The position numbers and the translations under genes are program-made. From contig BAYV01000041.1 of NCBI GenBank assembly GCA_000710935.1, positions 1 through 64,000 of the forward strand: a stretch of DNA of 64,000 bases. The letters are read 5' to 3'. The stretch is from Iodidimonas nitroreducens (lineage in GTDB: Bacteria > Pseudomonadota > Alphaproteobacteria > Sphingomonadales > Rhodothalassiaceae). The notes beneath the pieces are model-generated. The model saw only the letters and a list, made by a program, of their open reading frames with translations. It searched no databases and was not told the origin of the DNA. Every line of letters starts with the position of its first letter. Within the stretch, counting starts at the first letter, position 1. Below are positions 1 to 64,000 of the stretch, piece by piece.

Positions 1-10
1 TGAAGACCCC

Positions 11-31
11 CCTCCCATTAAAAATGGGGGG
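11..31. terminator. Short hairpin at the window edge
   Basis: CCCATT (14-19) pairs with AATGGG (23-28) around an AAA loop, with further C-G and T-G pairs outside it. No T-run follows on either strand. It may end a gene lying left of the window. The following 140 bases carry only a 36-codon open frame (32-142), GC-rich and unlike any family I know, so no gene is called there. Confidence 0.25.
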
Positions 32-172
32 ATGACCATGGGCCAGATCACGCAGCCGCTGGCACATTCCGGTCTTGGGCGGGCAGATGGACTGGTGGCG
101 GATCATCTTCCGATCCGCCCCAGCAAGGCGGCAGGCCCTTAAAATGTATCTGCAAATGCCAGGATCATGCGT

Positions 173-2779
173 TTAGAAACGATAAGCGAGGCTGAAGCGG
201 AAATTCCGGCCCACGATTGGACGACCAAATGTAGCAATTGATGAGTCCGCAGCCGGTCCAGCCAGCAAATCTGTTCGCGGATTGCCTTCGGTCAAACCAA
301 TGCTATTGGTCAGATTGTCCGCAATCAGGGTAAATTCAAAATTCTTAAGGAAATTCAGTGTCATCCCGGCTCCAACTGTCGTGAAGGATGGCAAAATGAT
401 ATTATTGGAGAAATCCTGAAACCGCTTCCCCGTATGGTTCACATCCAAAAACAGGGAGCCATCGGCCTGATCAAAGCTGAAGGCATATTTGGGCCGAACG
501 GACACCATCACCCGGGGAATGCGCGGCACTCTATTACCATCAAGACCAGCAAAGCTGGTATCAGTCAAATCAATGCCTGCACCTGTGCTATTGACATCAA
601 AAGCAGTTAGATCGGCATCCTGAAACGTGCCTTTCAACTTGAGCGAAAAGCCATAAAAGGGACCAACTAAGGCTTCTGCTTCAATACCTTTTGTTTCTGC
701 GCTCTGCACGATAGTGGTGTTAATCAGATTGCCCTGATTATCAAGAACCGGTTCAGTAAAGACCTGATCGGAAAAATCGCTGAAAAAGGCGGTAAAGAAG
801 GCCTGCAGATAAGGTAAATCAATCTTGAAACCGCCTTCGACTTGGAAAATATCATTGACCAGAAGATCTTCTGTTCCCCCCTCACCCAATTCAGCGACGG
901 CCAGATCATCAAGGGTCGGCGTACGAAACCCATCGCTTACACGGGCATAAGTTGCGATCCAATCATCAATTTCGTAATTGGCGCCGATGGAATAGGAAAA
1001 TTCTTCATATTTTTCCCGAAAGCTGCTGAAAGCTCCCGTGCCAAATAGAATATTATCATCTGCCAACGTTTCCAGGCCATTGGCCGGGATCAAGGGATTG
1101 TTTTCGCTTTCATCAAAAACGCCCGGTGTTTCAACCTGTCCTTCCAGAACCTGTGATTCAAATCGAAAGCCAAGATCAATCCGCAAACGCTGCGTTGCCT
1201 GCCATTCATCAGCAGCATAAATCGCAAAAACTTCGCCATCACCTGAATAGTTTTCAAATCCATTGCCAAATTGAATGAAGCTGTTCTGTGTGACAGCTCC
1301 GATCACATCCCCTGCTCCATTCACTGCAAACAGATCGAGATTGCGTGGCGATCCATCGACTTCCTGCAGAAATGTGGCAACCTGCTGCGTTTGATCGATA
1401 TTATAAAGGCTGGCATAAAAGCCAAAAGTGAGAAAATGTTCCCCCAGAAAATCAACCGATCGACCGACCTGCAGATCATTCTGAAAATTATCGAAATCAC
1501 TTTTGACCCCGAAAAAGCCACTCAATGCCAAAAGGCCATTGCCATTATTGCCGCCCGCGCCATTCTGGGCGAAATCAAAGGTCGAGTTGGCCCCGACACC
1601 ATCCCCTTGAAATCTTAGAGCCAGACGTTCCGTGCCCTCAAAAGCTGCTTGCGCCCGGGCCAATTGCCCATCGATGAAGGATGCGGCTTCAGAGATGCTG
1701 AACGGAATAGCGCTGATAAAATTTGTTTCGCCATCCATGAAGCGGGTTTTATTCGCCAGCTTCCAGGCCCCCAGATCATATTGAAAATCACTGCCAACAG
1801 TGATCGCTTCATTATGAATGCCATCCGTCAGATCAAAAGTTTCGCGATTGCCTCCCGGCTGTAATAAGGTTGCGAGCCTTTGATCATCACTTACCAAGGT
1901 ATCTTCATTGGCATCGAGCCCGGGAATACTGGTCAGGTCTCCATCTTCATCCAGCCCTAAAGGGATGGGCAGCAGGAAAAGATTTCGATCATTGATGTAA
2001 TCCGCATAAAAGGTCACTTCGCCCTTGTTCAATTGTTGCGTGATGCTGCCCCGAATATGGCCGCCTTCATCGCCCCTGAAGCCGGGATCGCGCACCCCAT
2101 CAGATGCCCGATAAAAACCACCCAATGTATAGGTTGTTCCCTCCGCTATAGGGCCGGAAATAAAGGCATCGGCGCGGAAATGATTGAAATCGCCATATTC
2201 GCCTTTGATGATTCCTTCAAACTCTTCGGTGCCTTTTTTCGTGATGTGATTGAAAATACCCCCCGGAGCATTGGATGCAAAAACAGCCGACGATCCGCCA
2301 CGCACGGCTTCAACCCGGCGGGTATTCTCATCAAGACGATAAAGGCCATCAGGCGTTAAAAAACCTATGCCATGTTCTTCAAAAACGGGCAGGCCATCCA
2401 CATTAATTTTAGTGAACAGAAATTGTCCCGGTGCGGGAATGCCCCGCACAAAAACATTGGACGCGGATTGACCTCCTGAAGACTCTGCCCAAACGCCTGG
2501 CACTTCAGAATAAACATCAGCCAATGTCAGCGGGCCGGATTCACGCAAGCCTTCTTCATCAAATGTTGTAATTGATGCCGATGAGGAAAATTGCGTAACC
2601 TCTGAACCTAAGGAAAGACGACCGGTGACCACGATTTCTTCAATGGCACGAATGGGCTGTTCCTGTTGGGCCAGCGCACCCTCATCATTTTGTTGTTGGG
2701 CATGCGCCTGTAAAGCCCCCAGCATTAGTGCACAGCTTGCGCCTGAAAGCCAAAAATAGTGATGAATTCTCTTTTTCAT
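173..2779 (-). CDS. TonB-dependent outer-membrane receptor
   Basis: An 868-residue outer-membrane beta-barrel that would import a substrate using TonB/ExbBD energy. Residues 1-27 form a signal peptide ending in AHA. A TonB-box-like EEIVVTG follows at about 47-53. The plug domain carries the usual VFVRGIP and VEAVRGGSSAVFASNAPGG motifs. The protein ends GRNFRFSLAYRF, the aromatic C-terminus needed for barrel assembly. It starts 28 bases after the glpD stop on the same strand, so it is probably the last gene of the symporter-regulator-glpD series, implying the substrate of that locus enters through it. Base composition is A+T-richer than the genes beyond 9.3 kb. The substrate cannot be read from the sequence. 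Confidence 0.93.
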   Translation of the reverse strand: MKKRIHHYFWLSGASCALMLGALQAHAQQQNDEGALAQQEQPIRAIEEIVVTGRLSLGSEVTQFSSSASITTFDEEGLRESGPLTLADVYSEVPGVWAESSGGQSASNVFVRGIPAPGQFLFTKINVDGLPVFEEHGIGFLTPDGLYRLDENTRRVEAVRGGSSAVFASNAPGGIFNHITKKGTEEFEGIIKGEYGDFNHFRADAFISGPIAEGTTYTLGGFYRASDGVRDPGFRGDEGGHIRGSITQQLNKGEVTFYADYINDRNLFLLPIPLGLDEDGDLTSIPGLDANEDTLVSDDQRLATLLQPGGNRETFDLTDGIHNEAITVGSDFQYDLGAWKLANKTRFMDGETNFISAIPFSISEAASFIDGQLARAQAAFEGTERLALRFQGDGVGANSTFDFAQNGAGGNNGNGLLALSGFFGVKSDFDNFQNDLQVGRSVDFLGEHFLTFGFYASLYNIDQTQQVATFLQEVDGSPRNLDLFAVNGAGDVIGAVTQNSFIQFGNGFENYSGDGEVFAIYAADEWQATQRLRIDLGFRFESQVLEGQVETPGVFDESENNPLIPANGLETLADDNILFGTGAFSSFREKYEEFSYSIGANYEIDDWIATYARVSDGFRTPTLDDLAVAELGEGGTEDLLVNDIFQVEGGFKIDLPYLQAFFTAFFSDFSDQVFTEPVLDNQGNLINTTIVQSAETKGIEAEALVGPFYGFSLKLKGTFQDADLTAFDVNSTGAGIDLTDTSFAGLDGNRVPRIPRVMVSVRPKYAFSFDQADGSLFLDVNHTGKRFQDFSNNIILPSFTTVGAGMTLNFLKNFEFTLIADNLTNSIGLTEGNPRTDLLAGPAADSSIATFGRPIVGRNFRFSLAYRF

Positions 2780-2807
2780 TGGAAACTCCCATAGATTCTT
2801 GTTTTGA

Positions 2808-4373
2808 TTAAATTTTTAATTGCGTTTCTTGCTTTTGTACGTTGTTCGAGGCCTGTTCATGCAGCCAGCGATCAACGGACTGACGGTCTTTTTCGGGGGT
2901 TGAAAGCCCCAGTTTTGTGCGCCGATAAAGAAAATCGACACCATCACGCACCCATTCATGCGCCATGGCATAAGCAAGCTCAGCTTCGTAAACATCAGGT
3001 GCGATCTCGGCACCCAGATCCTCAAAACTATTGCAGTCTTCCAAAAGCCGGTCGGCGAGGCTTCCATAAGTGCGCAGATACCGCCGCGCCAAAGGCTCTG
3101 GCAGCCACGCGTAACAACCCATAAAATCTTCAAGGTTTCTTTTAAAATCAGCCCCATAAGGAAGATCGCCGCCCGGAAGGATCGCCTTTTCTGTCCAATC
3201 TTTTGACGAAATAGGCATCGTACGCCCCAAAGCATGCACCGCCTCTTGCGCAAGACAGCGATAGGTCGTGAGCTTGCCACCAAAAATATTCAGAAGCGGT
3301 GCCTTGTTATCCGGCGCATCCAGTTCGAGATGATAGTCGCGTGACACCTTTGAGGGATTATCCTCTGCGCCATAAAGGGGGCGCACGCCTGTAAAGCTAA
3401 AGATAATATCCGACCGATCCGGTGGTTTTTTAAAAAATTTACTTGCTACATCAATAAGATAATCTATTTCTTCCTGAGAAATTTCAGGATTGTCCAGATC
3501 GCCTTTAAAAACAATATCTGTGGTACCGATCAGTGTAAAATTTTGCTCAAAAGGGATCGCAAAAATGATGCGCCCGTCTGTGTTTTGAAAAAGATAGGCA
3601 CTTTCATGAGAAAACAGCCGGGGGACAACAATATGACTGCCTTTGACGAGCGTCAGGCGCTTAGGGATATCGTAACCAATCTGGTCTGACAGGATTTGTC
3701 CGGCCCAAGGCCCGGCTGCGTTGACGAGTGACCTGGCTTTAAATCCATAGGCCAAAGGCGGTTCATCAGACGGGGCAGAAAGCGCATCAAGATGCCAAAG
3801 ATCATTATGGCGCCTCGCCTTTTCTACGCGCATATGCGTGTAGATGCTGGCTCCACGGTCCCGCGCATCAATAGCATTCAAAATAACCAGACGATTATCT
3901 TCGGTCCAGCAATCCCAATAGCTGAGCGCCGGCCGCTTCAAAGATGAGACCAGAGCATCCCCGGCCTGATCTTGCTTCAGATCAAGGGCTTTGGCTGAAG
4001 GAATATCCCCCCGTGCCGCCAGATGATCATATAAATAAAGGCCCAATTTAAGGAGCCAGCGCGGACGCCCCCCCGCTACCTTTGGCATGATAAAGCGCAA
4101 TGGGGTGACGATATGTGGTGCGCTTTTCATCAAAATTGCGCGTTCCGACAAAGATTCGCGCACCAATCGAAATTCCAGATGTTCAAGATAACGTAAGCCG
4201 CCATGGATCAGCTTGGTGCTTGCCGATGAAGTTGCGCCCCCCAGATCACCTTTTTCACAGAGCAAAACCGACAGACCACGCCCCGCCATGTCCCGGGCAA
4301 TGCCAACGCCATTGATACCACCCCCAATGATCGCAACATCAAAAATTTTTTCAATATTGTTTGTATGGCGCAT
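2808..4373 (-). CDS. glpD: Aerobic glycerol-3-phosphate dehydrogenase
   Basis: FAD-dependent, membrane-associated enzyme oxidising sn-glycerol 3-phosphate to dihydroxyacetone phosphate and passing electrons to quinone. The N-terminus has the dinucleotide-binding fold DVAIIGGGINGVGIARD and the family block ATSSASTKLIHGGLRYLE. The C-terminal DAO_C-like region (about 380-510) is complete. Length of 521 residues matches the family. The ATG at 4373 is chosen over 4385 because GAAGG lies five bases before it, while the upstream ATG has no useful ribosome site. It lies between a DeoR/GlpR-type regulator and a TonB receptor. No glycerol kinase is visible nearby, so phosphorylation must be encoded elsewhere. 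Confidence 0.95.
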   Translation of the reverse strand: MRHTNNIEKIFDVAIIGGGINGVGIARDMAGRGLSVLLCEKGDLGGATSSASTKLIHGGLRYLEHLEFRLVRESLSERAILMKSAPHIVTPLRFIMPKVAGGRPRWLLKLGLYLYDHLAARGDIPSAKALDLKQDQAGDALVSSLKRPALSYWDCWTEDNRLVILNAIDARDRGASIYTHMRVEKARRHNDLWHLDALSAPSDEPPLAYGFKARSLVNAAGPWAGQILSDQIGYDIPKRLTLVKGSHIVVPRLFSHESAYLFQNTDGRIIFAIPFEQNFTLIGTTDIVFKGDLDNPEISQEEIDYLIDVASKFFKKPPDRSDIIFSFTGVRPLYGAEDNPSKVSRDYHLELDAPDNKAPLLNIFGGKLTTYRCLAQEAVHALGRTMPISSKDWTEKAILPGGDLPYGADFKRNLEDFMGCYAWLPEPLARRYLRTYGSLADRLLEDCNSFEDLGAEIAPDVYEAELAYAMAHEWVRDGVDFLYRRTKLGLSTPEKDRQSVDRWLHEQASNNVQKQETQLKI

Positions 4374-4463
4374 TGAAGCCTTCATCTTTCGTTTGAAGGC
4401 ATCTTAATCGATCATAAATGAAAATCAATGGCCATTTTAATGTTCATATGATTGATATCGAGC

Positions 4464-4469
4464 ATTATA
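4464..4469 (-). promoter_or_regulatory. Possible glpD -10 element
   Basis: A perfect TATAAT on the minus strand sits at the end of the regulator gene, about 90 bases before the glpD start. The hexamer 17 bases upstream (GTCCCA) is a poor -35. An ACGAA element, also seen twice before the symporter, lies between it and the start at about 4387-4391. This would give glpD its own regulated promoter; the evidence is weak. Confidence 0.3.
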
Positions 4470-4475
4470 GACGCA

Positions 4476-5252
4476 TCATGGGGCTGTGGGACCGCTGACA
4501 ATAACACGCACTCCATGGCGATCGAGCAGATCTGCAATGGGTTTAGGGGGATGTTGATCGGTAAAAAGCGCTGTTAATTGAGAGACATGCCCCATTTTAA
4601 CCAAGGCGTTGCGTCCAAATTTAGTGCTGTCGGCCAGCAGATAAACGGTCCGGGCATTGCGCAGAATGGCTTGTGCCACTCGCACTTCGCGATAATCAAA
4701 ATCGAGCAAATTTCCCGTAGAATCGATACCTGAAATACCGACGATGGCAAAGTCGACCATGAATTGCTCAATCATATCCACAGCCGAAGCCCCCACCACG
4801 GCTTTATCTGCTCCGCGCACGCGCCCACCCGTGACGATCACCTCGAAATCCGCCTTATTGGAAGCTTCAATCGCCACATTCAGATTATTGGTGATGATCT
4901 TTAATCCATTGCAACGATTGATCAAGGCATGGCCAGCCGCCTCTGTCGTTGTTCCAACATTGATAAAAAGTGAAGAATTATCGGGAATCTGTTCGGCTAA
5001 GGCACGACCGATGGCTTCTTTAGAATCGCTGTGCACATGTTGCCGAATTCCATAATGCAGATTTTCCACAGTCCCCGGTAAAGTGGCACCGCCATGATAA
5101 CGTTCGAGCAGGCGATTATCGCATAATGCATTGATATCACGCCTGATCGTTTGCGATGTCACATCAAATTTTTGTGCCAAAACATCGATTTCCACTTCAC
5201 CTGTTGCCCGTGCCAATTCAAGTATTTTTTTTTGTCGCGCATTCAGAGTCAT
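4476..5252 (-). CDS. DeoR/GlpR-family transcriptional repressor
   Basis: A 258-residue DeoR-family regulator. The N-terminal winged helix-turn-helix (about 5-60) contains VLAQKFDVTSQTIRRDIN, the family recognition helix. The remaining ~190 residues form the sugar-phosphate-isomerase-like effector domain with INVGTTTEAAGHAL and VGISGIDSTGNLLDFD. Such proteins sense phosphorylated sugars or glycerol 3-phosphate; the neighbour glpD makes the latter the likely ligand. The ATG at 5252 is chosen because GAGGG precedes it by five bases; the longer frame to 5315 would run into the symporter gene. It follows the symporter by 28 bases and probably shares its transcript. Confidence 0.92.
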   Translation of the reverse strand: MTLNARQKKILELARATGEVEIDVLAQKFDVTSQTIRRDINALCDNRLLERYHGGATLPGTVENLHYGIRQHVHSDSKEAIGRALAEQIPDNSSLFINVGTTTEAAGHALINRCNGLKIITNNLNVAIEASNKADFEVIVTGGRVRGADKAVVGASAVDMIEQFMVDFAIVGISGIDSTGNLLDFDYREVRVAQAILRNARTVYLLADSTKFGRNALVKMGHVSQLTALFTDQHPPKPIADLLDRHGVRVIVSGPTAP

Positions 5253-5280
5253 CGAAACCCTCGCCCTAATTTCCAAAACC

Positions 5281-6861
5281 TTAGCGGAAAATATAGACAA
5301 TTCCCGCTGTGGCAAGCATGAGCAGCACAGCTAGGCTCCAGGGATTGCTGAAACGACGGGATCCCGTGCGCGGAGCGGCATCCATGACATCTCGAGACCA
5401 GAGAACATCGGCAATCTCGGAACGATCCCGCGCGGGGGTTTGCAAACTGCCCATAACGAGCCCGATAGAGCTGAAAACGAACAAAATGGGTGCAACATAA
5501 AGGAAATGAAGCGTAAATATCTCAAAAACAACGACAGACATAAAAAGCACAATGCCGCCAAGAAGGCCAAATAAAAGACCCATCACCGCGCCATGAGCGG
5601 TAGCGCGAGGCCAGAAAACACCAAAAAGATATAAAGCGACAACCGGCGGTACCAGATAAGAAAACATCGTTTGAAGATATTGAAATAACGACTCAAACCG
5701 GGCGATCTGCGGTGCCCATAAAATGGCAAACAGCATGAACAGGCCCATAACGATTCGTCCAATCGTCATGAGTTGGCGGCTATCGATGTCAGGAAATCTG
5801 GGACGAATAAAATCCATAGTCACCAAGGTTGAGGCGGAATTGAGCGATGAATCCACAGCCGACATGATGGCCGCAATGAAGCCGGCCAAAACCAATCCTA
5901 AAAGCCCGGTCGGCAAAAGATCGAACATCAAAGTGGGAAACACCAGATCAGGACGGGGGAGATCAGGATATATCAAAATCGCAAAACTGCCCGGCAAAAC
6001 CATGATGAACAAAGGCAGCAGCTTCAATGACCCTGCGAAAATAGCGCCCCAACGGCCATGATCCAATGATTTTGCCGCAAGAGCACGCTGAACAATGGTT
6101 TGGTTCGTAGCCCAATAATAAAATCCCAAAAGTGGAACACCCGTCAGCAGGCCCAACCACGGTAAGGCGGGATCATCCAAAGGCCGGATGAGGCTCAGTT
6201 TTTCCGCCGGAATAGCTGCTAACACGGCCTGCCAGCCTCCTGCCGCATCCAAGGCCATCACAGAAATCACAGCCGACCCAATAAGCAGAAGAACGGCCTG
6301 GATACTATCGGTGTAGATGACGGCTGCCAGCCCCCCCGCAATCGTATAAATCCCTGCAACAATGGCCAGAACGGTAATGCTGACCCATAAAGGGAGATCA
6401 GGAAATATCATCTGCAATACCATGGCCCCGGCAAACAGACTGCCTGCCGTATCCACCACAATATTTAAAAACAGGGTGAGTGAAGCGAGATATACCCGGG
6501 CCCGCCGATCATATCGCCGCTCGAAATATTCCGGCATGGTATAAACCCCCGTTTTCAGGAGCATCGGCAGGAAAAAAAGAGAAAACAAAACCAAAATAAC
6601 GGCAGCCATCCATTCATAGCTATAAACCGCAATGCCGGTGGCATAGGCATCACCCGACAAGCCGATGAGGGTGGTGCTTGAAATATTGGAAGCAAAAAGT
6701 GAGAGGCCGATGAAGGGCCAAAGCATGGAGCGGCCAGCCAGAAAATAGTCGTCAGCCCCTTTGTTACTGCGCGAAAGCCAAGCTCCTAAGGCCAACATTC
6801 CGATGAAATAGATGCCTAAAATCGCATAATCAATAGCACCCAGCCCGCCAAATTCCTGCAT
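5281..6861 (-). CDS. Sodium:solute symporter, sugar-type SSS family
   Basis: A 526-residue polytopic inner-membrane protein with about 14 hydrophobic segments. It matches the SSS/SglT family: N-terminal GAWLSRSNKGADDYFLAGRS, then SLFASNISSTTLIGLSG, which carries the sodium-site helix, and YWATNQTIVQRALAAKS. It would carry a sugar or polyol with Na+ from the periplasm. The ATG at 6861 is preferred to a TTG at 6864 because GGAGG lies five bases upstream of the ATG. It is the first gene of the minus-strand series (symporter, regulator, glpD, receptor) and divergent from the alpha-glucosidase, so these probably handle the same substrate. Subfamily specificity is not determinable here. Confidence 0.93.
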   Translation of the reverse strand: MQEFGGLGAIDYAILGIYFIGMLALGAWLSRSNKGADDYFLAGRSMLWPFIGLSLFASNISSTTLIGLSGDAYATGIAVYSYEWMAAVILVLFSLFFLPMLLKTGVYTMPEYFERRYDRRARVYLASLTLFLNIVVDTAGSLFAGAMVLQMIFPDLPLWVSITVLAIVAGIYTIAGGLAAVIYTDSIQAVLLLIGSAVISVMALDAAGGWQAVLAAIPAEKLSLIRPLDDPALPWLGLLTGVPLLGFYYWATNQTIVQRALAAKSLDHGRWGAIFAGSLKLLPLFIMVLPGSFAILIYPDLPRPDLVFPTLMFDLLPTGLLGLVLAGFIAAIMSAVDSSLNSASTLVTMDFIRPRFPDIDSRQLMTIGRIVMGLFMLFAILWAPQIARFESLFQYLQTMFSYLVPPVVALYLFGVFWPRATAHGAVMGLLFGLLGGIVLFMSVVVFEIFTLHFLYVAPILFVFSSIGLVMGSLQTPARDRSEIADVLWSRDVMDAAPRTGSRRFSNPWSLAVLLMLATAGIVYIFR

Positions 6862-6938
6862 CAAAACCTCCCCATATCAGCCACATGCCAGCGATCAGCC
6901 GCAGCAGCAAAAATCAGCTTGTTTCATTTGTCGCACCT

Positions 6939-6968
6939 ATAATGTTCGTATTTTTTCATATTCGTCAA
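6939..6968 (-). promoter_or_regulatory. Promoter with paired ACGAA motifs before the symporter operon
   Basis: On the minus strand TTGACG (6963-6968) and CATTAT (6939-6944) are 18 bases apart, a fair sigma-70 pair. TACGAA (6945-6950) and GACGAA (6961-6966) occupy the spacer and overlap the -35. Repeated TTTCG/CGAAA-type elements are typical of GlpR sites in Proteobacteria, so this may be the DeoR regulator's operator. The site is inferred from pattern only. The rest of the 215-base divergent gap holds nothing else I can name. Confidence 0.35.
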
Positions 6969-7076
6969 TTTGTGATCTGCTTTTGTTGGTTTTGATCTTG
7001 CAATTACAAGCGATTCACAAAATGCTCTGCCCCATGCTGCGACAGTGGCATCGATTTTTTTAATAAGGAGTTGGAT

Positions 7077-8753
7077 GTGAAATCAGGCGCTCATGAGGAT
7101 TGGTGGAAAGGCGCGGTAATGTACCAGATCTATCCACGCAGCTTTCAAGATAGCAGCGGAAATGGTGTCGGGGATATACAGGGTATTATTGATCGTCTCG
7201 ATTATATTGCATCTTTGGGCGTTGACGGCATCTGGCTCTCCCCTTTTTTTGTCTCTCCCATGCTTGATTTTGGCTATGATGTTGCTGATTATCGTGCTGT
7301 TGATCCCATTTTTGGAACACTCGATAGCTTTAAAAAATTAGTCTATGAAGCCCATGCGCGCGGGCTAAAACTGATTATCGATCAAATTTATTCCCACACA
7401 TCCGATCAACATGAATGGTTTAAGGAAAGCCGGAGCAGTCGCATAAACTCTAAAGCGGATTGGTATGTTTGGGCCGATCCCAAGCCCGATGGCTCAGCCC
7501 CCAATAACTGGCAGAGTTTTTTCGGCGGTCCGGCATGGAGTTGGGACAGCCAGCGACAGCAATATTATCTGCATAATTTTCTCAGCCAGCAGCCCGATCT
7601 GGACGTGCGGACGCCTGCAGTTCAGGAGGCTCTGCTCGATGTTGCCCGTTTCTGGCTTGATCTTGGTATTGATGGATTCAGGCTGGATGTTGCAAATTTC
7701 TATATGTGCGATCCCTTATTGCGCGATAATCCGCCGGCTATCTATCCACAAGAACCCAGGCCCTATCGATATCAGCGCCATGTTCATGATAAATCTCATC
7801 CCGATAATCTGGCTTTCATTGCACGGTTAAGAAATCTCCTCGACTCCTATGGCGCTCGTATGATCGTTGCGGAAATCGAAGATGATGATCCTATTGCCCG
7901 AACGGCAGAATATACCAATGGCCCGGAGCGGCTGCATACCGCCTATAATTTTGTTTATCTTGCAGCTAAAGGTGTCCCCGATGCGGCAATGCTTTCAGGT
8001 CCCCTAAAAGATTGGAATGAACGCGCCGGCGCATCATGGCCAAGCTGGGCTTTTTCCAATCATGATGTACCCCGTGTGATCAGCCGATGGAATTCAGAGT
8101 TATCCGATCAACAGCGCGCAAAGCTCTATCAGGCGCTTTTGCTCAGCTTGCGCGGCACGATTTTTATCTATCAGGGCGAAGAATTGGGGCTGCCCCAGGC
8201 CAATGTGCCTTATGATCGCCTTCAAGATCCCGAGGCCATTCGCTTTTGGCCTCTCACTTTAGGGCGCGATGGCTGTCGCACACCGATGGTTTGGAATGCC
8301 AAGGACCCTTTTTGTGATTTTTCCACCACAGAGCCATGGCTGCCTATCGATCCCGCCCATCGACCCCTGGCAGTGGATCAACAGGAGTCCGATGCATCAT
8401 CAGTGCTGAACTGCACAAAAAACCTGATAAACATCCGGAATCAACATCCGGCCTTAAAGCATGGCGAGATGACTTTTCTCGAAACACCCGCCCCGCTTCT
8501 GGCTTTCATCCGCTCTCATCAATCCGAACAGATCTTGTGCCTTTTCAATCTCGGCAACAAACCCGCACAAATTCATAAGGATGTCCTAAGCCTGTCTGAT
8601 AAGATCGTGATCCCACTGTTATGCCATCAGCAAACTGACATGAGCCAGAATGTTTTGGAACTCCCGCCTGCCAGTTGGATCTTTTGCCGAACTGACAGTG
8701 CGCGACTGGCAAAGCCGGGCGCTGAAGCGGATGTGTCCCATCGTGATTTTTGA
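7077..8753 (+). CDS. GH13 alpha-glucosidase with IS-derived C-terminal tail
   Basis: Cytoplasmic (no signal peptide) retaining alpha-glucosidase, 558 residues. The GH13 catalytic residues are visible: nucleophile Asp in DGFRLDVANF (~204), acid/base Glu in IVAEIEDD (~266) and the stabilising Asp in FSNHDVPR (~330). The segment ESRSSRINSKADWYVWADP resembles GH13_23 enzymes such as Halomonas HaG, which can use glycerol as a glucosyl acceptor (from memory). GTG at 7077 is chosen because AAGGAG ends six bases before it; the TTG at 7071 would touch that site. The native end is probably near LPPASWIFCR. The last ~20 residues are read from an IS256 remnant, so the original stop is lost. Activity is likely intact. 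Confidence 0.92.
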   Translation: MKSGAHEDWWKGAVMYQIYPRSFQDSSGNGVGDIQGIIDRLDYIASLGVDGIWLSPFFVSPMLDFGYDVADYRAVDPIFGTLDSFKKLVYEAHARGLKLIIDQIYSHTSDQHEWFKESRSSRINSKADWYVWADPKPDGSAPNNWQSFFGGPAWSWDSQRQQYYLHNFLSQQPDLDVRTPAVQEALLDVARFWLDLGIDGFRLDVANFYMCDPLLRDNPPAIYPQEPRPYRYQRHVHDKSHPDNLAFIARLRNLLDSYGARMIVAEIEDDDPIARTAEYTNGPERLHTAYNFVYLAAKGVPDAAMLSGPLKDWNERAGASWPSWAFSNHDVPRVISRWNSELSDQQRAKLYQALLLSLRGTIFIYQGEELGLPQANVPYDRLQDPEAIRFWPLTLGRDGCRTPMVWNAKDPFCDFSTTEPWLPIDPAHRPLAVDQQESDASSVLNCTKNLINIRNQHPALKHGEMTFLETPAPLLAFIRSHQSEQILCLFNLGNKPAQIHKDVLSLSDKIVIPLLCHQQTDMSQNVLELPPASWIFCRTDSARLAKPGAEADVSHRDF

Positions 8754-9071
8754 CGCTCTGCGGGTTAAAATCCGTGATGCCGATAGCCGAATGGTGAAAA
8801 ACAAGGCGGTTTACGTGGCCTTGGGCGTCACCCGTGACGGGGTGCGTGAGGTTTTGGGTCTGTGGGTTGCTGAAAGTTGGAGGGATCAGGAAACGATCCG
8901 GGGGATCGTTTCCCCCGACAACGGTGCCAAGTTCTGGTTATCAGTGATGAATTAGCTAAAGAGCCGGGCGTCCAGGACATCCTGATCGCGGTCGTGGACG
9001 GGCTGAAGTGCTTTCCCGAGGCCATCACCGCCGCCTTCCCGGAGGCCACGGTTCAGACTTGCGTTCGCCAT
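8689..9071 (+). pseudogene. IS256-family transposase remnant
   Basis: An internal fragment of an IS256-family (MULE-like DDE) transposase, without start or end. Frame 1 reads PIVIFDALRVKIRDADS and KAVYVALGVTRDGVREVLGLW, the block holding the first catalytic Asp. A stop occurs near 8953, and homology resumes in another frame with GVQDILIAVVDGLKCFPEA and TVQTCVRH, which hold the second Asp region. A stretch of about 50 bases with a perfect inverted repeat (8889-8913) interrupts GLWV...GAKFW, where normal family members have only a few residues. No terminal repeats are visible. Clearly dead. Its left end has replaced the stop of the upstream alpha-glucosidase. Confidence 0.88.
8889..8913. repeat. 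Perfect 11-bp inverted repeat inside the IS256 remnant
   Basis: GGAAACGATCC (8889-8899) and GGATCGTTTCC (8903-8913) are exact complements around a GGG loop. They fall in the stretch absent from normal IS256 transposases, so this may be the footprint of a nested element that inserted and left. Confidence 0.6.
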
Positions 9072-9105
9072 TGTCTCTCGGGCCAATGGCGGAAATGGTC
9101 TCACC

Positions 9106-9321
9106 ATCCAGCATCTGCTTGGCCAAAAGCCTCTTCAGCTTTGCATTCTCATCCTCCAACGCCTTCAGCCGTTTGGCGTCCGAAACGTCCATCCCGCCGT
9201 ACTTGCTCTTCCGCTTGTAAAAGGTGCTTTTCCCAATCCCGTGGCGCCGGCAAACTTCCGCCGTCAGCGCACCCGCCTCCTGCTCCTTGAGCATCTTGAT
9301 GATCTGATCCTCTCTGAACAT
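9106..9321 (-). pseudogene. IS3-family orfA remnant
   Basis: The first ~72 codons of an IS3-family (IS407-like) OrfA, the helix-turn-helix protein that with OrfB makes the transposase. It shows EDQIIKMLKEQEAGALTAEV, CRRHGIGKSTFYKRKSKYGG and the leucine-zipper start LKALEDENAKLKRLLAKQML. After LD the match stops and unrelated sequence (9072-9105) leads into the oppositely oriented IS256 fragment. No orfB and no terminal repeats remain. It begins 33 bases from the stop of the RidA-like gene and does not damage it. Confidence 0.85.
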
Positions 9322-9353
9322 GCTCTTTCAGTTTTTGCTGTTTGATGGTGAAA

Positions 9354-10310
9354 TCAATGAGGGGCGGCGATGATCAGATCGAACATGATTTTCGCCCCCT
9401 TCATGGGCAGGGCATTGACCCCGATGGCCGAGCTGCATGGCCGCCAGCCTTCCAGATAGCGCCCCATTTCGCGGCCGCTGAAATCTTCGGTGTAGAAAGA
9501 AACGATGCGGATGATGCGGCTTTTGTCCGCCCCGATACCCGTTAGAATCTGATCGATATTCTGTGTGGCCATCCGCACCTGCGCATCGAAATCGTCGGGC
9601 AGGGGGGATAAAGGTTCATCCTGATTCAAAGGGGCGGCGGTGATCCCCGATAAAAAGATCATATCCGTTCCGGCATCGATGCGAATGCCCGGCGCAAAGA
9701 TCATGCTATCGGCAAGAGCGGGGCGCGTGTGAATGACATCGATATCGTTCATCTTTCCATTCCTTTTGGGATCAGCCTTGGCAGCGGGATGCGATGGGGG
9801 GGCAATGGCCATCAGCTCGATTTCAAGGAGCGAGTTGGGGGCGCTCAAACGTCTGATTTCAATGGCGGAAAGGGCGGGATGCCAATCGCCAAAATAGCGG
9901 CGCAGCACAGTAAGGATGGCCGGGTAATCGGCCATCGCGCGCACATAAATCAAGGCATGAAGCACATGATTCCATGAAAGCCCGGCGATGCGCAGCACCT
10001 CATCAAGATTGCGCAGGGTCATATGGGTTTGGGCGGTGATATCATCGGGCAGAATTTCATCGCGCGGCTGATGGGGATGGTGATGATAAAGATCGAGGGC
10101 CGCAGCTCCCGATAAAAACACCATATCCGCTGCAGCATCGGCCTTCACCCATGTGCCCGTGGCCGATCCGGGGATGGGGTCTTGTCGGTCGTCTCCAGAA
10201 GAGGGGGCGGCTTTCACCGCCACCCCGCTGGCTGATAGGATCAGGCTTCCACCCAAAACCCCGTTAAACAGATTTGAGAGAAACCCGCGTCTGTCGGCTC
10301 TTGGGTTCAT
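9354..10310 (-). CDS. Tat-exported tandem RidA-like protein
   Basis: A 318-residue protein of two RidA (YjgF/UK114) domains, about 45-155 and 190-318. RidA proteins hydrolyse reactive enamine/imine intermediates to ketones plus ammonia. The N-terminus has the twin-arginine motif DRRGFLSN (Arg7-Arg8), a hydrophobic stretch and an AxA-like cleavage region near KAAPS, so export folded to the periplasm is predicted. RidA is usually a single cytoplasmic domain, so both the duplication and the export are unusual. An internal MNDIDVIHTRPAL could mark an old gene fusion. Typical substrate-binding Arg residues occur in each domain (for example ALIYVRAM in the first), but I did not verify every catalytic position. 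It lies 25 bases after the TonB receptor stop and is probably co-transcribed. Confidence 0.85.
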   Translation of the reverse strand: MNPRADRRGFLSNLFNGVLGGSLILSASGVAVKAAPSSGDDRQDPIPGSATGTWVKADAAADMVFLSGAAALDLYHHHPHQPRDEILPDDITAQTHMTLRNLDEVLRIAGLSWNHVLHALIYVRAMADYPAILTVLRRYFGDWHPALSAIEIRRLSAPNSLLEIELMAIAPPSHPAAKADPKRNGKMNDIDVIHTRPALADSMIFAPGIRIDAGTDMIFLSGITAAPLNQDEPLSPLPDDFDAQVRMATQNIDQILTGIGADKSRIIRIVSFYTEDFSGREMGRYLEGWRPCSSAIGVNALPMKGAKIMFDLIIAAPH

Positions 10311-10335
10311 GATGGCCTGATCCCTTTATTTCGCA

Positions 10336-12810
10336 TCAGAAACGATAGGTGACATTCCCGCCCCAGGTGCGCGGACGGCCAAACATGGTGGGACGATCCA
10401 CGGTATTGGGCTGCGGCGGTCCGATATTGAGAATTTCCTCTTCCTCGAACAGATTTTGTACCCAAAGGGAAGCAAGCCAGTTCGTATCGGCGGATTCCCA
10501 TGTCAGGCGCGAGCCAAAGATATGGGCACTGGGGCGCATCCGCATGGGCTTTGAGCTATCGCCCACCTGCGTCAGTTCGCGATTGATGATGTCATCCCAG
10601 GCATTGCCCCGACCGCGATAATCCCCGCGCAAGGTAAGCACCGAACCATCATCGAGATCGAAATTATATTCGGCTGCAATGGTGGTGGTCCATCTTGGGG
10701 CATTATCAAGGCGGAAGCCATCGGTGGCATCGGGAACCCCGTCGCCGGTGATATCCACATCGGCAGTCAATTCGGGATCTTGCAGTGCGCCGCCGATTTC
10801 AAGGCGCAGATTGGGGGTGATGAGGAAGGTGCCCTCCACTTCCACACCCAAGGTCCGGGCGCTGCCGGCATTGGTGATGATCTGGAAAAAGCCTTGTGCC
10901 GTGTCGCGGAACTGCAGCAATTGCAGATCATTATAATCGAGCCAGAAAGCGGTGACGCTTAAACGCGCTCGATTGCCAAAACTGCCGCGCCAGCCAAGCT
11001 CGTAATTATTCGATGTTTCTTCATCAAAGGGAACAGTAGCGGCTTCTGAAGTGGGTGGTTCGACCTGAAAACCGCCAGCCTTATAGCCCTGGGAAAATTG
11101 GGCATAAAACATATGCTCGTCATTCAGCCGGTATTCGGCGGTGGCTTTCATCATCAGATCTTCCCAGCTATCTGTGACGACAACGGGCGTGGAAAAGCCG
11201 ACCGGATTGGCGGCATTGCCGCAGGTGAACTGGAAGGGCGGATTGAAATTACAGCCTTGGATCTGGGCAATCGGGCCGCCAAAGCCAAAGGCAGTGTGGA
11301 CGATCGTGCCGTCTTTTTCATCCCGCGCCCAGCGGGCCCCGAAGGTCAGATTGAGCTTTTCCGTCACGTCATAGCTTAATTCACCGAAAATACCGATGCT
11401 ATCGGTGGAGGTGGTGGTGAATTTGGTATCGCGGGTATCGGGCCGTCCGGCGGCACCATTTTGGAAAAACTGATTTTCGCTGAACCAGTCATGATCATCG
11501 GTGAGATACATGGCACCGGCCAGCCAACGAAAACGATTGCCCGTGCCGTGATTATCGATCCGCACTTCTTCGGTAAAGATATCGGCGGTTTGGGTGCCAG
11601 CCTGAAACAGCACATTTTCCGGGGTGCCATGGGCATCCTGCAGTTGATCCACATCGCCATCCACATAGCCGGTTACCGATGTGATATTATAGCCATCGGC
11701 CACTTCCCAGCTTATTTCGCCGGTCAGATTGATCATTTCCCGCTTGAGGAAGAAATCGCCTTCGGAAATCTCGGTTTTCCAAGGGTCGCAGGGATCAAAG
11801 AAGGTTTGCGCCCAGGCCGGATGACCCGGCGGTGCAAATTGTGCGCGCAAGGCCCCATCAGACCCGGCGATGACCTGAGGCACCGAACAATCCCGTGAGC
11901 GCCGCACCGGGGCTTCGTCATCGTCCTTGTTGTATTCCGCTTTCAGATAGATGCTCAGGCGTTCGGTCGGCTCCATCAGCAAAGAACCGCGAATGGCGAT
12001 ATTTTCCTGTCCATCCAATCCTTTGCCGGTGGAAACCGATTCGGTATAGCCATCGAATGTATCGAAATTATACGCGATGCGCGCGGCGATCTTTTCCGAT
12101 AGCGGCACATTGATATAGCCATCGGTTTCATAGCGTTCATGGCTGCCTGCGCCAACGGTCAGCCGCCCGGAAAGATCAAATGTCGGGCGTTGGCTCACCA
12201 GATGGACCAGACCCGCCGAGGCATTCCGGCCAAAGGATGTGCCCTGTGGCCCGCGCAGCACTTCCACACGCTGCATATCGAACATGGCCGGATTTTTCAG
12301 GATATCTTTTGAAATCGGCACATCATCGATGACGGTGAGAATGGCGGACTCAAGTGAACTGCCCTCGGTGCGGGAACTGATGCCCCGGATGCTGTATTCC
12401 GGCTGGGTTTTATTGAAGCCGACAAAGGTGGCACCGGGCGTATTCTGGATCACGTCATCGGCGGTTTCGATGCGCTGTTTGATCATATAATCGGCGGTCA
12501 TGGCCGTCACTGAAACCGGCGCATCCTGCACCCGGCGCGCATAGCGCTGGGCGGTGATGGTGATTTCCTCAAGGCCCTCAAAAACCACCGGTGCTGAAGG
12601 GCTATCGGTTTGGGCATCAGCCTGTGATTCCGTTTGGGCAAAGGATTGCGTGGGCAAAGCTAAGCTCAGCAGGCCGATGGATAGAGCGATCAGCGATGCG
12701 CCTGAGAGGGTTTTGGCGGGCCAGCGTTGTGTAGCTCGGCTTTGAGTGGCCCAGCTTTGTGAGACTATGGCTTTATGCGGATCGTGGGACTTTATCGTTT
12801 TGATAGGCAT
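10336..12810 (-). CDS. TonB-dependent outer-membrane receptor of the LacI regulon
   Basis: An 824-residue receptor. A long N-terminal region ends in a signal peptide with cleavage after SFA (~59). The TonB-box-like EEITITAQRY, plug domain (AILTVIDDVPISKDILKNPA, VEVLRGPQGTSFGRNASAG) and C-terminal barrel ending WGGNVTYRF are complete. The plug pattern resembles the large receptor group used by sphingomonad-type bacteria for carbohydrates and aromatics. The ATG at 12810 has GGGGAG eight bases upstream. A LacI-type palindrome lies 137 bases before the start, and the Tat-exported RidA gene follows directly. This indicates outer-membrane import of the substrate whose breakdown the 9-27 kb regulon encodes. 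Confidence 0.93.
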   Translation of the reverse strand: MPIKTIKSHDPHKAIVSQSWATQSRATQRWPAKTLSGASLIALSIGLLSLALPTQSFAQTESQADAQTDSPSAPVVFEGLEEITITAQRYARRVQDAPVSVTAMTADYMIKQRIETADDVIQNTPGATFVGFNKTQPEYSIRGISSRTEGSSLESAILTVIDDVPISKDILKNPAMFDMQRVEVLRGPQGTSFGRNASAGLVHLVSQRPTFDLSGRLTVGAGSHERYETDGYINVPLSEKIAARIAYNFDTFDGYTESVSTGKGLDGQENIAIRGSLLMEPTERLSIYLKAEYNKDDDEAPVRRSRDCSVPQVIAGSDGALRAQFAPPGHPAWAQTFFDPCDPWKTEISEGDFFLKREMINLTGEISWEVADGYNITSVTGYVDGDVDQLQDAHGTPENVLFQAGTQTADIFTEEVRIDNHGTGNRFRWLAGAMYLTDDHDWFSENQFFQNGAAGRPDTRDTKFTTTSTDSIGIFGELSYDVTEKLNLTFGARWARDEKDGTIVHTAFGFGGPIAQIQGCNFNPPFQFTCGNAANPVGFSTPVVVTDSWEDLMMKATAEYRLNDEHMFYAQFSQGYKAGGFQVEPPTSEAATVPFDEETSNNYELGWRGSFGNRARLSVTAFWLDYNDLQLLQFRDTAQGFFQIITNAGSARTLGVEVEGTFLITPNLRLEIGGALQDPELTADVDITGDGVPDATDGFRLDNAPRWTTTIAAEYNFDLDDGSVLTLRGDYRGRGNAWDDIINRELTQVGDSSKPMRMRPSAHIFGSRLTWESADTNWLASLWVQNLFEEEEILNIGPPQPNTVDRPTMFGRPRTWGGNVTYRF

Positions 12811-12946
12811 AGATGATACTCCCCGAGGTTCAGTTTAACTTTTCCAAGCCTTCTGGCCCTTGTCGTCCATGCGGTCACACCGTCTTTTGCGGCATCTGCA
12901 TGTGAAAGATGCCCCTTGTGGGCATCCATGAGAGACACCAATTAGG

Positions 12947-12958
12947 GCAAACGTTTGC
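12947..12958. promoter_or_regulatory. LacI-family operator before the TonB receptor
   Basis: GCAAACGTTTGC, a perfect palindrome with the central CG typical of LacI/PurR-family sites. On the minus strand TTGGCA (12983-12988) and a weak GACAAA (12960-12965) are 17 bases apart, placing the operator one base downstream of the -10. A 7-bp hairpin (12908-12926) lies further along the leader. The same word occurs at 22432 and 26882. Confidence 0.8.
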
Positions 12959-13027
12959 ATTTGTCAGGCTAACCGATGAAATTGCCAAGCGCAATAACAA
13001 AGATGTGATGCTCTTATGAAAAACAGG

Positions 13028-13777
13028 TTAACTTTGTGAAATAAACCCGGAATAAATCAGCTCGATTTCCATCAGGATGAATATGATCAGGAGGGCGATG
13101 CGAAATGTTTCCGCATTAAAGCGCCGCCCCAGCCACACCCCGATCTGAACGAATATCATCACCGGAACAAGGGCATAAAGGCCTTGGACCAAGCGGTCTA
13201 TTGTCCAGAGATCGGCGACAAAAAGGGCCGTGATCTGGGATGCGGAAAAAAGGGTGAAAGAAAGCGCGATGGAAAACACAAAGCTTTGGGCGGTAAGGCC
13301 CAGGCCGGTGAGATAAGGCGCAATGAGGGGTGCGGAAATGCCGGTGGCGCCTTGAACAGCCCCGGATAAAAGGCCGAATATCGGCCCCAAAAAGGGTGTT
13401 TGGGGCATACGAAAGGATGGTTTCAGCACCAGTTGCAGCAGATAAAGCCCCAGCCACAGGGCCAGAATCCGGGTGAGGCTGCGATCATCCATGATCGCTA
13501 AAAGCCAGGTGCCCAAAGCCCCCCCAATGATCCCCGCAAGAAGAAACGGGGTCAGAAGCCGGGCGGGCGGGGCCTGACGACGATGGACAAAAACCAGCCA
13601 GCCATTGGAAAACAGGCTGGGCAGCACCATCAGCACCACCGCATGTTCAACGCCCAGATAGATCGATAATAAGGGCACCGCCAGCAAAGGCAGGCCGATC
13701 CCCGTTATGCCTTTCGAGATGCCCCCCAAAGCAAGGGCTGCGAATATCAAAAGAAGGGTGAGGGGATCATTCATCAC
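13028..13777 (-). CDS. TauE/SafE-family membrane exporter
   Basis: A 249-residue inner-membrane protein with about eight hydrophobic segments and the TauE/SafE (DUF81) repeats: GGISKGITGIGLPLLAVPLL near the N-terminus and GLLSGAVQGATGISAPLIAP in the second half, each with the family Gly-rich G-x-x-x-G-x-G pattern. Members move sulfite, sulfoacetate or other small organic anions, usually outwards. It lies 136 bases downstream of the hydroxyacid dehydrogenase on the same strand, with a GC-rich hairpin between, so it may be expressed by read-through. It could remove an anionic by-product of the regulon's pathway; the ion is unknown. Confidence 0.88.
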   Translation of the reverse strand: MMNDPLTLLLIFAALALGGISKGITGIGLPLLAVPLLSIYLGVEHAVVLMVLPSLFSNGWLVFVHRRQAPPARLLTPFLLAGIIGGALGTWLLAIMDDRSLTRILALWLGLYLLQLVLKPSFRMPQTPFLGPIFGLLSGAVQGATGISAPLIAPYLTGLGLTAQSFVFSIALSFTLFSASQITALFVADLWTIDRLVQGLYALVPVMIFVQIGVWLGRRFNAETFRIALLIIFILMEIELIYSGFISQS

Positions 13778-13832
13778 GAGAGCGCATCCATTGCGGGATC
13801 AGGGCGGAAGGGGCCGTCATGATAGAGGGTGA

Positions 13833-13870
13833 GGCCCGCCCCTGTCCTTATGAAAGGGAACGGGCGGGCC
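13833..13870 (-). terminator. GC-rich hairpin after the hydroxyacid dehydrogenase gene
   Basis: GGCCCGCCC (13833-13841) pairs with GGGCGGGCC (13862-13870); an inner CCTT/AAGG pairing shortens the loop. It lies 44 bases beyond the stop of the dehydrogenase gene. No T-run follows in the minus direction, so termination may be partial or the hairpin may protect the 3' end. Confidence 0.4.
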
Positions 13871-13913
13871 GCAGCCATAGATATGGCTTTAAAAGACGGA
13901 TGCGCGGAAGGCT

Positions 13914-14855
13914 TTATTTTTTCAGCCCGTCAGAAACGGTCATATTTTCAGATTTGAGGTCAAGGCCAGCGGCTTTGGCTTCAAGTTCCAAAAGGGCACC
14001 GAAATCGATATCCTCATAACCATGGCCGATCATCGCCTGCACCAGTTCACGGGTCATCGCGGTCAGGGGTTGGGGAACCCCCAGATCGCGGCCCGCCGCC
14101 AGCCCCAGATCCAGATCCTTTTTCAAAAGGGCGGGGGTGAAGGTGGGTTTCCAATCCAGATTGACGAAAGCCGGTGTTTTATAGCGGGTGAAAACCGATC
14201 CCATCACGCTTTTATTGATAAAATCGAGGAAGGCATGGCGCTTCACACCACCCTTTTCCGCCAGCACCGTAATTTCCGCAAGGCTTTGGGTCACCACACC
14301 CAAAAGGATATTGTGGCAGATCTTGACCATCCGGGCCAATTCGCCATCCCCCACATAAGACACGCCTTCGCCCAAGGCATCGAGCAGGGGCTCAACGGTT
14401 TTAAACGCCTGCTCCGGCCCGGAAGCCACGATCGATAACATGCCCGCTTCCACCACCTTGGCATTGCCAGAGACCGGTGCGGCGATCATGTCTGCGCCCC
14501 GTGCTGCCAGATCCTTGCGCACATCCGCTGAGCCTTCGGCGGAAACGCTGGAGCAATCCACATGGATTTTCGGGGCATGATCGGGATCGGATAAAACGCC
14601 TTCCGCGCCCGAGACGACCTGCTTGAGATCGGCGGGGCCAGAGACCATCGAGAAGGTGACATCGCAGTGCGCCAGATCGCGTGGGCTGTTGACGATTTTG
14701 GCGCCCAGGTCCGCCAGGGGTTCGGCTTTGGCGCGGGTCCGGTTGTAAACCGAAACTGTATATCCGGCCTTGAGCAATCGGCCTGCCATGGCATATCCCA
14801 TGCGGCCCGTGCCGATCCAGCCGATATGAAGCTGTTCTTTTGATGTCCCTGACAT
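13914..14855 (-). CDS. NAD(P)-dependent 3-hydroxyisobutyrate-dehydrogenase-family enzyme
   Basis: A 313-residue beta-hydroxyacid dehydrogenase (MmsB/GarR family) interconverting a beta-hydroxy acid and a semialdehyde. The Rossmann motif GWIGTGRMGYAMAGRLLKAG opens the protein. The substrate-binding DCSSVSAEGS region and the APVSGN loop follow, and the catalytic Lys is in ARMVKICHN. C-terminal all-helical domain is complete. AAAGG precedes the start. It is divergent from the LacI regulator and has its own promoter plus an 18-bp palindrome. Within the regulon it may reduce or oxidise a C3-C4 semialdehyde, feeding the aldehyde dehydrogenase nearby. Exact substrate (3-hydroxyisobutyrate, tartronate semialdehyde or other) is not resolvable. 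Confidence 0.88.
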   Translation of the reverse strand: MSGTSKEQLHIGWIGTGRMGYAMAGRLLKAGYTVSVYNRTRAKAEPLADLGAKIVNSPRDLAHCDVTFSMVSGPADLKQVVSGAEGVLSDPDHAPKIHVDCSSVSAEGSADVRKDLAARGADMIAAPVSGNAKVVEAGMLSIVASGPEQAFKTVEPLLDALGEGVSYVGDGELARMVKICHNILLGVVTQSLAEITVLAEKGGVKRHAFLDFINKSVMGSVFTRYKTPAFVNLDWKPTFTPALLKKDLDLGLAAGRDLGVPQPLTAMTRELVQAMIGHGYEDIDFGALLELEAKAAGLDLKSENMTVSDGLKK

Positions 14856-14989
14856 GATGTGACCTTTCTTTTATTCTGAACCGGTTTTTAAAGGCTGCCT
14901 GCCCTTTGTGGTTCTGGCTGTTTGGCTGACAGGCATGAATTGCCCGCCGGCCGTGTGAAGTGGGTGTCGAAATCTGGCGCTTATGTTGT

Positions 14990-15007
14990 TACGCAAAGCT
15001 TTGCGTA
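14990..15007. promoter_or_regulatory. 18-bp perfect palindrome, probable LacI-family operator (GC-centred)
   Basis: TACGCAAAGCTTTGCGTA is its own reverse complement. The half-site GCAAA is the same as in the three other operators of the region, but the central dinucleotide is GC rather than CG. It lies in the 304-base gap between the divergent dehydrogenase and LacI genes, immediately downstream of the -10 of the dehydrogenase promoter, and could also serve for autoregulation. Confidence 0.72.
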
Positions 15008-15036
15008 GATATAGCCTGAAACATCCGTCTGTGCAA
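15008..15036 (-). promoter_or_regulatory. Promoter of the hydroxyacid dehydrogenase gene
   Basis: Minus strand: -35 TTGCAC (15031-15036), 17-base spacer, -10 TATATC (15008-15013). The palindrome at 14990-15007 starts at the next base and covers the expected +1, as expected for repression. No other gene or RNA is seen in the 14856-15159 gap. Confidence 0.55.
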
Positions 15037-15159
15037 CAGCTTTACAAGTCTGTGTGAAACAGAGTTTGTAAAATTTGACGCTTTGGCAAAATCGGCTATG
15101 AATAGCGAAGATGAGTGACAGGCGATCTGGCGACAAGATCAAAAACCGGGGATAGAGAT

Positions 15160-16191
15160 ATGGCACGAGCGCGGGCAACGCTGCGGGATGTGGCAGAGCG
15201 CTGCGATGTGCATTTGTCCACAGTCTCGCGGGTTCTTAATAATAAAAAAGGCTATGCCGTTTCCGAGGAAGTGGCCGATCGCATTCGCCGCACGGCGGCT
15301 GAACTGGGCTATAAAACCAATCCTTTTGCTTATTCCCTGCGCGTCAACCGGTCGTTCACTGTGGGGGTTTTGATCCCCGATCTGAGCAATCCCATTTTCC
15401 CGCCAATCATTCGTGGGATCGAACATCGCCTTGAGCAATCGGGCTATACCGCCATTCTGGGCGATACCGATAATCGTGTGGAGGAAGAGCGGCGCATCGT
15501 TGAGCGATTGAAGGCCCGGCAAACCGATGGCCTGATCCTTGCCACCGCGCATCGGGCTGATGATCTGATCCGCAGTTGCATCGATGAAGGCTATCATGTG
15601 GTGTTGATCAATCGCTCTTTGGATGATGATGCGGTGGCATCGGTGGTGAATGATGATGGAGCCGGCATTGCCATGGCGGTGCGGCATCTTCTGGATCAGG
15701 GGCATCGTAAGATTGCGCATATTGCCGGGCCTCAGGAAATTTCCACCGGCTTTCGCCGCTATCTGGCCTTCATGGAGGCGATGCAAAAAGAGGGGCTCGA
15801 TCCTGATGAGGATCTGATCGCCTTTTGCCATAATTATAGCGAAAAAGAAGGATGGGCGGCCCTGCGCGGTTTGTTCGAGCGGGAAAAGCCATTCACGGCG
15901 GTGGTGGCGGCGAACGATCTGCTCGCCCTTGGCTGTTATGATGCCATTATTGAGGCGGGGCTTTCCTGCCCTGAGGATATTTCGGTCACCGGCTATAATG
16001 ACATGCCCTTTTCCGACAAGTTCAAACCACCCCTCACCACGGTGCATATCCCCTTGCACAAGATGGGCGAAGAAGCCGCATCCGCGATGCTGAAACTGAT
16101 TGAGCAAACGCCCGACAAGACGAGACAGCATAGGGTGACACCCCATCTCGTCGTGCGCGGCTCTACCGCCCGGTGCAATGGGCCTAGATGA
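15160..16191 (+). CDS. LacI-family transcriptional regulator
   Basis: A 343-residue LacI/GalR repressor. The N-terminal helix-turn-helix reads TLRDVAERCDVHLSTVSRVLNN, followed by the hinge helix. The periplasmic-binding-protein-like effector domain has VGVLIPDLSNPIFPPIIRGIE and the C-terminal SVTGYNDMPFSDKFKPPLTTV. ATG 15160 is chosen because the MARARATLRDVAE start is standard; the longer frame from 15115 adds no homologous residues. It is surrounded by genes whose promoters hold LacI-type palindromes, so it is the probable regulator of the whole 9-27 kb set. The effector is unknown. Its 3' end overlaps the convergent E2 gene by 8 bases. Confidence 0.95.
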   Translation: MARARATLRDVAERCDVHLSTVSRVLNNKKGYAVSEEVADRIRRTAAELGYKTNPFAYSLRVNRSFTVGVLIPDLSNPIFPPIIRGIEHRLEQSGYTAILGDTDNRVEEERRIVERLKARQTDGLILATAHRADDLIRSCIDEGYHVVLINRSLDDDAVASVVNDDGAGIAMAVRHLLDQGHRKIAHIAGPQEISTGFRRYLAFMEAMQKEGLDPDEDLIAFCHNYSEKEGWAALRGLFEREKPFTAVVAANDLLALGCYDAIIEAGLSCPEDISVTGYNDMPFSDKFKPPLTTVHIPLHKMGEEAASAMLKLIEQTPDKTRQHRVTPHLVVRGSTARCNGPR

Positions 16192-17461
16192 ATTCCGCCG
16201 CCCAATCGCGGGTTTCGATGATCTCTTTCACGCGATTGAGAAAAGCCCCGGAATAGGCCCCATCGACCACGCAATGATCAAAGCTTTGGGCCAGCACCCC
16301 GATAGGCCGAATGGCAATCTCATCGCCATTGGGGCCTTCCACCACCACGGGCCGCTTTTTGATGCCATCGGTCGATAAAATGGCCACCTGCGGCTGATTG
16401 ATGATCGGTGCCGTGATGAGCGTGCCAAAGCTGCCATTATTGGTGATGGTATAGCCCGCGCCCGAAAGCTCATTGGCGGTCAACTGATTGCTGCGCGCCC
16501 GGTCGGCCAGATCCATGATCCCACGGGCAAGGGCGGGTACCTTCAATGCATCCGCATTGCGCAGCACCGGTGCCATAAGCCCTTTATGATCAAGATCGAT
16601 GGCAAAGGCCATATCGATATGCCGATGCCGCAACAGGCTATCGCCATCCCGTTCAGCATTGAGATCGGGATAATCGGGCAAGGCAAGGCACACCGCCCGG
16701 GCAATGAAGGGCAGATAGGTGAGGGATGCCCCTTCGGCACTGCGCCACGCGCCTTTCATGAAGCTCCGCACCCGCTCAACACCGAAAAAATCGGCCTCCA
16801 CCGCTTGCAGAACATGGGCCGAGGTGTTTTTCGACTGGATCATATTCTGGGCAATTTTGCGCCGCAGGGATGAGAAGGGCTGGCGCTCCACATCGCGCCC
16901 TGATGGCTTCACCGGGGGGAAGGCCCCGGGCATTGGGGCAGCGGCTTCTGGGCCTGCCCTATCGAGATGCTTCATCACATCATTGCGTTGGATGCGGCCA
17001 TCGCGACCGGTGCCGGTGATGGCAGCGGGATCAAGATCATGATGGGCAATCAGCCGCCGCACGGCGGGGGAGAGGGGGGTGCCATCAGGTGCGGTTTTGG
17101 GCAGCGGCGCTTTCACCCGGCTGGGGGCTTTTGCGGACTCCGTTTTTGCGGTTTCTGCTTTTGCGCCTTTTGAACTTGCCGACTTCTCATCACCTGCCGA
17201 TTTGTCATCGCCCGTCGCCTTCTCATCAGAAGCCGTGGAGATGACGCATAAAACCGTGCCCACCTTGGCTGTTTCCCCTTCGGCGACAAGGATATCCTTC
17301 ATGACTCCGGCGACGAGAGATGGCACCTCGGTCGCCACTTTGTCGGTTTCGATCTCAAGCAGAATCTCATCGATGGCAACGCTATCGCCGGGCTTTTTAT
17401 GCCATTGGGCAATGGTGCCTTCTTCTACCGATTCCCCAAGCTGGGGCATGATCACGTCCAT
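16184..17461 (-). CDS. Dihydrolipoyl acyltransferase (E2) of a 2-oxoacid dehydrogenase complex
   Basis: A 425-residue E2 core subunit. One lipoyl domain (1-78) has the lipoylated Lys in EIETDKVATEVPS (Lys41). A Lys/Glu/Ala-rich linker (~80-120) leads to the peripheral-subunit-binding domain SPAVRRLIAHHDLDPAAI (~127-163). The catalytic domain (~195-425) ends with the active-site His and Asp in SFDHCVVDGAYSG. The usual motif is DHRVVDG, so Arg is replaced by Cys; His and Asp are kept. It is the last gene of the operon E1alpha, E1beta, aldehyde dehydrogenase, E2. No E3 is encoded here, so a shared dihydrolipoamide dehydrogenase is expected. It could act on a branched or short-chain 2-oxoacid or on acetoin. 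Confidence 0.92.
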   Translation of the reverse strand: MDVIMPQLGESVEEGTIAQWHKKPGDSVAIDEILLEIETDKVATEVPSLVAGVMKDILVAEGETAKVGTVLCVISTASDEKATGDDKSAGDEKSASSKGAKAETAKTESAKAPSRVKAPLPKTAPDGTPLSPAVRRLIAHHDLDPAAITGTGRDGRIQRNDVMKHLDRAGPEAAAPMPGAFPPVKPSGRDVERQPFSSLRRKIAQNMIQSKNTSAHVLQAVEADFFGVERVRSFMKGAWRSAEGASLTYLPFIARAVCLALPDYPDLNAERDGDSLLRHRHIDMAFAIDLDHKGLMAPVLRNADALKVPALARGIMDLADRARSNQLTANELSGAGYTITNNGSFGTLITAPIINQPQVAILSTDGIKKRPVVVEGPNGDEIAIRPIGVLAQSFDHCVVDGAYSGAFLNRVKEIIETRDWAAEFI

Positions 17462-17484
17462 AAGGTCACTCTCCTGCCAGCTTT

Positions 17485-18933
17485 TTACCAGCTCACTGCA
17501 ATATATTTTTTTTCCAGAAATTCGAGCATGCCATCATGCGCGCCTTCACGGCCCAGCCCCGATTGCTTGACACCGCCAAAGGGGGCCGCCGGATCAGAAA
17601 CCACGCCGCGATTAAGCCCCACCATGCCCGATTGAAGGCGTTCCGAGACCAGCAGGCCCTTTTTCAGATTTTCCGTGAAAACATAGGAAATCAGGCCGTA
17701 TTCCGTATCATTGGCGCGCCGAATGACATCATCCAGATCATCGAATCGCTGGATCGGGGCGATGGGGCCAAAGATTTCATCCTGCAAAAGCAAAGCATCG
17801 GCACCGGGATCGCTGATCACTGTGGGATTATAGAAAAAGCCGCGCTGATCGGGCCTTGTGCCGCCGGTTTCCAGCTTGCCGCCGTGCGCCAGGGCATCCT
17901 CCACCAGCTTTTCCATATCATCGCGGGCCCCACGGTTCACCAGCGGGCCCAATTCCACCCCATCATCAAGGCCATTGCCCACTTTCAGCCCGGCCATCGC
18001 CTGGCTGAAGGCGCGGATGAAATCATCGGCAATGCCATCTTCCACAAAAAAGCGATTGGCCGCCGTGCAGGCTTCGCCGCCATTGCGCATTTTGGCGGTC
18101 ATGGCTCCTTCAACGGCGGTATCGAGATCGGCATCATTGAAAATGATGAGCGGGGCATTGCCCCCCAGTTCCATCGAGCAATTCACGATGGTTTTGGCGG
18201 CATTGCCCAAAAGGATGCGCCCCACCCCGGTGGACCCGGTGAATGACAGCTTCCCCACCCGGGGATCATCCAGAATAGCCGGTACGATGGCCGATGAACG
18301 GGCCGAGGGGATCACATTCACCACCCCTTTGGGCACGCCCGCTTCTTCCAGAAGGCTGGCAATGGCCAGTGCGGTGAGCGGGGTTTCCGATGCAGGCTTT
18401 AAAATCACCGAGCAACCCGCCGCCAGCGCCGGACCGATCTTGCGGGTGGCCATGGCCGCCGGGAAATTCCATGGCGTGATCAAAAGCGCCACGCCCACGG
18501 GCTGCTGCAAAACCAGGATCCTGTTTTTGCCCGAAGGGGCGGTGGAAATATCCGATAGATTGCGCACGGCTTCTTCGGCATACCAGCGGAAAAATTCGGC
18601 GGCATAGGCCACCTCGCCCCTTGCATCGCGGAGCGCCTTGCCATTTTCAAGGGTGATGAGCCGGGCGAAATCCTCGGCCCGAGCGGTCATCAGATCAAAG
18701 GCCCGGCGCAGGATTTCAGCCCGTTCGCGGGGTGGGCGGGCCGCCCATAAGGGCTGGGCGGCATGGGCGGCCTCCACGGCGAGCAGGGCATCTTCTTTTG
18801 ATGCCGATGCCACATCGGTGATGATCTCTTCGGTGGCGGGATCGATCACTTCGATCCGGGCGCCATCCAAAGACGGCCGCCATTCACCATTGATATAAAG
18901 ACCCGTTTCCACAGGCATATTGGCTTTGGCCAT
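17485..18933 (-). CDS. NAD(P)+-dependent aldehyde dehydrogenase, succinate-semialdehyde type
   Basis: A 482-residue ALDH superfamily enzyme of GabD-like type, oxidising a (semi)aldehyde to the acid. Signatures: PWNFPAAMATRKIGPALAAG (cofactor binding), SFTGSTGVGR, the Glu of MELGGNAPLIIF and the catalytic Cys of NGGEACTAANRFF. The C-terminal oligomerisation segment GGVKQSGLGREGAHDG is intact. It sits three bases after the E1beta stop and 23 bases before E2, an unusual position inside a 2-oxoacid dehydrogenase operon. That suggests the pathway produces an aldehyde whose acid, or its derivative, feeds the complex. Succinate semialdehyde is the commonest family substrate but is not proved here. 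Confidence 0.93.
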   Translation of the reverse strand: MAKANMPVETGLYINGEWRPSLDGARIEVIDPATEEIITDVASASKEDALLAVEAAHAAQPLWAARPPRERAEILRRAFDLMTARAEDFARLITLENGKALRDARGEVAYAAEFFRWYAEEAVRNLSDISTAPSGKNRILVLQQPVGVALLITPWNFPAAMATRKIGPALAAGCSVILKPASETPLTALAIASLLEEAGVPKGVVNVIPSARSSAIVPAILDDPRVGKLSFTGSTGVGRILLGNAAKTIVNCSMELGGNAPLIIFNDADLDTAVEGAMTAKMRNGGEACTAANRFFVEDGIADDFIRAFSQAMAGLKVGNGLDDGVELGPLVNRGARDDMEKLVEDALAHGGKLETGGTRPDQRGFFYNPTVISDPGADALLLQDEIFGPIAPIQRFDDLDDVIRRANDTEYGLISYVFTENLKKGLLVSERLQSGMVGLNRGVVSDPAAPFGGVKQSGLGREGAHDGMLEFLEKKYIAVSW

Positions 18934-18936
18934 GAT

Positions 18937-19914
18937 TTACCCCAATGATTTGAGAATGCGATCTGTGATCCGATCAACGCTCGGGATGGTCATATCTTCC
19001 AGATGATCGGCGGCGGGCAAGGGAATGTGGGGCGTCGTGATGCGGGTGATCGGCGCATCCAGATCCCAGAACAGTTCCTCGCTCACAAGGCTGGATATTT
19101 CCGCCCCCCAGCCGCACAGCCTCGGGTTTTCCTCGACCGTGAACAAACGCCCGGTTTTGGAGACTTCCCGGAAGATGGTTTGGGTATCCAAAGGCACCAG
19201 CGATCTCAGGTCCACCACCGTTGCATGAATGCCATGCTCGTCCTTCAGGCGCTGGGCGGCTTCCACCGCGCGCGGCACCATATTGGCCAGTGCCACGATG
19301 GTCAGATCATCGCCCTGCACCAGAACTTTGGCTTCGCCCAGCTTATCCACATATTCGCCATCGGGCACTTCGCCCTTCACCGGATAAAGGGCTTTATGTT
19401 CAAAGAAAATCACCGGATCGGGATCGCGGATGGCGGCCGCCAAAAGGCCCTTCACATCGGCGGGTGATGAGGGGGCGACCACCTTCAGGCCGGGGATCAT
19501 CATCGCCCAGTTTTCGATGCTTTGGCTGTGCTGGGCACCAAAACGCAGGCCGCCGCCATTGGCGGTGCGAATGACCAGCGGCAAGGACACCTGCCCATTG
19601 GTCATATAGCGGGTTTTGGCAATTTCATTGGCCACAATATCCCAGCAAACCGCGAAAAAATCGGAAAACATGATTTCCGCGATGGGCTTCAGGCCCACCA
19701 TCGCCGCCCCCATGGCGGTGCCCAATATCGCCTGTTCGGCAATCGGGGTATCGCGCACGCGCGTCGGCCCGAATTGGTCCAAAAGCCCAACGGTCGCCTT
19801 GAAAACACCACCGGCAGCGCCGATGTCTTCGCCCAGAAACACGACATCCTCGTCGCGTTCCATTTCTTGCGCGATGCCTTGTGCCACCGCGTCGCGATAC
19901 GTCAGTTCCGCCAT
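18937..19914 (-). CDS. 2-oxoacid/acetoin dehydrogenase E1 component, beta subunit
   Basis: A 325-residue E1beta (transketolase pyrimidine-binding plus C-terminal domains) that with E1alpha forms the thiamine-diphosphate-dependent decarboxylase of the complex. Visible: AVAQGIAQEMERDEDVVFLGEDIG with the family Glu, AEIMFSDFFAVCWDIVANE, and the C-terminal TVVDLRSLVPLDTQTI and EENPRLCGWGAE. The start overlaps the end of E1alpha by 13 bases, indicating translational coupling and equal amounts. The pair resembles the acetoin, pyruvate and branched-chain groups about equally to the eye, so no narrower name is given. Confidence 0.92.
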   Translation of the reverse strand: MAELTYRDAVAQGIAQEMERDEDVVFLGEDIGAAGGVFKATVGLLDQFGPTRVRDTPIAEQAILGTAMGAAMVGLKPIAEIMFSDFFAVCWDIVANEIAKTRYMTNGQVSLPLVIRTANGGGLRFGAQHSQSIENWAMMIPGLKVVAPSSPADVKGLLAAAIRDPDPVIFFEHKALYPVKGEVPDGEYVDKLGEAKVLVQGDDLTIVALANMVPRAVEAAQRLKDEHGIHATVVDLRSLVPLDTQTIFREVSKTGRLFTVEENPRLCGWGAEISSLVSEELFWDLDAPITRITTPHIPLPAADHLEDMTIPSVDRITDRILKSLG

Positions 19915-20912
19915 GCCCAGCCTCCGTCAGCCCATACATCCTTCAAGATCAGATCTTCGGATGGGGGCGGTGCGTTTTTGGATTCTTCCGTGGCGGCATT
20001 CACTGCCTTTGCCACATCGTCTTCAATTGTCTTGATGGCCTCTTCACTGATCCCGAAATCCAGCATCCGCTGGCGGTAAAAGGGGATCGGGTCTTTGGCG
20101 ATCCATTCCTTGACCTCGGCATCGGGGCGATATTTGCCCGGATCGGCGCGGCTATGGCCATGATGGCGATAGGTTTTGCATTCGATCAGGGATGGGCCAT
20201 CGCCCGCCCGGGCCTTGGCAAAGGCTTCCTGGGCCACCCGATAAACGGCATCGGCATCATTGCCATCCACGATGATCGAAGGCAGGCCATAGGCCGAGGC
20301 CCGATCCGCCGCCGGATTTTTCACAGGCGTGACATCGCCAATGGCGGTATATTCCATATAGAGATTGTTTTCGCAGACAAACACCACCGGCAGTTTCCAC
20401 ACCGCCGACATCGAGACGGCTTCGTGAAAGGCCCCGATATTGGTGGTGCCATCGCCAAAGAAACACACCGAAACCTCGCCGGTTTTCTTATATTGGGCTT
20501 TCCATGCGGCCCCCATGGCGATGGGCAGATGGGCACCGATGATGGCATAAGAGCCCATCGCTCCCTTGGTGACATCGGTGAGATGCATCGAGCCGCCCTT
20601 ACCGCCCAGAAGGCCGCAATCACGGCCCATCAATTCACCCAGAACGCCGGTCATCGAAGCGCCCCGGGCCAAAGTGTGGCCATGGCCGCGATAGGTGCAA
20701 AAGCTCCAGTCGCCGGGCTTCATGGCCACCCCGAAACCGGCGGCGATGGCCTCCTGGCCGATGCACAGATGGCTGGTGCCTTTGATCATATTCTGCAGGA
20801 AAAGGTCATAGGCGCGCTTTTCGACCTGTCGCACCTCCTGCTGTGTTCGATAAAGGGCAAGGCGGATGTCCTCGCCAATATCGTCATTTTTTCTCGTGGG
20901 TTTTTTTGCCAA
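19902..20912 (-). CDS. 2-oxoacid/acetoin dehydrogenase E1 component, alpha subunit
   Basis: A 336-residue thiamine-diphosphate-binding E1alpha. The cofactor motif is CFFGDGTTNIGAFHEA followed by PVVFVCENN (GDG...NN). The phosphorylation-loop region YRHHGHSRADPGKYR and the N-terminal GTSHLCIGQEAIAAG are typical. The enzyme decarboxylates a 2-oxoacid (or cleaves acetoin) and passes the acyl group to E2 lipoate. It follows the M24 gene by 110 bases containing a strong hairpin, so its level may be set apart from the first gene of the operon. It overlaps E1beta by 13 bases. Confidence 0.93.
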   Translation of the reverse strand: MAKKPTRKNDDIGEDIRLALYRTQQEVRQVEKRAYDLFLQNMIKGTSHLCIGQEAIAAGFGVAMKPGDWSFCTYRGHGHTLARGASMTGVLGELMGRDCGLLGGKGGSMHLTDVTKGAMGSYAIIGAHLPIAMGAAWKAQYKKTGEVSVCFFGDGTTNIGAFHEAVSMSAVWKLPVVFVCENNLYMEYTAIGDVTPVKNPAADRASAYGLPSIIVDGNDADAVYRVAQEAFAKARAGDGPSLIECKTYRHHGHSRADPGKYRPDAEVKEWIAKDPIPFYRQRMLDFGISEEAIKTIEDDVAKAVNAATEESKNAPPPSEDLILKDVWADGGWAWRN

Positions 20913-20988
20913 GGATCCTGTCCTTTTCGTGATGGGCCCCGATCAAAGGATCGACGCAAGGCCGTGAAAGCTTCGGGGAAGGGTCGTG

Positions 20989-21015
20989 AAAAGCCCCGAT
21001 CCCAAGGATCGGGGC
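20989..21015 (-). terminator. Stem-loop between the M24 gene and E1alpha
   Basis: A perfect 10-bp stem, GCCCCGATCC with GGATCGGGGC (20993-21015), around a three-base loop, followed on the minus strand by TTTT. It starts seven bases after the M24 stop. It has the form of an intrinsic terminator with a short T-run, so partial termination inside the operon is likely. Confidence 0.6.
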
Positions 21016-21022
21016 GTATCGT

Positions 21023-22396
21023 TCAATAGCGGTTGGCGATGGGTAATTCCTGCGCCGGGAACAAGGTGATGACCTTGGCGCCATTGGCGGTCACCACCAC
21101 TTCTTCCTCGATCCGGGCCGCCCCCGAGCCATCCTTGGCCGGGCAATAGGTTTCCAGCGCAAACACCATGCCTTCCTTGATTTCCATCGGATAATCCATG
21201 GAAACAAGGCGCGAAATGATCGGCCGTTCATGGAGGGCGACACCAAGCCCATGGCCAAATTGCAGGGCAAAGGCTTCCATTTCATTGGGAAAGCCGAAGT
21301 CTTCCGCCTTAGGGAAAGCGGCCGCGATATGATCGGTGCTGGCCCCGGGGCGCACCCGGCTCAGGGCTTCATCCATCCATTCCCGCGCTTTGGTATAGGC
21401 ATCATGATGGGCGGGTGTTGCCATCCCCACATTGAAGGTGCGGTAATAGCAGGTGCGATAGCCCATATAGGCTTGAATGATATCGAAAAAGGCCTGATCG
21501 CCGGGGCGGATGATGCGATCGGTGAAATTATGGGGATGTGGCGCACAGCGTTCGCCGGATACCGCATTGATCGCCTCCACATCATCGGAGCCCATTTCAA
21601 ACAGGCGCTTTGATGCCATGGCCACGATATCGGATTCCCGCACCCCGGGCTTGAGCTTTTCATAAATATCCTGATACACCCCATCGACCATCGCCGCCGC
21701 CGTATTAAGCAGCATGATCTCATCCCGGCTTTTGATTTCGCGGGCGTCAAGCATCACCTGCTGGCCATCGCGAATATCAAGGCCCAGCCTTTGCAGCTCG
21801 AACATCATCGGCGGTTCGATCACATCCACACCCACGGGCATATCGGCCACGCCCTGTTCGCGCAGAACATCATGAATTTCCTGCGCCGCCCGCTTGATCA
21901 GCCCCTGATCGGGGGGGATGGTGCCGCGCAGGCCCACATTCCCGGCATGACAGCAAACGGGCTGAAGCCAGGGGGCATAGATCCGGTGATGTGCCGCCGC
22001 CGAGCCGAAATCCCACAGATGCGGTTCGCCATTGCCGGTCAGCACCGTGTATCGGCAGAATTTATCCCGCGACCATTCCCCGATCATGGTCGAGGTGATG
22101 TAGCGGATATTGTTGTTATCAAAGCACAAAAGGGCGCCAAGCTCGGAATTGCGCAAAGCCTGCCGGGCGCGGGACAGGCGATAGCGATGCAGGCGCCGGA
22201 AATCGACCCGTTCCTCGAAATCCACATTCATCACGCCATGGGCATTCAGTCGCGTCCAATCATGATGGGGATTGATGTCATCAGGCAGAATTTCCAAACG
22301 ATCCGAAACCGCCCGGGGCTTGTTCAACATGGTCTGTTCATGCTGATGATCGCGGGCTTTGTTATCGTGCGAATGCTTGTGGTCATCAGAGCTCAT
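21023..22396 (-). CDS. Creatinase-type M24-family hydrolase (metal ligands incomplete)
   Basis: A 457-residue pita-bread-fold protein: N-terminal creatinase-like domain (~75-215) and C-terminal M24 domain (~225-450). In metallo-aminopeptidases five ligands bind two metals. Here FDII (Asp305) has lost the second Asp of DxD, and the next Asp falls in GYRTCYYRTF, where it is absent. His in FGHGLGVALH and the Glu residues of FALETY and ARIEEEVV remain. This is the creatinase pattern (metal-free C-N hydrolysis); His289 in PHNFTDRIIRPGD lines up with the creatinase catalytic His. Family relatives include ectoine hydrolase and DMSP lyase DddP. The N-terminus is His-rich (five His in residues 6-19). 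GAGGGA precedes the start; a LacI operator and strong promoter lie upstream. Cleavage of an amide or amidine bond is my inference. Confidence 0.82.
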   Translation of the reverse strand: MSSDDHKHSHDNKARDHQHEQTMLNKPRAVSDRLEILPDDINPHHDWTRLNAHGVMNVDFEERVDFRRLHRYRLSRARQALRNSELGALLCFDNNNIRYITSTMIGEWSRDKFCRYTVLTGNGEPHLWDFGSAAAHHRIYAPWLQPVCCHAGNVGLRGTIPPDQGLIKRAAQEIHDVLREQGVADMPVGVDVIEPPMMFELQRLGLDIRDGQQVMLDAREIKSRDEIMLLNTAAAMVDGVYQDIYEKLKPGVRESDIVAMASKRLFEMGSDDVEAINAVSGERCAPHPHNFTDRIIRPGDQAFFDIIQAYMGYRTCYYRTFNVGMATPAHHDAYTKAREWMDEALSRVRPGASTDHIAAAFPKAEDFGFPNEMEAFALQFGHGLGVALHERPIISRLVSMDYPMEIKEGMVFALETYCPAKDGSGAARIEEEVVVTANGAKVITLFPAQELPIANRY

Positions 22397-22431
22397 GATT
22401 TTCCCTCAGCCTTGTGTTGATGTGTGTACAT

Positions 22432-22443
22432 GCAAACGTTTGC
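22432..22443. promoter_or_regulatory. LacI-family operator of the M24-E1-ALDH-E2 operon
   Basis: GCAAACGTTTGC, identical to the sites at 12947 and 26882, positioned three bases downstream of the -10 element and over the likely transcription start. Binding here would block initiation. Confidence 0.85.
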
Positions 22444-22446
22444 CTT

Positions 22447-22474
22447 ATCATACACAGATAAAAACGCCCGTCAA
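22447..22474 (-). promoter_or_regulatory. Sigma-70 promoter of the M24-E1-ALDH-E2 operon
   Basis: Minus strand: -35 TTGACG (22469-22474), 16-base spacer, -10 TATGAT (22447-22452). Both hexamers match the consensus at five of six positions. It is the best promoter of the regulon. Confidence 0.75.
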
Positions 22475-22519
22475 TGATCAGGATGCAAGATCTTTCAGTC
22501 CAACCGAAAGAGCGGCCCT

Positions 22520-24847
22520 TTAATCCTGTAAGGAATCGACCGAGAGAGAGCGGCGCAATTCCGGCGGATCAATGGCATCCACAAGGGCCAGAGCGCCGAT
22601 ATTCAACAGCCCCCGCGCGGTCACCGATGGGGTGACGATATGCGCCGGCTTTCTTGTGCCCAGAAGCAGCGGGCCGATGGGCAGGCCATCGCCCAGAACC
22701 TTCAGAAGCTCATAGGCGATATTGGCCGAATCGAGATTGGGCATCACCAGCAGATTGGCCATGCCATTCAATCGGGAATGGGGGAAGATATGATCGCGGA
22801 TCGCTTCATCAATGGCCGCATCCCCATGCATTTCGCCTTCCACCTCCAGATCGGGGGCGGCTTCATGGAGCAGGGCCAGTGCCGTGCGCATCTTGGCGGA
22901 ACTGGCTGATTTCGACGTGCCGAAATTGGAATGTGAAAGCAGGGCCACTTTCGGCTCCAGACCAAAGCGCCGCACTTCATCGGCGGCCAGCATCGTCACC
23001 TCGGCGATTTCCTCGGCGCTGGGATCATTGGTGATGAAGGTATCGCATAAAAAGAAGGTGCCTTTGCTCAGCATCAGAACCGAGAGCGCGGATGCCGCCT
23101 TCACCCCATCAGACAAGCCCACAATATCGAGAATATGATGAAGATGGCTGTCAAAACGCCCCACAGACCCGCACACCATGGCATCGGCCTCGCCGCGCTT
23201 TAAGGCCAAAGAGGCAATAGCGGTATTATTGGTGCGCATCACCGTGCGCGCTTCATCGGGGGAAACGCCCTTCCGTTCCATCAAAAGATGGTAAGCCCGC
23301 CAATAGTCGCCATAGCGGGCATCATTTTGCGGATTGACCAATTCGAAATCGCGATCAGCCCGCATCCGCAGGCCCAGCTTTTCGATCCGGCTTTCAACCA
23401 CGGCAGGCCGCCCCACAAGGGTGATATCGCCCAGATTTTCATCGAGCAGGGCCTGAGCCGCACGCAAAACCCGCTCTTCCTCGCCTTCGGCCAGCAACAG
23501 GCGCTTTTTATGGCTGCGGGCACGCTCGAAAATGGGCTGCATCAAATTGCCAGAACGGAAAACAAAGGTATTTAATTGCGCGAGATAGGCATCGAAATCC
23601 TCGATAGGCCGACGGGCCACCCCGCTTTCCATCGCTGCTTTGGCCACCGCAGGGGCCACTTCGGTCATCAGCCGGGAATCAAATGGCTTGGGGATCAGAT
23701 AGTCCGGCCCCAGCCGCAAGGGCTCGCCTTCATAGGCGCGGGCCACAACATCCGAGACTTCCTTATCGGCCAGAGAGGCAATCGCCTTCACCGCAGCGAT
23801 CTTCATCGCTTCATTGATATCGCTGGCCCCTACATCCAAAGCCCCGCGAAAGATGAAGGGATAGCACAAAACATTATTCACCTGATTGGGGAAATCCGAA
23901 CGTCCGGTGGCGATGATCGCATCAGGCCGGGCTTCGCGGGCCAGATCAGGCATGATTTCCGGCTCGGGATTGGCCAGCGCCATGATGATCGGCTGGCTGC
24001 CCATTTTCTTCACCATATCGGGCGTTAAAACCTTGGGTGCTGAAAGGCCCAGAAACACATCGGCATCGGCAATCGCATCATCCAGCGTGCGCATATCGGT
24101 TTGCCGGGCATAGCGGCTTTTATAGGGGTTCATGTCTTCCTTGCGGCCTTCATAAACCACGCCTTCGATATCGCACAGAATGATATTCTCGCGCTTCAGC
24201 CCCATCGAGACCAGCAGATCGAGACAGGCAAGGCTGGCGGCCCCGCCCCCGGTGGAGACCAGCCTGATCTCGTCGATCTTTTTCCCCACCACCTTCAAGG
24301 CATTATAGATCGCCGCCCCGGCCACGATGGCGGTGCCATGCTGATCATCGTGAAAAACCGGGATATCCATTTCCTTGCGCAGGCGCTCTTCGATGATAAA
24401 ACACTCAGGCGCCTTGATATCCTCAAGATTGATCGCCCCGAATGTGGGGCCAAGGGCGGCCACCACCTTGCAAAACAGATCCGGGTCTTTGGCATCCACT
24501 TCGATATCGAAACAATCGATATTGGCAAATTTCTTGAACAGAACGGCTTTGCCTTCCATCACCGGCTTTGAGGCCAGCGGCCCGATATTGCCCAGCCCTA
24601 GAACCGCCGAGCCATTGCTGATCACCGCAACCAGATTGCCCCGGGCGGTGAGATTGGCGGCTTCATCGGGATCATCCATGATCGCCTTGCAGGCCGCTGC
24701 CACGCCGGGGGAATAAGCCAGCGCCAGATCGCGCTGGGTGACCAGCGGCTTGGTGGCGACAACAGCGAGCTTTCCGGGGGGTGACATGCGATGATAACGC
24801 AGGGCGGATTCATAAAGCTTATCTGTATCGGACATAAAATAAGACAT
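22520..24847 (-). CDS. maeB: NADP-dependent malic enzyme with phosphotransacetylase-like domain
   Basis: A 775-residue MaeB-type enzyme converting malate to pyruvate and CO2 with NADP+. The malic domain (~15-160) has [15 protein letters not shown] and the catalytic Lys/Asp region DDQHGTAIV. An NAD(P)-binding domain follows (~165-420; [16 protein letters not shown]). The C-terminal ~330 residues are a phosphate acetyl/butyryltransferase-like domain that in this class is regulatory. Length matches proteobacterial MaeB. Start could be ATG 24847 or 24835; neither has a clear ribosome site. It lies upstream of the LacI-controlled operon on the same strand but has no LacI palindrome, so it is probably housekeeping, supplying pyruvate and NADPH. 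Confidence 0.95.
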
Positions 24848-25019
24848 TCGTAGCTGTGGACGGGATCTGATGCTGCATCTTATAGCGCAGCAATTTCACG
24901 AACGCACCCTGTGCGACAGGGATTTGCAAACTATTTTATGGCGCAGCGCAGCAAATGGGCCGGGACCAGCGCCTGGGTGCTTGCCAAGCCCCAGCACAGG
25001 ACGCACAATAAAGGGGATG

Positions 25020-25373
25020 ATGAATTTTCATGTGACACAAAATTCAGATGGGGTTGCCATCATGGGCCATCAGCCTGCGGTGATGTTTGCCCGCCCTGAA
25101 TTGATGCGGATTCTCGATCTTTATGGTCGCTTTGTGGCCGCCGGGCTGTGGCGCGATTATGGCCTTCATGCCGGGCGGGATCAGGCGGAATTTGCCATCT
25201 TTCGCCGGACCAGCGAGCGACCGGCCTATCGTATCATCAAAATCCCCGCCCGGGCCAATCGGCAGGGGGCATGGCTGGTTTTGGGGATGGAAGGGCAGGT
25301 GCTGCGGCGGGGCCATCATCTTGATCAGGTGTTGCGCCTGTTTGATCGGCATCTGCTCAAATTGATCGATTGA
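25020..25373 (+). CDS. DUF2794 family protein
   Basis: A 117-residue soluble protein matching DUF2794, a family almost confined to Alphaproteobacteria: PELMRILDLYGRFVAAGLWRD and AEFAIFRRTSERPAYRIIKI are the conserved blocks. Function is unknown. ATG 25020 is taken because AAAGGGG lies just upstream; ATG 25017 is possible. It is divergent from maeB across a 170-base gap and its stop is three bases from the stop of the convergent GST gene. Confidence 0.85.
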   Translation: MNFHVTQNSDGVAIMGHQPAVMFARPELMRILDLYGRFVAAGLWRDYGLHAGRDQAEFAIFRRTSERPAYRIIKIPARANRQGAWLVLGMEGQVLRRGHHLDQVLRLFDRHLLKLID

Positions 25374-25376
25374 TCA

Positions 25377-26123
25377 TCAGGGCACATAGGATGTGATCGC
25401 CTGATGGAAGCTGGGCCGCGCCTCTATTGTTTCATACCATGCAAGGGTGGCGGGATAGGCCGCCAGATCATGGCCCAGCTTGGTGGCCCGATGCACATTC
25501 ACCACGGCGGAAAAATCGGCCAGGGTGATGGCATCCCCCGCAAGCCACGCGGTTTTTCCCAGTTGATCATTGGTGCGGGCGAGGAAATCCGCCACCGCCT
25601 CGTCATAGTGCTTCAGATCCTCGGGATCAAAACCATCAAGAAACCGACGGTAAAAAGCCACCAGATCGGGATTGCGCTGATGGGCGGCATAAAAGGCGCA
25701 TTTTTCTTCTGTGGGCGGGAATTTATCGCGGAACAGGCGATCATAGGTCAGGCTTTTGATGCTCATCTGCAATGCATCGCCCAATTCCATCCAGGGCCTG
25801 ATCCGCGCCGCTTCATCATGGGATGCGGGCATCAGCTTCGGGCCGGGGAAATGATCATCCAGATAGCGGATGATATCATGGGATTCAACGATCACCACGC
25901 CATCATGAACCAGTGCCGGCACCACCCCTTTGGGATGAATTCCCTGATAAAATGGGGTGAGATGCTCGAATTTCATCAGGTTGATTTCGTGGCTTTCCCA
26001 GGCGATTCCCTTTTCCGCCAGCACCAATCGGGTGCGCTGGGAACAATTGGAAAAAGGGCTGTGATAAAGGTGCACCCCTAAAAGCGATGCAGCCTCTTTG
26101 TTTTCTGGGGTGATGATGGGCAT
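25377..26123 (-). CDS. Glutathione S-transferase family protein
   Basis: A 248-residue GST. The thioredoxin-fold N-domain (~16-95) has HSPFSNCSQRTRLVLAEKGI, with Cys27/Ser28 at the usual active-site position, then GVVPALVHDGVVIVESHDI, the cis-Pro and glutathione gamma-glutamyl site. An all-helical C-domain follows. The N-terminal pattern recalls bacterial beta-etherase and reductive-dehalogenase GSTs, but family membership is not decisive for reaction. It starts five bases after the stop of the deiodinase-like gene and must share its LacI-controlled promoter, so it probably does thiol chemistry on the same compound or on a reactive by-product. Confidence 0.9.
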   Translation of the reverse strand: MPIITPENKEAASLLGVHLYHSPFSNCSQRTRLVLAEKGIAWESHEINLMKFEHLTPFYQGIHPKGVVPALVHDGVVIVESHDIIRYLDDHFPGPKLMPASHDEAARIRPWMELGDALQMSIKSLTYDRLFRDKFPPTEEKCAFYAAHQRNPDLVAFYRRFLDGFDPEDLKHYDEAVADFLARTNDQLGKTAWLAGDAITLADFSAVVNVHRATKLGHDLAAYPATLAWYETIEARPSFHQAITSYVP

Positions 26124-26128
26124 GAGGC

Positions 26129-26845
26129 TCAGGAATTCCTGAATTTGCCATGCTTGTTATAATAGTCATCCACCAGCTTGTGCCGCTTCATCAGCTTGGG
26201 CGTGGCAATGATGAAATCCCATAAAGCCAGAAAGCCGCCGGTCCACATGGTGCGCAGGGCCACCATCATACCGCGGCTGGCTTTCAGCTTGTGCATATCG
26301 GCATTTTCAACGGTATGCAGATGCTCGCGGTCGCTCAAAGCTTCGCGCACGCCATCCACCGTGGCCCAATTGCAGCGATAATGCACGATTCCATCGGGAT
26401 TGATCACATAAACGATATTGGGCATCCCGCCATAAGCCTTGTGCATATCGCCCTCATAGGCATCGATATAAACCGGACGATCTTCCTCATAGCGGGGCGC
26501 GAGAAGGCTGGCCGCCTTCTTTTTCTCCTCGAAGGATTGATGCTGGCTCAAACGTTCGCCGGGATGGGCTTCGCGCACATAAACAACAATGAATTCCACA
26601 TCCGGGAATTCGGCCCGCAGTTCCTTCATGCCGGGAATATTTTTGGTATACATGGAACAGGTGGCAGAGCCGGTTTCCACAACCACCCATTTGCCCTTGA
26701 AATCCGTTAGATGAACCGTGCTGCCATCCTGGGCTGTCAGCGCGAAATCCTGAGCCTTTTCGCCAGCCCTTGGGCCTTTGAACAGATCCCAATCATATTG
26801 TTTCACGGTAAAGCGTGGCGCATTATAGATCATCGGCTTATTCAT
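26129..26845 (-). CDS. Iodothyronine-deiodinase-like thioredoxin-fold protein
   Basis: A 238-residue protein whose middle (~30-180) follows the T4-deiodinase (DIO) branch of the thioredoxin fold: GSATCSMYTKNIPGM with Cys63 where vertebrate enzymes have selenocysteine, then FIVVYVREAHPGE and PVYIDAYEGDMHKAYGGMPN. The codon for Cys63 is TGT, not TGA, and the second Cys of the vertebrate SCTU motif is Ala. A basic C-terminal helix region (~195-238) follows. ATG 26845 is used because AAAGGA lies upstream and the operator at 26882 would otherwise fall inside the gene. Bacterial members have no settled role; a thiol reductase, reductive dehalogenase or peroxidase is possible. It forms a two-gene unit with the GST. 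Confidence 0.78.
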   Translation of the reverse strand: MNKPMIYNAPRFTVKQYDWDLFKGPRAGEKAQDFALTAQDGSTVHLTDFKGKWVVVETGSATCSMYTKNIPGMKELRAEFPDVEFIVVYVREAHPGERLSQHQSFEEKKKAASLLAPRYEEDRPVYIDAYEGDMHKAYGGMPNIVYVINPDGIVHYRCNWATVDGVREALSDREHLHTVENADMHKLKASRGMMVALRTMWTGGFLALWDFIIATPKLMKRHKLVDDYYNKHGKFRNS

Positions 26846-26881
26846 AGCAGCGCATTCCTTTGATAGACCAACCCTTATCGA

Positions 26882-26893
26882 GCAAACGTTTGC
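26882..26893. promoter_or_regulatory. LacI-family operator of the deiodinase-like/GST unit
   Basis: GCAAACGTTTGC, identical to the sites at 12947 and 22432, two bases downstream of a plausible -10 and 36 bases before the start codon. Confidence 0.82.
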
Positions 26894-26895
26894 AC

Positions 26896-26924
26896 ACTGT
26901 AACATAAGATTCTCCTGGATGAAA
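26896..26924 (-). promoter_or_regulatory. Promoter of the deiodinase-like/GST unit
   Basis: Minus strand: TTTCAT (26919-26924), 17-base spacer, TACAGT (26896-26901). Match to consensus is only fair, but its position relative to the operator is the same as in the other regulon promoters. The remainder of the gap to 27203 is A+T-rich (27060-27115) and shows no further feature. Confidence 0.45.
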
Positions 26925-27203
26925 GCGTGGATCGGAATTTTTGAGGCACAAGGCCACAGCAGGGGGCCACGGTAAAGTGATCATCCCCGCTTTACGAGAT
27001 GATCTGCGGCGAAAGTGACAGCGATCCTCATGCCGGTTGCAGAGCGGCGGCGATCGATCAAATTTTATCGGAAAATAAATGTTATATTAGGGATATTTCT
27101 TGGCAAACTCTTAATATGTTGCGGCGCAAAAGGTCGGGGCGCGGAGATGGGTCGATTGTCATGTCGCGCAGAATTTGAACCCTTGTTCACAAAAGGCAAA
27201 AAC

Positions 27204-27572
27204 ATGTTCGCACGCAAAGCTCTTGCTGTTGCATTAATGACGACAGCCGCCCTGTCCGCCTCTTTTGGCGTGGTTAAAGCAGCCAGTGTTGCGGATTGGC
27301 AAACCGCCATCGCACGCACCGTTGCTTCAAAGCAGGTTTATCCCCGCTCGGCCATGATGCGCCAGCTCGAAGGCTCGGCCCGGGTGAAGGTTGTGATGGA
27401 TCGCACCGGCGCCATTCAATCCTATGAAATTCTCCAGCCCACTGGCCATAATGTGCTCGATTCGGAAATCGAACGTTTGATGGGCCGGGTCAATCCCCTG
27501 CCAAAGCCACCGGCTGAATTGTCCGATGATCGCCTGACGATCATTCTGCCTCTTAACTGGACTTTGCAATAA
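27204..27572 (+). CDS. TonB C-terminal-domain periplasmic protein
   Basis: A 122-residue exported protein: signal peptide (1-27, ending VVKA/AS) followed by a single TonB_C-like domain (~40-120) with YPRSAMMRQLEGSARVKVVM and the pattern of a TonB-family energy-transducer tail. It lacks the N-terminal anchor and Pro-rich spacer of real TonB, so it is a stand-alone TonB_C protein of unknown role, perhaps binding outer-membrane receptors or peptidoglycan. ATG 27204 is chosen for the AAAAGG seven bases before it and because the signal peptide begins there; the frame extending to 27015 has no support. A terminator follows closely. Confidence 0.85.
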   Translation: MFARKALAVALMTTAALSASFGVVKAASVADWQTAIARTVASKQVYPRSAMMRQLEGSARVKVVMDRTGAIQSYEILQPTGHNVLDSEIERLMGRVNPLPKPPAELSDDRLTIILPLNWTLQ

Positions 27573-27600
27573 GCCACTCTTGGCTTCATCCTATAAATCA

Positions 27601-27631
27601 GCGCCCCGGGCTTGCCCCGGGGTGCATTTTT
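27601..27631 (+). terminator. Intrinsic terminator of the TonB_C gene
   Basis: GCGCCCCGG (27601-27609) pairs with CCGGGGTGC (27617-27625), then ATTTTT. It starts 28 bases after the stop codon. Confidence 0.65.
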
Positions 27632-27655
27632 GGCGTGTTCAGCCCTTCACGAGAT

Positions 27656-27860
27656 GGACCCCGGGTCAAGCCCGGGGTGACGTTTTTTGTGGGGTGACGC
27701 GGTTTATTTGACGCCAACACCTCACGTCATCCCGGACGCGGTGCAGCCCGAAGGGATGCGACGCTGAGCCGGGATCCACTCTTTGCCACGCACGAGCTCT
27801 TCACAAGGTGGACCCCGTGTCTCCGCCCGGGGTGACGAAAGAGGGGGCCCGGGGTGACGA
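27656..27860. repeat. Cluster of alphaproteobacterial extragenic palindromic repeats
   Basis: The gap 27573-27930 holds no gene. It contains related G+C-rich palindromic units: 27656-27681 (GGACCCCGGGTCAAGCCCGG followed by GGTGAC), 27726-27778 (begins GTCATCCCGGACGCGG, ends GAGCCGGGATCCA), 27807-27837 and 27845-27860, the last two repeating CCCGGGGTGACGA. Such units are scattered between genes in many alphaproteobacteria. The first is followed by a T6 run and may act as a second terminator. Confidence 0.75.
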
Positions 27861-27930
27861 TTCTTGTGGGGTGACGAAAGAAAGGGCTCAGCGACGATGA
27901 AGGCCACGGCCATCCCCTAATCCCGCGCTA

Positions 27931-29604
27931 TTAAAAGCCCGGTAATTGCTCGTAAAGATCGGGCAGGTTGTTTTCATATAAAATCACATCATCGGCCCGG
28001 GCGTGATCCTTGATCCAGTTCTGGGCCTCGTCTTGCGTTGCAAAGCGCAAGAGTTGGGCCTGATCGTTTTTGCGGCTGTTGAACCCTTCGATGAACGATA
28101 AAATCCGTTCCGGGGTGACAATGAGGGCGATATCCACATGCTGGCCCGCCAATTCCCCTAAGGTGCGATGCTCTTCATCATGGCGGCTGCCCAATTCAAC
28201 CATGCCGGGGGTGATCAGCAGGCGTCGCCCGCCGGGCTTTTGCAGGATATCGAGCAGTTCCAGCCCCGAGGCAAAGCCCGACGGATTGGAATTATAGGCG
28301 TCATCGATGATGGTGATGCCCTTTGCTTCAATCACTTCCAATCGATGGCGGCTTTGGGGCACGGTGGCAAGGGCTGCCTTTATCGATGAAATGGGCATCC
28401 CCATTTGCAGGGCGGCGGCGGTAGCGCAGGCGATATTTTGCCCCTGATGAAGGCCATAGAGAGGGGCGCGAAGGCTGATCTCGCCGAAATCAGAGCCGTT
28501 GATCACAAGGCTGATGCCATCCCGGTCCTGCTTGGCGGATTGCACCGAAAGCCCCGTGATGGTTTCATGCACAGCTTCGGCGTGCGGATTGGTTTTGACA
28601 AGGATCAGGCTGTCATCGCGGGACAGGCGCTCATCCAGTTTGTTTTGGGGCACGGCATCGCGATTAACGATGGTTTTGCCGCCATTGGCGCGGGCGGCAT
28701 CGGCCATTTCAAATTTGGCATCAAACACCCGATCAACAGTTTTGAAGCGTTCATAATGCGCCCAGCCCACAGCCGTGATGATGGCGAGTTTCGGCGGGGC
28801 CAAACGGCATAAGCGGGCGATGGACCCGGGACCATAGGCCCCCATTTCGACGATGAAATAACGATGGTCGGGCTTGAGCTGTTCGCGCACCACCCGGGTG
28901 ATGCCCATATCGGTATTGATGCTGCCGGGGGTGGCCAAAGTGGGGGCGGCGCTCGACAGGATATGCGCCAAAATCGATTTGGTGGATGTTTTGCCATAGC
29001 TGCCGGTGATGGCAATGATATAGGGCTGCAAATGGGCCAGTTTTTCTTTGGCTTCACCCAGATAGCGGGCTTTTACCCGCTGTTCAAAGGGGCTTAACAG
29101 CCGATTGGCGGCCAGAAGGGCATAAGGCGCGATCTGGGCCGCAATCAGGCTGAATAAAACCAGCATCGCAATCAGCGGTACCGGCTGCCAATGGGCGATG
29201 ATCAGAAAGCCACTGCCAAGAAAGGCCATGAGGGCGAGATAAACAGCAAGGATGCGGCGCGCCCGTTCAGTTGATACCAAAGGTTTTTTCGCGGTCAAAA
29301 GCGCCTTTCGGCTGCGGCGGAAACCCTCATATAAACCCGCGATCAGGATCATCAGTGCCGGCGTATCGAGCCATGAAAGCCCATAGGCAGCGCCAAAGCT
29401 AAGGCCCCCTGCCAGAATGGCTGCAAGGCTTGTGAGGCGATCCCGGCCATGGCGATCCTTCAACCAATGGCGAAAGCGGCTGCCATCATATTCTTCCTGC
29501 TGGAAATACATCAGATAGGCCCGGCCCCGGTGGAGCACAAAAAAAACGATGGCCAGAGTCCAAAGGAAAACCAGCAGAGCTTGAAGGATAAAGGAAATGC
29601 TCAT
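27931..29604 (-). CDS. Membrane-anchored MurF-like amide ligase
   Basis: A 557-residue Mur-ligase-family protein with an N-terminal membrane part. About four to five hydrophobic segments lie in the first 170 residues. The ATP-binding P-loop is YIIAITGSYGKTSTKSILAH (~195-214), followed by the central-domain block FIVEMGAYGPGSIARLC and the C-terminal ligase domain with IIDDAYNSNPSGFASGLELL. Real MurF is soluble, so this is a paralogue that probably joins a dipeptide or amino acid to an unidentified carrier at the membrane. It begins directly after the hydrolase stop (TGAATG) and is the last gene of a Ddl-like/hydrolase/MurF-like triad. Confidence 0.85.
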   Translation of the reverse strand: MSISFILQALLVFLWTLAIVFFVLHRGRAYLMYFQQEEYDGSRFRHWLKDRHGRDRLTSLAAILAGGLSFGAAYGLSWLDTPALMILIAGLYEGFRRSRKALLTAKKPLVSTERARRILAVYLALMAFLGSGFLIIAHWQPVPLIAMLVLFSLIAAQIAPYALLAANRLLSPFEQRVKARYLGEAKEKLAHLQPYIIAITGSYGKTSTKSILAHILSSAAPTLATPGSINTDMGITRVVREQLKPDHRYFIVEMGAYGPGSIARLCRLAPPKLAIITAVGWAHYERFKTVDRVFDAKFEMADAARANGGKTIVNRDAVPQNKLDERLSRDDSLILVKTNPHAEAVHETITGLSVQSAKQDRDGISLVINGSDFGEISLRAPLYGLHQGQNIACATAAALQMGMPISSIKAALATVPQSRHRLEVIEAKGITIIDDAYNSNPSGFASGLELLDILQKPGGRRLLITPGMVELGSRHDEEHRTLGELAGQHVDIALIVTPERILSFIEGFNSRKNDQAQLLRFATQDEAQNWIKDHARADDVILYENNLPDLYEQLPGF

Positions 29605-30447
29605 TCACAGCCGCTCCAGAAAATGCGCGATGCGCTGCTGACATTGAAAAGCCCCACGGCTGAGAATATCAAGATGCCCAAAGCCATCGAGGCAGTGAAA
29701 ATCCGCCCCCCTGATCAGCTTTTGATAGTGCTGGCCCATGCTGGGCGGGGTGGCATCATCAAGGGCACCATAAAGCAATAAACAAGGCGCCAAAATCCGG
29801 GCCGCCTGCGGGCTTAAATCTTCGTTCACCACGGACAGGAGCGTGGGGCGCAAAGCCCCGGCAGCGCGATAATCGGCACTGCCAAAGCGTGCTTTATAGC
29901 GATCTTCAAAATGGCTGCCAACCAGCCCATCGATGCGGCGGGCCAGCCGCCCCAATTGTTTCAGGCCCAAAGCCCGCAGGCGGAAAGGCAGGCTGCGCGG
30001 CCGTTTCAGCCCCGCCCCGGCAATCAGGATCAGGCCCGCAATGTGATCGGGATAACGGGCCGCAAAGCGCACCGCAATCCGCGCCCCAAAGGAATGACCC
30101 ACCAAAATCACCGGGCGATTGTGATCAAGCTGCTGATAAAGGACTTTGGCATAATCATCGCTGCCCGCACCGCTTTGGAGCATGGGGGTTTTGCCAAAAC
30201 CGGGCAGATCATAAACCCGGTTTTCGGCCTCGGCGGCAAACAGCCGGGCCAAAGGCAAAAGGCTGGCCCCGCTTTGCCCCCAGCCATGCAGCCAGATGAT
30301 CAGGGGCGGAGATTGTGTGGCTGGATCAGCGGGTTTTCTCGGCTCAGGCCTTTTTTGGGTAACCGATAAGGGATGGCAATACCACAAAGCCGATGTCGGC
30401 TGATCGCTTAGGGCCGCCGCTTTAACCATGGCCAAAAATCCGGGCAT
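29605..30447 (-). CDS. Alpha/beta-fold hydrolase
   Basis: A 280-residue alpha/beta hydrolase. HGWGQSGASLLPLARLF carries the oxyanion region, the nucleophile elbow is VILVGHSFGARIAVRFAARY (Ser in GHSFG), and the acid and His are in LYGALDDATPP and GFGHLDILSRG. No signal peptide. It starts inside or at the end of the Ddl-like gene (ATG 30447 or 30429; no ribosome site decides it) and is immediately followed by the MurF-like gene, so the three are translationally linked. It could be an esterase, amidase or thioesterase acting on the triad's product. Confidence 0.88.
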   Translation of the reverse strand: MPGFLAMVKAAALSDQPTSALWYCHPLSVTQKRPEPRKPADPATQSPPLIIWLHGWGQSGASLLPLARLFAAEAENRVYDLPGFGKTPMLQSGAGSDDYAKVLYQQLDHNRPVILVGHSFGARIAVRFAARYPDHIAGLILIAGAGLKRPRSLPFRLRALGLKQLGRLARRIDGLVGSHFEDRYKARFGSADYRAAGALRPTLLSVVNEDLSPQAARILAPCLLLYGALDDATPPSMGQHYQKLIRGADFHCLDGFGHLDILSRGAFQCQQRIAHFLERL

Positions 30448-31645
30448 TGCCGGTGGCGGTATTGGTATCGGCGCGTTCCTGTTTGCTCAGCGCGAAGCCT
30501 TCTTCCACCAGATGGCTCACAAGATCGCTGAAGCTGAGCGCCGGGCTTGCATCCTGCCACAGGAAATAGGCAAAAGAGCCGGGGATGGAATTGATTTCAT
30601 TAAGCCATAGATCGCCGGTTTGACTATTGCACAGAAAATCGATCCGCACCGTTCCTGCCAGATCGAGCAGATCGAAAGCCGTGCTGGCGGCGCTGCGCAA
30701 CAGGGCTTCATTGGCGGGGCTCAGATCCTGCGGATTGATATCCCGGCTCAAGGACGCCATCCCCAGACTGGGGGCATCATCAAGCTTGGGCCCGCCCCCT
30801 TCGCCCGCCCGGTATTTCGTGTTGAAATCGAGAAAGTCGCTTGATTTCAGGGGCTTTTCGATGGCCGATGTGCAGATCTCGCCCCCCCGGCGCATCACCG
30901 CCACATTATATTCCACCAGATGGGGCACCAAAGGTTCGATCAGGGCCCCATGATCCATGCGAAAAATCAGCGACAGGGCGGCCTCAAGATCATCGATAGT
31001 CCGGGCGATCTGCACCCCCACACTCGACCCAAGGCGGCGGGGCTTGGCGATCACCGGAAAGGGCTGGTCGCCCAATATGGCTTCCAGCCGGGGCAGCAGA
31101 TCGGCCCGATCCAGAAACTGGCCCTCAGGGGGTCGATCCACAAGAACATGGGGCAAAAGCGGCAGATTACGCAGGCCCAGCATCTGTTTGGTGATATGCT
31201 TATCCATCGTTGCCGCCGATCCCAGCGCCCGCGATCCGGCAAAGGGAATCCCGGCAAAGGCCAAAAGCCCCTGCAAGCTGCCATCCTCGCCATTGCTGCC
31301 ATGAATGGCCGGCAGCATCAGATCAAAGGGGATGCTGTCCACTTTTTCTCCGAACAGCCCTTTTTTCATGGTCAGCAGATGGGGCCACCCGTGGGTGGCG
31401 GTGCCAAGGGGCAAAGTGATGGCGGAAAGCTGTTTGCGGGTTGCTTCGCTATGGGGATAAAGGCTTCGCTTCAATAAAAGATCGCCGGTCCACCATTGGC
31501 CTTCGGGGTCCACATAAACGGGCAGGCCCTGATAGCGGCTTTGATCAAGGGCATCAAGGCACTGCAAACCGGTCAGCACGCTGACATCATGCTCCACACT
31601 GCGTCCGCCGAAAATAACGGCAATGATCTTTCTGTTACTGGTCAT
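30422..31645 (-). CDS. D-alanine-D-alanine-ligase-like ATP-grasp protein
   Basis: A 407-residue ATP-grasp ligase of the Ddl family. N-terminal VIFGGRSVEHDVSVLTG, the middle block LMLPAIHGSNGEDGSLQGLL and FPVIAKPRRLGSSVGVQIA (ATP binding), and the metal site DLWLNEINSIPGSFAYFLW correspond to Ddl motifs. It is longer than normal Ddl (~310-370). ATG 31645 starts the conserved part; a TTG at 31663 is possible. Because it sits with a hydrolase and a membrane MurF-like ligase rather than in dcw, it is probably a second, dedicated dipeptide ligase whose product the MurF-like protein uses. Amino-acid specificity is unknown. Confidence 0.87.
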   Translation of the reverse strand: MTSNRKIIAVIFGGRSVEHDVSVLTGLQCLDALDQSRYQGLPVYVDPEGQWWTGDLLLKRSLYPHSEATRKQLSAITLPLGTATHGWPHLLTMKKGLFGEKVDSIPFDLMLPAIHGSNGEDGSLQGLLAFAGIPFAGSRALGSAATMDKHITKQMLGLRNLPLLPHVLVDRPPEGQFLDRADLLPRLEAILGDQPFPVIAKPRRLGSSVGVQIARTIDDLEAALSLIFRMDHGALIEPLVPHLVEYNVAVMRRGGEICTSAIEKPLKSSDFLDFNTKYRAGEGGGPKLDDAPSLGMASLSRDINPQDLSPANEALLRSAASTAFDLLDLAGTVRIDFLCNSQTGDLWLNEINSIPGSFAYFLWQDASPALSFSDLVSHLVEEGFALSKQERADTNTATGNARIFGHG

Positions 31646-31748
31646 CAATCCGGCCTGCCTCAAAACTGTTTATGATTGCCTTTAAGACATTGAAAGGCGG
31701 CATCATAGGGGCATGTTTTGCAAATGGCGACAAGGAGCTGCAGCGTCT

Positions 31749-33719
31749 TCACTCTTGGCTGGGATCCTCTGGGGCAGCATCAGCTGGGGATTTATCGGCG
31801 ATGGGCAGGATGAGGCAGGCGCAGGCCCCGGCTTTGGGTTCATTATAAAGCTCAAGACTGCCGCCATGCCTGAGCACAAGGGATCGGGCAATGGCCAATC
31901 CCAGCCCCATGCCGCCGGGATTGCTCAATTGGCTTTGATTGCCCCGCCAAAAGCGATCAAAAACATAGAGAAGCTGGGTTTCGGGGATGCCCGGGCCCTG
32001 ATCGATGATCCTGATGATCACCTCATCGGCCTCTTGTTCCATATAAATTCTGATGCTGCTGTGGGGCGGAGAAAATTTGATCGCATTATCAATCAGATTG
32101 AGCAGGATTTGCAAAAGCCGGTGATAATCGGCAAGGGCATGGCGATTTTTTAGAGGGGCAACCAGATCGATGGTGATCTGTTTGGCATCGGCTTTTGGCT
32201 GCACCATGCGGCAGGCCTCGCAAAGGATATGATGCAGATCATGGGGCTTCATATCCAGCGGCAGATCATCATGATCATCCATCGAGGCGCTATCCAAAAG
32301 ATCCCCCACCAGGGATAAAAGATGATGCCCCGCCTTGTTGATATCATGGGCATATTCGGCATATTTCCGATGCCCCAGGGGGCCGAGTTCTTCACGGCGC
32401 AGCATTTCGGAAAAGCCGATCACCGCATTGAGCGGGGTGCGCAATTCATGGTTCATATTGTGCAGGAATTGGGATTTGGCATCATTGGCCCGTTCGGCGC
32501 GAACAAGGGCATCCTTCAGGGCGCTGGTGCGGTCCAGAACGCGCTGTTCCAGCTTTTCATTCATCCGGCGCAGATTATGTTCGGCTTTTTGTCTTTCGCT
32601 ATTTTCCTTGATCAGGGCGTATGTGCGGCGCTTGACCGTTTCTTCCAGATTGGCTTTTTGCCCTTCGATGATAGCGCGGGCACGGTCGAGTTCATCCACC
32701 GCCATGCCCAGAATGTAGCTGATCAGCACCAGCACCAGCAAAAAAAGCTGAAAGATGTGGATTTCCGTGCGGCTGGGCATGATCAGGATGGGATCGACCA
32801 GATAAACCGCAATCCCCAGCCCGGCGATAGCCACCAGAGTGGCGCTGATCATCGCCCCCGGAAAGCCATAGCGCAAGGCGGCCCAAATGGGCGGCAGGAA
32901 ACATAAAAACAGCAGATTTTGGGTTTTCCCGATGGGCGAGAGAAAAACCACATAAAGAATGAGGGCGGTTGCGAAGGTGATTGCCAGCGGGATCATCAGC
33001 GGATGCTGGGGCCAGCCGCTTTTGGGGCGGATGAGGGGACGCAGCAGCCCCTGAAGGAAGGCTTGGCCCCCTTCGGGGCTTAAAAGCCTGATCATCAGCG
33101 GGGCCATCATCACCAAAAGCAAAGGGGTGAGGATAAGAATACCGATAACATCCCCCAAAAGCCATTCCGCCAAGGCATTGGCGGCGCGCCACAATGACAT
33201 GCGGCCCAATCCATACCACAGGCCGATGATGCTCATCCCCGATATGGTGGCGGCGATCAGCGCCCCGCCCAGCAGCCGTGCCAGATGATAAAAGGTCCAA
33301 TCATGGGGCTTCAGCCGGGCAAGGGGCATAAGAAACCAGGCAGCGAGCGCCACCGCAGCGCTATTGGCCAATGCGGGCAGCAGGGTGATCGGGTTGATTT
33401 GCCAATATTCCCAGATCCCAATATTGCCGATCAAAAAGCCTAAGCACACAATCCAGATCAGCCGCGCCCCAAAACACAGGATAAAGGCAATAGCCAGCCC
33501 CATGGCCGGATACCATGTGGTGACCGATAAAGGCGTTTGAAACGATTTGGCGTGCAGATCAAGCCCATAATGGAAAGCGCAATAGGCGATCAGCAGGAAA
33601 AGAATGTGCGGCCATGACAAAGCCAAAGCTTTTTCCCCGGCATAAAAACCGGGTTCGGGCCCGGTTTGCGTTTCCGGGCTTTGTTCCTTTTGGGGTGCTG
33701 ACATAAGAGGGCTTTTCAT
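31749..33719 (-). CDS. MASE1-domain sensor histidine kinase
   Basis: A ~656-residue membrane histidine kinase. The first ~320 residues contain about eight hydrophobic segments of MASE1 type (WYPAMGLAIAFILCFGARL, then WLLGDVIGILILTPLLL). A coiled-coil linker (~335-400) leads to the HisKA domain with FLHNMNHELRTPLNAVIGFS (phospho-His) and HATPase_c with N and G boxes (ILLNLIDNAIKFSPPHS, IIDQGPGIPE, GGMGLGLAIARSL). No receiver domain is fused and no response regulator lies nearby, so it is an orphan kinase. Signal unknown. The start is uncertain (33734 TTG, 33719 ATG or 33704 ATG; none has a ribosome site). Confidence 0.93.
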   Translation of the reverse strand: MKSPLMSAPQKEQSPETQTGPEPGFYAGEKALALSWPHILFLLIAYCAFHYGLDLHAKSFQTPLSVTTWYPAMGLAIAFILCFGARLIWIVCLGFLIGNIGIWEYWQINPITLLPALANSAAVALAAWFLMPLARLKPHDWTFYHLARLLGGALIAATISGMSIIGLWYGLGRMSLWRAANALAEWLLGDVIGILILTPLLLVMMAPLMIRLLSPEGGQAFLQGLLRPLIRPKSGWPQHPLMIPLAITFATALILYVVFLSPIGKTQNLLFLCFLPPIWAALRYGFPGAMISATLVAIAGLGIAVYLVDPILIMPSRTEIHIFQLFLLVLVLISYILGMAVDELDRARAIIEGQKANLEETVKRRTYALIKENSERQKAEHNLRRMNEKLEQRVLDRTSALKDALVRAERANDAKSQFLHNMNHELRTPLNAVIGFSEMLRREELGPLGHRKYAEYAHDINKAGHHLLSLVGDLLDSASMDDHDDLPLDMKPHDLHHILCEACRMVQPKADAKQITIDLVAPLKNRHALADYHRLLQILLNLIDNAIKFSPPHSSIRIYMEQEADEVIIRIIDQGPGIPETQLLYVFDRFWRGNQSQLSNPGGMGLGLAIARSLVLRHGGSLELYNEPKAGACACLILPIADKSPADAAPEDPSQE

Positions 33720-33818
33720 GGGGCGTGTTATCAATGGCGATGGGGGGGGCTGTTTTTTTGCTGTTGATCAGGCTTTCAAGGCTTTAAAAGGATCAATGCA
33801 AAAGGATGCGGCATCTTC

Positions 33819-34601
33819 ATGCAGGGGCATTTCTTTTACAAATGGTGGTGGAGTATAAAAATCGTGCGGTCAATCCTTTTCAATCTCGCATTTTACACTT
33901 TTACCTTGTTATGGGCGACAGGTTTATTAATCACCATTCCTTTACCCGGTCGGCGGGCGATGAGCCGGGGCATCTGGCTCTGGACCCATGCGGTTTTATG
34001 GATGGCGCGGGTGATTGCCGGGATCACGGTTGAGGTGCGGGGGGCTGAACATCTGCGCCCCAATGAAGCCTTGATCATTGTTTCAAAGCATATGTCGGAT
34101 CTGGATGCCATCGTGATTTTCCATCATCTGCCTGATATGACGGCACTGGCCAAAAAAGAATTATTTCGGGTGCCGGTGATCGGTTTGTTGCTGCGTAAGC
34201 TGGATATCGTGCGCATCGATCGGCAATCGGGGCAGGCGCATCAGGAAATGCCCCGGGTCATCCGCGCGATCCGCGAAGGCAAACGGCCGCTGGTGGTTTT
34301 TCCCGAGGGCACCCGCACATTGCCGGGGCAGCATCGCCCTTTGAAAAGCGGGGCCTATTATCTGCAGGAGGATGGCAGCCTGCCGGTGGTGCCGATGGCC
34401 ACCAATTCCGGCCTGCACTGGCCCCGGGGCTTGGGCAAAAGGCGGCCGGGGCGGGTGGTTTATATCATTGGCGCCCCGCTGGCCCACAGCACCGATAAAG
34501 CCCATTTCATGAAGCAGGTGAATACGCAGGTCATGGATTTATCCGATCAACTGATGCGCGATGATCCCGCCCATCAGCATTATCCTGCGCTTTTGGGCTG
34601 A
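33819..34601 (+). CDS. plsC: 1-acyl-sn-glycerol-3-phosphate acyltransferase
   Basis: A 260-residue membrane acyltransferase forming phosphatidic acid from lysophosphatidic acid. A hydrophobic N-terminal helix (~13-45) is followed by the HX4D catalytic box in SKHMSDLDAIV, the second box RVPVIGLLLRKLDIVRIDR, and the glycerol-phosphate-binding VFPEGTRTLPGQ. Family length is about 240-260. Divergent from the histidine kinase across ~100 bases. The ribosome site is weak, but no better in-frame start exists before the membrane helix. Confidence 0.92.
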   Translation: MQGHFFYKWWWSIKIVRSILFNLAFYTFTLLWATGLLITIPLPGRRAMSRGIWLWTHAVLWMARVIAGITVEVRGAEHLRPNEALIIVSKHMSDLDAIVIFHHLPDMTALAKKELFRVPVIGLLLRKLDIVRIDRQSGQAHQEMPRVIRAIREGKRPLVVFPEGTRTLPGQHRPLKSGAYYLQEDGSLPVVPMATNSGLHWPRGLGKRRPGRVVYIIGAPLAHSTDKAHFMKQVNTQVMDLSDQLMRDDPAHQHYPALLG

Positions 34602-34759
34602 TCCCTTGCACCCCGATTGGCCCGGCTTTCTGGTCACGCTCTTGTGACCATGGCTTTGCTGTGCCTTGCGTATCGCGATCTGGCTCCTTAATAAATGGAT
34701 GTGTGCTCAGATTGTGATAAAGATTTAGGGTCTATGCCCTTAAAGCAGGATTTTCGCTG

Positions 34760-35632
34760 ATGGATGAGGTCATGCAAAATGCGCCGCCGGATCTTTTGGG
34801 TGTGGCCAAAGCGCTCATTGAACGGCATGGCCATTATGGCCAGATCCCCGATATCCATATGGAAGAGGCGGGCCGCCTGCTTGATGATTGCATGGGCCTG
34901 ATTTTCCCCCATCTTTCGCCCCATAGGCCCAAATCAGCGCGCGAGATCGAAGCCCGGATGATCCAGATGATGGGGCGCTTGCGCTATGTGCTGTGCGAAG
35001 TGATGCCCGAACAGTGCTCCGAGGCTGCGGGCATTGCCCTGCGTTTTGCCCGCGCTTTGCCCGAAATTGCCGATACGGTGCGCGAAGATGCCGAAGCCGC
35101 TCTGGCCGGAGACCCGGCAGCGGGATCATTGGATGAAGTGATTTTGGCCTATCCCAGCATTTATGCGGTGGCGGCCTATCGGCTGGCCAATCGGCTGGTG
35201 CGCGAAAATGTGCCGCTATTACCGCGATTGATGAGCGAATATGCCCATCGCCTGACAGGGGTTGATATCAATCCCGGGGCCACCATCGGCCATGGCCTGT
35301 TTCTGGATCATGCCACATCGGTGGTCATCGGCCAATCGGCAGTGATCGGCAATCATGTGAAAATTTATCAAGGGGTGACCTTGGGTGCTTTGAGCGTGAA
35401 GCGGGATTATCAAAATACCAAGCGGCACCCCACCATCGAGGATGATGTGGTGATCTATGCCAATGCGACGATTTTGGGCGGGGAGACGGTGATTGGCCGG
35501 GGATCGGTGATCGGCGGCAATGTGTGGCTCACCAAAAGCGTGCCGCCGGGCAGCCGGGTGATGTATCGCTCGGTGGGGTGGCAGGGTTTGGCCGAGCCCG
35601 AACCCGAACGATCCGATGATTTTACCATCTGA
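34760..35632 (+). CDS. cysE: Serine O-acetyltransferase (CysE/EpsC type)
   Basis: A 290-residue enzyme acetylating L-serine with acetyl-CoA for cysteine synthesis. The N-terminal helical domain (~40-150) precedes the left-handed beta-helix of hexapeptide repeats (~165-275): GVDINPGATIGHGLFLDHAT, VVIGQSAVIGNHVKIYQGVT and the typical TKRHPTIEDDVVIYANATIL. The catalytic His/Asp pair is in the FLDHATSVV and SEYAHRL regions. It lies 76 bases before cysK in the same direction, a usual pairing since the two enzymes form the cysteine synthase complex; the protein ends in Ile, as needed for docking in the CysK active site. Confidence 0.94.
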   Translation: MDEVMQNAPPDLLGVAKALIERHGHYGQIPDIHMEEAGRLLDDCMGLIFPHLSPHRPKSAREIEARMIQMMGRLRYVLCEVMPEQCSEAAGIALRFARALPEIADTVREDAEAALAGDPAAGSLDEVILAYPSIYAVAAYRLANRLVRENVPLLPRLMSEYAHRLTGVDINPGATIGHGLFLDHATSVVIGQSAVIGNHVKIYQGVTLGALSVKRDYQNTKRHPTIEDDVVIYANATILGGETVIGRGSVIGGNVWLTKSVPPGSRVMYRSVGWQGLAEPEPERSDDFTI

Positions 35633-35708
35633 ACTCTGATCAGCAGATACAACCGCGCGCGCCGCGTGCGGCATCAATGATGACCTTGATTGACAGGAGA
35701 CGACAGCC

Positions 35709-36629
35709 ATGCGCGCGAAAACGATTTTAGAGACTATCGGCAATACCCCTCATGTGCGGATCAACCGATTATTCGGCGATAGCCACGAGGTTTGGATCAA
35801 GCAGGAGCGGGTCAATCCCGGCGGCTCGATCAAGGATCGGATCGCCCTTGCCATGGTCGAGGCAGCGGAAGAATCGGGGGCGCTGAAAGCCGGCGGGGTG
35901 ATCATCGAGCCGACCTCGGGCAATACCGGCATTGGTCTGGCGATTGTGGCGGCGGTGAAGGGCTATAAGCTCATTTTAGTGATGCCGGAAAGCATGTCGA
36001 TCGAACGTCGGCGGCTGATGCTGGCTTATGGTGCCGAATTTGTGCTGACCCCGCGGGAAAAAGGCATGTCGGGGGCGATTGCCCGCGCCAAGGAGCTGGT
36101 TGAAAGCACCCCCGGCGCCTGGATGCCGCAGCAATTTACCAATCCTGCCAATCTGGATGCCCATCGCAAGCACACGGCGCAGGAAATTCTCGCCGATTTT
36201 CCCAATGGCCTTGATTATATGATCACCGGCGTGGGCACCGGGGGGCATATTGGCGGCTGCGCGGAAATTTTGAAAAAATCCTATCCCGATCTGCAGGTTC
36301 TGGCGGTCGAGCCGGAAGCCTCGCCGGTGCTTTCAGGGGGCAAGCCCGGGCCGCATCCCATTCAGGGCATTGGTGCCGGTTTTGTGCCCGATATTCTTGA
36401 TGTCTCCCTGCTCGATGGGGTGGTCGAGGTCAATCCGCAGGAATCGATGGAAATGGCCCGCCGGGCCGCCCGTGAAGAAGGGATGCTGATCGGGATTTCA
36501 TCGGGGGCAACTTTGGCGGCGATTGCCAAAAAACTGCCCTCAATCGATAAGGGCAGCACCATCCTTGGCTTTTGCTATGATACGGGCGAGCGCTATCTTT
36601 CCATCGAAGGCTTTTTGCCCACCGAATAA
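35709..36629 (+). CDS. cysK: Cysteine synthase A (O-acetylserine sulfhydrylase)
   Basis: A 306-residue pyridoxal-phosphate enzyme making cysteine from O-acetylserine and sulfide. The PLP Lys is in [15 protein letters not shown], the substrate loop in [17 protein letters not shown], the phosphate loop in [13 protein letters not shown], and the Ser contacting the PLP ring nitrogen is in [16 protein letters not shown] lies nine bases before the ATG. Probably co-transcribed with cysE. Confidence 0.96.
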
Positions 36630-36642
36630 GCCGGGCGCGAAC

Positions 36643-37875
36643 CTACTCGGTATAATAGCTGAGCTGCCAGACCATTTCGTCCTCATCCATCGGATAGTCT
36701 TTCCCGTCTTGCGCCGCAATGCGCTGGGCGGGCGAGACGAGGGCGATTTCGGTTTGCATCTGAAAGGCCGTGCGCATGGAAAGCCCGGCCTTCCAGACCA
36801 GTGCGGTGACCGCCCGGCCGCTTTTGGAAAACAGAATCTGGCGCACGATGCGCGGTTCCAGTTCGCTCATCACCGCCAGACACTGGATCAAAAGCTCGCG
36901 CCGATTGGCGGTGATGCTATCGGCGATGAAGTCATCGGTGAGCATCCCCCGCCGGTAATGATCGCGGGCCTGTTCCGCCAGCCTTTGGGCTTCGCTATCA
37001 TCCACCCGTTCGGTCATGATCCGCTTGCGCACTTCATCCAAAAGGCCATCGGCGGCCTGATGGTTCAGCCCACTGCTTTCGATCATCTGATGCACCAAAG
37101 CGCTGGCGACAAAGCTGGCGATGCGCTTCATCGCCCGGATTGAAAGCGCGGGCTTCAGGGCCAGGGGTTTGTGGAGCGCGCTGACTTGGCGCGCCTGCTC
37201 GATGATCTGATCCAAAGTCTCTTCGCGAATCTGGGCGCTGGGATTGGCCAGAAGGGCTGCAACGGCGGGGATTTCAAGGCTTCCGGCAATATCATCCGAG
37301 ACGTTTTCGCTCAATTGATCGCGCCGGGCGATGGAAACCAGCGCCTGTTGCGATAGCCCGGCGGCGATGATCTCACGCAGATCATCATCATCCAAAAGCG
37401 GCGAATATTCCAAAATCGGGCAGGAAACGGTTTCTTCAAGATCGCGCGCCAGCTTCAGGATCACCGTTTTCGGCACCAGAGCGGATCGCTTGATTTCCTC
37501 GGCCAGAATGGCCCGCACCTTGGGCAGACTGTCTTTGGCAAGCTGATCAAGCATTGCCAGCACATGATCATGAAGGCGGCCGCTTTCCATGGCATCAAGG
37601 CCGGGCACCAGCCGGGCGATTTTGCGCGCCAGTTCCGCCCGCACCCCATCATCATCATCACCAACCAATATCAGATCGGCCTGATGGGGCGTGCTGGCAT
37701 TGGCGGCCACATCCCGGCGCACATCGGGGCTTTCATCCTCAGCCAGAAAATAGAGCACCTCGGGCCGGGTTTTGTGATCCTTGGCAAGGGTGATGCGATC
37801 TTCCACCTCGCCCTCCACCAGTAGCCTGCGGGCCTTCAGATACTCCTCATCCATGGGGGGAAGGTCGGTGCTCAT
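36643..37875 (-). CDS. DUF2336 family protein
   Basis: A 410-residue soluble protein matching DUF2336, an alphaproteobacterial family of HEAT-like helical repeats with clusters such as FLAEDESPDVRRDVAANAST and DSLPKVRAILAEEIK. No catalytic residues are apparent. Its start codon overlaps the stop of the diguanylate cyclase gene (TGATG), so it is translated by coupling with it, and a role in the same c-di-GMP output or as a partner protein is likely. Its stop is 13 bases from the convergent cysK stop. Confidence 0.85.
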   Translation of the reverse strand: MSTDLPPMDEEYLKARRLLVEGEVEDRITLAKDHKTRPEVLYFLAEDESPDVRRDVAANASTPHQADLILVGDDDDGVRAELARKIARLVPGLDAMESGRLHDHVLAMLDQLAKDSLPKVRAILAEEIKRSALVPKTVILKLARDLEETVSCPILEYSPLLDDDDLREIIAAGLSQQALVSIARRDQLSENVSDDIAGSLEIPAVAALLANPSAQIREETLDQIIEQARQVSALHKPLALKPALSIRAMKRIASFVASALVHQMIESSGLNHQAADGLLDEVRKRIMTERVDDSEAQRLAEQARDHYRRGMLTDDFIADSITANRRELLIQCLAVMSELEPRIVRQILFSKSGRAVTALVWKAGLSMRTAFQMQTEIALVSPAQRIAAQDGKDYPMDEDEMVWQLSYYTE

Positions 37876-39659
37876 CAGGCGGCGCCTTCCTTTTGGGGGG
37901 AGGCCACCTCATCAGGGGCGACGACATTATTTTCCCCGTCGTCGGGGGCGACGACAATCGCCGCCCGGCCCTGTTGCTTGGCGGCATAAAGGGCATGATC
38001 GGCGCGATCCGCCAGATGTTCGGGGCTATCGGGATGATCGGGACGGCTGCGGGCAATGCCGATCGACATCGACAAAGGCGAGTTCATATCCCCCGCCGTT
38101 TCCCGCAAGAGGGGCACCAGTTCCAGCAGATTTTGCGCCTTGATCTCGGCACCACTTAAATCGGTATCCTGCAGCCACAGGCCAAATTCATCACCACCGA
38201 TGCGGCCTTCCAGATCGCCCACCCGGCTTTTGTTGCGCAGCAAAGATCCCAGCTTGCGCAGCACGGCATCGCCGGCGGCATGGCCCAAACGATCATTCAC
38301 CTGCTTGAAATGATCCAGATCGATGAACAGAAAACAGCCTTCTCTGCGGCTGCGTTTCTGATGCCCAAGCCGGGCGCTCATCTCCTCGAACAAAGCCCGG
38401 CGATTGAGCAGCCCGGTCAGATCATCGACGCGCGACAGGATGCGCAGCTTATGCACCATAGCGGCCTGTTTCAGGGCAATTGCCAGATGCCCGCAAATGC
38501 CATGCACCAGTTCCACCTCATGGGCGCGCCATGGCTCGGCCGAAGCATCGCGGGTAAAAACGATGGTGGCGGAAATGCCCTGGGCGGGCCCCGCAAAGGC
38601 GATCAGGCAGGGAATATCGCCATGGCCCAGTTCAACCCGTGCATCCTCGATGCCATCCTGGCTCCCATCTTCGCCCCCATTCCGGAGAGTTTGATCAAGG
38701 GCCGAAAGCGCCATATCCACCAGATCGCCGCCTTGATCCAAGGGGCTATGGTGGATCATGGGATTGGTATCATCTGTGGCTTCATGGCGCAAAGCCCAGC
38801 CATGATGGGATCGCAGGGCCTGAGCCGCCGCCTCGGCAGCAGAGGCAACGATTTCCGCCGGGTCGGCCTCCATGCGGATATCGAGCACGATGCGGGCCAA
38901 AAGCGATTGCCGCGCCTGATCGAGCTTTTGGGCGATCTCGCGCTCATTTTCACGGGTGATATCGCGGGCCACACCCCGCGCCCCGCACCATGCGCCTTCA
39001 GGATCGGTGACCGGCACGCAGGACACCGACAGCAGAACCGGGTGGCCCTGATGATCGCAGGCCCGTACTTTGGTCATGCGTTGGGGCAGGCGGGTAGAGA
39101 AAACGATGCGGGCATCTTCGGGGCTTAGTTGAAACAGGTTTTCCGCCCGGCGGCCATTCATATCTTTGGCGGCAAAGCCCAAAGCCCCGGTGGGGCTGAC
39201 ATAGCTAAAGGCCCCTTCGGCATCGGTTTCCCATCCGAAATCCGCCGAGCAATGCATCAGATCCTTGTAAAGATCGCGGCTTTTGAGCAAGGCCCGGGTG
39301 AGATTGTTTTCAAAGGTCACCTCGCGAGCGGTGATCAGCAGATGGCTGCTTTCATAGGGCATCACCTGAATTTCATAAACCAGATGCTGGGCTTCCGGCT
39401 CGCCCAATATCACCCGTCCGGTGGCCGGTGCCCCATTGGCGGCGGCGCTGAAGATAAGCCCCCGCAAATCGGGATCGCGATCATCCATTGCCCGGGCCAG
39501 CGGTTGGGCCTGTTCATTGGATTGGATGACCGCGCCATTGACATGCACCAGCATGGCCGGACATTCGGCACGGGCGATCAAAAGCGAGGCATTTTCGCCT
39601 TCGCCCTTGAAGCCATTGCCGCTCTTATCCATTTTCGATGTGATGCCGGATGTGTTCAT
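37875..39659 (-). CDS. PAS/GAF-type diguanylate cyclase
   Basis: A 594-residue cytoplasmic signalling protein making cyclic di-GMP from GTP. Two PAS-like domains (~15-105 and ~120-235), a GAF-like region (~245-400) and a C-terminal GGDEF domain (~410-580) are in order. The active site is RIGGDEFGLWL, and the product-inhibition site RVGD lies exactly five residues before it, so feedback control is expected. ATG 39659 is chosen because the frame upstream to 39830 looks like untranslated leader and overlaps the divergent nucleotidase. No transmembrane segments: it should sense a cytoplasmic ligand or redox signal. Confidence 0.92.
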   Translation of the reverse strand: MNTSGITSKMDKSGNGFKGEGENASLLIARAECPAMLVHVNGAVIQSNEQAQPLARAMDDRDPDLRGLIFSAAANGAPATGRVILGEPEAQHLVYEIQVMPYESSHLLITAREVTFENNLTRALLKSRDLYKDLMHCSADFGWETDAEGAFSYVSPTGALGFAAKDMNGRRAENLFQLSPEDARIVFSTRLPQRMTKVRACDHQGHPVLLSVSCVPVTDPEGAWCGARGVARDITRENEREIAQKLDQARQSLLARIVLDIRMEADPAEIVASAAEAAAQALRSHHGWALRHEATDDTNPMIHHSPLDQGGDLVDMALSALDQTLRNGGEDGSQDGIEDARVELGHGDIPCLIAFAGPAQGISATIVFTRDASAEPWRAHEVELVHGICGHLAIALKQAAMVHKLRILSRVDDLTGLLNRRALFEEMSARLGHQKRSRREGCFLFIDLDHFKQVNDRLGHAAGDAVLRKLGSLLRNKSRVGDLEGRIGGDEFGLWLQDTDLSGAEIKAQNLLELVPLLRETAGDMNSPLSMSIGIARSRPDHPDSPEHLADRADHALYAAKQQGRAAIVVAPDDGENNVVAPDEVASPQKEGAA

Positions 39660-39760
39660 AATGCGTGATTTTAAGGGATTTGATCTTAAAGCGGGCTTAA
39701 TATCATGCGGTAAGACTGAACGATGAAACGCGCATAAGCGAGCAGATATTGGCAGAAAAT

Positions 39761-40423
39761 ATGGTATTTCCCAAAATACAGAATGTTGAAACCTGGGTTT
39801 TTGATCTGGATAATACGCTCTATTCACCAAGCTGTGATCTTTTCAGCCAGATCGATGTGAAGATGAGCGCTTTTGTTGCCGAACTTCTGGGCCTTGATCT
39901 GGAGGCTGCCCGGGCTTTGCAAAAGAAATATTTTCTGAGCCACGGCACCACTTTGCGCGGTTTGATGGATCATCATGATGTGCACCCCGAAAGCTTTCTT
40001 GATCAGGTGCATGATATTGATGTCAGCCCGGTGCCGCCCAACCCTGAGCTGGCGGATGTTTTGTCGGCACTGCCGGGGCGCAAGATCGTGTTCACCAATG
40101 GCTCGGTGCCCCATGCCGGGCGGGTGATGGCGCGTTTGGGGATCGATCATCTGATCGAGGATGTGTTCGATATCGCGGCAGCCGATTATCATCCCAAACC
40201 GGCAGGCGTGACCTATGATCGCTTTTTAGAACAGTATCGGATCGATCCGCAAAAAGCGGTGATGTTTGAAGATATGGCCCGTAATCTGGTGCCCGCCGCC
40301 GCCCGGGGGATGACCACGGTGTGGCTGCGCACCGGCTATGCCTATGGGGCGATGGAGCATGAACCAAAGGCCGTACATCATGAAACCGATGATCTGTCGG
40401 CCTTTTTGCGCGCCCAGCTTTAA
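39761..40423 (+). CDS. Pyrimidine 5'-nucleotidase, HAD family
   Basis: A ~220-residue HAD phosphatase of the SDT1/pyrimidine 5'-nucleotidase group. Motif I is VFDLDNTLYSP (nucleophile and acid Asp), motif II IVFTNGS, motif III Lys in YHPKPAGVTYDRF and motif IV MFEDMARNL. The helical cap (~25-90) is complete. It removes phosphate from UMP/CMP-like nucleotides or acts as a house-cleaning enzyme. Start may be ATG 39761 or the TTG at 39749. It precedes dapD in the same direction, a common alphaproteobacterial order. Confidence 0.9.
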   Translation: MVFPKIQNVETWVFDLDNTLYSPSCDLFSQIDVKMSAFVAELLGLDLEAARALQKKYFLSHGTTLRGLMDHHDVHPESFLDQVHDIDVSPVPPNPELADVLSALPGRKIVFTNGSVPHAGRVMARLGIDHLIEDVFDIAAADYHPKPAGVTYDRFLEQYRIDPQKAVMFEDMARNLVPAAARGMTTVWLRTGYAYGAMEHEPKAVHHETDDLSAFLRAQL

Positions 40424-40555
40424 ACGCCGCCCGGCCCATCGCTTTTTTGTGGGATTGGGAAAGAACAGGGAAGATTGACAGTCGGGCTTCGCTGGCTATG
40501 CTCCGGGCTTTAAGGATTGCGTTTATCAACAGCCTTTTGCGAGAAGCCCCGATCC

Positions 40556-41422
40556 ATGCCCCATCAAGACCTTTCTCCCCAGAATTTACGCCAGATCATC
40601 GATGATGCCTTCGAGCAGCGCGATCAAATCAACACCCAAACCACCGGGGAAGTGCGCGATGCGGTGGCCGCCTGCCTTGCGGGGCTTGACGAGGGCCGCT
40701 TTCGGGTCGCCTCCCGCGAGGGGGATGACGGCCCATGGCAGGTTCATGAATGGCTGAAAAAGGCGGTTTTATTATCCTTTCGCCTTAATGATATGGTTTT
40801 GATCGAAGGCGGGCCGGGCACCAATACGGCCTGGTTTGATAAGGTCCCCTCGAAATTCGAGGGCTGGACGGCAGCGCATTTCCGGCGGGCCGGTTTTCGC
40901 GCTGTGCCCGGGGCCATCGTTCGTCATTCTGCCTTCATCGGTAAAGGTGCGGTGCTGATGCCGTCATTTGTTAATCTTGGTGCCCATGTGGGGCCGGGGA
41001 CCATGGTCGATAGCTGGGCCACCGTTGGCTCCTGCGCACAGATCGGGGCCAATGTGCATTTGTCGGGCGGCGTTGGGATCGGCGGCGTGCTGGAACCCTT
41101 GCAGGCCAGCCCGGTGATCATCGAGGATGATTGCTTCATCGGGGCCCGCGCCGAAGTGGCGGAAGGGGTGATCGTGGAACGGGGGGCGGTGTTGTCGATG
41201 GGGGTTTATCTGGGGGCGTCCACCAAAATCATCGACCGGGAAAGCGGCGAGATTTTCATGGGCCGGGTGCCCGCCTACTCGGTCGTGGTGCCGGGAACCT
41301 TGCCGGGCAAACCCCTGGCTGATGGATCGCCGGGGCCGGGGCTTTATTGCGCGGTGATCGTGAAGCGGGTGGATGCCCGCACCCGGGCGAAAACCTCGGT
41401 CAATGCCTTGTTGCGCAGTTGA
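40556..41422 (+). CDS. dapD: 2,3,4,5-tetrahydropyridine-2,6-dicarboxylate N-succinyltransferase
   Basis: A 288-residue enzyme of the succinylase branch of lysine and meso-diaminopimelate synthesis, transferring succinyl from succinyl-CoA. An N-terminal helical domain (~1-100) is followed by hexapeptide repeats (~105-245) such as [19 protein letters not shown] and [23 protein letters not shown] 40556 starts the conserved [16 protein letters not shown]; a longer TTG frame is not supported. dapE begins five bases after its stop, so the two consecutive enzymes of the pathway are made together. Confidence 0.96.
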
Positions 41423-41426
41423 TGGC

Positions 41427-42611
41427 ATGGTGAACATGTCGGATATCTCGCTTGAAGGCGGCGGGCTGGATGCGGTGCGCTTGGCGCAGGCTTTGATCCG
41501 CTGCCCATCGGTCACCCCACGCGATGAGGGGGCGCTTGATCTGGTGCAGGCGGTGCTCACCGATCTGGGATTTGATTGCACCCGCCTGCCCTTTGAATCG
41601 CCGGGCACGGCGCGGGTGGATAATCTCTTTGCCCGCATCGGTACGGGGTCACCCCATATCTGTTTTGCCGGGCATACCGATGTGGTGCCGGTGGGCCACC
41701 CCGAACGCTGGCAGGTGGATCCTTTTGCCGCGATCATCGAAGATGATGTGCTGATGGGGCGCGGCGCTGCCGATATGAAGGGGGCGATTGCCGCCTTTAT
41801 CTGCGCCGCCCGCGATTATCTGGCCGAGATGGGGGATGGTTTTTCCGGCTCGCTCAGTTTTTTGATCACCGGCGATGAAGAAGGCCCGGCGATCAATGGC
41901 ACGGTGAAGGTGCTGGAATGGATGGCGGGCCAAGGCCATATCCCCGATATGTGCTTGGTGGGGGAGCCGACCAATCCCTCGCATCTGGGGGAAATGGTGA
42001 AAATCGGCCGACGCGGCAGCTTCAATGCCCGGCTTTTGGTGCAGGGCCAACAGGGCCATGTGGCCTATCCCCATCTGGCGCACAATCCCATTCCCGGTTT
42101 GATCCGCCTGCTCGATGCCTTGGGGGCCGAACGGCTCGATGAAGGAACACCCCATTTCCAGCCATCCAATCTGGAAATTACCAGCATCGAGGTGGGCAAT
42201 CATGCCACCAATGTGATCCCCGGCATGGCCGAAGCGGCGTTTAATATCCGCTTTAATGATCTCCATAGCGGCGAAAGCCTTGAACGCTGGGTGCGCGACC
42301 GGCTCGATGCGGTGGGTGTACCCTATGAATTGACGATTGCCATATCGGGTGAGGCCTTTCTCACCCCGCCCGGGCCTTTTTCCGAAGCCATTTCCCAAGC
42401 CATCGTGGCCCGGCTGGGCTGCCGCCCCGAACTTTCCACCACCGGCGGCACATCCGATGCCCGCTTCATCAAAAATTATTGCCCGGTGGCGGAATTTGGT
42501 CTGGTGGGGGCCAGCATGCACAAGGCCAATGAATGCGTTTCGCTGTCTGATCTTGCCGCCCTTGGCGATATTTATGGCGATATCCTGCGGCGGTTATTCG
42601 CTTATGCCTGA
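41427..42611 (+). CDS. dapE: Succinyl-diaminopimelate desuccinylase
   Basis: A 394-residue M20-family dizinc amidohydrolase releasing succinate from N-succinyl-LL-diaminopimelate. Metal-site motifs: [12 protein letters not shown] (His), [15 protein letters not shown] (bridging Asp), [12 protein letters not shown] (catalytic and ligand Glu) and the C-terminal His in [13 protein letters not shown]. The dimerisation domain (~180-290) is present. Start at ATG 41427 or 41436. Translated with dapD. Confidence 0.95.
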
Positions 42612-42627
42612 AAGAATCCTTTAGCCT

Positions 42628-43368
42628 TCAGGCGATGAGCGACAGGCTCAGCCCGGGAGCCGGGGTCCCGGAAGCGATGGCACCGGGGGCATTGGCGGTG
42701 ATCGCCTCACCGGATGCGGGATTTTCATTGCGCAATTCGGCGCGCTCAAGGGCTGCGGCTTCGGCGCGGGCGATCTGTAATTGCGCCCGGGCCTGGGCAG
42801 CCACCGCCCGATCCTGCGGCGATGGTTCTGCCGGGGCGAGGGCGGCGCGGATGACTTGCTCCATCTTTTCAGCGGTGGCCTCAGGGTCACCGGCCACGGG
42901 GCTGGTATCGATGGCCACCTCACCGGCGATGGCATATTGGCGGCCATCGGGGCCGGTGGTGAATTCAAATTGCGGCTGGCCGGCGATCCCCGCACCGGCG
43001 GTGGCATGGGCGGCTTCATGGGCGCGCACCTCTCGATCCCGCGCCCGCAGATCATTCACCACGGCGCGTTCTTCATCGCTTAATTGGGTGGGCAGGCGCA
43101 CGGCGGCCGTGTCTGGCTCCGTTGCTTGGGCATCGGGCGCTTCTTCAGGCGCGGCTGAAGGGGGCGAAATCTGCTGGGCGACGATGGCGGTGGGGCCCGC
43201 GATCAGGCTGGTTTGATTGGCCGGATTGAAGGCGCGAGGATTATTCGCAGCATTTTGTTGTTGGGTGGCAGTGCTAGCACCCGTTTGCGCAGCATCGCCC
43301 CCTGCTGCCACGATGGCCGCCGGGGCAAAAGCCGCAACAGGAATTGCAGACGCCGCATTGATGATCAT
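42628..43368 (-). CDS. SprA-related putative metalloprotease
   Basis: A 246-residue protein of the SprA-related family. The low-complexity Ala/Gln/Pro-rich N-terminus (~1-90) is followed by the conserved block [20 protein letters not shown] and the zinc-type motif HEAAH, then [20 protein letters not shown]. The HExxH-like motif suggests a metalloprotease, though activity is not established for the family. Ala-rich C-terminal helices (~175-225) follow. It stands alone, convergent with dapE (17-base gap). Confidence 0.82.
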
Positions 43369-43487
43369 GGCGTAATCATAGCGCGGATGGCGTTAAAAAT
43401 CTCCCCATCATGATGGATATTTGATAAGGGCTGTTAGGCAGAATAACCAAGGGCCGTTTGGCTAGGCCTAATGACGGGGAGACTGGC

Positions 43488-45020
43488 ATGAAAGAGATTC
43501 TTCAGGAACTGGAACGTCGGCGTCAGGATGCGCGCCTGGGCGGCGGGCAGAAACGCATCGATGCCCAGCATGCGCGGGGCAAGCTTACGGCGCGGGAACG
43601 CCTCGATGTTCTGCTCGATGAAGGATCTTTTGAAGAAACGGATATGTTCGTCACCCATCGCTGCACGGATTTCGGCATGGAAAACCAGAAAGTGCCGGGC
43701 GATGGCGTAGTCACCGGATCCGGCACCATCAATGGTCGGCTGGTTTATGTGTTCAGCCAGGATTTTACGGTTTTTGGCGGGGCCTTATCCGAAACCCATG
43801 CCCAGAAAATCTGCAAGATCATGGATATGGCCATGAAAACCGGGGCGCCGGTGATCGGCCTCAATGATTCGGGCGGGGCGCGGATTCAGGAAGGCGTGGC
43901 TTCCTTGGCGGGCTATGCGGATGTGTTTCAGCGCAATGTTCTGGCGTCTGGCGTGGTGCCGCAAATCTCGGTGATCATGGGGCCGTGCGCGGGTGGGGCG
44001 GTTTATTCTCCGGCCATGACCGATATGATCTTCATGGTGAAGGATTCGAGCTATATGTTCGTCACCGGCCCCGATGTGGTGAAAACCGTGACCAATGAAG
44101 TGGTGACCCAGGAAGAACTGGGGGGTGCAATCACCCATAGCACGAAATCTTCGGTGGCCGATGTGGCCTTTGAAAATGATGTGGAAGCCCTGATCCAGAC
44201 CCGGCGGGTTTTTGATTTTCTGCCCCTGAGCAATCGGCAGGCGGCCCCGCAGCGGCCCAGCTTCGATGATCCTGATCGGCTGGAAATATCGCTGGATAGT
44301 GTGGTGCCATCCAATGCCAATAAGCCCTATGATATGCATGAAGTGATTGAAAAAATCGTCGATGAGGGCGATTTTTTCGAGCTTCAGCCCAATCATGCCC
44401 GCAATATGATCATCGGTTTTGCTCGCATGGATGGCCAAACTGTGGGGGTGGTGGCCAATCAGCCGATGGTGCTGGCGGGCTGCCTTGATATCGATAGCTC
44501 GAAAAAAGCGGCGCGGTTTGTGCGTTTTTGCGATTGCTTTAATATCCCCATCCTCACATTCGTGGATGTGCCCGGATTTTTGCCCGGCACAGCACAGGAA
44601 CATGGCGGGATCATCAAGCATGGGGCGAAGCTGTTATTCGCTTTCGGCGAGGCGACGGTGCCGAAAATCACCGTCATCACCCGCAAAGCCTATGGCGGCG
44701 CTTATGATGTGATGAGCTCAAAGCATCTGCGCGGCGATGTGAATTATGCCTGGCCCACCGCCGAAATCGCGGTGATGGGGGCAAAGGGCGCGGTGGAAAT
44801 CATTTATCGGGCCGAGCGCGGCAATGCCGATAAAATCGCCGAACACACCCGGGCTTATGAAGATTTGTTCGCCAATCCGTTTGTGGCAGCGTCGAAAGGC
44901 TTCATCGATGAGGTGATCATGCCTCATTCAACGCGGAAGCGGATATGCCGGTCCTTGCGCATTCTGGCCAGTAAAAAGCTCGAAAATCCTTGGAAGAAGC
45001 ACGATAATATCCCGCTTTGA
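43488..45020 (+). CDS. pccB: Acyl-CoA carboxylase carboxyltransferase (beta) subunit, propionyl-CoA type
   Basis: A 510-residue carboxyltransferase moving CO2 from biotin to propionyl-CoA (or a similar acyl-CoA). Two crotonase-like halves: the first with [20 protein letters not shown] and [20 protein letters not shown], the second with [19 protein letters not shown] and [18 protein letters not shown]. Length and motifs fit PccB. GGGGAG lies six bases before the ATG; the longer frame to 43458 is leader. No biotin-carrying alpha subunit is in the window. It would channel propionyl-CoA from odd-chain or branched substrates to methylmalonyl-CoA. Confidence 0.93.
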
Positions 45021-45049
45021 GGGTGCAGTTTTTCTGAGGGCGATGGGGC

Positions 45050-45805
45050 TTATGGCGCGCCGAAAATCTTTTGCAGCAGATCGCTGCCGCGCTTCAAGGG
45101 ATCGGCACGGATGGCGGCTTCCTCGATGGCCAGAATATGAAACAGGCCATCCATCGCCTTTTCGGTGCTATAGGCAATCAGATCCCCCTTCACATCGGGC
45201 ATGAAGGGGATATCGCCATAGGTTTCAAGGCTTTTGTCATAAAGGGCGATGGCCCCCACATCGCGCAGGCTGCCCTCGATGATCGGGTGCATTGCTTTTG
45301 ACAATTCAGGCGACATCTGCGCCTTGAAATAGCGGGTGGCGGCATCATCGGGGCCGGTGATGATCGCTTTGGCATCCTTGATGGAGAGATCGGCGATGGC
45401 CTGCATGAAAAGCGCCCGGCCCGCCGGGGCGGCGGCTTCGGCAGCCCGATTGAGGCGGATTTCAAGATCCTGGGTCAGATCATTCTGGCCGATGCGCCCA
45501 AGGGCCTTATCCACCTTTCCCAAAAAGCGCGGCAAAGGGATATGCACGCTGGGATTTTCCAGATAGCCCCCAGCGGCCCCAAGCTTTGATACCGTGCGTT
45601 CGGTGGCGATGGAAAGAGCTTCCAGCAGGCCCTTGGTCATGTCGCTGTCGGTTAAATCCTTAAACGACGAGGTGGATGGGGATTTTTGCATCCATGCTTT
45701 TGATCGATCCAGCAGGCTTTGCCCGGCCTCCAGCGCAAAAGCAGGGGCGTTAAAGGCCAGGATCAGCACAAAAATCAGCAGCAGCTTTAAAACAGTGAAG
45801 TGCAT
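45050..45805 (-). CDS. DUF4197 family exported protein
   Basis: A 251-residue protein with a signal peptide (1-21, ending AFA) and the DUF4197 domain: LTDSDMTKGLLEALSIATER and YFKAQMSPELSKAMHPIIEG. DUF4197 proteins are small periplasmic helical proteins of unknown role. ATG 45805 is favoured over 45814 by the AAGGA eight bases upstream. Convergent with pccB (29-base gap) and divergent from the PYP operon. Confidence 0.87.
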   Translation of the reverse strand: MHFTVLKLLLIFVLILAFNAPAFALEAGQSLLDRSKAWMQKSPSTSSFKDLTDSDMTKGLLEALSIATERTVSKLGAAGGYLENPSVHIPLPRFLGKVDKALGRIGQNDLTQDLEIRLNRAAEAAAPAGRALFMQAIADLSIKDAKAIITGPDDAATRYFKAQMSPELSKAMHPIIEGSLRDVGAIALYDKSLETYGDIPFMPDVKGDLIAYSTEKAMDGLFHILAIEEAAIRADPLKRGSDLLQKIFGAP

Positions 45806-45929
45806 CCTGATCATCCTTGCAGCCCATAACCATCCGCATCCTGCGCCTTTAGGGCTGAGGCGTCAAAGCCCAAAAAAGACATGTTTCACGCAAGATTATT
45901 GTTATTTCTTTTGGCGACCCTGATTTAAG

Positions 45930-45946
45930 GGAATTGTAAGAATTCC
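45930..45946. promoter_or_regulatory. Inverted repeat upstream of the PYP operon
   Basis: GGAATT, five bases, AATTCC: a perfect 6-bp dyad about 82 bases before the PYP start, in the size range of a dimeric repressor or activator site. It lies in the gap shared with the divergent DUF4197 gene, so either gene could be its target. Confidence 0.4.
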
Positions 45947-45966
45947 AGACTAGAAAATGAGGCCTG

Positions 45967-45992
45967 TCACCACAGCCATATGCTGTGGGTGA
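45967..45992 (+). promoter_or_regulatory. Stem-loop in the PYP leader
   Basis: TCACC-ACAGC (45967-45976) pairs with GCTGT-G-GGTGA (45982-45992) around a CATAT loop: ten pairs with one bulged G, ending 35 bases before the PYP start. It could be an mRNA-stabilising or translation-controlling hairpin, or a protein-binding dyad. No clear sigma-70 promoter was found between 45806 and 46027. Confidence 0.45.
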
Positions 45993-46027
45993 TCAGTGGT
46001 CAACATCTTATAGTTTAAGGATTTATG

Positions 46028-46405
46028 ATGCAGGTCGTTGCTTTTGGCGAAGATAATATTGAAAACAGCCTCGCGAAACTGAAAGAGGGCGAGATCGATA
46101 AGCTGGCCTTTGGGGCCATTCAACTCGATAAAAATGGCACGGTCATCCAATATAATGCCGCTGAAGGCGAGATTACCGGACGGGATCCGAGCGCTGTTCT
46201 GGGCAAGAATTTTTTCAAGGATGTGGCCCCTTGCACAGCCACGCCTGAATTTGAAGGCAAATTCAAAAAGGGTGTTGCGGCAGGTGATCTCAATGTGATG
46301 TTTGAATATATTTTCGATTATCAGATGCAGCCAACCAAGGTGAAAGTGCATATGAAAAAAGCCCTGATGGGCGATAGCTATTGGGTTTTTGTCAAGCGCC
46401 TGTGA
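46028..46405 (+). CDS. pyp: Photoactive yellow protein (blue-light receptor)
   Basis: A 125-residue PAS-fold photoreceptor carrying trans-p-coumaric acid as a thioester. It is nearly collinear with Halorhodospira halophila PYP (125 residues, from memory). Tyr42 and Glu46 (in [13 protein letters not shown]), Thr50, Arg52, the chromophore Cys69 ([12 protein letters not shown]) and Met100 ([10 protein letters not shown]) fall at the same numbers when counted from the second ATG. AAGGA lies six bases before that ATG and only three before the ATG at 46025, which supports 46028. Light isomerises the chromophore and starts a photocycle; in known hosts it is linked to blue-light responses. It overlaps the ligase gene by four bases (GTGA). 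Confidence 0.97.
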
Positions 46406-47742
46406 GACAACACAGCTCCACAAAACCCGTGCTTTTATCCCAAGGCACTGCGCCGCCTGCTTTGGTCTGGTGGCGCAGGCCCCTGATCCGCCAGCTTTTA
46501 TGTGATATTTTGATCGATGAACTGGCGCATCTCAGGCCCGGCCATCGGGGCCTTGCGGATTTATTTCACGATTGTTTGGCCAAGGATCAGGGGGCGGCGC
46601 TGGATGCTTTGCCCCTTGATGATCGGGCGGCAGATGGCCCCCGGGCTTTGGCCCTTGATTCCATGGAATTATTGAGCATCGCCGGGGCGGTCTCTCAGCG
46701 CTTTGGTCTCGATCTTTTAGGGATCGATGATTATCTGCTGGCCCGGCGGCGCTTTGGGGATTGGATCGATCTGATCATCCATGGCCGGGAAAAACTGGCG
46801 GGCACGGTTGATGATGGCATGGTTTTCTTCAGCTCGGGCAGTACCGGCACGCCCAAGCCGGTGCGCCATCATCTCGATGATTTACGGGCTGAAATTGATG
46901 GCCTGATCCAAGGGATGGGTGCACCCCGGCGCATTTTGTCGCTGGTGCCATCGCACCATATCTATGGCTTTATTTTCACGATTTTGGGCGCAGCGCGGGC
47001 GTTTCCCGCTACCCCTTCCTCCGATCATGATGGGGATGCGCTGCAGCGTCTCGATCTGCGTCGTCAAACCCCTGCGGCCTTGGCGCGGCAGGTGCAGGCC
47101 GGGGATTGGATCATCGCCCATCCCGGCTTTTGGCGGCTGGCAGCCCCGCGATTGGCGGCCATGCCGCAGGCTGTGGCGATCAGCTCAACCGCGCCGCTCG
47201 ATCGGGATGTGGCCGCGCAGATCATGGCCAGCGGCCTGATCGGTTATGAAATCTATGGCTCCACCGAAACGGCGGGCCTTGGCCTGCGGCGGATGGATGA
47301 ACCCTCTTTTCGCCTGATGGACGGATGGCAGCGATCCGCTGGCGAGGACGAAATCCACCGCGCCGATGGCCGGGTGGCGGATGTGCAGGATCATTTCATC
47401 TGGGATGAGGATGGCCGTTTCCGCCCCGATGGCCGCCGGGATGAAGCCATTCAGGTGCTGGGGATCAATGTCTATCCTGCTGAAATCGCTCGTCTTCTTG
47501 AAACCCATCCCAAGGTTTCAAAGGCCGCCGTGCGCCTGATGCGGCCCGATGAAGGGGATCGGCTCAAAGCCTTTGTGGTGCCGGTTGATGATCTTGATCC
47601 ACGATCCGCCCAAAATCTGGGCGACGACCTGATGCATTGGTGTGCCCAAAAGCTTGCCCCGGCGCAATGCCCGCGATCTTTCACAATGGGCCCGGCCTTG
47701 CCCCGCACCGGGATGGGAAAAGCGATGGATTGGGTGATTTGA
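46402..47742 (+). CDS. p-Coumarate-activating AMP ligase with acyl-carrier-like N-terminus
   Basis: A 446-residue adenylate-forming enzyme placed to activate p-coumarate for PYP. The P-loop is [13 protein letters not shown] (~143-154), then [13 protein letters not shown], the aromatic/adenine motif [13 protein letters not shown], the hinge [20 protein letters not shown] and the catalytic Lys in [13 protein letters not shown]. The ~140 residues before the P-loop are not a normal ligase N-domain. They contain [20 protein letters not shown] and RFGDWIDLI, the outline of an acyl carrier domain with Ser87 at the phosphopantetheine position. SHHIYG and the compact size recall aryl-polyene-type AMP ligases. 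GTG 46402 is chosen from the GTGA overlap with PYP. The product may be a CoA or carrier thioester. Confidence 0.9.
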
Positions 47743-49325
47743 TGATGGCGCGCGTGATCGATCTGGGGGGCACCCCAAACCCAGCCGATATCGAGGCTAT
47801 TGCCCATGGTGCTAAGGCTATCGTTTCGGATGCGGCACGATTGCGGATAAAGCGGGCCTCAGCGCTTTTGGATGATCTGATTGCCCAAAGGCGGCGGGTT
47901 TATGGGGTCACCACGGGCTTTGGCCCCCTGGCCCAGCATTATATCGCCCCGGATCAAACCGCATTGCTGCAACGGCAGTTGATTTATCATCTGGCAAGCG
48001 GGGTGGGCCAGCCGCTGCCGCCCGTGCAGGTGCGCGCCATCATGGCGGCGCGGATCGCCAGCCTGGCTCAAGGGGGATCGGGGGTTAGCGGAACGGTGAT
48101 CGATCTGATGCTCGGGTGCCTTGATCATGGGATCATCCCCTGCATTCCCGAAATGGGCACGGTGGGGGCAAGCGGCGATCTCACCCCACTGGCCCATATG
48201 GCCCTGTGTTTGATGGGGGAGGGAGAGGTTCTGCTGGATGGCCAGAAAAGGCCGGCGGGCGAGGCGCTGGCGAAGGCCGGGTTGGTCCCCCTTGACCCCG
48301 GGCGCAAGGATGGGTTGGCTTTGGTCAATGGCACTTCGGCGATGACCGGGATTGCCGCCCTGAATGATGGTGGTGCGGCCCGGGCTTTTGATCAGGCGCT
48401 GCTCATTGCGGCCTTGATTGCGGATGTGAGCAAAGCCCGGATGGAGGCCTATGATGATGCCTTGTCAAGGGCGCGGCCCCATCCCGGTCAGGCCAAAACG
48501 GCCGCCCGCCTGCGCCATATTTTGCACGATAGCCAAAGGGTGATGGCCCCGGAATGGCCCAATCCGGTGTTAAAAGCAGGGATCGAAGCAGCAGGCGATG
48601 GGGTTTTGGCGGCCCAAACCTGCCCGCAGGATGCTTATAGCCTGCGCTGTTTGCCTCAGGAATTGGGTGCGGCTTTCGATCTGTTGCAGTTTCATCATGA
48701 TGTGGTGACACGGGAATTGGCAGCAGTCAGCGATAATCCCCTGATCGATGTGGCGGCGGGCCATGCCGTTCATGGCGGCAATTTTTATGGCCAGCATGTG
48801 GCCTATGTCAGCGATTGCCTGATGCTGCCGCTGATTAAGCTGGCAGTGCATGGGGAAAGGCTGATCAATCGGCTGACCGATCCGGTGCGGAATGGCGGGC
48901 TGCCCGCCTTTTTGAGCGCCGGCACGGTGGGGATGTCGAGCGGGCTGATGGGGGCGCAGGTCACCGCCACGGCGCTGGTCGCGGAAATGCGGGGGCTGGC
49001 AACCCCGATGTCGATCCAATCCATCGCCACCAATGCCGATAATCAGGATGTGGTGACCATGGGCACCATCGCGGCCCGAAAAGCCGCGCGTCTGCTGGAT
49101 ATTTTATGGCGTCTTCTGGCGATCGAGGCGATCACCGCCAGCCATGCCATGGCCCTTTATCGGGCGCGGGGCGAGGATGGCTTTGCCAGTGCCACCCGGG
49201 CATTTGGCGAACGGATTTTGGATATCTGCCCACCTTTATCGCAGGATCGGCCCTTGGGGGCTGAGATCGAGCGGGTGGCAGCTCTACTCAGCCTTCCCCA
49301 CTTGCCCGACGACGGCTTTCGGTGA
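47742..49325 (+). CDS. tal: Tyrosine ammonia-lyase
   Basis: A 527-residue member of the HAL/PAL/TAL family, producing trans-p-coumarate and ammonia from L-tyrosine. The MIO cofactor forms from Ala143-Ser144-Gly145 in GTVGASGDLTPLAHMAL. Tyr54 lies in RRVYGVTTGFGP. RQLIYHLASGVG has His83-Leu84 at the selectivity position, where His marks tyrosine preference in Rhodobacter TAL. NGTSAMTG, QDAYSLRC, DNPL and GGNFYGQHVA are also intact. ATG 47742 shares its first base with the ligase stop (TGATG). It supplies the PYP chromophore. Its 3' end overlaps the convergent TPR gene by 38 bases. Confidence 0.95.
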   Translation: MMARVIDLGGTPNPADIEAIAHGAKAIVSDAARLRIKRASALLDDLIAQRRRVYGVTTGFGPLAQHYIAPDQTALLQRQLIYHLASGVGQPLPPVQVRAIMAARIASLAQGGSGVSGTVIDLMLGCLDHGIIPCIPEMGTVGASGDLTPLAHMALCLMGEGEVLLDGQKRPAGEALAKAGLVPLDPGRKDGLALVNGTSAMTGIAALNDGGAARAFDQALLIAALIADVSKARMEAYDDALSRARPHPGQAKTAARLRHILHDSQRVMAPEWPNPVLKAGIEAAGDGVLAAQTCPQDAYSLRCLPQELGAAFDLLQFHHDVVTRELAAVSDNPLIDVAAGHAVHGGNFYGQHVAYVSDCLMLPLIKLAVHGERLINRLTDPVRNGGLPAFLSAGTVGMSSGLMGAQVTATALVAEMRGLATPMSIQSIATNADNQDVVTMGTIAARKAARLLDILWRLLAIEAITASHAMALYRARGEDGFASATRAFGERILDICPPLSQDRPLGAEIERVAALLSLPHLPDDGFR

Positions 49326-49842
49326 TGGCGATATTATGTTCCACGATTTGGGCTTCCATGCTGCCGGGGGCCAGATTGGCCAAAGCGATCTGGAAATCAT
49401 CAAGGGCCAGATCATAGCGCCCCTGCATCAGATAGACATTGGCGCGGGAATTGCGGGCCATCCAATGGCGGGGGCGGATCAGGATGGCTTTTTCGCAGGC
49501 TTCTAAAGCGCCATCCCACTGATTATCCTTGCTGCGTGCGGCACACAGGGCATTCCATGCGGAATATTGGATGGCCGGGGTTTTATCGCGCTCTAAAAGG
49601 GTGAGGGCGAGATCAATGGCATCGCCATGCGCCCCTTGTTCCAGCAGGGAACGGATTTCAGCGATTTCCGCCGGTTCATCGAAACGGATGATGTTCAATG
49701 GCCGGTCGGGGGCTTTTTCGATTCGGGTGCCGGTGCTTTGCGCCAGAGCATGGGGCATGGCCTGGAGCAGCACAAAGGCGAGGATGGTCAGGATCACCCC
49801 CTGTTTAAAAGGGGCGGGAGAAAAGGGGAGCAACTTGGTCAT
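49288..49842 (-). CDS. Exported TPR-repeat protein
   Basis: A 184-residue protein with an N-terminal signal peptide (~1-35, ending HALA) and about three tetratricopeptide repeats (~58-160), for example WDGALEACEKAILIRPRHWM and YLMQGRYDLALDDFQIALAN. Such proteins act as periplasmic scaffolds; no specific role is evident. ATG 49842 is chosen because GGAGG lies five bases upstream. It overlaps the end of tal by 38 bases tail to tail. Confidence 0.82.
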   Translation of the reverse strand: MTKLLPFSPAPFKQGVILTILAFVLLQAMPHALAQSTGTRIEKAPDRPLNIIRFDEPAEIAEIRSLLEQGAHGDAIDLALTLLERDKTPAIQYSAWNALCAARSKDNQWDGALEACEKAILIRPRHWMARNSRANVYLMQGRYDLALDDFQIALANLAPGSMEAQIVEHNIAITESRRRASGEG

Positions 49843-50015
49843 CGAAGCCTCCACACAAGATCAAAAGGCCACAGCATAAGATCGCTATGATAGCATCTTT
49901 CGTGGGCTCCGTCCTCTTTCATGATGTCGTCCCCGCATCCTTCATCAGGATGGATGATCAAAAAGCCAGCGCGATGCGTATGGGATAGGCAGAGTTCAAT
50001 AAAGGCAGAGAATGC

Positions 50016-50330
50016 ATGCGGATTTTTTATGGATGTTTGGCGCTGGGCATGAGCCTGATCGTTCTGGCGGCTCTTTGGGCTGATCCATTTTTTGCCCATA
50101 CGGGCGGCTTTCTCGGAACATGGTGGGGGGCCACCTTATTTGCCGATGTGATCGTGGGGTTCATCGTTTTTGGCGGAGTGATCTGGCTTTTCGAGCCGCG
50201 CAAGAGCCGGGCGTTTTTGTGGATCGCCGCTCTTTGTATTCTCGGCAATCTGGTGGCGGCTCTTTGGATCGCCCTTAATTGGCAGGCTTTATCCCGCCAT
50301 TTGAGGGGGCAAAGCTCATCCGGCGCTTGA
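50016..50330 (+). CDS. Small integral membrane protein, unknown
   Basis: A 104-residue protein with three predicted membrane helices (~4-23, ~38-58, ~66-88) and a charged EPRKSR loop between helices two and three. The pattern is that of small DUF-type membrane proteins such as DUF1475 or DUF2834, but I cannot assign one with confidence. The 3' end overlaps the convergent glutaminase gene by 56 bases. The 173-base gap before it shows no promoter I can defend. Confidence 0.65.
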   Translation: MRIFYGCLALGMSLIVLAALWADPFFAHTGGFLGTWWGATLFADVIVGFIVFGGVIWLFEPRKSRAFLWIAALCILGNLVAALWIALNWQALSRHLRGQSSSGA

Positions 50331-51246
50331 ATACATTGATATCGGCGCGGCGGGCAAACAGCTCCAGCGCCCGCGTTCCGGCCAAAGAATTGCCTGCGGC
50401 ATTGAGGGGCGGCGACCAGGCACATAAGCTGCCGACACCGGGGATGATGCACAAAATGCCGCCGCCTACGCCCGATTTTCCCGGCAGCCCCACGCGAAAG
50501 GCAAAATCGCCCGACATATCATAATGGCCGCAGGTCATCATCAGGGCATTGATCCGGGTGGCCCGTTCGGCCCGGGTGATTTTTTCATCGGTGTGGGGCA
50601 GTTTTCCGGCATTGGCCAGATAAATCCCGGCGCGGGATAATTCGGTGGCTGTGGTTTCCAGGGCGCATTGGCAGAAATAGGTGTTGAGCACCTGATCCAC
50701 ATCATTTTCAATGACACCGAAGCTTTTCATGAAATGCGCAAGGCTGGTATTGCGATGCCCCCATTGGCGTTCGCTTTGCGCCACATCGGGATTGATGCGC
50801 ACCCGATCCGATTGGCTGGCCCGCCGCACCAAAGTCAGCATATCATCAAGGGCACCACGTTCGCCCGCTTTGGAAATCACGGCATCGGTCACCGCCAGCG
50901 CCCCGGCATTGATAAAGGGATTGCGCGGCACACCCTGTTCATATTCCAATTGGGCAATGGAATTGAACGATGATCCTGAAGGTTCCCGGCCTACCCGTTT
51001 CCACAGCCGCCCGCCCCAGGCTTCAAGGGCAAGGGTCAGCATGAAAACTTTCGAGATGGATTGGCTTGAAAAGGGGATATCGGCCTGACCCGTGGCATAG
51101 CTTTTGCCATCCAGCGTGGTGAGCACCAAAGCAAAATATTTGGGATCGACATTGGCCAAAGCAGGGATATAGCTCGCCACCTTGCCCTTGCCCAGAATGG
51201 GTTCCACCTCTCGGTGTACCGCTTTAATGATCCGATCCCATCGCAT
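50275..51246 (-). CDS. glsA: Glutaminase
   Basis: A 323-residue serine-dependent glutaminase hydrolysing glutamine to glutamate and ammonia. Signatures: FALVLTTLDGKSYATGQADI, the catalytic Ser-x-x-Lys in FSSQSISKVFMLTLAL, EPSGSSFNSIAQLEYEQGVP, RNPFINAGALAV and the Gly-rich GLPGKSGVGGGILCIIPG. Length is normal (~305-325). No signal peptide. It stands alone in orientation; the tail-to-tail overlap with the small membrane gene may cause transcriptional interference. Confidence 0.95.
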   Translation of the reverse strand: MRWDRIIKAVHREVEPILGKGKVASYIPALANVDPKYFALVLTTLDGKSYATGQADIPFSSQSISKVFMLTLALEAWGGRLWKRVGREPSGSSFNSIAQLEYEQGVPRNPFINAGALAVTDAVISKAGERGALDDMLTLVRRASQSDRVRINPDVAQSERQWGHRNTSLAHFMKSFGVIENDVDQVLNTYFCQCALETTATELSRAGIYLANAGKLPHTDEKITRAERATRINALMMTCGHYDMSGDFAFRVGLPGKSGVGGGILCIIPGVGSLCAWSPPLNAAGNSLAGTRALELFARRADINVFKRRMSFAPSNGGIKPAN

Positions 51247-51486
51247 GGCTGCACATTAGCGGGGCCGATCAAGGGCGGCCACGCTTTTCTGTGTCTTTCG
51301 CGGCTTTTTTGGCAGGATGGCGGGGACAGCAGGAAAGACAGAGGATAGGACGGCGGGACCATGGGGCGGAAGGCGACGAAAATGTTCCGTAAAAGCCTTG
51401 TTTTTATATCATACCAATATACTATAGTTCTCAATATATTGAGGGGCCAGATCATCGCGCCGCTTCATCTTTGTGGGGAGATTAAA

Positions 51487-52290
51487 GTGATCATCATCAA
51501 ATCAATGGCCATGGCTGTGCTGTGCACTCTTGCGCTTTTCTCGATGGAGCCATCCGCCTTTGTCCAAACGGCTCAGGCCCAAACCGGGGATTCAGCGCCC
51601 CCTCAGCGCCAGGCGCGGGCTGATGGTCCTTTGGCGCAGGCCATTGCCCATGCGGCGGATAACAAGCCTGAGCGCAGCCATTACAGCTATCAGCATCATC
51701 TGGTGATGGTGGCAGATGATGAAAAGACCGACCGGCGCACCCGCTTTGATCCGCGCCAGCCCGATGGGGCCCAATGGGAATTGCTGGCGGTGGATGGGGC
51801 GGCCCCCTCGGTCAAGGATCTGGCGGATTATGAGCAGCCCGATCTGGGCTCTGGCAAGAGTTCGGATAGCTTTGCTTTATATGGCGAGATGATTGCAAAG
51901 CTGGATTGGCAGGATGCGACCCTCGTCTCGATCAATGATCGAGAAGCGCATTACCGCATAGAGGGGCAGTTGGATCAATGGCTCGATGCGGAGAGCGCTG
52001 CATTCGCCGAGCATTTGAAAAGCGATCTGGTTGTTGATCTTTCGAGCGATGCACCTTTTGTCTCATCCATGCGAATTTTTGCCCCGGCCCCTTTTTCCAA
52101 GCCGATGGTTGCGAAAATCAAGGCCTTTGAAACTCTGTTCACCTTCAACCGTCATGCAAAAAGCGGCGATATTCTGCCCCAATCCATCGAGATCGGTGTT
52201 TCTTTGAAGGCATTGATGTTTTTTTCGGTCGATAGCCAAACCGATATCAGTTTCAGTGATTTCGTTTATTTGGGCAGCGAGATTTTGTAA
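51487..52290 (+). CDS. Exported protein of unknown function
   Basis: A 267-residue protein I do not recognise. GTG 51487 is chosen because GGGGAG ends six bases before it and a signal peptide follows (VIIIKSMAMAVLCTLALFSM, cleavage near AQAQ). The mature part is acidic and hydrophilic with no membrane segment, and includes DEKTDRRTRFDPRQPDGAQW and a C-terminal beta-rich half. It resembles the general form of periplasmic proteins that bind lipids or outer-membrane components, without a clear family. The PspB-like gene follows 42 bases later. An A+T-rich stretch (51395-51440) upstream may hold its promoter. Confidence 0.75.
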   Translation: MIIIKSMAMAVLCTLALFSMEPSAFVQTAQAQTGDSAPPQRQARADGPLAQAIAHAADNKPERSHYSYQHHLVMVADDEKTDRRTRFDPRQPDGAQWELLAVDGAAPSVKDLADYEQPDLGSGKSSDSFALYGEMIAKLDWQDATLVSINDREAHYRIEGQLDQWLDAESAAFAEHLKSDLVVDLSSDAPFVSSMRIFAPAPFSKPMVAKIKAFETLFTFNRHAKSGDILPQSIEIGVSLKALMFFSVDSQTDISFSDFVYLGSEIL

Positions 52291-52332
52291 AAATACGTTG
52301 TCAGCGGGTGCTGATTAAAAAGGAGAAACGCC

Positions 52333-52566
52333 ATGGGCGTGTTTGAGATGGTTGTTCTGATCGTGCTGATTGCCACCATTGGCGAGGTGCTGAAAAATCG
52401 CAACAAGACCAAAAACAGGATGCAGGATCTGGAAAGCCGACTGAAAGAGCTGGGGGTGGCCGATCAATTGCAGCGCATCGATCAATTGGAAGAACGTGTG
52501 CGCACACTTGAACGAATCGCAACCGATAAAGGCGCCCGCCTGAGCGCCGCCATCGATGGGCTGTGA
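52333..52566 (+). CDS. PspB-like membrane/coiled-coil protein
   Basis: A 77-residue protein with one N-terminal membrane helix (~3-19) and a C-terminal coiled coil ending RIDQLEERVRTLERIATDKG. This is the layout of phage shock protein B and of PspB-like alphaproteobacterial proteins, which relay envelope stress. No pspA or pspC is adjacent, so its function here is uncertain. AGGAG lies seven bases before the ATG. Its stop abuts the stop of the convergent RND gene with no bases between. Confidence 0.75.
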   Translation: MGVFEMVVLIVLIATIGEVLKNRNKTKNRMQDLESRLKELGVADQLQRIDQLEERVRTLERIATDKGARLSAAIDGL

Positions 52567-55500
52567 TCATTCCCCGGCACGGCTGAGCAGATCGGGCGAT
52601 GCACTGGCCAGTTCATCCTGCCTGCTCTGGCTTTTCCGCCCCAGCATCAGCTTGAAGGCAGCGGGCGCAAAATAAAATGAGACGATCATGGTGAAAAGTG
52701 CACCGCCCGCAATGGCCACGGCAAAGGGGGGCCAAAAGCTGCTGGGCGATAGGATCAGGGGCATGAACCCGCCCACCGTGGTGAGGGTGGTGGAAATGAT
52801 ATGCCGCCCGGTGGACATCACCGCATGGATGATCGCCTCATCATCGCCATCCATCGCGGCGGGATCATTTTTCAGTTCCGATAAAATAACGATAGAGGCA
52901 TTGATGGCCAGCCCGATCAGCCCCATCAGGCCCACGATCACCACAAAGCCCAAAGGATAGCCAAAAACCCACAGGGATAAGAGCCCAAGCCCTGCGGCCT
53001 GAATGGCCGATGCAAAGGTGATGGCAGCCAGACGAAAGCTGTTGAAGGTGAGGACGATGGCAATCACCATCAGCACCCCCAGCACGCCCGCTTGTGCCAT
53101 CAATTTGCCCACGGCTTCGTTGCGTTCTTCGCTTTCCCCGCCATAATCGATGCTATAGCCCGGGGGGACCGAGAAATTGGCGGCGTCAAGACGCTTGTTC
53201 ACTTCGGCAAAGGCTGTTTCGGGCAGAATATCGGGGGGGATAAAGCCCTGTACCGTGTTGATCCGTTCGCCATTACGGCGGGGGATTGATCCTACCGATG
53301 GCTTGACCTCGAGCCGGGCCAAAGCGGTGAGCGGCACGCTGGAAAAGCTGCCATCGGCTTCGCGATTACTGATCCCGGGGACCAGTTCCAAAGCCCGCAG
53401 CCCTTCAAGGCTGGTTCGGCCTTCATTGCTGGTTCTGATCCGCACCGGCACATCTTCGGTTTCTTCGATGATCGAGCCGCCCGATGCCCCATCCACCGCC
53501 GCGCGAATCTGATCGGCAATCATCCGCAGATCGATGCCAAGGGTGGCGGCGGCGCGTTCATTGGGAACGATGGTGATTTCCGGTCGCCCCACTTCAAGGC
53601 TGGTGCTGCTGTGGATGATACTGGGCACCGATGCCATCACCCTGCGCACCTGTTCGCCCAATTCGCGCAGGGTTTCGATATCCGGCCCATGGATGCGGAT
53701 TTCCACCGGGGCATTATAGGGGGGGCCCTGTTCCAGCTTGCGCACCAGCGTTTGCACATGGGGATAGGCGCGATCAAGGCGATCCTGATAGCGACCGATC
53801 ATGCGATCCGCCGCGGCGGGGCTTGTGGCGGTGATCATGGCCTGAGCATAATTGGCCGCGCCATCACGATTGGTGAGCAGATTATAATAAAATTTGGCAG
53901 CGCTTTGGCCGATATACCAATGTGCCGACAAAAGATCGGGATCTTCGGCCAGCCGGGCATGGACCTCTTCGACCAACTGGCGGGTTTCTTCGATGCTGGC
54001 TTGGGCCGGCAGGGTCATTTCAATATGAAATTGATCGCGATCAGCCGGCGGAAAAAATTGTTCATCGAGGGTGCTGGCCAGCAGCAGGCCCATCAGGGGC
54101 AGGGCGCTGGCAATAAGCAATGAGGCGCGGGGATGGTTCATCGACCAGTGCAGCGAGCGGCGAAAAGCCAGCCGAATGGGCTTTGCATCCACCCCATCGC
54201 GCCACCATGTGCGGCTGTGATGTTGGCCTTGGGTGGCATCCTGCACCGGATCGGATCGGGTGAGCACCCGCCCGGCCATCGCGGCGATGATGGTGAAGCT
54301 GATGATATAGCTGGTGATCAGGGCGGCGATCACACTGGCCGAAATGCCGCCCACAAATTCACCGGCATTGCCGGGCATCAGGATGATCGGCATGAAGGCG
54401 ATCACCGTGGTGACGGTGGACCCCATCAAAGGCAGCCATAATTTGCGGATGGTGCGGGCCACGGCCTGGGATCGCCGCTCGCCCCGTAAAAGGCGGCCCT
54501 GCACCTCATCGGTGACGACGATGGCATTATCGACCATGATGCCAAGGGCGACGATCATCCCCGTGACCACCATCTGTTCGATCTGAAAACCCAGCAGATT
54601 GAGCACGGCCAATGATGCAAGGGCGGCGAGCGGCAGAATCGATCCGGCAATGAATGACGCTTTCCAGCCCAAAGTGACCAGCAGTACAATGATCACGATA
54701 AAGGCGCTGTAGATCAGATTCTGCATCAGATCCGATAGCCTTTGATGGGTATATTGCGCCTGATCGAAAATGATATCGGCGGTGATATTTTCCGGCAGGG
54801 TGGCCTGATAGCTATCGAGCATCGATTGCACTTTTTCCATCCAGCCATCGATGCGATTGTCTTCCAGCATCCGGGCGGCCACCACCACCCCATAATCGCC
54901 GGAAAGATAGGCAAGGCTATCGGGAGGATCGCGGTGCGTGCGCTCAATCTTTGCCACATCGCCCAAAGTGGCGATGCCGGTATCGGCATTGGTGGAAATG
55001 GGAATGGTGCGGATGCGCTCTAAGCTGTCAAAGGCCCCATCCACCGAAATCACATAGCGATTATCTTCGCCCGATAATGTGCCGGCGCTGTTTTTGCTAT
55101 CGGCAGCAAACACGCGATTGGCCACATCCAAAGCCGACATGCCCATGGCCGCCAGCATATCATCATCGATGGTGACCGCGATTTCTTCGCTGGGCAGCCC
55201 GAAGGTGCGCACAAAATCGGTGCCGGGAATATTGCTCAGGCGGGTATCAAGCTCGCGCGCATGGCGGCCCAGAATGGCATAATTGGGGGCGCTTTCCCCA
55301 TGCCAGACAAGGCCGATGATGGCGGTGAAGGAATAAAGCCGATCATCATCATAAACCGGATCGGCGGCTCCTTCGGGCAGATCGGTCAGTTCGGCCAGCT
55401 TGTCGCGCAAAAGGGCGGAAACGCGATCCACATCCTCCACTTCGTCTTTCATTTCGATGGTGATGAACGACAATCCCACCCGCGAACTTGATGAAATATC

Positions 55501-55728
55501 ATCGACTTCCGCTACTTCGCGCAGCTTGCGTTCGATTTTTTCGGTCACCAGCGCCTCAACCCGGGCGGCACTGGCTCCGGGGAAACGGGTGATCACGAAA
55601 GCCACCCGATTTTCCATATGCGGATCTTCAAGGCGCGGCATGGTGGTGATGGCGGCACTGCCTGCCACCATGATCAAAAGCAGCAAAAGAATGATCAGGC
55701 GCGGATAGCGATAAAGACTGCCCATCAT
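52567..55728 (-). CDS. RND-family efflux pump inner-membrane transporter
   Basis: A 1053-residue RND (AcrB-like) proton-driven exporter. Two repeats each give one plus five membrane helices and a large periplasmic loop. Visible: VAFVITRFPGASAARVEALV near the N-terminus, the helix-4 proton-relay Asp pair in GMIVALGIMVDNAIVVTDEV, and GLIGLAINASIVILSEL in the second half. ATG 55728 follows the MFP stop by one base and has a GGCTAGG-type ribosome site; the longer frame from 55788 overlaps MFP by 59 bases. Second gene of a TetR-controlled pump operon; no outer-membrane channel gene is present. Confidence 0.93.
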   Translation of the reverse strand: MMGSLYRYPRLIILLLLLIMVAGSAAITTMPRLEDPHMENRVAFVITRFPGASAARVEALVTEKIERKLREVAEVDDISSSSRVGLSFITIEMKDEVEDVDRVSALLRDKLAELTDLPEGAADPVYDDDRLYSFTAIIGLVWHGESAPNYAILGRHARELDTRLSNIPGTDFVRTFGLPSEEIAVTIDDDMLAAMGMSALDVANRVFAADSKNSAGTLSGEDNRYVISVDGAFDSLERIRTIPISTNADTGIATLGDVAKIERTHRDPPDSLAYLSGDYGVVVAARMLEDNRIDGWMEKVQSMLDSYQATLPENITADIIFDQAQYTHQRLSDLMQNLIYSAFIVIIVLLVTLGWKASFIAGSILPLAALASLAVLNLLGFQIEQMVVTGMIVALGIMVDNAIVVTDEVQGRLLRGERRSQAVARTIRKLWLPLMGSTVTTVIAFMPIILMPGNAGEFVGGISASVIAALITSYIISFTIIAAMAGRVLTRSDPVQDATQGQHHSRTWWRDGVDAKPIRLAFRRSLHWSMNHPRASLLIASALPLMGLLLASTLDEQFFPPADRDQFHIEMTLPAQASIEETRQLVEEVHARLAEDPDLLSAHWYIGQSAAKFYYNLLTNRDGAANYAQAMITATSPAAADRMIGRYQDRLDRAYPHVQTLVRKLEQGPPYNAPVEIRIHGPDIETLRELGEQVRRVMASVPSIIHSSTSLEVGRPEITIVPNERAAATLGIDLRMIADQIRAAVDGASGGSIIEETEDVPVRIRTSNEGRTSLEGLRALELVPGISNREADGSFSSVPLTALARLEVKPSVGSIPRRNGERINTVQGFIPPDILPETAFAEVNKRLDAANFSVPPGYSIDYGGESEERNEAVGKLMAQAGVLGVLMVIAIVLTFNSFRLAAITFASAIQAAGLGLLSLWVFGYPLGFVVIVGLMGLIGLAINASIVILSELKNDPAAMDGDDEAIIHAVMSTGRHIISTTLTTVGGFMPLILSPSSFWPPFAVAIAGGALFTMIVSFYFAPAAFKLMLGRKSQSRQDELASASPDLLSRAGE

Positions 55729-55729
55729 C

Positions 55730-56971
55730 CTAGCCTTTTTGTTCGGTTTGGGGGGATTGGGCTTCTGATGGATCGGCTGTCCCGCCATCGAAATGGCTGG
55801 TTTTCACCACCTCTACCCGCTTGCCGGGGGCAATGCGGGCAACCCCGCCATCGATCAGCCGATCCCCATCCGATACCGTGCCCGAAACAAAGGCGCGATC
55901 ATCGGTGCTATGCAGAATCTGGACATTTTCAAAAACGATCCGTTCATCGCCCGCATCGGTTTCGATCACCTTATAAACCCGCCACAGGCCGCGCACATCG
56001 GCGGTCAGCGCCCGCAGGGGAACCCAAAAGCCCGGGGTTTCCACCGGCTCTTCTATTTCGGCGGTCACCAGCGATCCATCGGCGATCAGATCGGCAACAT
56101 CGCCGGTGATATCAAGGGTGACAAGGGCCGTGCGGGTGGACCCCCGCACCAAAGGCACCACGCTTTTTACCCTGGAAAAAACCAGATGGTCATCCTGCGT
56201 TTTCAAGGGCACATGATCGCCCGATTGCAAGCGATGGGAAAAATCGAGGGGCATCCCCACTTCGGCTTCAAGGCTGCCCCCCTCGATCAGATTAAGAACC
56301 GGCGTGCCCGCTGCGATGATGCTGCCCTCATCGCGCAGGCGGCGGGAAATGATCCCATCGAACGGTGCGCGCAACACCGCTTTTTCCAGATCGACCTCGA
56401 TAGAATTGAGCGCGGCGGCGGCGCTGGTTTGCCGGGCCAGAGCCATATCCGTATCGGCGATGGCATCATCCAGCCTTTGTTCGGTCACATGGCCTTGTTT
56501 GTACAGCGCGCGGATGCGCTCCACGGTTTTACGGCTGAGCAAAAGATTGGCTTCGGCTTCGGCGAGGCTCGCTGCCAATTCCGATTTGCGGGCCATCAGC
56601 CGATCCGTATCGAGAAAAGCCAGCGCCTGCCCTTTTTCGATGCGCGCCCCATTATCCACGGTGATCTGATTGATGATGCCGCCATTATCAAAGGCCAGAT
56701 CCACCGCCCGGCGCGAAACCACCCGCCCGGTGAAGCCCCGGGCGATTTCATAATGCGCCTGCATATCCACCACCAGCACGGAAACCGGCATGGCCCGTTC
56801 TTCCGCCCCTTGATCACCAGAGCCCGCCAAAGGCGACAGGCCCTTGCCCATGCCATCGAGAATGATGAGAAAGGCAAGCCCGATCAGCGCCAAAAGCCCG
56901 GCGGCCATCGCCAGCTTTTTCCAGACAGAAGGGGAAAATCTGTGCCAAAGCGGTGAAGAAGAATCGGTCAT
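55730..56971 (-). CDS. RND efflux periplasmic adaptor (membrane fusion protein)
   Basis: A 413-residue HlyD/AcrA-family adaptor. One N-terminal membrane helix (~12-35), the first half of the lipoyl-like domain (GGIINQITVDNGARIEKGQA), an alpha-hairpin (~125-185; ASLAEAEANLLLSRKTVERI), the second lipoyl half (LRAPFDGIISRRLRDEGS), then beta-barrel and membrane-proximal domains. It links the RND transporter to an outer-membrane channel. ATG 56971 is chosen over a TTG at 56986. The promoter and TetR operator lie 145-173 bases upstream. Confidence 0.92.
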   Translation of the reverse strand: MTDSSSPLWHRFSPSVWKKLAMAAGLLALIGLAFLIILDGMGKGLSPLAGSGDQGAEERAMPVSVLVVDMQAHYEIARGFTGRVVSRRAVDLAFDNGGIINQITVDNGARIEKGQALAFLDTDRLMARKSELAASLAEAEANLLLSRKTVERIRALYKQGHVTEQRLDDAIADTDMALARQTSAAAALNSIEVDLEKAVLRAPFDGIISRRLRDEGSIIAAGTPVLNLIEGGSLEAEVGMPLDFSHRLQSGDHVPLKTQDDHLVFSRVKSVVPLVRGSTRTALVTLDITGDVADLIADGSLVTAEIEEPVETPGFWVPLRALTADVRGLWRVYKVIETDAGDERIVFENVQILHSTDDRAFVSGTVSDGDRLIDGGVARIAPGKRVEVVKTSHFDGGTADPSEAQSPQTEQKG

Positions 56972-57115
56972 GCCGTTGCTATCCAAAAAAGGGGCCTATC
57001 AGCCACAGGGTCAGCCTATCCATCGTGCTCAGAACCAGCCTGTGATCAGAAAAGAGACGATCCGTCCTTTGAGAATCGCGCTCTTCCTGGGCCTTGCTCT
57101 TCCAACAGTCTCGCT

Positions 57116-57144
57116 TTATAACAAAACTGGACTTTATAGTCCAA
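57116..57144 (-). promoter_or_regulatory. Promoter of the RND efflux operon
   Basis: Minus strand: -35 TTGGAC (57139-57144), exact 17-base spacer, -10 TTATAA (57116-57121). The inverted repeat 57128-57143 covers the -35 and half of the spacer. Confidence 0.7.
57128..57143. promoter_or_regulatory. TetR-type operator
   Basis: TGGACT-TTAT-AGTCCA: a perfect 6-bp dyad with a four-base spacer, 27 bases before the TetR gene and inside the divergent efflux promoter. Binding would block RNA polymerase and probably also repress the regulator gene. Confidence 0.75.
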
Positions 57145-57170
57145 TAAATAAATTTGAGGGTTTTGTCTGG

Positions 57171-57830
57171 ATGAAACAGCAGCCGGAAAAAGCGAAAAGC
57201 GATTGTTTGGCGGTGCGCGGGCGGCCGCGCAGCACGGATAAGCATCAGGCCATATTGGATGCCGCCGGGGATTTGTTTTTGGAAATGGGGTTTGATCGGG
57301 CGGCGATGGATCAGATTGCCCAGCGGGCGGGCGTTTCAAAACAAACGGTCTATAGCCATTTCACCAATAAGGAAGGGCTTTTTCGGGCGGTGATCAAACA
57401 TCGGGTTACGGAATTTTTTCCTGATGATCCGGTGGCAGGGGCGGCCCCCCGATCTTTGGAAGATCGGCTGCGCGAGATTGGGCGGCGCTATGTGACATTG
57501 GTGGTGTCTGAAGATGCAGTGGCTTTGTTCCGGCTTTTGGCGGTGAATTGCGAAAGCCATCCAAAGCTTGTGGAGATGTTTTTTGAAGAAGGCCCCGGGC
57601 GGCTGGCGGCGGGCATTGAAAAAGTGCTGGCCCATGCGGCGGCGCAAGGGGCTTTTACGTGCGAGGACAGGGCCGAGGCGACCCGGCTTTTTGGAACCCT
57701 GATGCGCGGCGATCTGCATCTGCGGCGCACCTTGGGGATCGAACCCCCCCTTTCGGCCAGTGCCATCGATGATCATGTGGCCCGGGCGGTGCGGATTTTT
57801 CTGGATTGTTATCGCCATGATGAAAGCTGA
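57171..57830 (+). CDS. TetR-family regulator of the RND pump
   Basis: A 219-residue TetR/AcrR repressor. The DNA-binding domain (~18-65) reads AILDAAGDLFLEMGFDRAAM then QIAQRAGVSKQTVYSHFTNK. The C-terminal ligand-binding domain resembles the TetR_C AefR-like group. ATG 57171 is chosen because the helix-turn-helix begins 20 residues later and GAGGG precedes it; the longer frame back to 56844 overlaps the MFP gene. Divergent from the pump operon with a dyad in the shared promoter region, so it most likely represses the pump until a toxic ligand binds. Confidence 0.92.
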   Translation: MKQQPEKAKSDCLAVRGRPRSTDKHQAILDAAGDLFLEMGFDRAAMDQIAQRAGVSKQTVYSHFTNKEGLFRAVIKHRVTEFFPDDPVAGAAPRSLEDRLREIGRRYVTLVVSEDAVALFRLLAVNCESHPKLVEMFFEEGPGRLAAGIEKVLAHAAAQGAFTCEDRAEATRLFGTLMRGDLHLRRTLGIEPPLSASAIDDHVARAVRIFLDCYRHDES

Positions 57831-57851
57831 TCATGAAGGCTGATGGGGGCC

Positions 57852-58118
57852 TTATTGCGGGGCGGCTTCAGGGATGGGATGAAGCGCAGGCTGGGCATCG
57901 CTGGTGCGCATGTGGCGGCTGTTATCGCGATCCCCGGGCAGGCCATCGGGAAATTGCTTTTTGATGCTTTGGCTGTCTGGCCCCATGGGCATATCAGAAA
58001 AGATCGGGTCCACTTCCTTGCTGGAAAACCAGCTGCACCCGGCCAGCATCACAGACATGACGGCAATGCCCAAAAGCCGGATCGCTTTGCCCGCCGCGAT
58101 TTTATGTGCCTGCGCCAT
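57852..58118 (-). CDS. Small putative lipoprotein
   Basis: An 88-residue protein with a lipoprotein signal peptide: positively charged start, hydrophobic LLGIAVMSVM and lipobox LAGC (Cys ~28). The mature ~60 residues (SWFSSKEVDPIFSDMPMGPD onward) are charged and Pro-rich with no recognisable domain. ATG 58118 is favoured by AAGGGA about ten bases upstream and because the lipoprotein signal starts there. Role unknown. Confidence 0.7.
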   Translation of the reverse strand: MAQAHKIAAGKAIRLLGIAVMSVMLAGCSWFSSKEVDPIFSDMPMGPDSQSIKKQFPDGLPGDRDNSRHMRTSDAQPALHPIPEAAPQ

Positions 58119-58249
58119 CTCGCCAATTCCCTTAAAGATCAAAATCAGGGAGGAATTTGCCTCATCTGCTCCGCTGGCGCAAGGCCGCTTTGGGGCCATG
58201 TCGCTTCTGAGAACGGCGATCAGATGATTTTCGGGACATGCGCGGGCGA

Positions 58250-58277
58250 TTGATCTTGATCTCTTTCTTTTTATGGC
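58250..58277 (+). promoter_or_regulatory. Probable rnpB promoter
   Basis: TTGATC (58250-58255), 16-base spacer, TATGGC (58272-58277), placing the start near 58285, just before the first paired base of RNase P RNA. Confidence 0.45.
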
Positions 58278-58286
58278 TCATCTGAG

Positions 58287-58691
<405 letters not shown>

Positions 58692-59010
58692 TATTCCCAA
58701 ATATTGATGAATGCATCTGAAGATGTCGAATCGTGTCATCTTCATCAGGGCTGCCGACTCGGTGGCCAGCCACGCTTTGGCGGCACTTTTTCCAAAATAT
58801 CACAAGATGTTTCGATAAAGCGCATAATCAGGATGTGATATAGAACATAGAAAGAACGAATACCAAAAAAGGCTTTGATCCCGATGGTTTCGGGCAAGTC
58901 TTTGCCATGGTTTCATTTCTTTTAATTTAGCCTGATTTGTCCGCACTCTTAAGACATTGCTGTGAAAGACCGGCCCAAAGCCCTCAAAAGCACTGCAAAA
59001 AGGGCTTCAT

Positions 59011-59054
59011 CCCATTGCGAACCATATTGTGGCATGGTATCCCATAGAAACCCA
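59011..59054. promoter_or_regulatory. Phased CCCA repeats, possible MraZ-binding site
   Basis: CCCA at 59011, 59041 and 59051, with near matches ACCA at 59021 and GGCA at 59031: all five start exactly ten bases apart. MraZ binds direct TGGGN repeats at ten-base period in other bacteria; these are the reverse-strand form, 80-120 bases before mraZ. The rest of the gap 58692-59132 shows no gene; a dcw promoter is expected there but I could not define one. Confidence 0.45.
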
Positions 59055-59132
59055 AAAAAAATCAGGGGCAACAGCAATCACGCATCTTTGGGCTCAGCTT
59101 TCGAGATGCACAAACAGGGATGGCAGCGGGGC

Positions 59133-59615
59133 ATGCGCTTCACAGCCAATTACAGCAATAAGGTGGATGCCAAGGGGCGGGTTTCCGTTCCTGCGCGCTA
59201 TCGTGCCTTGCTGGAACGCAGTGAATTCAGCGGCATCGTGGTTTATGAAAGCTTCAAGCTGCCCTGTCTGGAAGCCAGCTCCCGCGAATATATGGATGAA
59301 TTGTCGCAAAGGCTGGCCGAAGATTTCGGCGCTTTTGAAGATGAAAAGGAAGCTTTGGCCGCAACGATTCTGGGGGCCGCTTTCGATCTGCCTTTTGATG
59401 GCGGCGGGCGGATTTTGCTGCCGCAATCCCTGATGCAGTTTGCCTCGATCACCGATATGGCGGTGTTTGTGGGCGTGGGCGAAAAGATCCTGATCTGGGA
59501 ACCTGCGGCGTGGGAAGCCTATCGCGATGCCCAGCGCGAAAAGGCTCGGGCCGCCGCCATGCGCCTTGGGGCCATGCGCCCCCGCGCCCCCAGCCCCGGC
59601 GGAGACGGATCATGA
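59133..59615 (+). CDS. mraZ: Transcriptional regulator MraZ
   Basis: A 160-residue protein with two AbrB-like swapped-hairpin domains: MRFTANYSNKVDAKGRVSVP at the start (family DxKGR motif) and DGGGRILLPQSLMQF in the second. It binds repeats before its own gene and regulates the dcw cluster. ATG 59133 starts the conserved region; ATG 59106 is possible. The stop overlaps the rsmH start by four bases (ATGA). Confidence 0.94.
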   Translation: MRFTANYSNKVDAKGRVSVPARYRALLERSEFSGIVVYESFKLPCLEASSREYMDELSQRLAEDFGAFEDEKEALAATILGAAFDLPFDGGGRILLPQSLMQFASITDMAVFVGVGEKILIWEPAAWEAYRDAQREKARAAAMRLGAMRPRAPSPGGDGS

Positions 59616-60631
59616 GCAAAGCCGCCCGCAAAATTCCGGGCCGCGCCAAGCCCCATCATGGCCATGTGCCGGTGATGTGCGATGCCGTGATCGATGCGCT
59701 GGTGCCCACAGATCAGCCCTTGCCTGCCAATGCCCGTTTCGTTGATGGAACATTTGGTGCCGGGGGCTATAGCCGGGCTTTGCTCGATCGATCACCCCAG
59801 ATCAGGGTTTATGCCATTGATCGCGATCCCGAGGCGATTGCCCGCGGGGCCGAGATGCTGCGCGCCTATGAAGGGCGGTTCCGTCTTCTGGAAGGTCGCT
59901 TTTCCGAGATGGAAGCCCTGTTGCGCGATCTTGATGTGCACAAGCTGGCGGGCATTACCCTTGATATCGGGGTTTCATCCTATCAGCTTGAAACCGCCGC
60001 CCGGGGCTTTTCCTTTCAGCTTGATGGGCCTTTGGATATGCGCATGGGGGGCGAGGGGCCATCGGCGGCGGATCTGGTGAATGGCAAAAGCGAGGAAGAG
60101 CTTGCCGACATCATCTATCATCTGGGCGAAGACCCCCGCGCCCGGAAAATCGCCCGCGCCCTTGTGGCGGCGCGAGCCGAAACGCCGATCACCACCACTT
60201 TGCAGCTTGCCGAGATCATCGCGGCCACCGTGGGCCATGGCCCCCATGGCAAAAAGAAAATCCACCCTGCCACCCGCAGTTTTCAGGCTTTGCGCATTGC
60301 CGTCAATGATGAGTTGGGCGAGCTTTCCCGCGTGCTGTGTGCTGCCGAGCGGCTTTTGGCGCCGGAAGGGCGGCTTGCCATCGTTGCCTTTCATTCTCTT
60401 GAAGATCGGATCGTCAAAGCCTTTCTGGCCGAGCGCGCAGGGCGCCTGCCTGCCGGATCTCGGCATCGCCCGGCTGTACCCGATGATCATCCGGCCCCCA
60501 GTTTTTATCTGCCCAAAAAGGGGGCGATCAAACCCACAGCGCAGGAAATCTCGAGCAATCCCCGGGCGCGTTCGGCGCGTTTGCGGGTGGCTGTTCGCAC
60601 CGATGCGCCCGCTTGGAAGGATGCCGCATGA
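59612..60631 (+). CDS. rsmH: 16S rRNA (cytosine(1402)-N(4))-methyltransferase
   Basis: A 339-residue SAM-dependent methyltransferase modifying C1402 of 16S rRNA. Motifs: HVPVMCDAVIDAL, the SAM site FVDGTFGAGGYSRALL, DIGVSSYQLE, FSFQLDGPLDMRM and the C-terminal RSARLRVAVR. GGAG lies seven bases before the ATG, which overlaps the mraZ stop. Linked to ftsL by another ATGA overlap. Confidence 0.96.
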   Translation: MSKAARKIPGRAKPHHGHVPVMCDAVIDALVPTDQPLPANARFVDGTFGAGGYSRALLDRSPQIRVYAIDRDPEAIARGAEMLRAYEGRFRLLEGRFSEMEALLRDLDVHKLAGITLDIGVSSYQLETAARGFSFQLDGPLDMRMGGEGPSAADLVNGKSEEELADIIYHLGEDPRARKIARALVAARAETPITTTLQLAEIIAATVGHGPHGKKKIHPATRSFQALRIAVNDELGELSRVLCAAERLLAPEGRLAIVAFHSLEDRIVKAFLAERAGRLPAGSRHRPAVPDDHPAPSFYLPKKGAIKPTAQEISSNPRARSARLRVAVRTDAPAWKDAA

Positions 60632-61215
60632 GACAATTTCTGATCATTCTTGCGCTTTCATTCGTGATTCTTGCGGCGGGTGGCCTTTATAAAGTGAAGC
60701 ACAGCGTGGAAAACCGTCGCGCGCATCTGGCGGCTTTGGAGCAGCAGATTCTGGACGATTCCGAAGCCGTGCGGGTGCTGGAAGCGGAATGGGCCTATCT
60801 CGCCAGCCCGCAGGCTCTTCAGGATGTGTCGGTACGGACCTTGAGCCTGCGCCCGGTTACTCCTGATCAGGTCCTCGCTTCCCTCACGTCCTTGCCTTAT
60901 CGTATGGAAGGGCGGCTTTTGGCCCAAGCCACACCTGATAAAAGGGTGGGCGATGATATTTTCCATGTGCCTTCGCCCCGGCATAAACCTGTGGCCCCCG
61001 CTTTGCCCCAACCGGAGATGCCACAAGCTGAAACACCAGATCGCTATGCCGCCGCCGATCATCGGCTGATGGCGGACGATCTGCAGGCTGCCGTCAACAG
61101 GGCGGCTTTCAAGGTCCGGGCCCCATCGCCCGCCGAGGTGGAGACGAAACGTGATCCGGTTGATTTTGCCGCGCGAATCCAAAGATCTCTCGACCAAATC
61201 GGGGGGCAAAGATGA
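60628..61215 (+). CDS. ftsL: Cell-division protein FtsL
   Basis: A 195-residue bitopic membrane protein: short cytoplasmic start, one membrane helix (~4-22) and a coiled coil (~25-60; RRAHLAALEQQILDDSEAVR) ending in the conserved EWAYLASPQAL. The long Pro-rich periplasmic tail (~110-195) is larger than in E. coli FtsL (121 residues) but common in alphaproteobacteria. Joins FtsB and FtsQ to activate FtsI/FtsW at the septum. AAGGA lies six bases upstream. Confidence 0.9.
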   Translation: MRQFLIILALSFVILAAGGLYKVKHSVENRRAHLAALEQQILDDSEAVRVLEAEWAYLASPQALQDVSVRTLSLRPVTPDQVLASLTSLPYRMEGRLLAQATPDKRVGDDIFHVPSPRHKPVAPALPQPEMPQAETPDRYAAADHRLMADDLQAAVNRAAFKVRAPSPAEVETKRDPVDFAARIQRSLDQIGGQR

Positions 61216-62897
61216 TGTCTTTGCGCGTCAGTTTGGATGGCGCGCGGGCAACAGCCATCGAAAAGGCGCGGCAGCGTCTTGTAGTGGTGGCTGTGATGTT
61301 TGGCGTGGTTTTTTCGGTGATGGCCCTGCGGATCGTTGATCTGGGCCTGTTTCAGGCCGTTTCCGAAACCCGCTACGCCGCCCAAAGCTTTTTGACCCCA
61401 ACGGCTTTGCGGGCGGATATTGTGGATCGCCATGGGGTGGTTTTGGCCACCAATCTCAAGACCGCATCGCTTTATGCCGATCCCATGCGCATACTGGAAC
61501 CAGAACAGGTGGCGGCGAAACTGTCGCGCCTGTTTCCCGATCTGGTGGAAGCGCAACTCCTGCAAAAGCTGCAGGGCAATGGCCGCTTTGTGTGGCTGAA
61601 GCGTAAACTCACCCCCAAACAGATGTGGCAGGTGAATGCTTTGGGCCTGCCCGGCCTTGCTTTTCAAGAGGAAGAAGAACGGATTTACCCCCAAGGGCGG
61701 CTGGCCGCCCATGTGCTGGGCTTTACCGATCCTGATGGCCGGGGGCTGGCCGGGGTTGAACATTATTTCGATGCCCGCTTATCGGATATGGATAAGGTGG
61801 ATGAGCCTTTGGCGCTGTCGGTGGATGTGCGGGTCCAGCACGCCCTGATGGATGAAGTTCAGCGCAGCGTTGATCGTTTTTCGGCCATTGGCGGGGCCGG
61901 ATTGGTGATGGATGTGCGCAGCGGGGAATTGCTGGCCATGGCCTCGGTCCCCGATTTCGATCCCAATGAACCGGCAGCGTCGCCTGAGCAGGCTTTTTTC
62001 AATCGGGCGAGCCAGGGGGTGTATGAGCTTGGCTCCACCTTCAAGGCTTTTACCCTTGCCATGGCTTTGGAGGCGGGCACGGCGACGATTGCCAGCCATT
62101 ATGATGCCAGCGAGCCGATCAAGGTCAGCCGGTTCACCATCCGCGATGATCATCCCCAGAACCGGGTGCTGAGCCTTCCCGAGATTTTTGTTCATTCCTC
62201 GAATATCGGGGCGGCCAAAATGGCGATGGAGGTGGGCACCGAGGCCCAGCAGGATTTTTTATCGCGTTTGGGGCTTTTGCGCCCGGCCAGCCTTGAATTG
62301 GCGGAAGTGGGGCATCCTTTGGTGCCGGATCGCTGGCGCGATATTGCCACCATGACCATCGCCTATGGCCATGGCATTGCGGTGAGCCCGGTGCAATTGG
62401 CCAGTGGTTTGTCGGCCATGGTCAATGGCGGCGATCTTCATCCTGCCACTTTGCTGGTTAAATCTGCCGATCAAAAGGCAAAGGGCAGATCGGTGATTTC
62501 AGAAAAAACCAGCGCCACCTTGCGCACCCTGATGCGGCTGGTGGTGCAGAAAGGCACGGCCCAGCAGGCCGATGTGCCGGGCTATCGGGTGGGTGGCAAA
62601 ACCGGCACGGCGGAAAAAGCCGTGGGCGGCGGCTATGCGCGGAAAGCGCTGCTCTCGTCTTTTGCCGGGATTTTTCCCATGGATGATCCGCGCTATCTGG
62701 TTTTCGTGATGATCGATGAGCCGCAGGGCATCAAATCCACCTGGAATTATGCCGGTGGCGGCTGGACGGCAGCCCCCACGGTTGCGGATGTGATTTTGCG
62801 GATCGCCCCGCTTTTGGGGGTGAGGCCCCATGAAGAAGACAATGGTCCCTTCCAGCAGGCGGCGTTCGTCATCGAAGATTCAAGGAAAAAACCATGA
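61212..62897 (+). CDS. ftsI: Septal peptidoglycan transpeptidase FtsI (PBP3)
   Basis: A 561-residue class B penicillin-binding protein. One N-terminal membrane helix (~23-43), dimerisation domain (IVDRHGVVLATNLKTASLYA) and transpeptidase domain with the nucleophile Ser in ELGSTFKAFTLA (SxxK), HSSNIGAAKM (SxN) and VGGKTGTAEKAV (KTG). Cross-links septal peptidoglycan during division. Overlaps ftsL and murE by four bases each. Confidence 0.96.
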   Translation: MMSLRVSLDGARATAIEKARQRLVVVAVMFGVVFSVMALRIVDLGLFQAVSETRYAAQSFLTPTALRADIVDRHGVVLATNLKTASLYADPMRILEPEQVAAKLSRLFPDLVEAQLLQKLQGNGRFVWLKRKLTPKQMWQVNALGLPGLAFQEEEERIYPQGRLAAHVLGFTDPDGRGLAGVEHYFDARLSDMDKVDEPLALSVDVRVQHALMDEVQRSVDRFSAIGGAGLVMDVRSGELLAMASVPDFDPNEPAASPEQAFFNRASQGVYELGSTFKAFTLAMALEAGTATIASHYDASEPIKVSRFTIRDDHPQNRVLSLPEIFVHSSNIGAAKMAMEVGTEAQQDFLSRLGLLRPASLELAEVGHPLVPDRWRDIATMTIAYGHGIAVSPVQLASGLSAMVNGGDLHPATLLVKSADQKAKGRSVISEKTSATLRTLMRLVVQKGTAQQADVPGYRVGGKTGTAEKAVGGGYARKALLSSFAGIFPMDDPRYLVFVMIDEPQGIKSTWNYAGGGWTAAPTVADVILRIAPLLGVRPHEEDNGPFQQAAFVIEDSRKKP

Positions 62898-64000
62898 GCG
62901 GGGGGGCCTCCATCCGCCGCCCGCTGGCCGCCCTTTTGGGGGTGCGGGGCGATGCCGGACAGGTCATTACCGGCCTCACCGCCGATAGCCGCAAGGTGCG
63001 CCCGGGTGATCTTTTTGCGGCCCTTCCCGGCAGCCGCGCCGATGGCCGCCAGTTCATTGATGACGCGATTGCCCGGGGTGCGGTGGCGATTTTGGCCCCC
63101 GCCGATGATCAGGCAAGCGATCATCAAGCCGGGGCGGCTGTGAGTTTTTTGTTCTCATCCCGGCCCCAGCGCCGCTTTGCCGAGATGGCAGCGGCTTTTT
63201 ATGGCGCCCAGCCACAAAATATCGTGTGCATCACCGGCACCAATGGCAAAAGCTCGGTCGCGAGCTTCTGCCGCCAGCTTTGGTGTACCCTTGATCTGCG
63301 CGGGGCCAGCATCGGCACTTTGGGGGTGGAAAGCGAAAGCCTCAGCCGCCCCGGTGGCCTGACCAGCCCCGACCCCGTCACTTTTCATGAAACGCTTCAT
63401 GATCTGGCGGCCCATGGTATCACCCATGTGGCGTGCGAGGCATCAAGCCATGGGCTGGTGCAATATCGGCTGGATGGCTTGCAGCCCAAAGTGGCGGCCT
63501 TTACCAATCTCAGCCGGGATCATCTTGATTATCACCAGAATATGGAAGCCTATTTCCACGCAAAAGCCCGGCTTTTCAGCGAAGTGCTGGTTGCCGATGG
63601 CGTGGCGGTGATCTGGGCGGATAGCCCGGCGGGCCAGCGGATGATCGATCTGGCCAAAGGCCGCGATCTGGCCGTGATCACCGTGGGCCGGGGTGCGGAT
63701 TGCGATCTGCATGTGCGGGCCATTGATCCCACCGCCGAAGGCCAGCGCCTTTCCATCCGCTATCACGATCAGGACCATCAGATCGATCTGCCGCTTTTCG
63801 GCGGGTTTCAGGCTGAAAATGCCCTGCTTGCAGCGGCCATCCTCTGCGCGCTTTCGGCGTCTCCGGCTGCCGTTTTCAAGGCCATGGAGGGTTTGAAGCC
63901 GGTTTTGGGGCGGCTGCAATGGGCCGGGGATAAAGCGGGTGGTGGCAGGGTTTTCGTTGATTATGCCCATACGCCGGGCGGCCTTGAAACGGTTCTGGAA
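62894..64000 (+). CDS. murE: UDP-MurNAc-L-Ala-D-Glu ligase MurE, 3' end beyond window
   Basis: The first 369 codons of MurE, which adds the third amino acid (meso-diaminopimelate expected) to the peptidoglycan precursor. The frame is open to the window edge. Seen: N-domain ITGLTADSRKVRPGDLFAAL, P-loop VCITGTNGKSSVASFCRQLW (GTNGKS at 115-120), CEASSHGLVQYRLDG, AFTNLSRDHLDYHQNMEAYF with the carbamylated-Lys region, and the C-domain start VFVDYAHTPGGLETVL. The DapD/DapE enzymes at 40-42 kb supply its substrate. AAGGA lies upstream, and the ATG overlaps the ftsI stop (ATGA). Confidence 0.96.
   Translation, partial: MSGGASIRRPLAALLGVRGDAGQVITGLTADSRKVRPGDLFAALPGSRADGRQFIDDAIARGAVAILAPADDQASDHQAGAAVSFLFSSRPQRRFAEMAAAFYGAQPQNIVCITGTNGKSSVASFCRQLWCTLDLRGASIGTLGVESESLSRPGGLTSPDPVTFHETLHDLAAHGITHVACEASSHGLVQYRLDGLQPKVAAFTNLSRDHLDYHQNMEAYFHAKARLFSEVLVADGVAVIWADSPAGQRMIDLAKGRDLAVITVGRGADCDLHVRAIDPTAEGQRLSIRYHDQDHQIDLPLFGGFQAENALLAAAILCALSASPAAVFKAMEGLKPVLGRLQWAGDKAGGGRVFVDYAHTPGGLETVLE

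Follow-up and report, generated by a model that had tools for sequence, protein, structure and literature searches.

The window analysed here, a stretch of 64,000 nucleotides from Iodidimonas nitroreducens (contig BAYV01000041.1), carries three genes, pyp, pcl and tal, which form one operon on the plus strand between positions 46028 and 49325, as first annotated and now verified (Table 1). They encode a photoactive yellow protein (PYP), a p-coumarate-activating ligase and a tyrosine ammonia-lyase (TAL). Their order on a single strand is that of the Halorhodospira halophila type, and the operon itself belongs to an already known type of bacterial blue-light-sensor operon. The founding pyp-pcl-tal operon of H. 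halophila shares both gene content and gene order with the locus (PMC12826048), and the likeness extends to PYP. Gene order is also shared with a plasmid operon of Indioceanicola profundi (NZ_CP030128; pyp, pcl, ammonia-lyase, hypothetical, GGDEF), in which same-strand genes continue into the GGDEF gene, whereas the operon in the window stops at a convergent gene for a TPR protein.

Table 1. Features of the pyp-pcl-tal locus (positions in the window)
Feature	Position	Strand	Evidence
Shine-Dalgarno-like AAGGA	46017..46021	+	Sequence; 6 nt 5' of ATG 46028, 3 nt 5' of ATG 46025
pyp, photoactive yellow protein, 125 aa	46028..46405	+	TIGR02373, PDB PYP match, key residues
pcl, p-coumarate-activating ligase, 446 aa from GTG 46402	46402..47742	+	TIGR02372 263.7 bits (below cut-off 334.7); AF2
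Acyl-carrier-protein-like (predicted) N-terminal domain of the ligase, residues 22-129	46465..46788	+	AF2, VIA, hhalign
Ser87 codon, motif ALDSMELL, candidate phosphopantetheine attachment site	46660..46662	+	Conservation; helix start in model
ANL (AMP-forming) ligase core	46816..47739	+	PF00501, PF13193, motifs, ANL structures
tal, tyrosine ammonia-lyase, 527 aa	47742..49325	+	PF00221 512 bits; ASGDL + YHL; below HutH cut-off

The sensor operon and its products

The identification of PYP in the initial annotation is borne out. The protein exceeds the cut-off of the NCBIfam equivalog TIGR02373 (203.6 versus 143.05 bits) and aligns end to end and without gaps (E 1e-62) with the photoactive yellow protein of the PDB, which we take to be that of H. 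halophila; Tyr42, Glu46, Thr50, Arg52, the anchor Cys69 and Met100 are all in register. Tandem ATG codons occur at the start of pyp (46025 and 46028), the spacing from AAGGA being better for the second. The gene is poorer in GC (46.8%) than its partners (60.0 and 61.7%), which may be accounted for by protein composition. A horizontal origin was considered and rejected, as a tree of 88 PYP rows with few columns leaves the placement unsupported and no well-supported set contains this pyp. Viral carriage was likewise dismissed, the only relative in IMG/VR being a single weak one with 29% identity.

The assignment of TAL also stands. The enzyme has ASGDL at 143, the MIO motif, and in LIYHLASG at 80 the His-Leu pair that we take to be the tyrosine-selective signature. 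Its best PDB match, 2o6y (E 4e-113), was deposited as a 'putative histidine ammonia-lyase' and is, we assume, the TAL of R. sphaeroides; the HutH equivalog TIGR01225 is missed (436.2 versus 539.15 bits).

The three genes had also been described as one translational unit joined by stop/start overlaps, a claim that holds in part. The pcl/tal overlap (TGATG) is present, while the pyp/pcl overlap (GTGA) depends on translation of the ligase from GTG 46402, one of three possible starts along with GTG 46429 and TTG 46462, and it is not conserved in homologues. There, under a mechanical start rule, the pyp stop and the pcl start are between about -27 and +162 nt apart, except in L034 (276) and L103 (840), so that close coupling of the two genes is not conserved. 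Among upstream palindromes (one motif counted), nothing is callable above chance. An operon that is present yet unexpressed or non-functional in I. nitroreducens would agree with a sigma-70 promoter scan no better than chance (3 found versus 2.8 expected) and with the patchy occurrence of PYP, which exceeds the cut-off in one of three genomes of the genus and two of seven of the family (this genome counted), but all three frames are intact and every motif checked is retained, and we judge such silence very unlikely.

A carrier-like domain in the ligase

The gene directly downstream of pyp encodes an enzyme with the motifs of the ANL family: SSGSTGTPK at 144, HHIYGF at 185, YGSTETAG at 285, a motif of 14 residues at 344 and GMGK at 437, which includes Lys440, presumably the catalytic lysine. 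The full-length AF2 model has a pLDDT of 90.5 and a pTM of 0.87. Pfam matches are found to PF13193 (residues 362-440) and to PF00501 (residues 140-302 on profile positions 166-331), the latter only from profile position 166 onward, leaving positions 1-165 unmatched where the N-terminal domain sits. Comparison of the full-length model by VIA returns ANL structures aligned from residue ~17 onward, and for this reason is itself no proof that a part of the ANL fold is missing. The earlier description as an AMP ligase with all core motifs is correct for these motifs, but as a reading of an ordinary ligase it overlooked a carrier-like N-terminal quarter with an invariant serine.

The equivalog TIGR02372 (4-coumarate--CoA ligase of PYP), whose cut-off the enzyme misses, covers the N-terminal domain as well, since its profile positions 1-93 are matched by a homologue (L037). 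Seven of ten other pyp-linked ligases likewise fall below this cut-off, which is thus strict, and the enzyme is here called a pyp-linked ligase rather than a TIGR02372 equivalog. Among the best 80 pyp loci, pcl lies 3' of pyp in 77, as against 32% (42 instances) of predicted operons in PMC12826048; the loci were sampled differently in the two cases, and one likely cause is the strictness of the NCBIfam cut-off. A loop insertion at residues 51-65 is peculiar to few members, being absent, depending on the position, from 76 to 80 of 81 aligned ligases.

In the predicted model, residues ~22-129 look like an acyl carrier protein. The AF2 model of the domain (pLDDT 90.9, pTM 0.82) places the beginning of a helix at Ser87. 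A structural second look with VIA gave carrier proteins in all 12 best rows (Z 7.2-9.7 over 70-80 residues, rmsd 1.9-2.4), the next row having Z 3.5, with the reservation that Z below ~13 can reflect an arrangement common in helical bundles. With plain Foldseek, none of the 8 rows was an ACP and no match reached significance (best E 4.9). Alignment of the domain by hhalign with 32 carrier domains scored 29.1, with serine on serine and a probability of 63%; 200 column shuffles reached a mean of 9.3 and a maximum of 17.3, the reversed profile 16.8, and the nine ligase segments that start no earlier than residue 109 did not exceed 13.1. The domain falls short of the cut-off of PF00550 (12.7 versus 20.8 bits) and is not listed in a PF00550 scan of its own genome, and among 61 domain members any match at E <= 10 is seen in 14 (best E 0.0014). 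A profile search of PDB sequences with the domain yielded PigH (E 0.014) and then named ACPs from 0.043 onward, with T4 lysozyme interspersed, and in 385 genomes the only two non-ligase matches of the domain profile (E 3e-4) are both PF00550 domains above the Pfam cut-off.

In carrier proteins, phosphopantetheine is attached to a serine that opens a helix. The alignment, hhalign and the domain model agree in placing the serine of an Asp-Ser-Leu-type motif where helix II begins. This serine is present in all 81 aligned pyp-linked ligases (80 distinct sequences, one pair being identical) and Asp86 in 80 of them; it is also found in four ligases under 350 aa, short or broken, that were kept out of the alignment (L033, L077, L082 and L106, of which L033 and L077 share the same domain sequence), giving 85 of 85. 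From the 81 rows, sets of 61 and 54 were hand-picked for diversity. In the set of 61, with a median pairwise identity of 33%, serine occupies the position in all 28 representatives below 50% identity, and the next most serine-rich column has 52%. In the 54 full-length ligases, Ser87 is one of 21 invariant positions, as is Lys440. The ligase of I. profundi has the same domain with the motif ADSLE. Compared with AcpP-type carriers, the domain is alike in predicted fold and in the Asp-Ser-Leu/Met at the helix start, and differs by its fusion to the N-terminus of a ligase, by a helix II that is less acidic (by eye) and by its score under the PF00550 cut-off.

The distribution of the domain follows that of PYP. 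Across 754 genomes of two classes, its profile has 14 strong matches, of which 13 lie just downstream of pyp and one lies 2.5 kb from a PYP fusion. Within the class sample of 385 genomes, it occurs (E <= 2e-15) in seven, all among the nine with PYP, and in none of the other 376 among the candidates scored; the two PYP genomes without it among those candidates (G025 and G157) have PYP in long frames. The Fisher value of 1.5e-13 assumes independence among genomes, an assumption that does not hold. In the class of Halomonas salicampi, the domain is found in 6 of 369 genomes (centre included), with pyp just upstream in all six. Near-exclusive linkage to PYP is established for the sampled genomes, in each of which at most 13 or 14 first-look candidates were scored, so that a copy may have been overlooked in a PYP-free genome.

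Possible routes of the chromophore to Cys69

The PYP ligase has been known for about two decades as a coumaroyl-CoA ligase. Literature searches limited to open papers turned up no account of carrier-arm loading by this enzyme. In the proposed mechanism, TAL would convert tyrosine to p-coumarate, which the ANL core of the ligase would adenylate. An AcpS-family enzyme, for which this genome has one gene, would turn the N-terminal domain into its holo form at Ser87; p-coumarate would then be loaded in cis onto the ligase's own phosphopantetheine thiol and, through thioester exchange, handed over to PYP at Cys69. We infer phosphopantetheinylation, cis loading and transfer from the features set out above. 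The main reading, to which we give a probability of roughly 65%, is a self-sufficient PYP operon with a self-loading carrier-ligase dedicated to PYP, which would act as a chromophore transferase and not only as a maker of free coumaroyl-CoA. The stronger version, in which the enzyme known as PYP coumaroyl-CoA ligase would be a carrier-ligase in a single chain, with a holo-ACP-like domain that hands p-coumarate specifically to Cys69 and with CoA only as a substitute, is in our view somewhat better than an even bet. If true, dedication to PYP would explain the tie of this ligase to PYP loci.

Adenylation followed by transfer to a carrier is the logic of the A-PCP didomains of NRPS and CAR type. 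Fatty acyl-AMP ligases with ACPs, of which FAAL-ACP didomains are known (PMC8460268), similarly transfer the adenylate to a phosphopantetheine arm and not to CoA, as proposed for the ligase in the window. In contrast to both, the putative carrier domain here lies at the N-terminus, and a protein cysteine is proposed as the final acceptor.

The textbook route, in which the ligase releases p-coumaroyl-CoA that reacts unaided with Cys69, would make the N-terminal domain a structural substitute for part of the ANL N-terminus or a module for docking PYP, free of phosphopantetheine. The domain does occupy the place of the unmatched PF00501 positions, and it misses the Pfam threshold for PP-binding domains. 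Such a structural or docking role leaves unexplained why, in a domain that is for the most part divergent, the serine is the same in all 85 ligases, since Thr, Asp, Asn or Gly would be expected to be acceptable as a helix N-cap. The work of Kyndt in 2003 reportedly obtained holo-PYP by expressing the biosynthetic genes in tandem, with E. coli as host; a control search found an AcpS-family gene in E. coli itself, and co-expression therefore cannot separate the CoA and carrier routes. Published accounts describe a CoA thioester intermediate or CoA acceptor, with the chromophore reaching Cys69 from free coumaroyl-CoA (PMC12826048, PMC6273459). On balance, we regard the textbook route as unlikely.

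It is extremely improbable that the carrier-ligase serves mainly another pathway, for example an aryl-polyene-like pigment, with PYP as one client. Flexirubin synthesis also begins with a TAL and a coumarate ligase (PMC3992019), but every strong domain match in the 754 genomes lies near PYP, and no pigment pathway was seen in the 80 loci around pyp/pcl.

Signal output and significance

No output gene is fused to PYP and none lies within the operon, where one was sought and rejected; the operon is flanked by a divergent DUF4197 gene and by the convergent TPR gene. Sequence backs the earlier reading of a blue-light receptor of the PYP type that is self-sufficient. The likeliest route of its output, judged from relatives alone, is c-di-GMP. 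Frames recurring near pyp/pcl in the 80 loci encode ammonia-lyases (34 loci by tblastn at E <= 1e-8, which may include histidine ammonia-lyases) and, as read from blast clusters, proteins that are GGDEF/EAL-like (22 loci) or chemoreceptor-like (10); these loci are the best 80 of 310 relatives, a selection in which distant and fused PYPs have too small a share.

PYP serves both as a model photoreceptor and as a tag for labelling proteins. The carrier-like extra domain of the ligase here and in the relatives checked suggests a way of loading a pigment that has gone unrecognised. With this domain present across PYP ligases, one point mutation could test the loading of Cys69 directly, and the ligase could become a specific tool for chromophore loading. 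If the proposal is true, PYP would mature by an enzyme-guided transfer that moves the photoreceptor's chromophore off a phosphopantetheine arm and onto a protein cysteine.

The pyp operon, its frequency and its surroundings

The 3.08-Mb genome that carries the window contains intact genes for PYP, a pyp-linked p-coumarate ligase (pcl) and a tyrosine ammonia-lyase (tal), at the positions proposed in the initial annotation (see table). The PYP is canonical and single-domain, and the MIO and His-Leu signatures in the lyase sequence are those of a TAL. The ligase, read as an AMP ligase, does contain the core ANL motifs, but its N-terminal domain had been overlooked. Its genes stand in the order pyp-pcl-tal, as they do in the PYP operon that was described first (PMC12826048), so the operon is, as an operon, ordinary.

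PYP itself is infrequent. With the window's own genome counted, the cut-off of the NCBIfam PYP model is exceeded by 1 of 3 genomes in the genus and 2 of 7 in the family; the class sample (385 genomes) has 6 such genomes and the phylum sample (398 genomes) has 1. Among 84,980 species genomes a pattern scan turned up 310 relatives, and in 77 of the best 80 loci pcl lies 3′ of pyp on the same strand; of the three exceptions, two run out of contig after 123 and 310 nt and the third is a second pyp copy. The lyase gene is downstream in 27 of these 80 loci and upstream, in three cases divergently, in 7; it was not seen in 46, some of which have little flanking room. Of 16 genomes that have both pyp and pcl, six (G006, G170, G268, G767, G768 and G774, the last three holding loci L041, L043 and L046) lack an aromatic ammonia-lyase at E ≤ 1e-30, implying that p-coumarate is taken up or comes from another source; the window operon is therefore among the self-sufficient ones. 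Two Glaciimonas MAGs carry, near pyp-pcl, a second, divergent PYP-like stretch of 28% identity.

No output gene lies within the operon. GGDEF/EAL-like frames recur at 22 of the best 80 loci by our reading of a blast cluster, and one alphaproteobacterial plasmid has pyp, pcl, lyase, hypothetical and GGDEF genes in a row. A PAS-GGDEF gene lies ∼6.2 kb upstream of pyp in the window. A c-di-GMP output of PYP is plausible. Two short palindromes in the gap that separates pyp from the divergent DUF4197 gene are possible operator sites.

Coordinates of the operon and of features discussed with it
Feature	Sequence	Position	Strand
pyp	window	46028-46405	+
pcl	window	46402-47742	+
tal	window	47742-49325	+
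PAS-GGDEF diguanylate cyclase gene	window	37875-39830	-
Palindrome CCACAGC/GCTGTGG, 5-nt spacer	window	45970-45988	
Palindrome GGAATT/AATTCC, 5-nt spacer	window	45930-45946	
Second PYP-like stretch	Glaciimonas MAG, locus L094	3687-4052	opposite to pyp-pcl
Second PYP-like stretch	Glaciimonas MAG, locus L096	3685-4050	opposite to pyp-pcl

A carrier-protein-like domain in the ligase

The Pfam AMP-binding match (PF00501) to the window ligase begins only at profile position 166, and the ∼139 residues ahead of it contain a different domain. Across 81 aligned pyp-linked ligases this domain comprises a helix-forming stretch, a variable loop, the motif Asp-Ser-(Leu/Phe/Met/Ile)-Glu and a conserved tail (Gly107, Asp110, Leu112, Leu113, Trp121). 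The serine, Ser87 in the window ligase, is kept in 81/81 and the adjoining aspartate in 80/81; four shorter or broken ligases excluded from the alignment also keep the serine. In a 61-row alignment of median pairwise identity 33%, all 28 representatives below 50% identity retain it, while the second most serine-rich column reaches 52%. In 54 ligases, 21 positions of the full protein are invariant, Ser87 and Lys440 among them. The NCBIfam PYP-ligase model TIGR02372 spans the domain (profile 1-93 matched by ligase L037, E 6.9e-33), which is therefore a feature of the established family and not of this genome alone.

Residues 51-65 of the window ligase form a loop insertion within the domain, absent in 76 to 80 of the 81 ligases per position. 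The window ligase and 7 of 10 other pyp-linked ligases score below the curated TIGR02372 cut-off, so that pcl is probably under-reported in annotation by that model.

The sequence evidence for a carrier domain consists of lines that are each weak alone and together consistent. Compared by hhalign with a set of 32 carrier domains drawn from this genome and its relatives, the domain scores 29.1 (probability 63%), and Ser is aligned to Ser; 200 column shuffles give a maximum of 17.3, the reversed profile gives 16.8, and nine segments starting at ligase residue 109 or later give at most 13.1. Pfam PP-binding (PF00550) is the most frequent weak match (14 of 61 members, best E 0.0014), the window domain falling below its cut-off. 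A PDB-sequence search places PigH first (E 0.014), followed by entries named as ACPs from E 0.043 on; T4 lysozyme also appears, as noise. The most telling result is that the domain profile, run against 385 whole genomes, gives only two non-ligase matches (E 3e-4), both PF00550 domains above the Pfam cut-off (27.2 and 45.3 bits vs 20.8).

The predicted structure of the domain alone (pLDDT 90.9, pTM 0.82) places the serine as the exact first residue of a helix. Foldseek alone finds no significant match to this model. In a second look with VIA-align at 83 chains, a tool that cautions about helical bundles, the top 12 rows are carrier proteins (Z 7.2-9.7, with 70-80 aligned residues at rmsd 1.9-2.4) and the next row has Z 3.5. 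The titles of three of the 12 (8zkp_D, 7zmb_O, 7o6y_O) give the larger complex only; entry 7o6y appears as the ACPM2 carrier subunit in the PDB-sequence search, and we infer the same for 8zkp_D and 7zmb_O.

Linkage of the domain to PYP

In the class sample, for which both searches drew 385 genomes with identical handles where listed, seven genomes have the domain at E ≤ 2e-15, all within the nine with PYP at E ≤ 1e-25. G025 and G157, sampled genomes 91% and 79% complete, have PYP in long frames without the domain. In the class of Halomonas salicampi the domain is found in 6 of 369 genomes, centre included, with pyp directly upstream in 6/6. Pooled, there are 14 domain places in 13 genomes; 13 have pyp inside the 1.5-kb flank and the fourteenth, in genome G354, is 2.5 kb from a PYP fusion. 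The serine is kept at all 14 and in both annotated plasmid operons. Since at most 13 or 14 candidates were scored per genome, absence of the domain elsewhere is not absolute.

A proposed route to the PYP chromophore

An invariant carrier-type serine in a PYP-tied enzyme would be explained most simply if AcpS armed Ser87 with phosphopantetheine, the fused ANL domain loaded p-coumarate onto this arm, and the arm handed it on to the chromophore anchor of PYP, Cys69. The genome has one AcpS-family gene. Tandem expression of these genes was reportedly carried out in E. coli; a control search finds that this host, too, carries a gene of the AcpS family, so such expression does not decide between the routes.

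Searches of the openly licensed full texts in PMC listed no paper that describes PYP or its ligase as having a carrier domain; earlier mention in subscription papers, including the original ligase work, is possible. Of two PYP genomics papers, PMC9664959 has zero occurrences of ‘carrier’ and ‘phosphopantetheine’, and PMC12826048 has none of ‘carrier protein’ and ‘phosphopantetheine’. ANL enzymes that prefer holo-ACP over CoA are known (PMC8460268). Free coumaroyl-CoA, the intermediate in published accounts (PMC12826048 and PMC6273459), need not be the physiological route.
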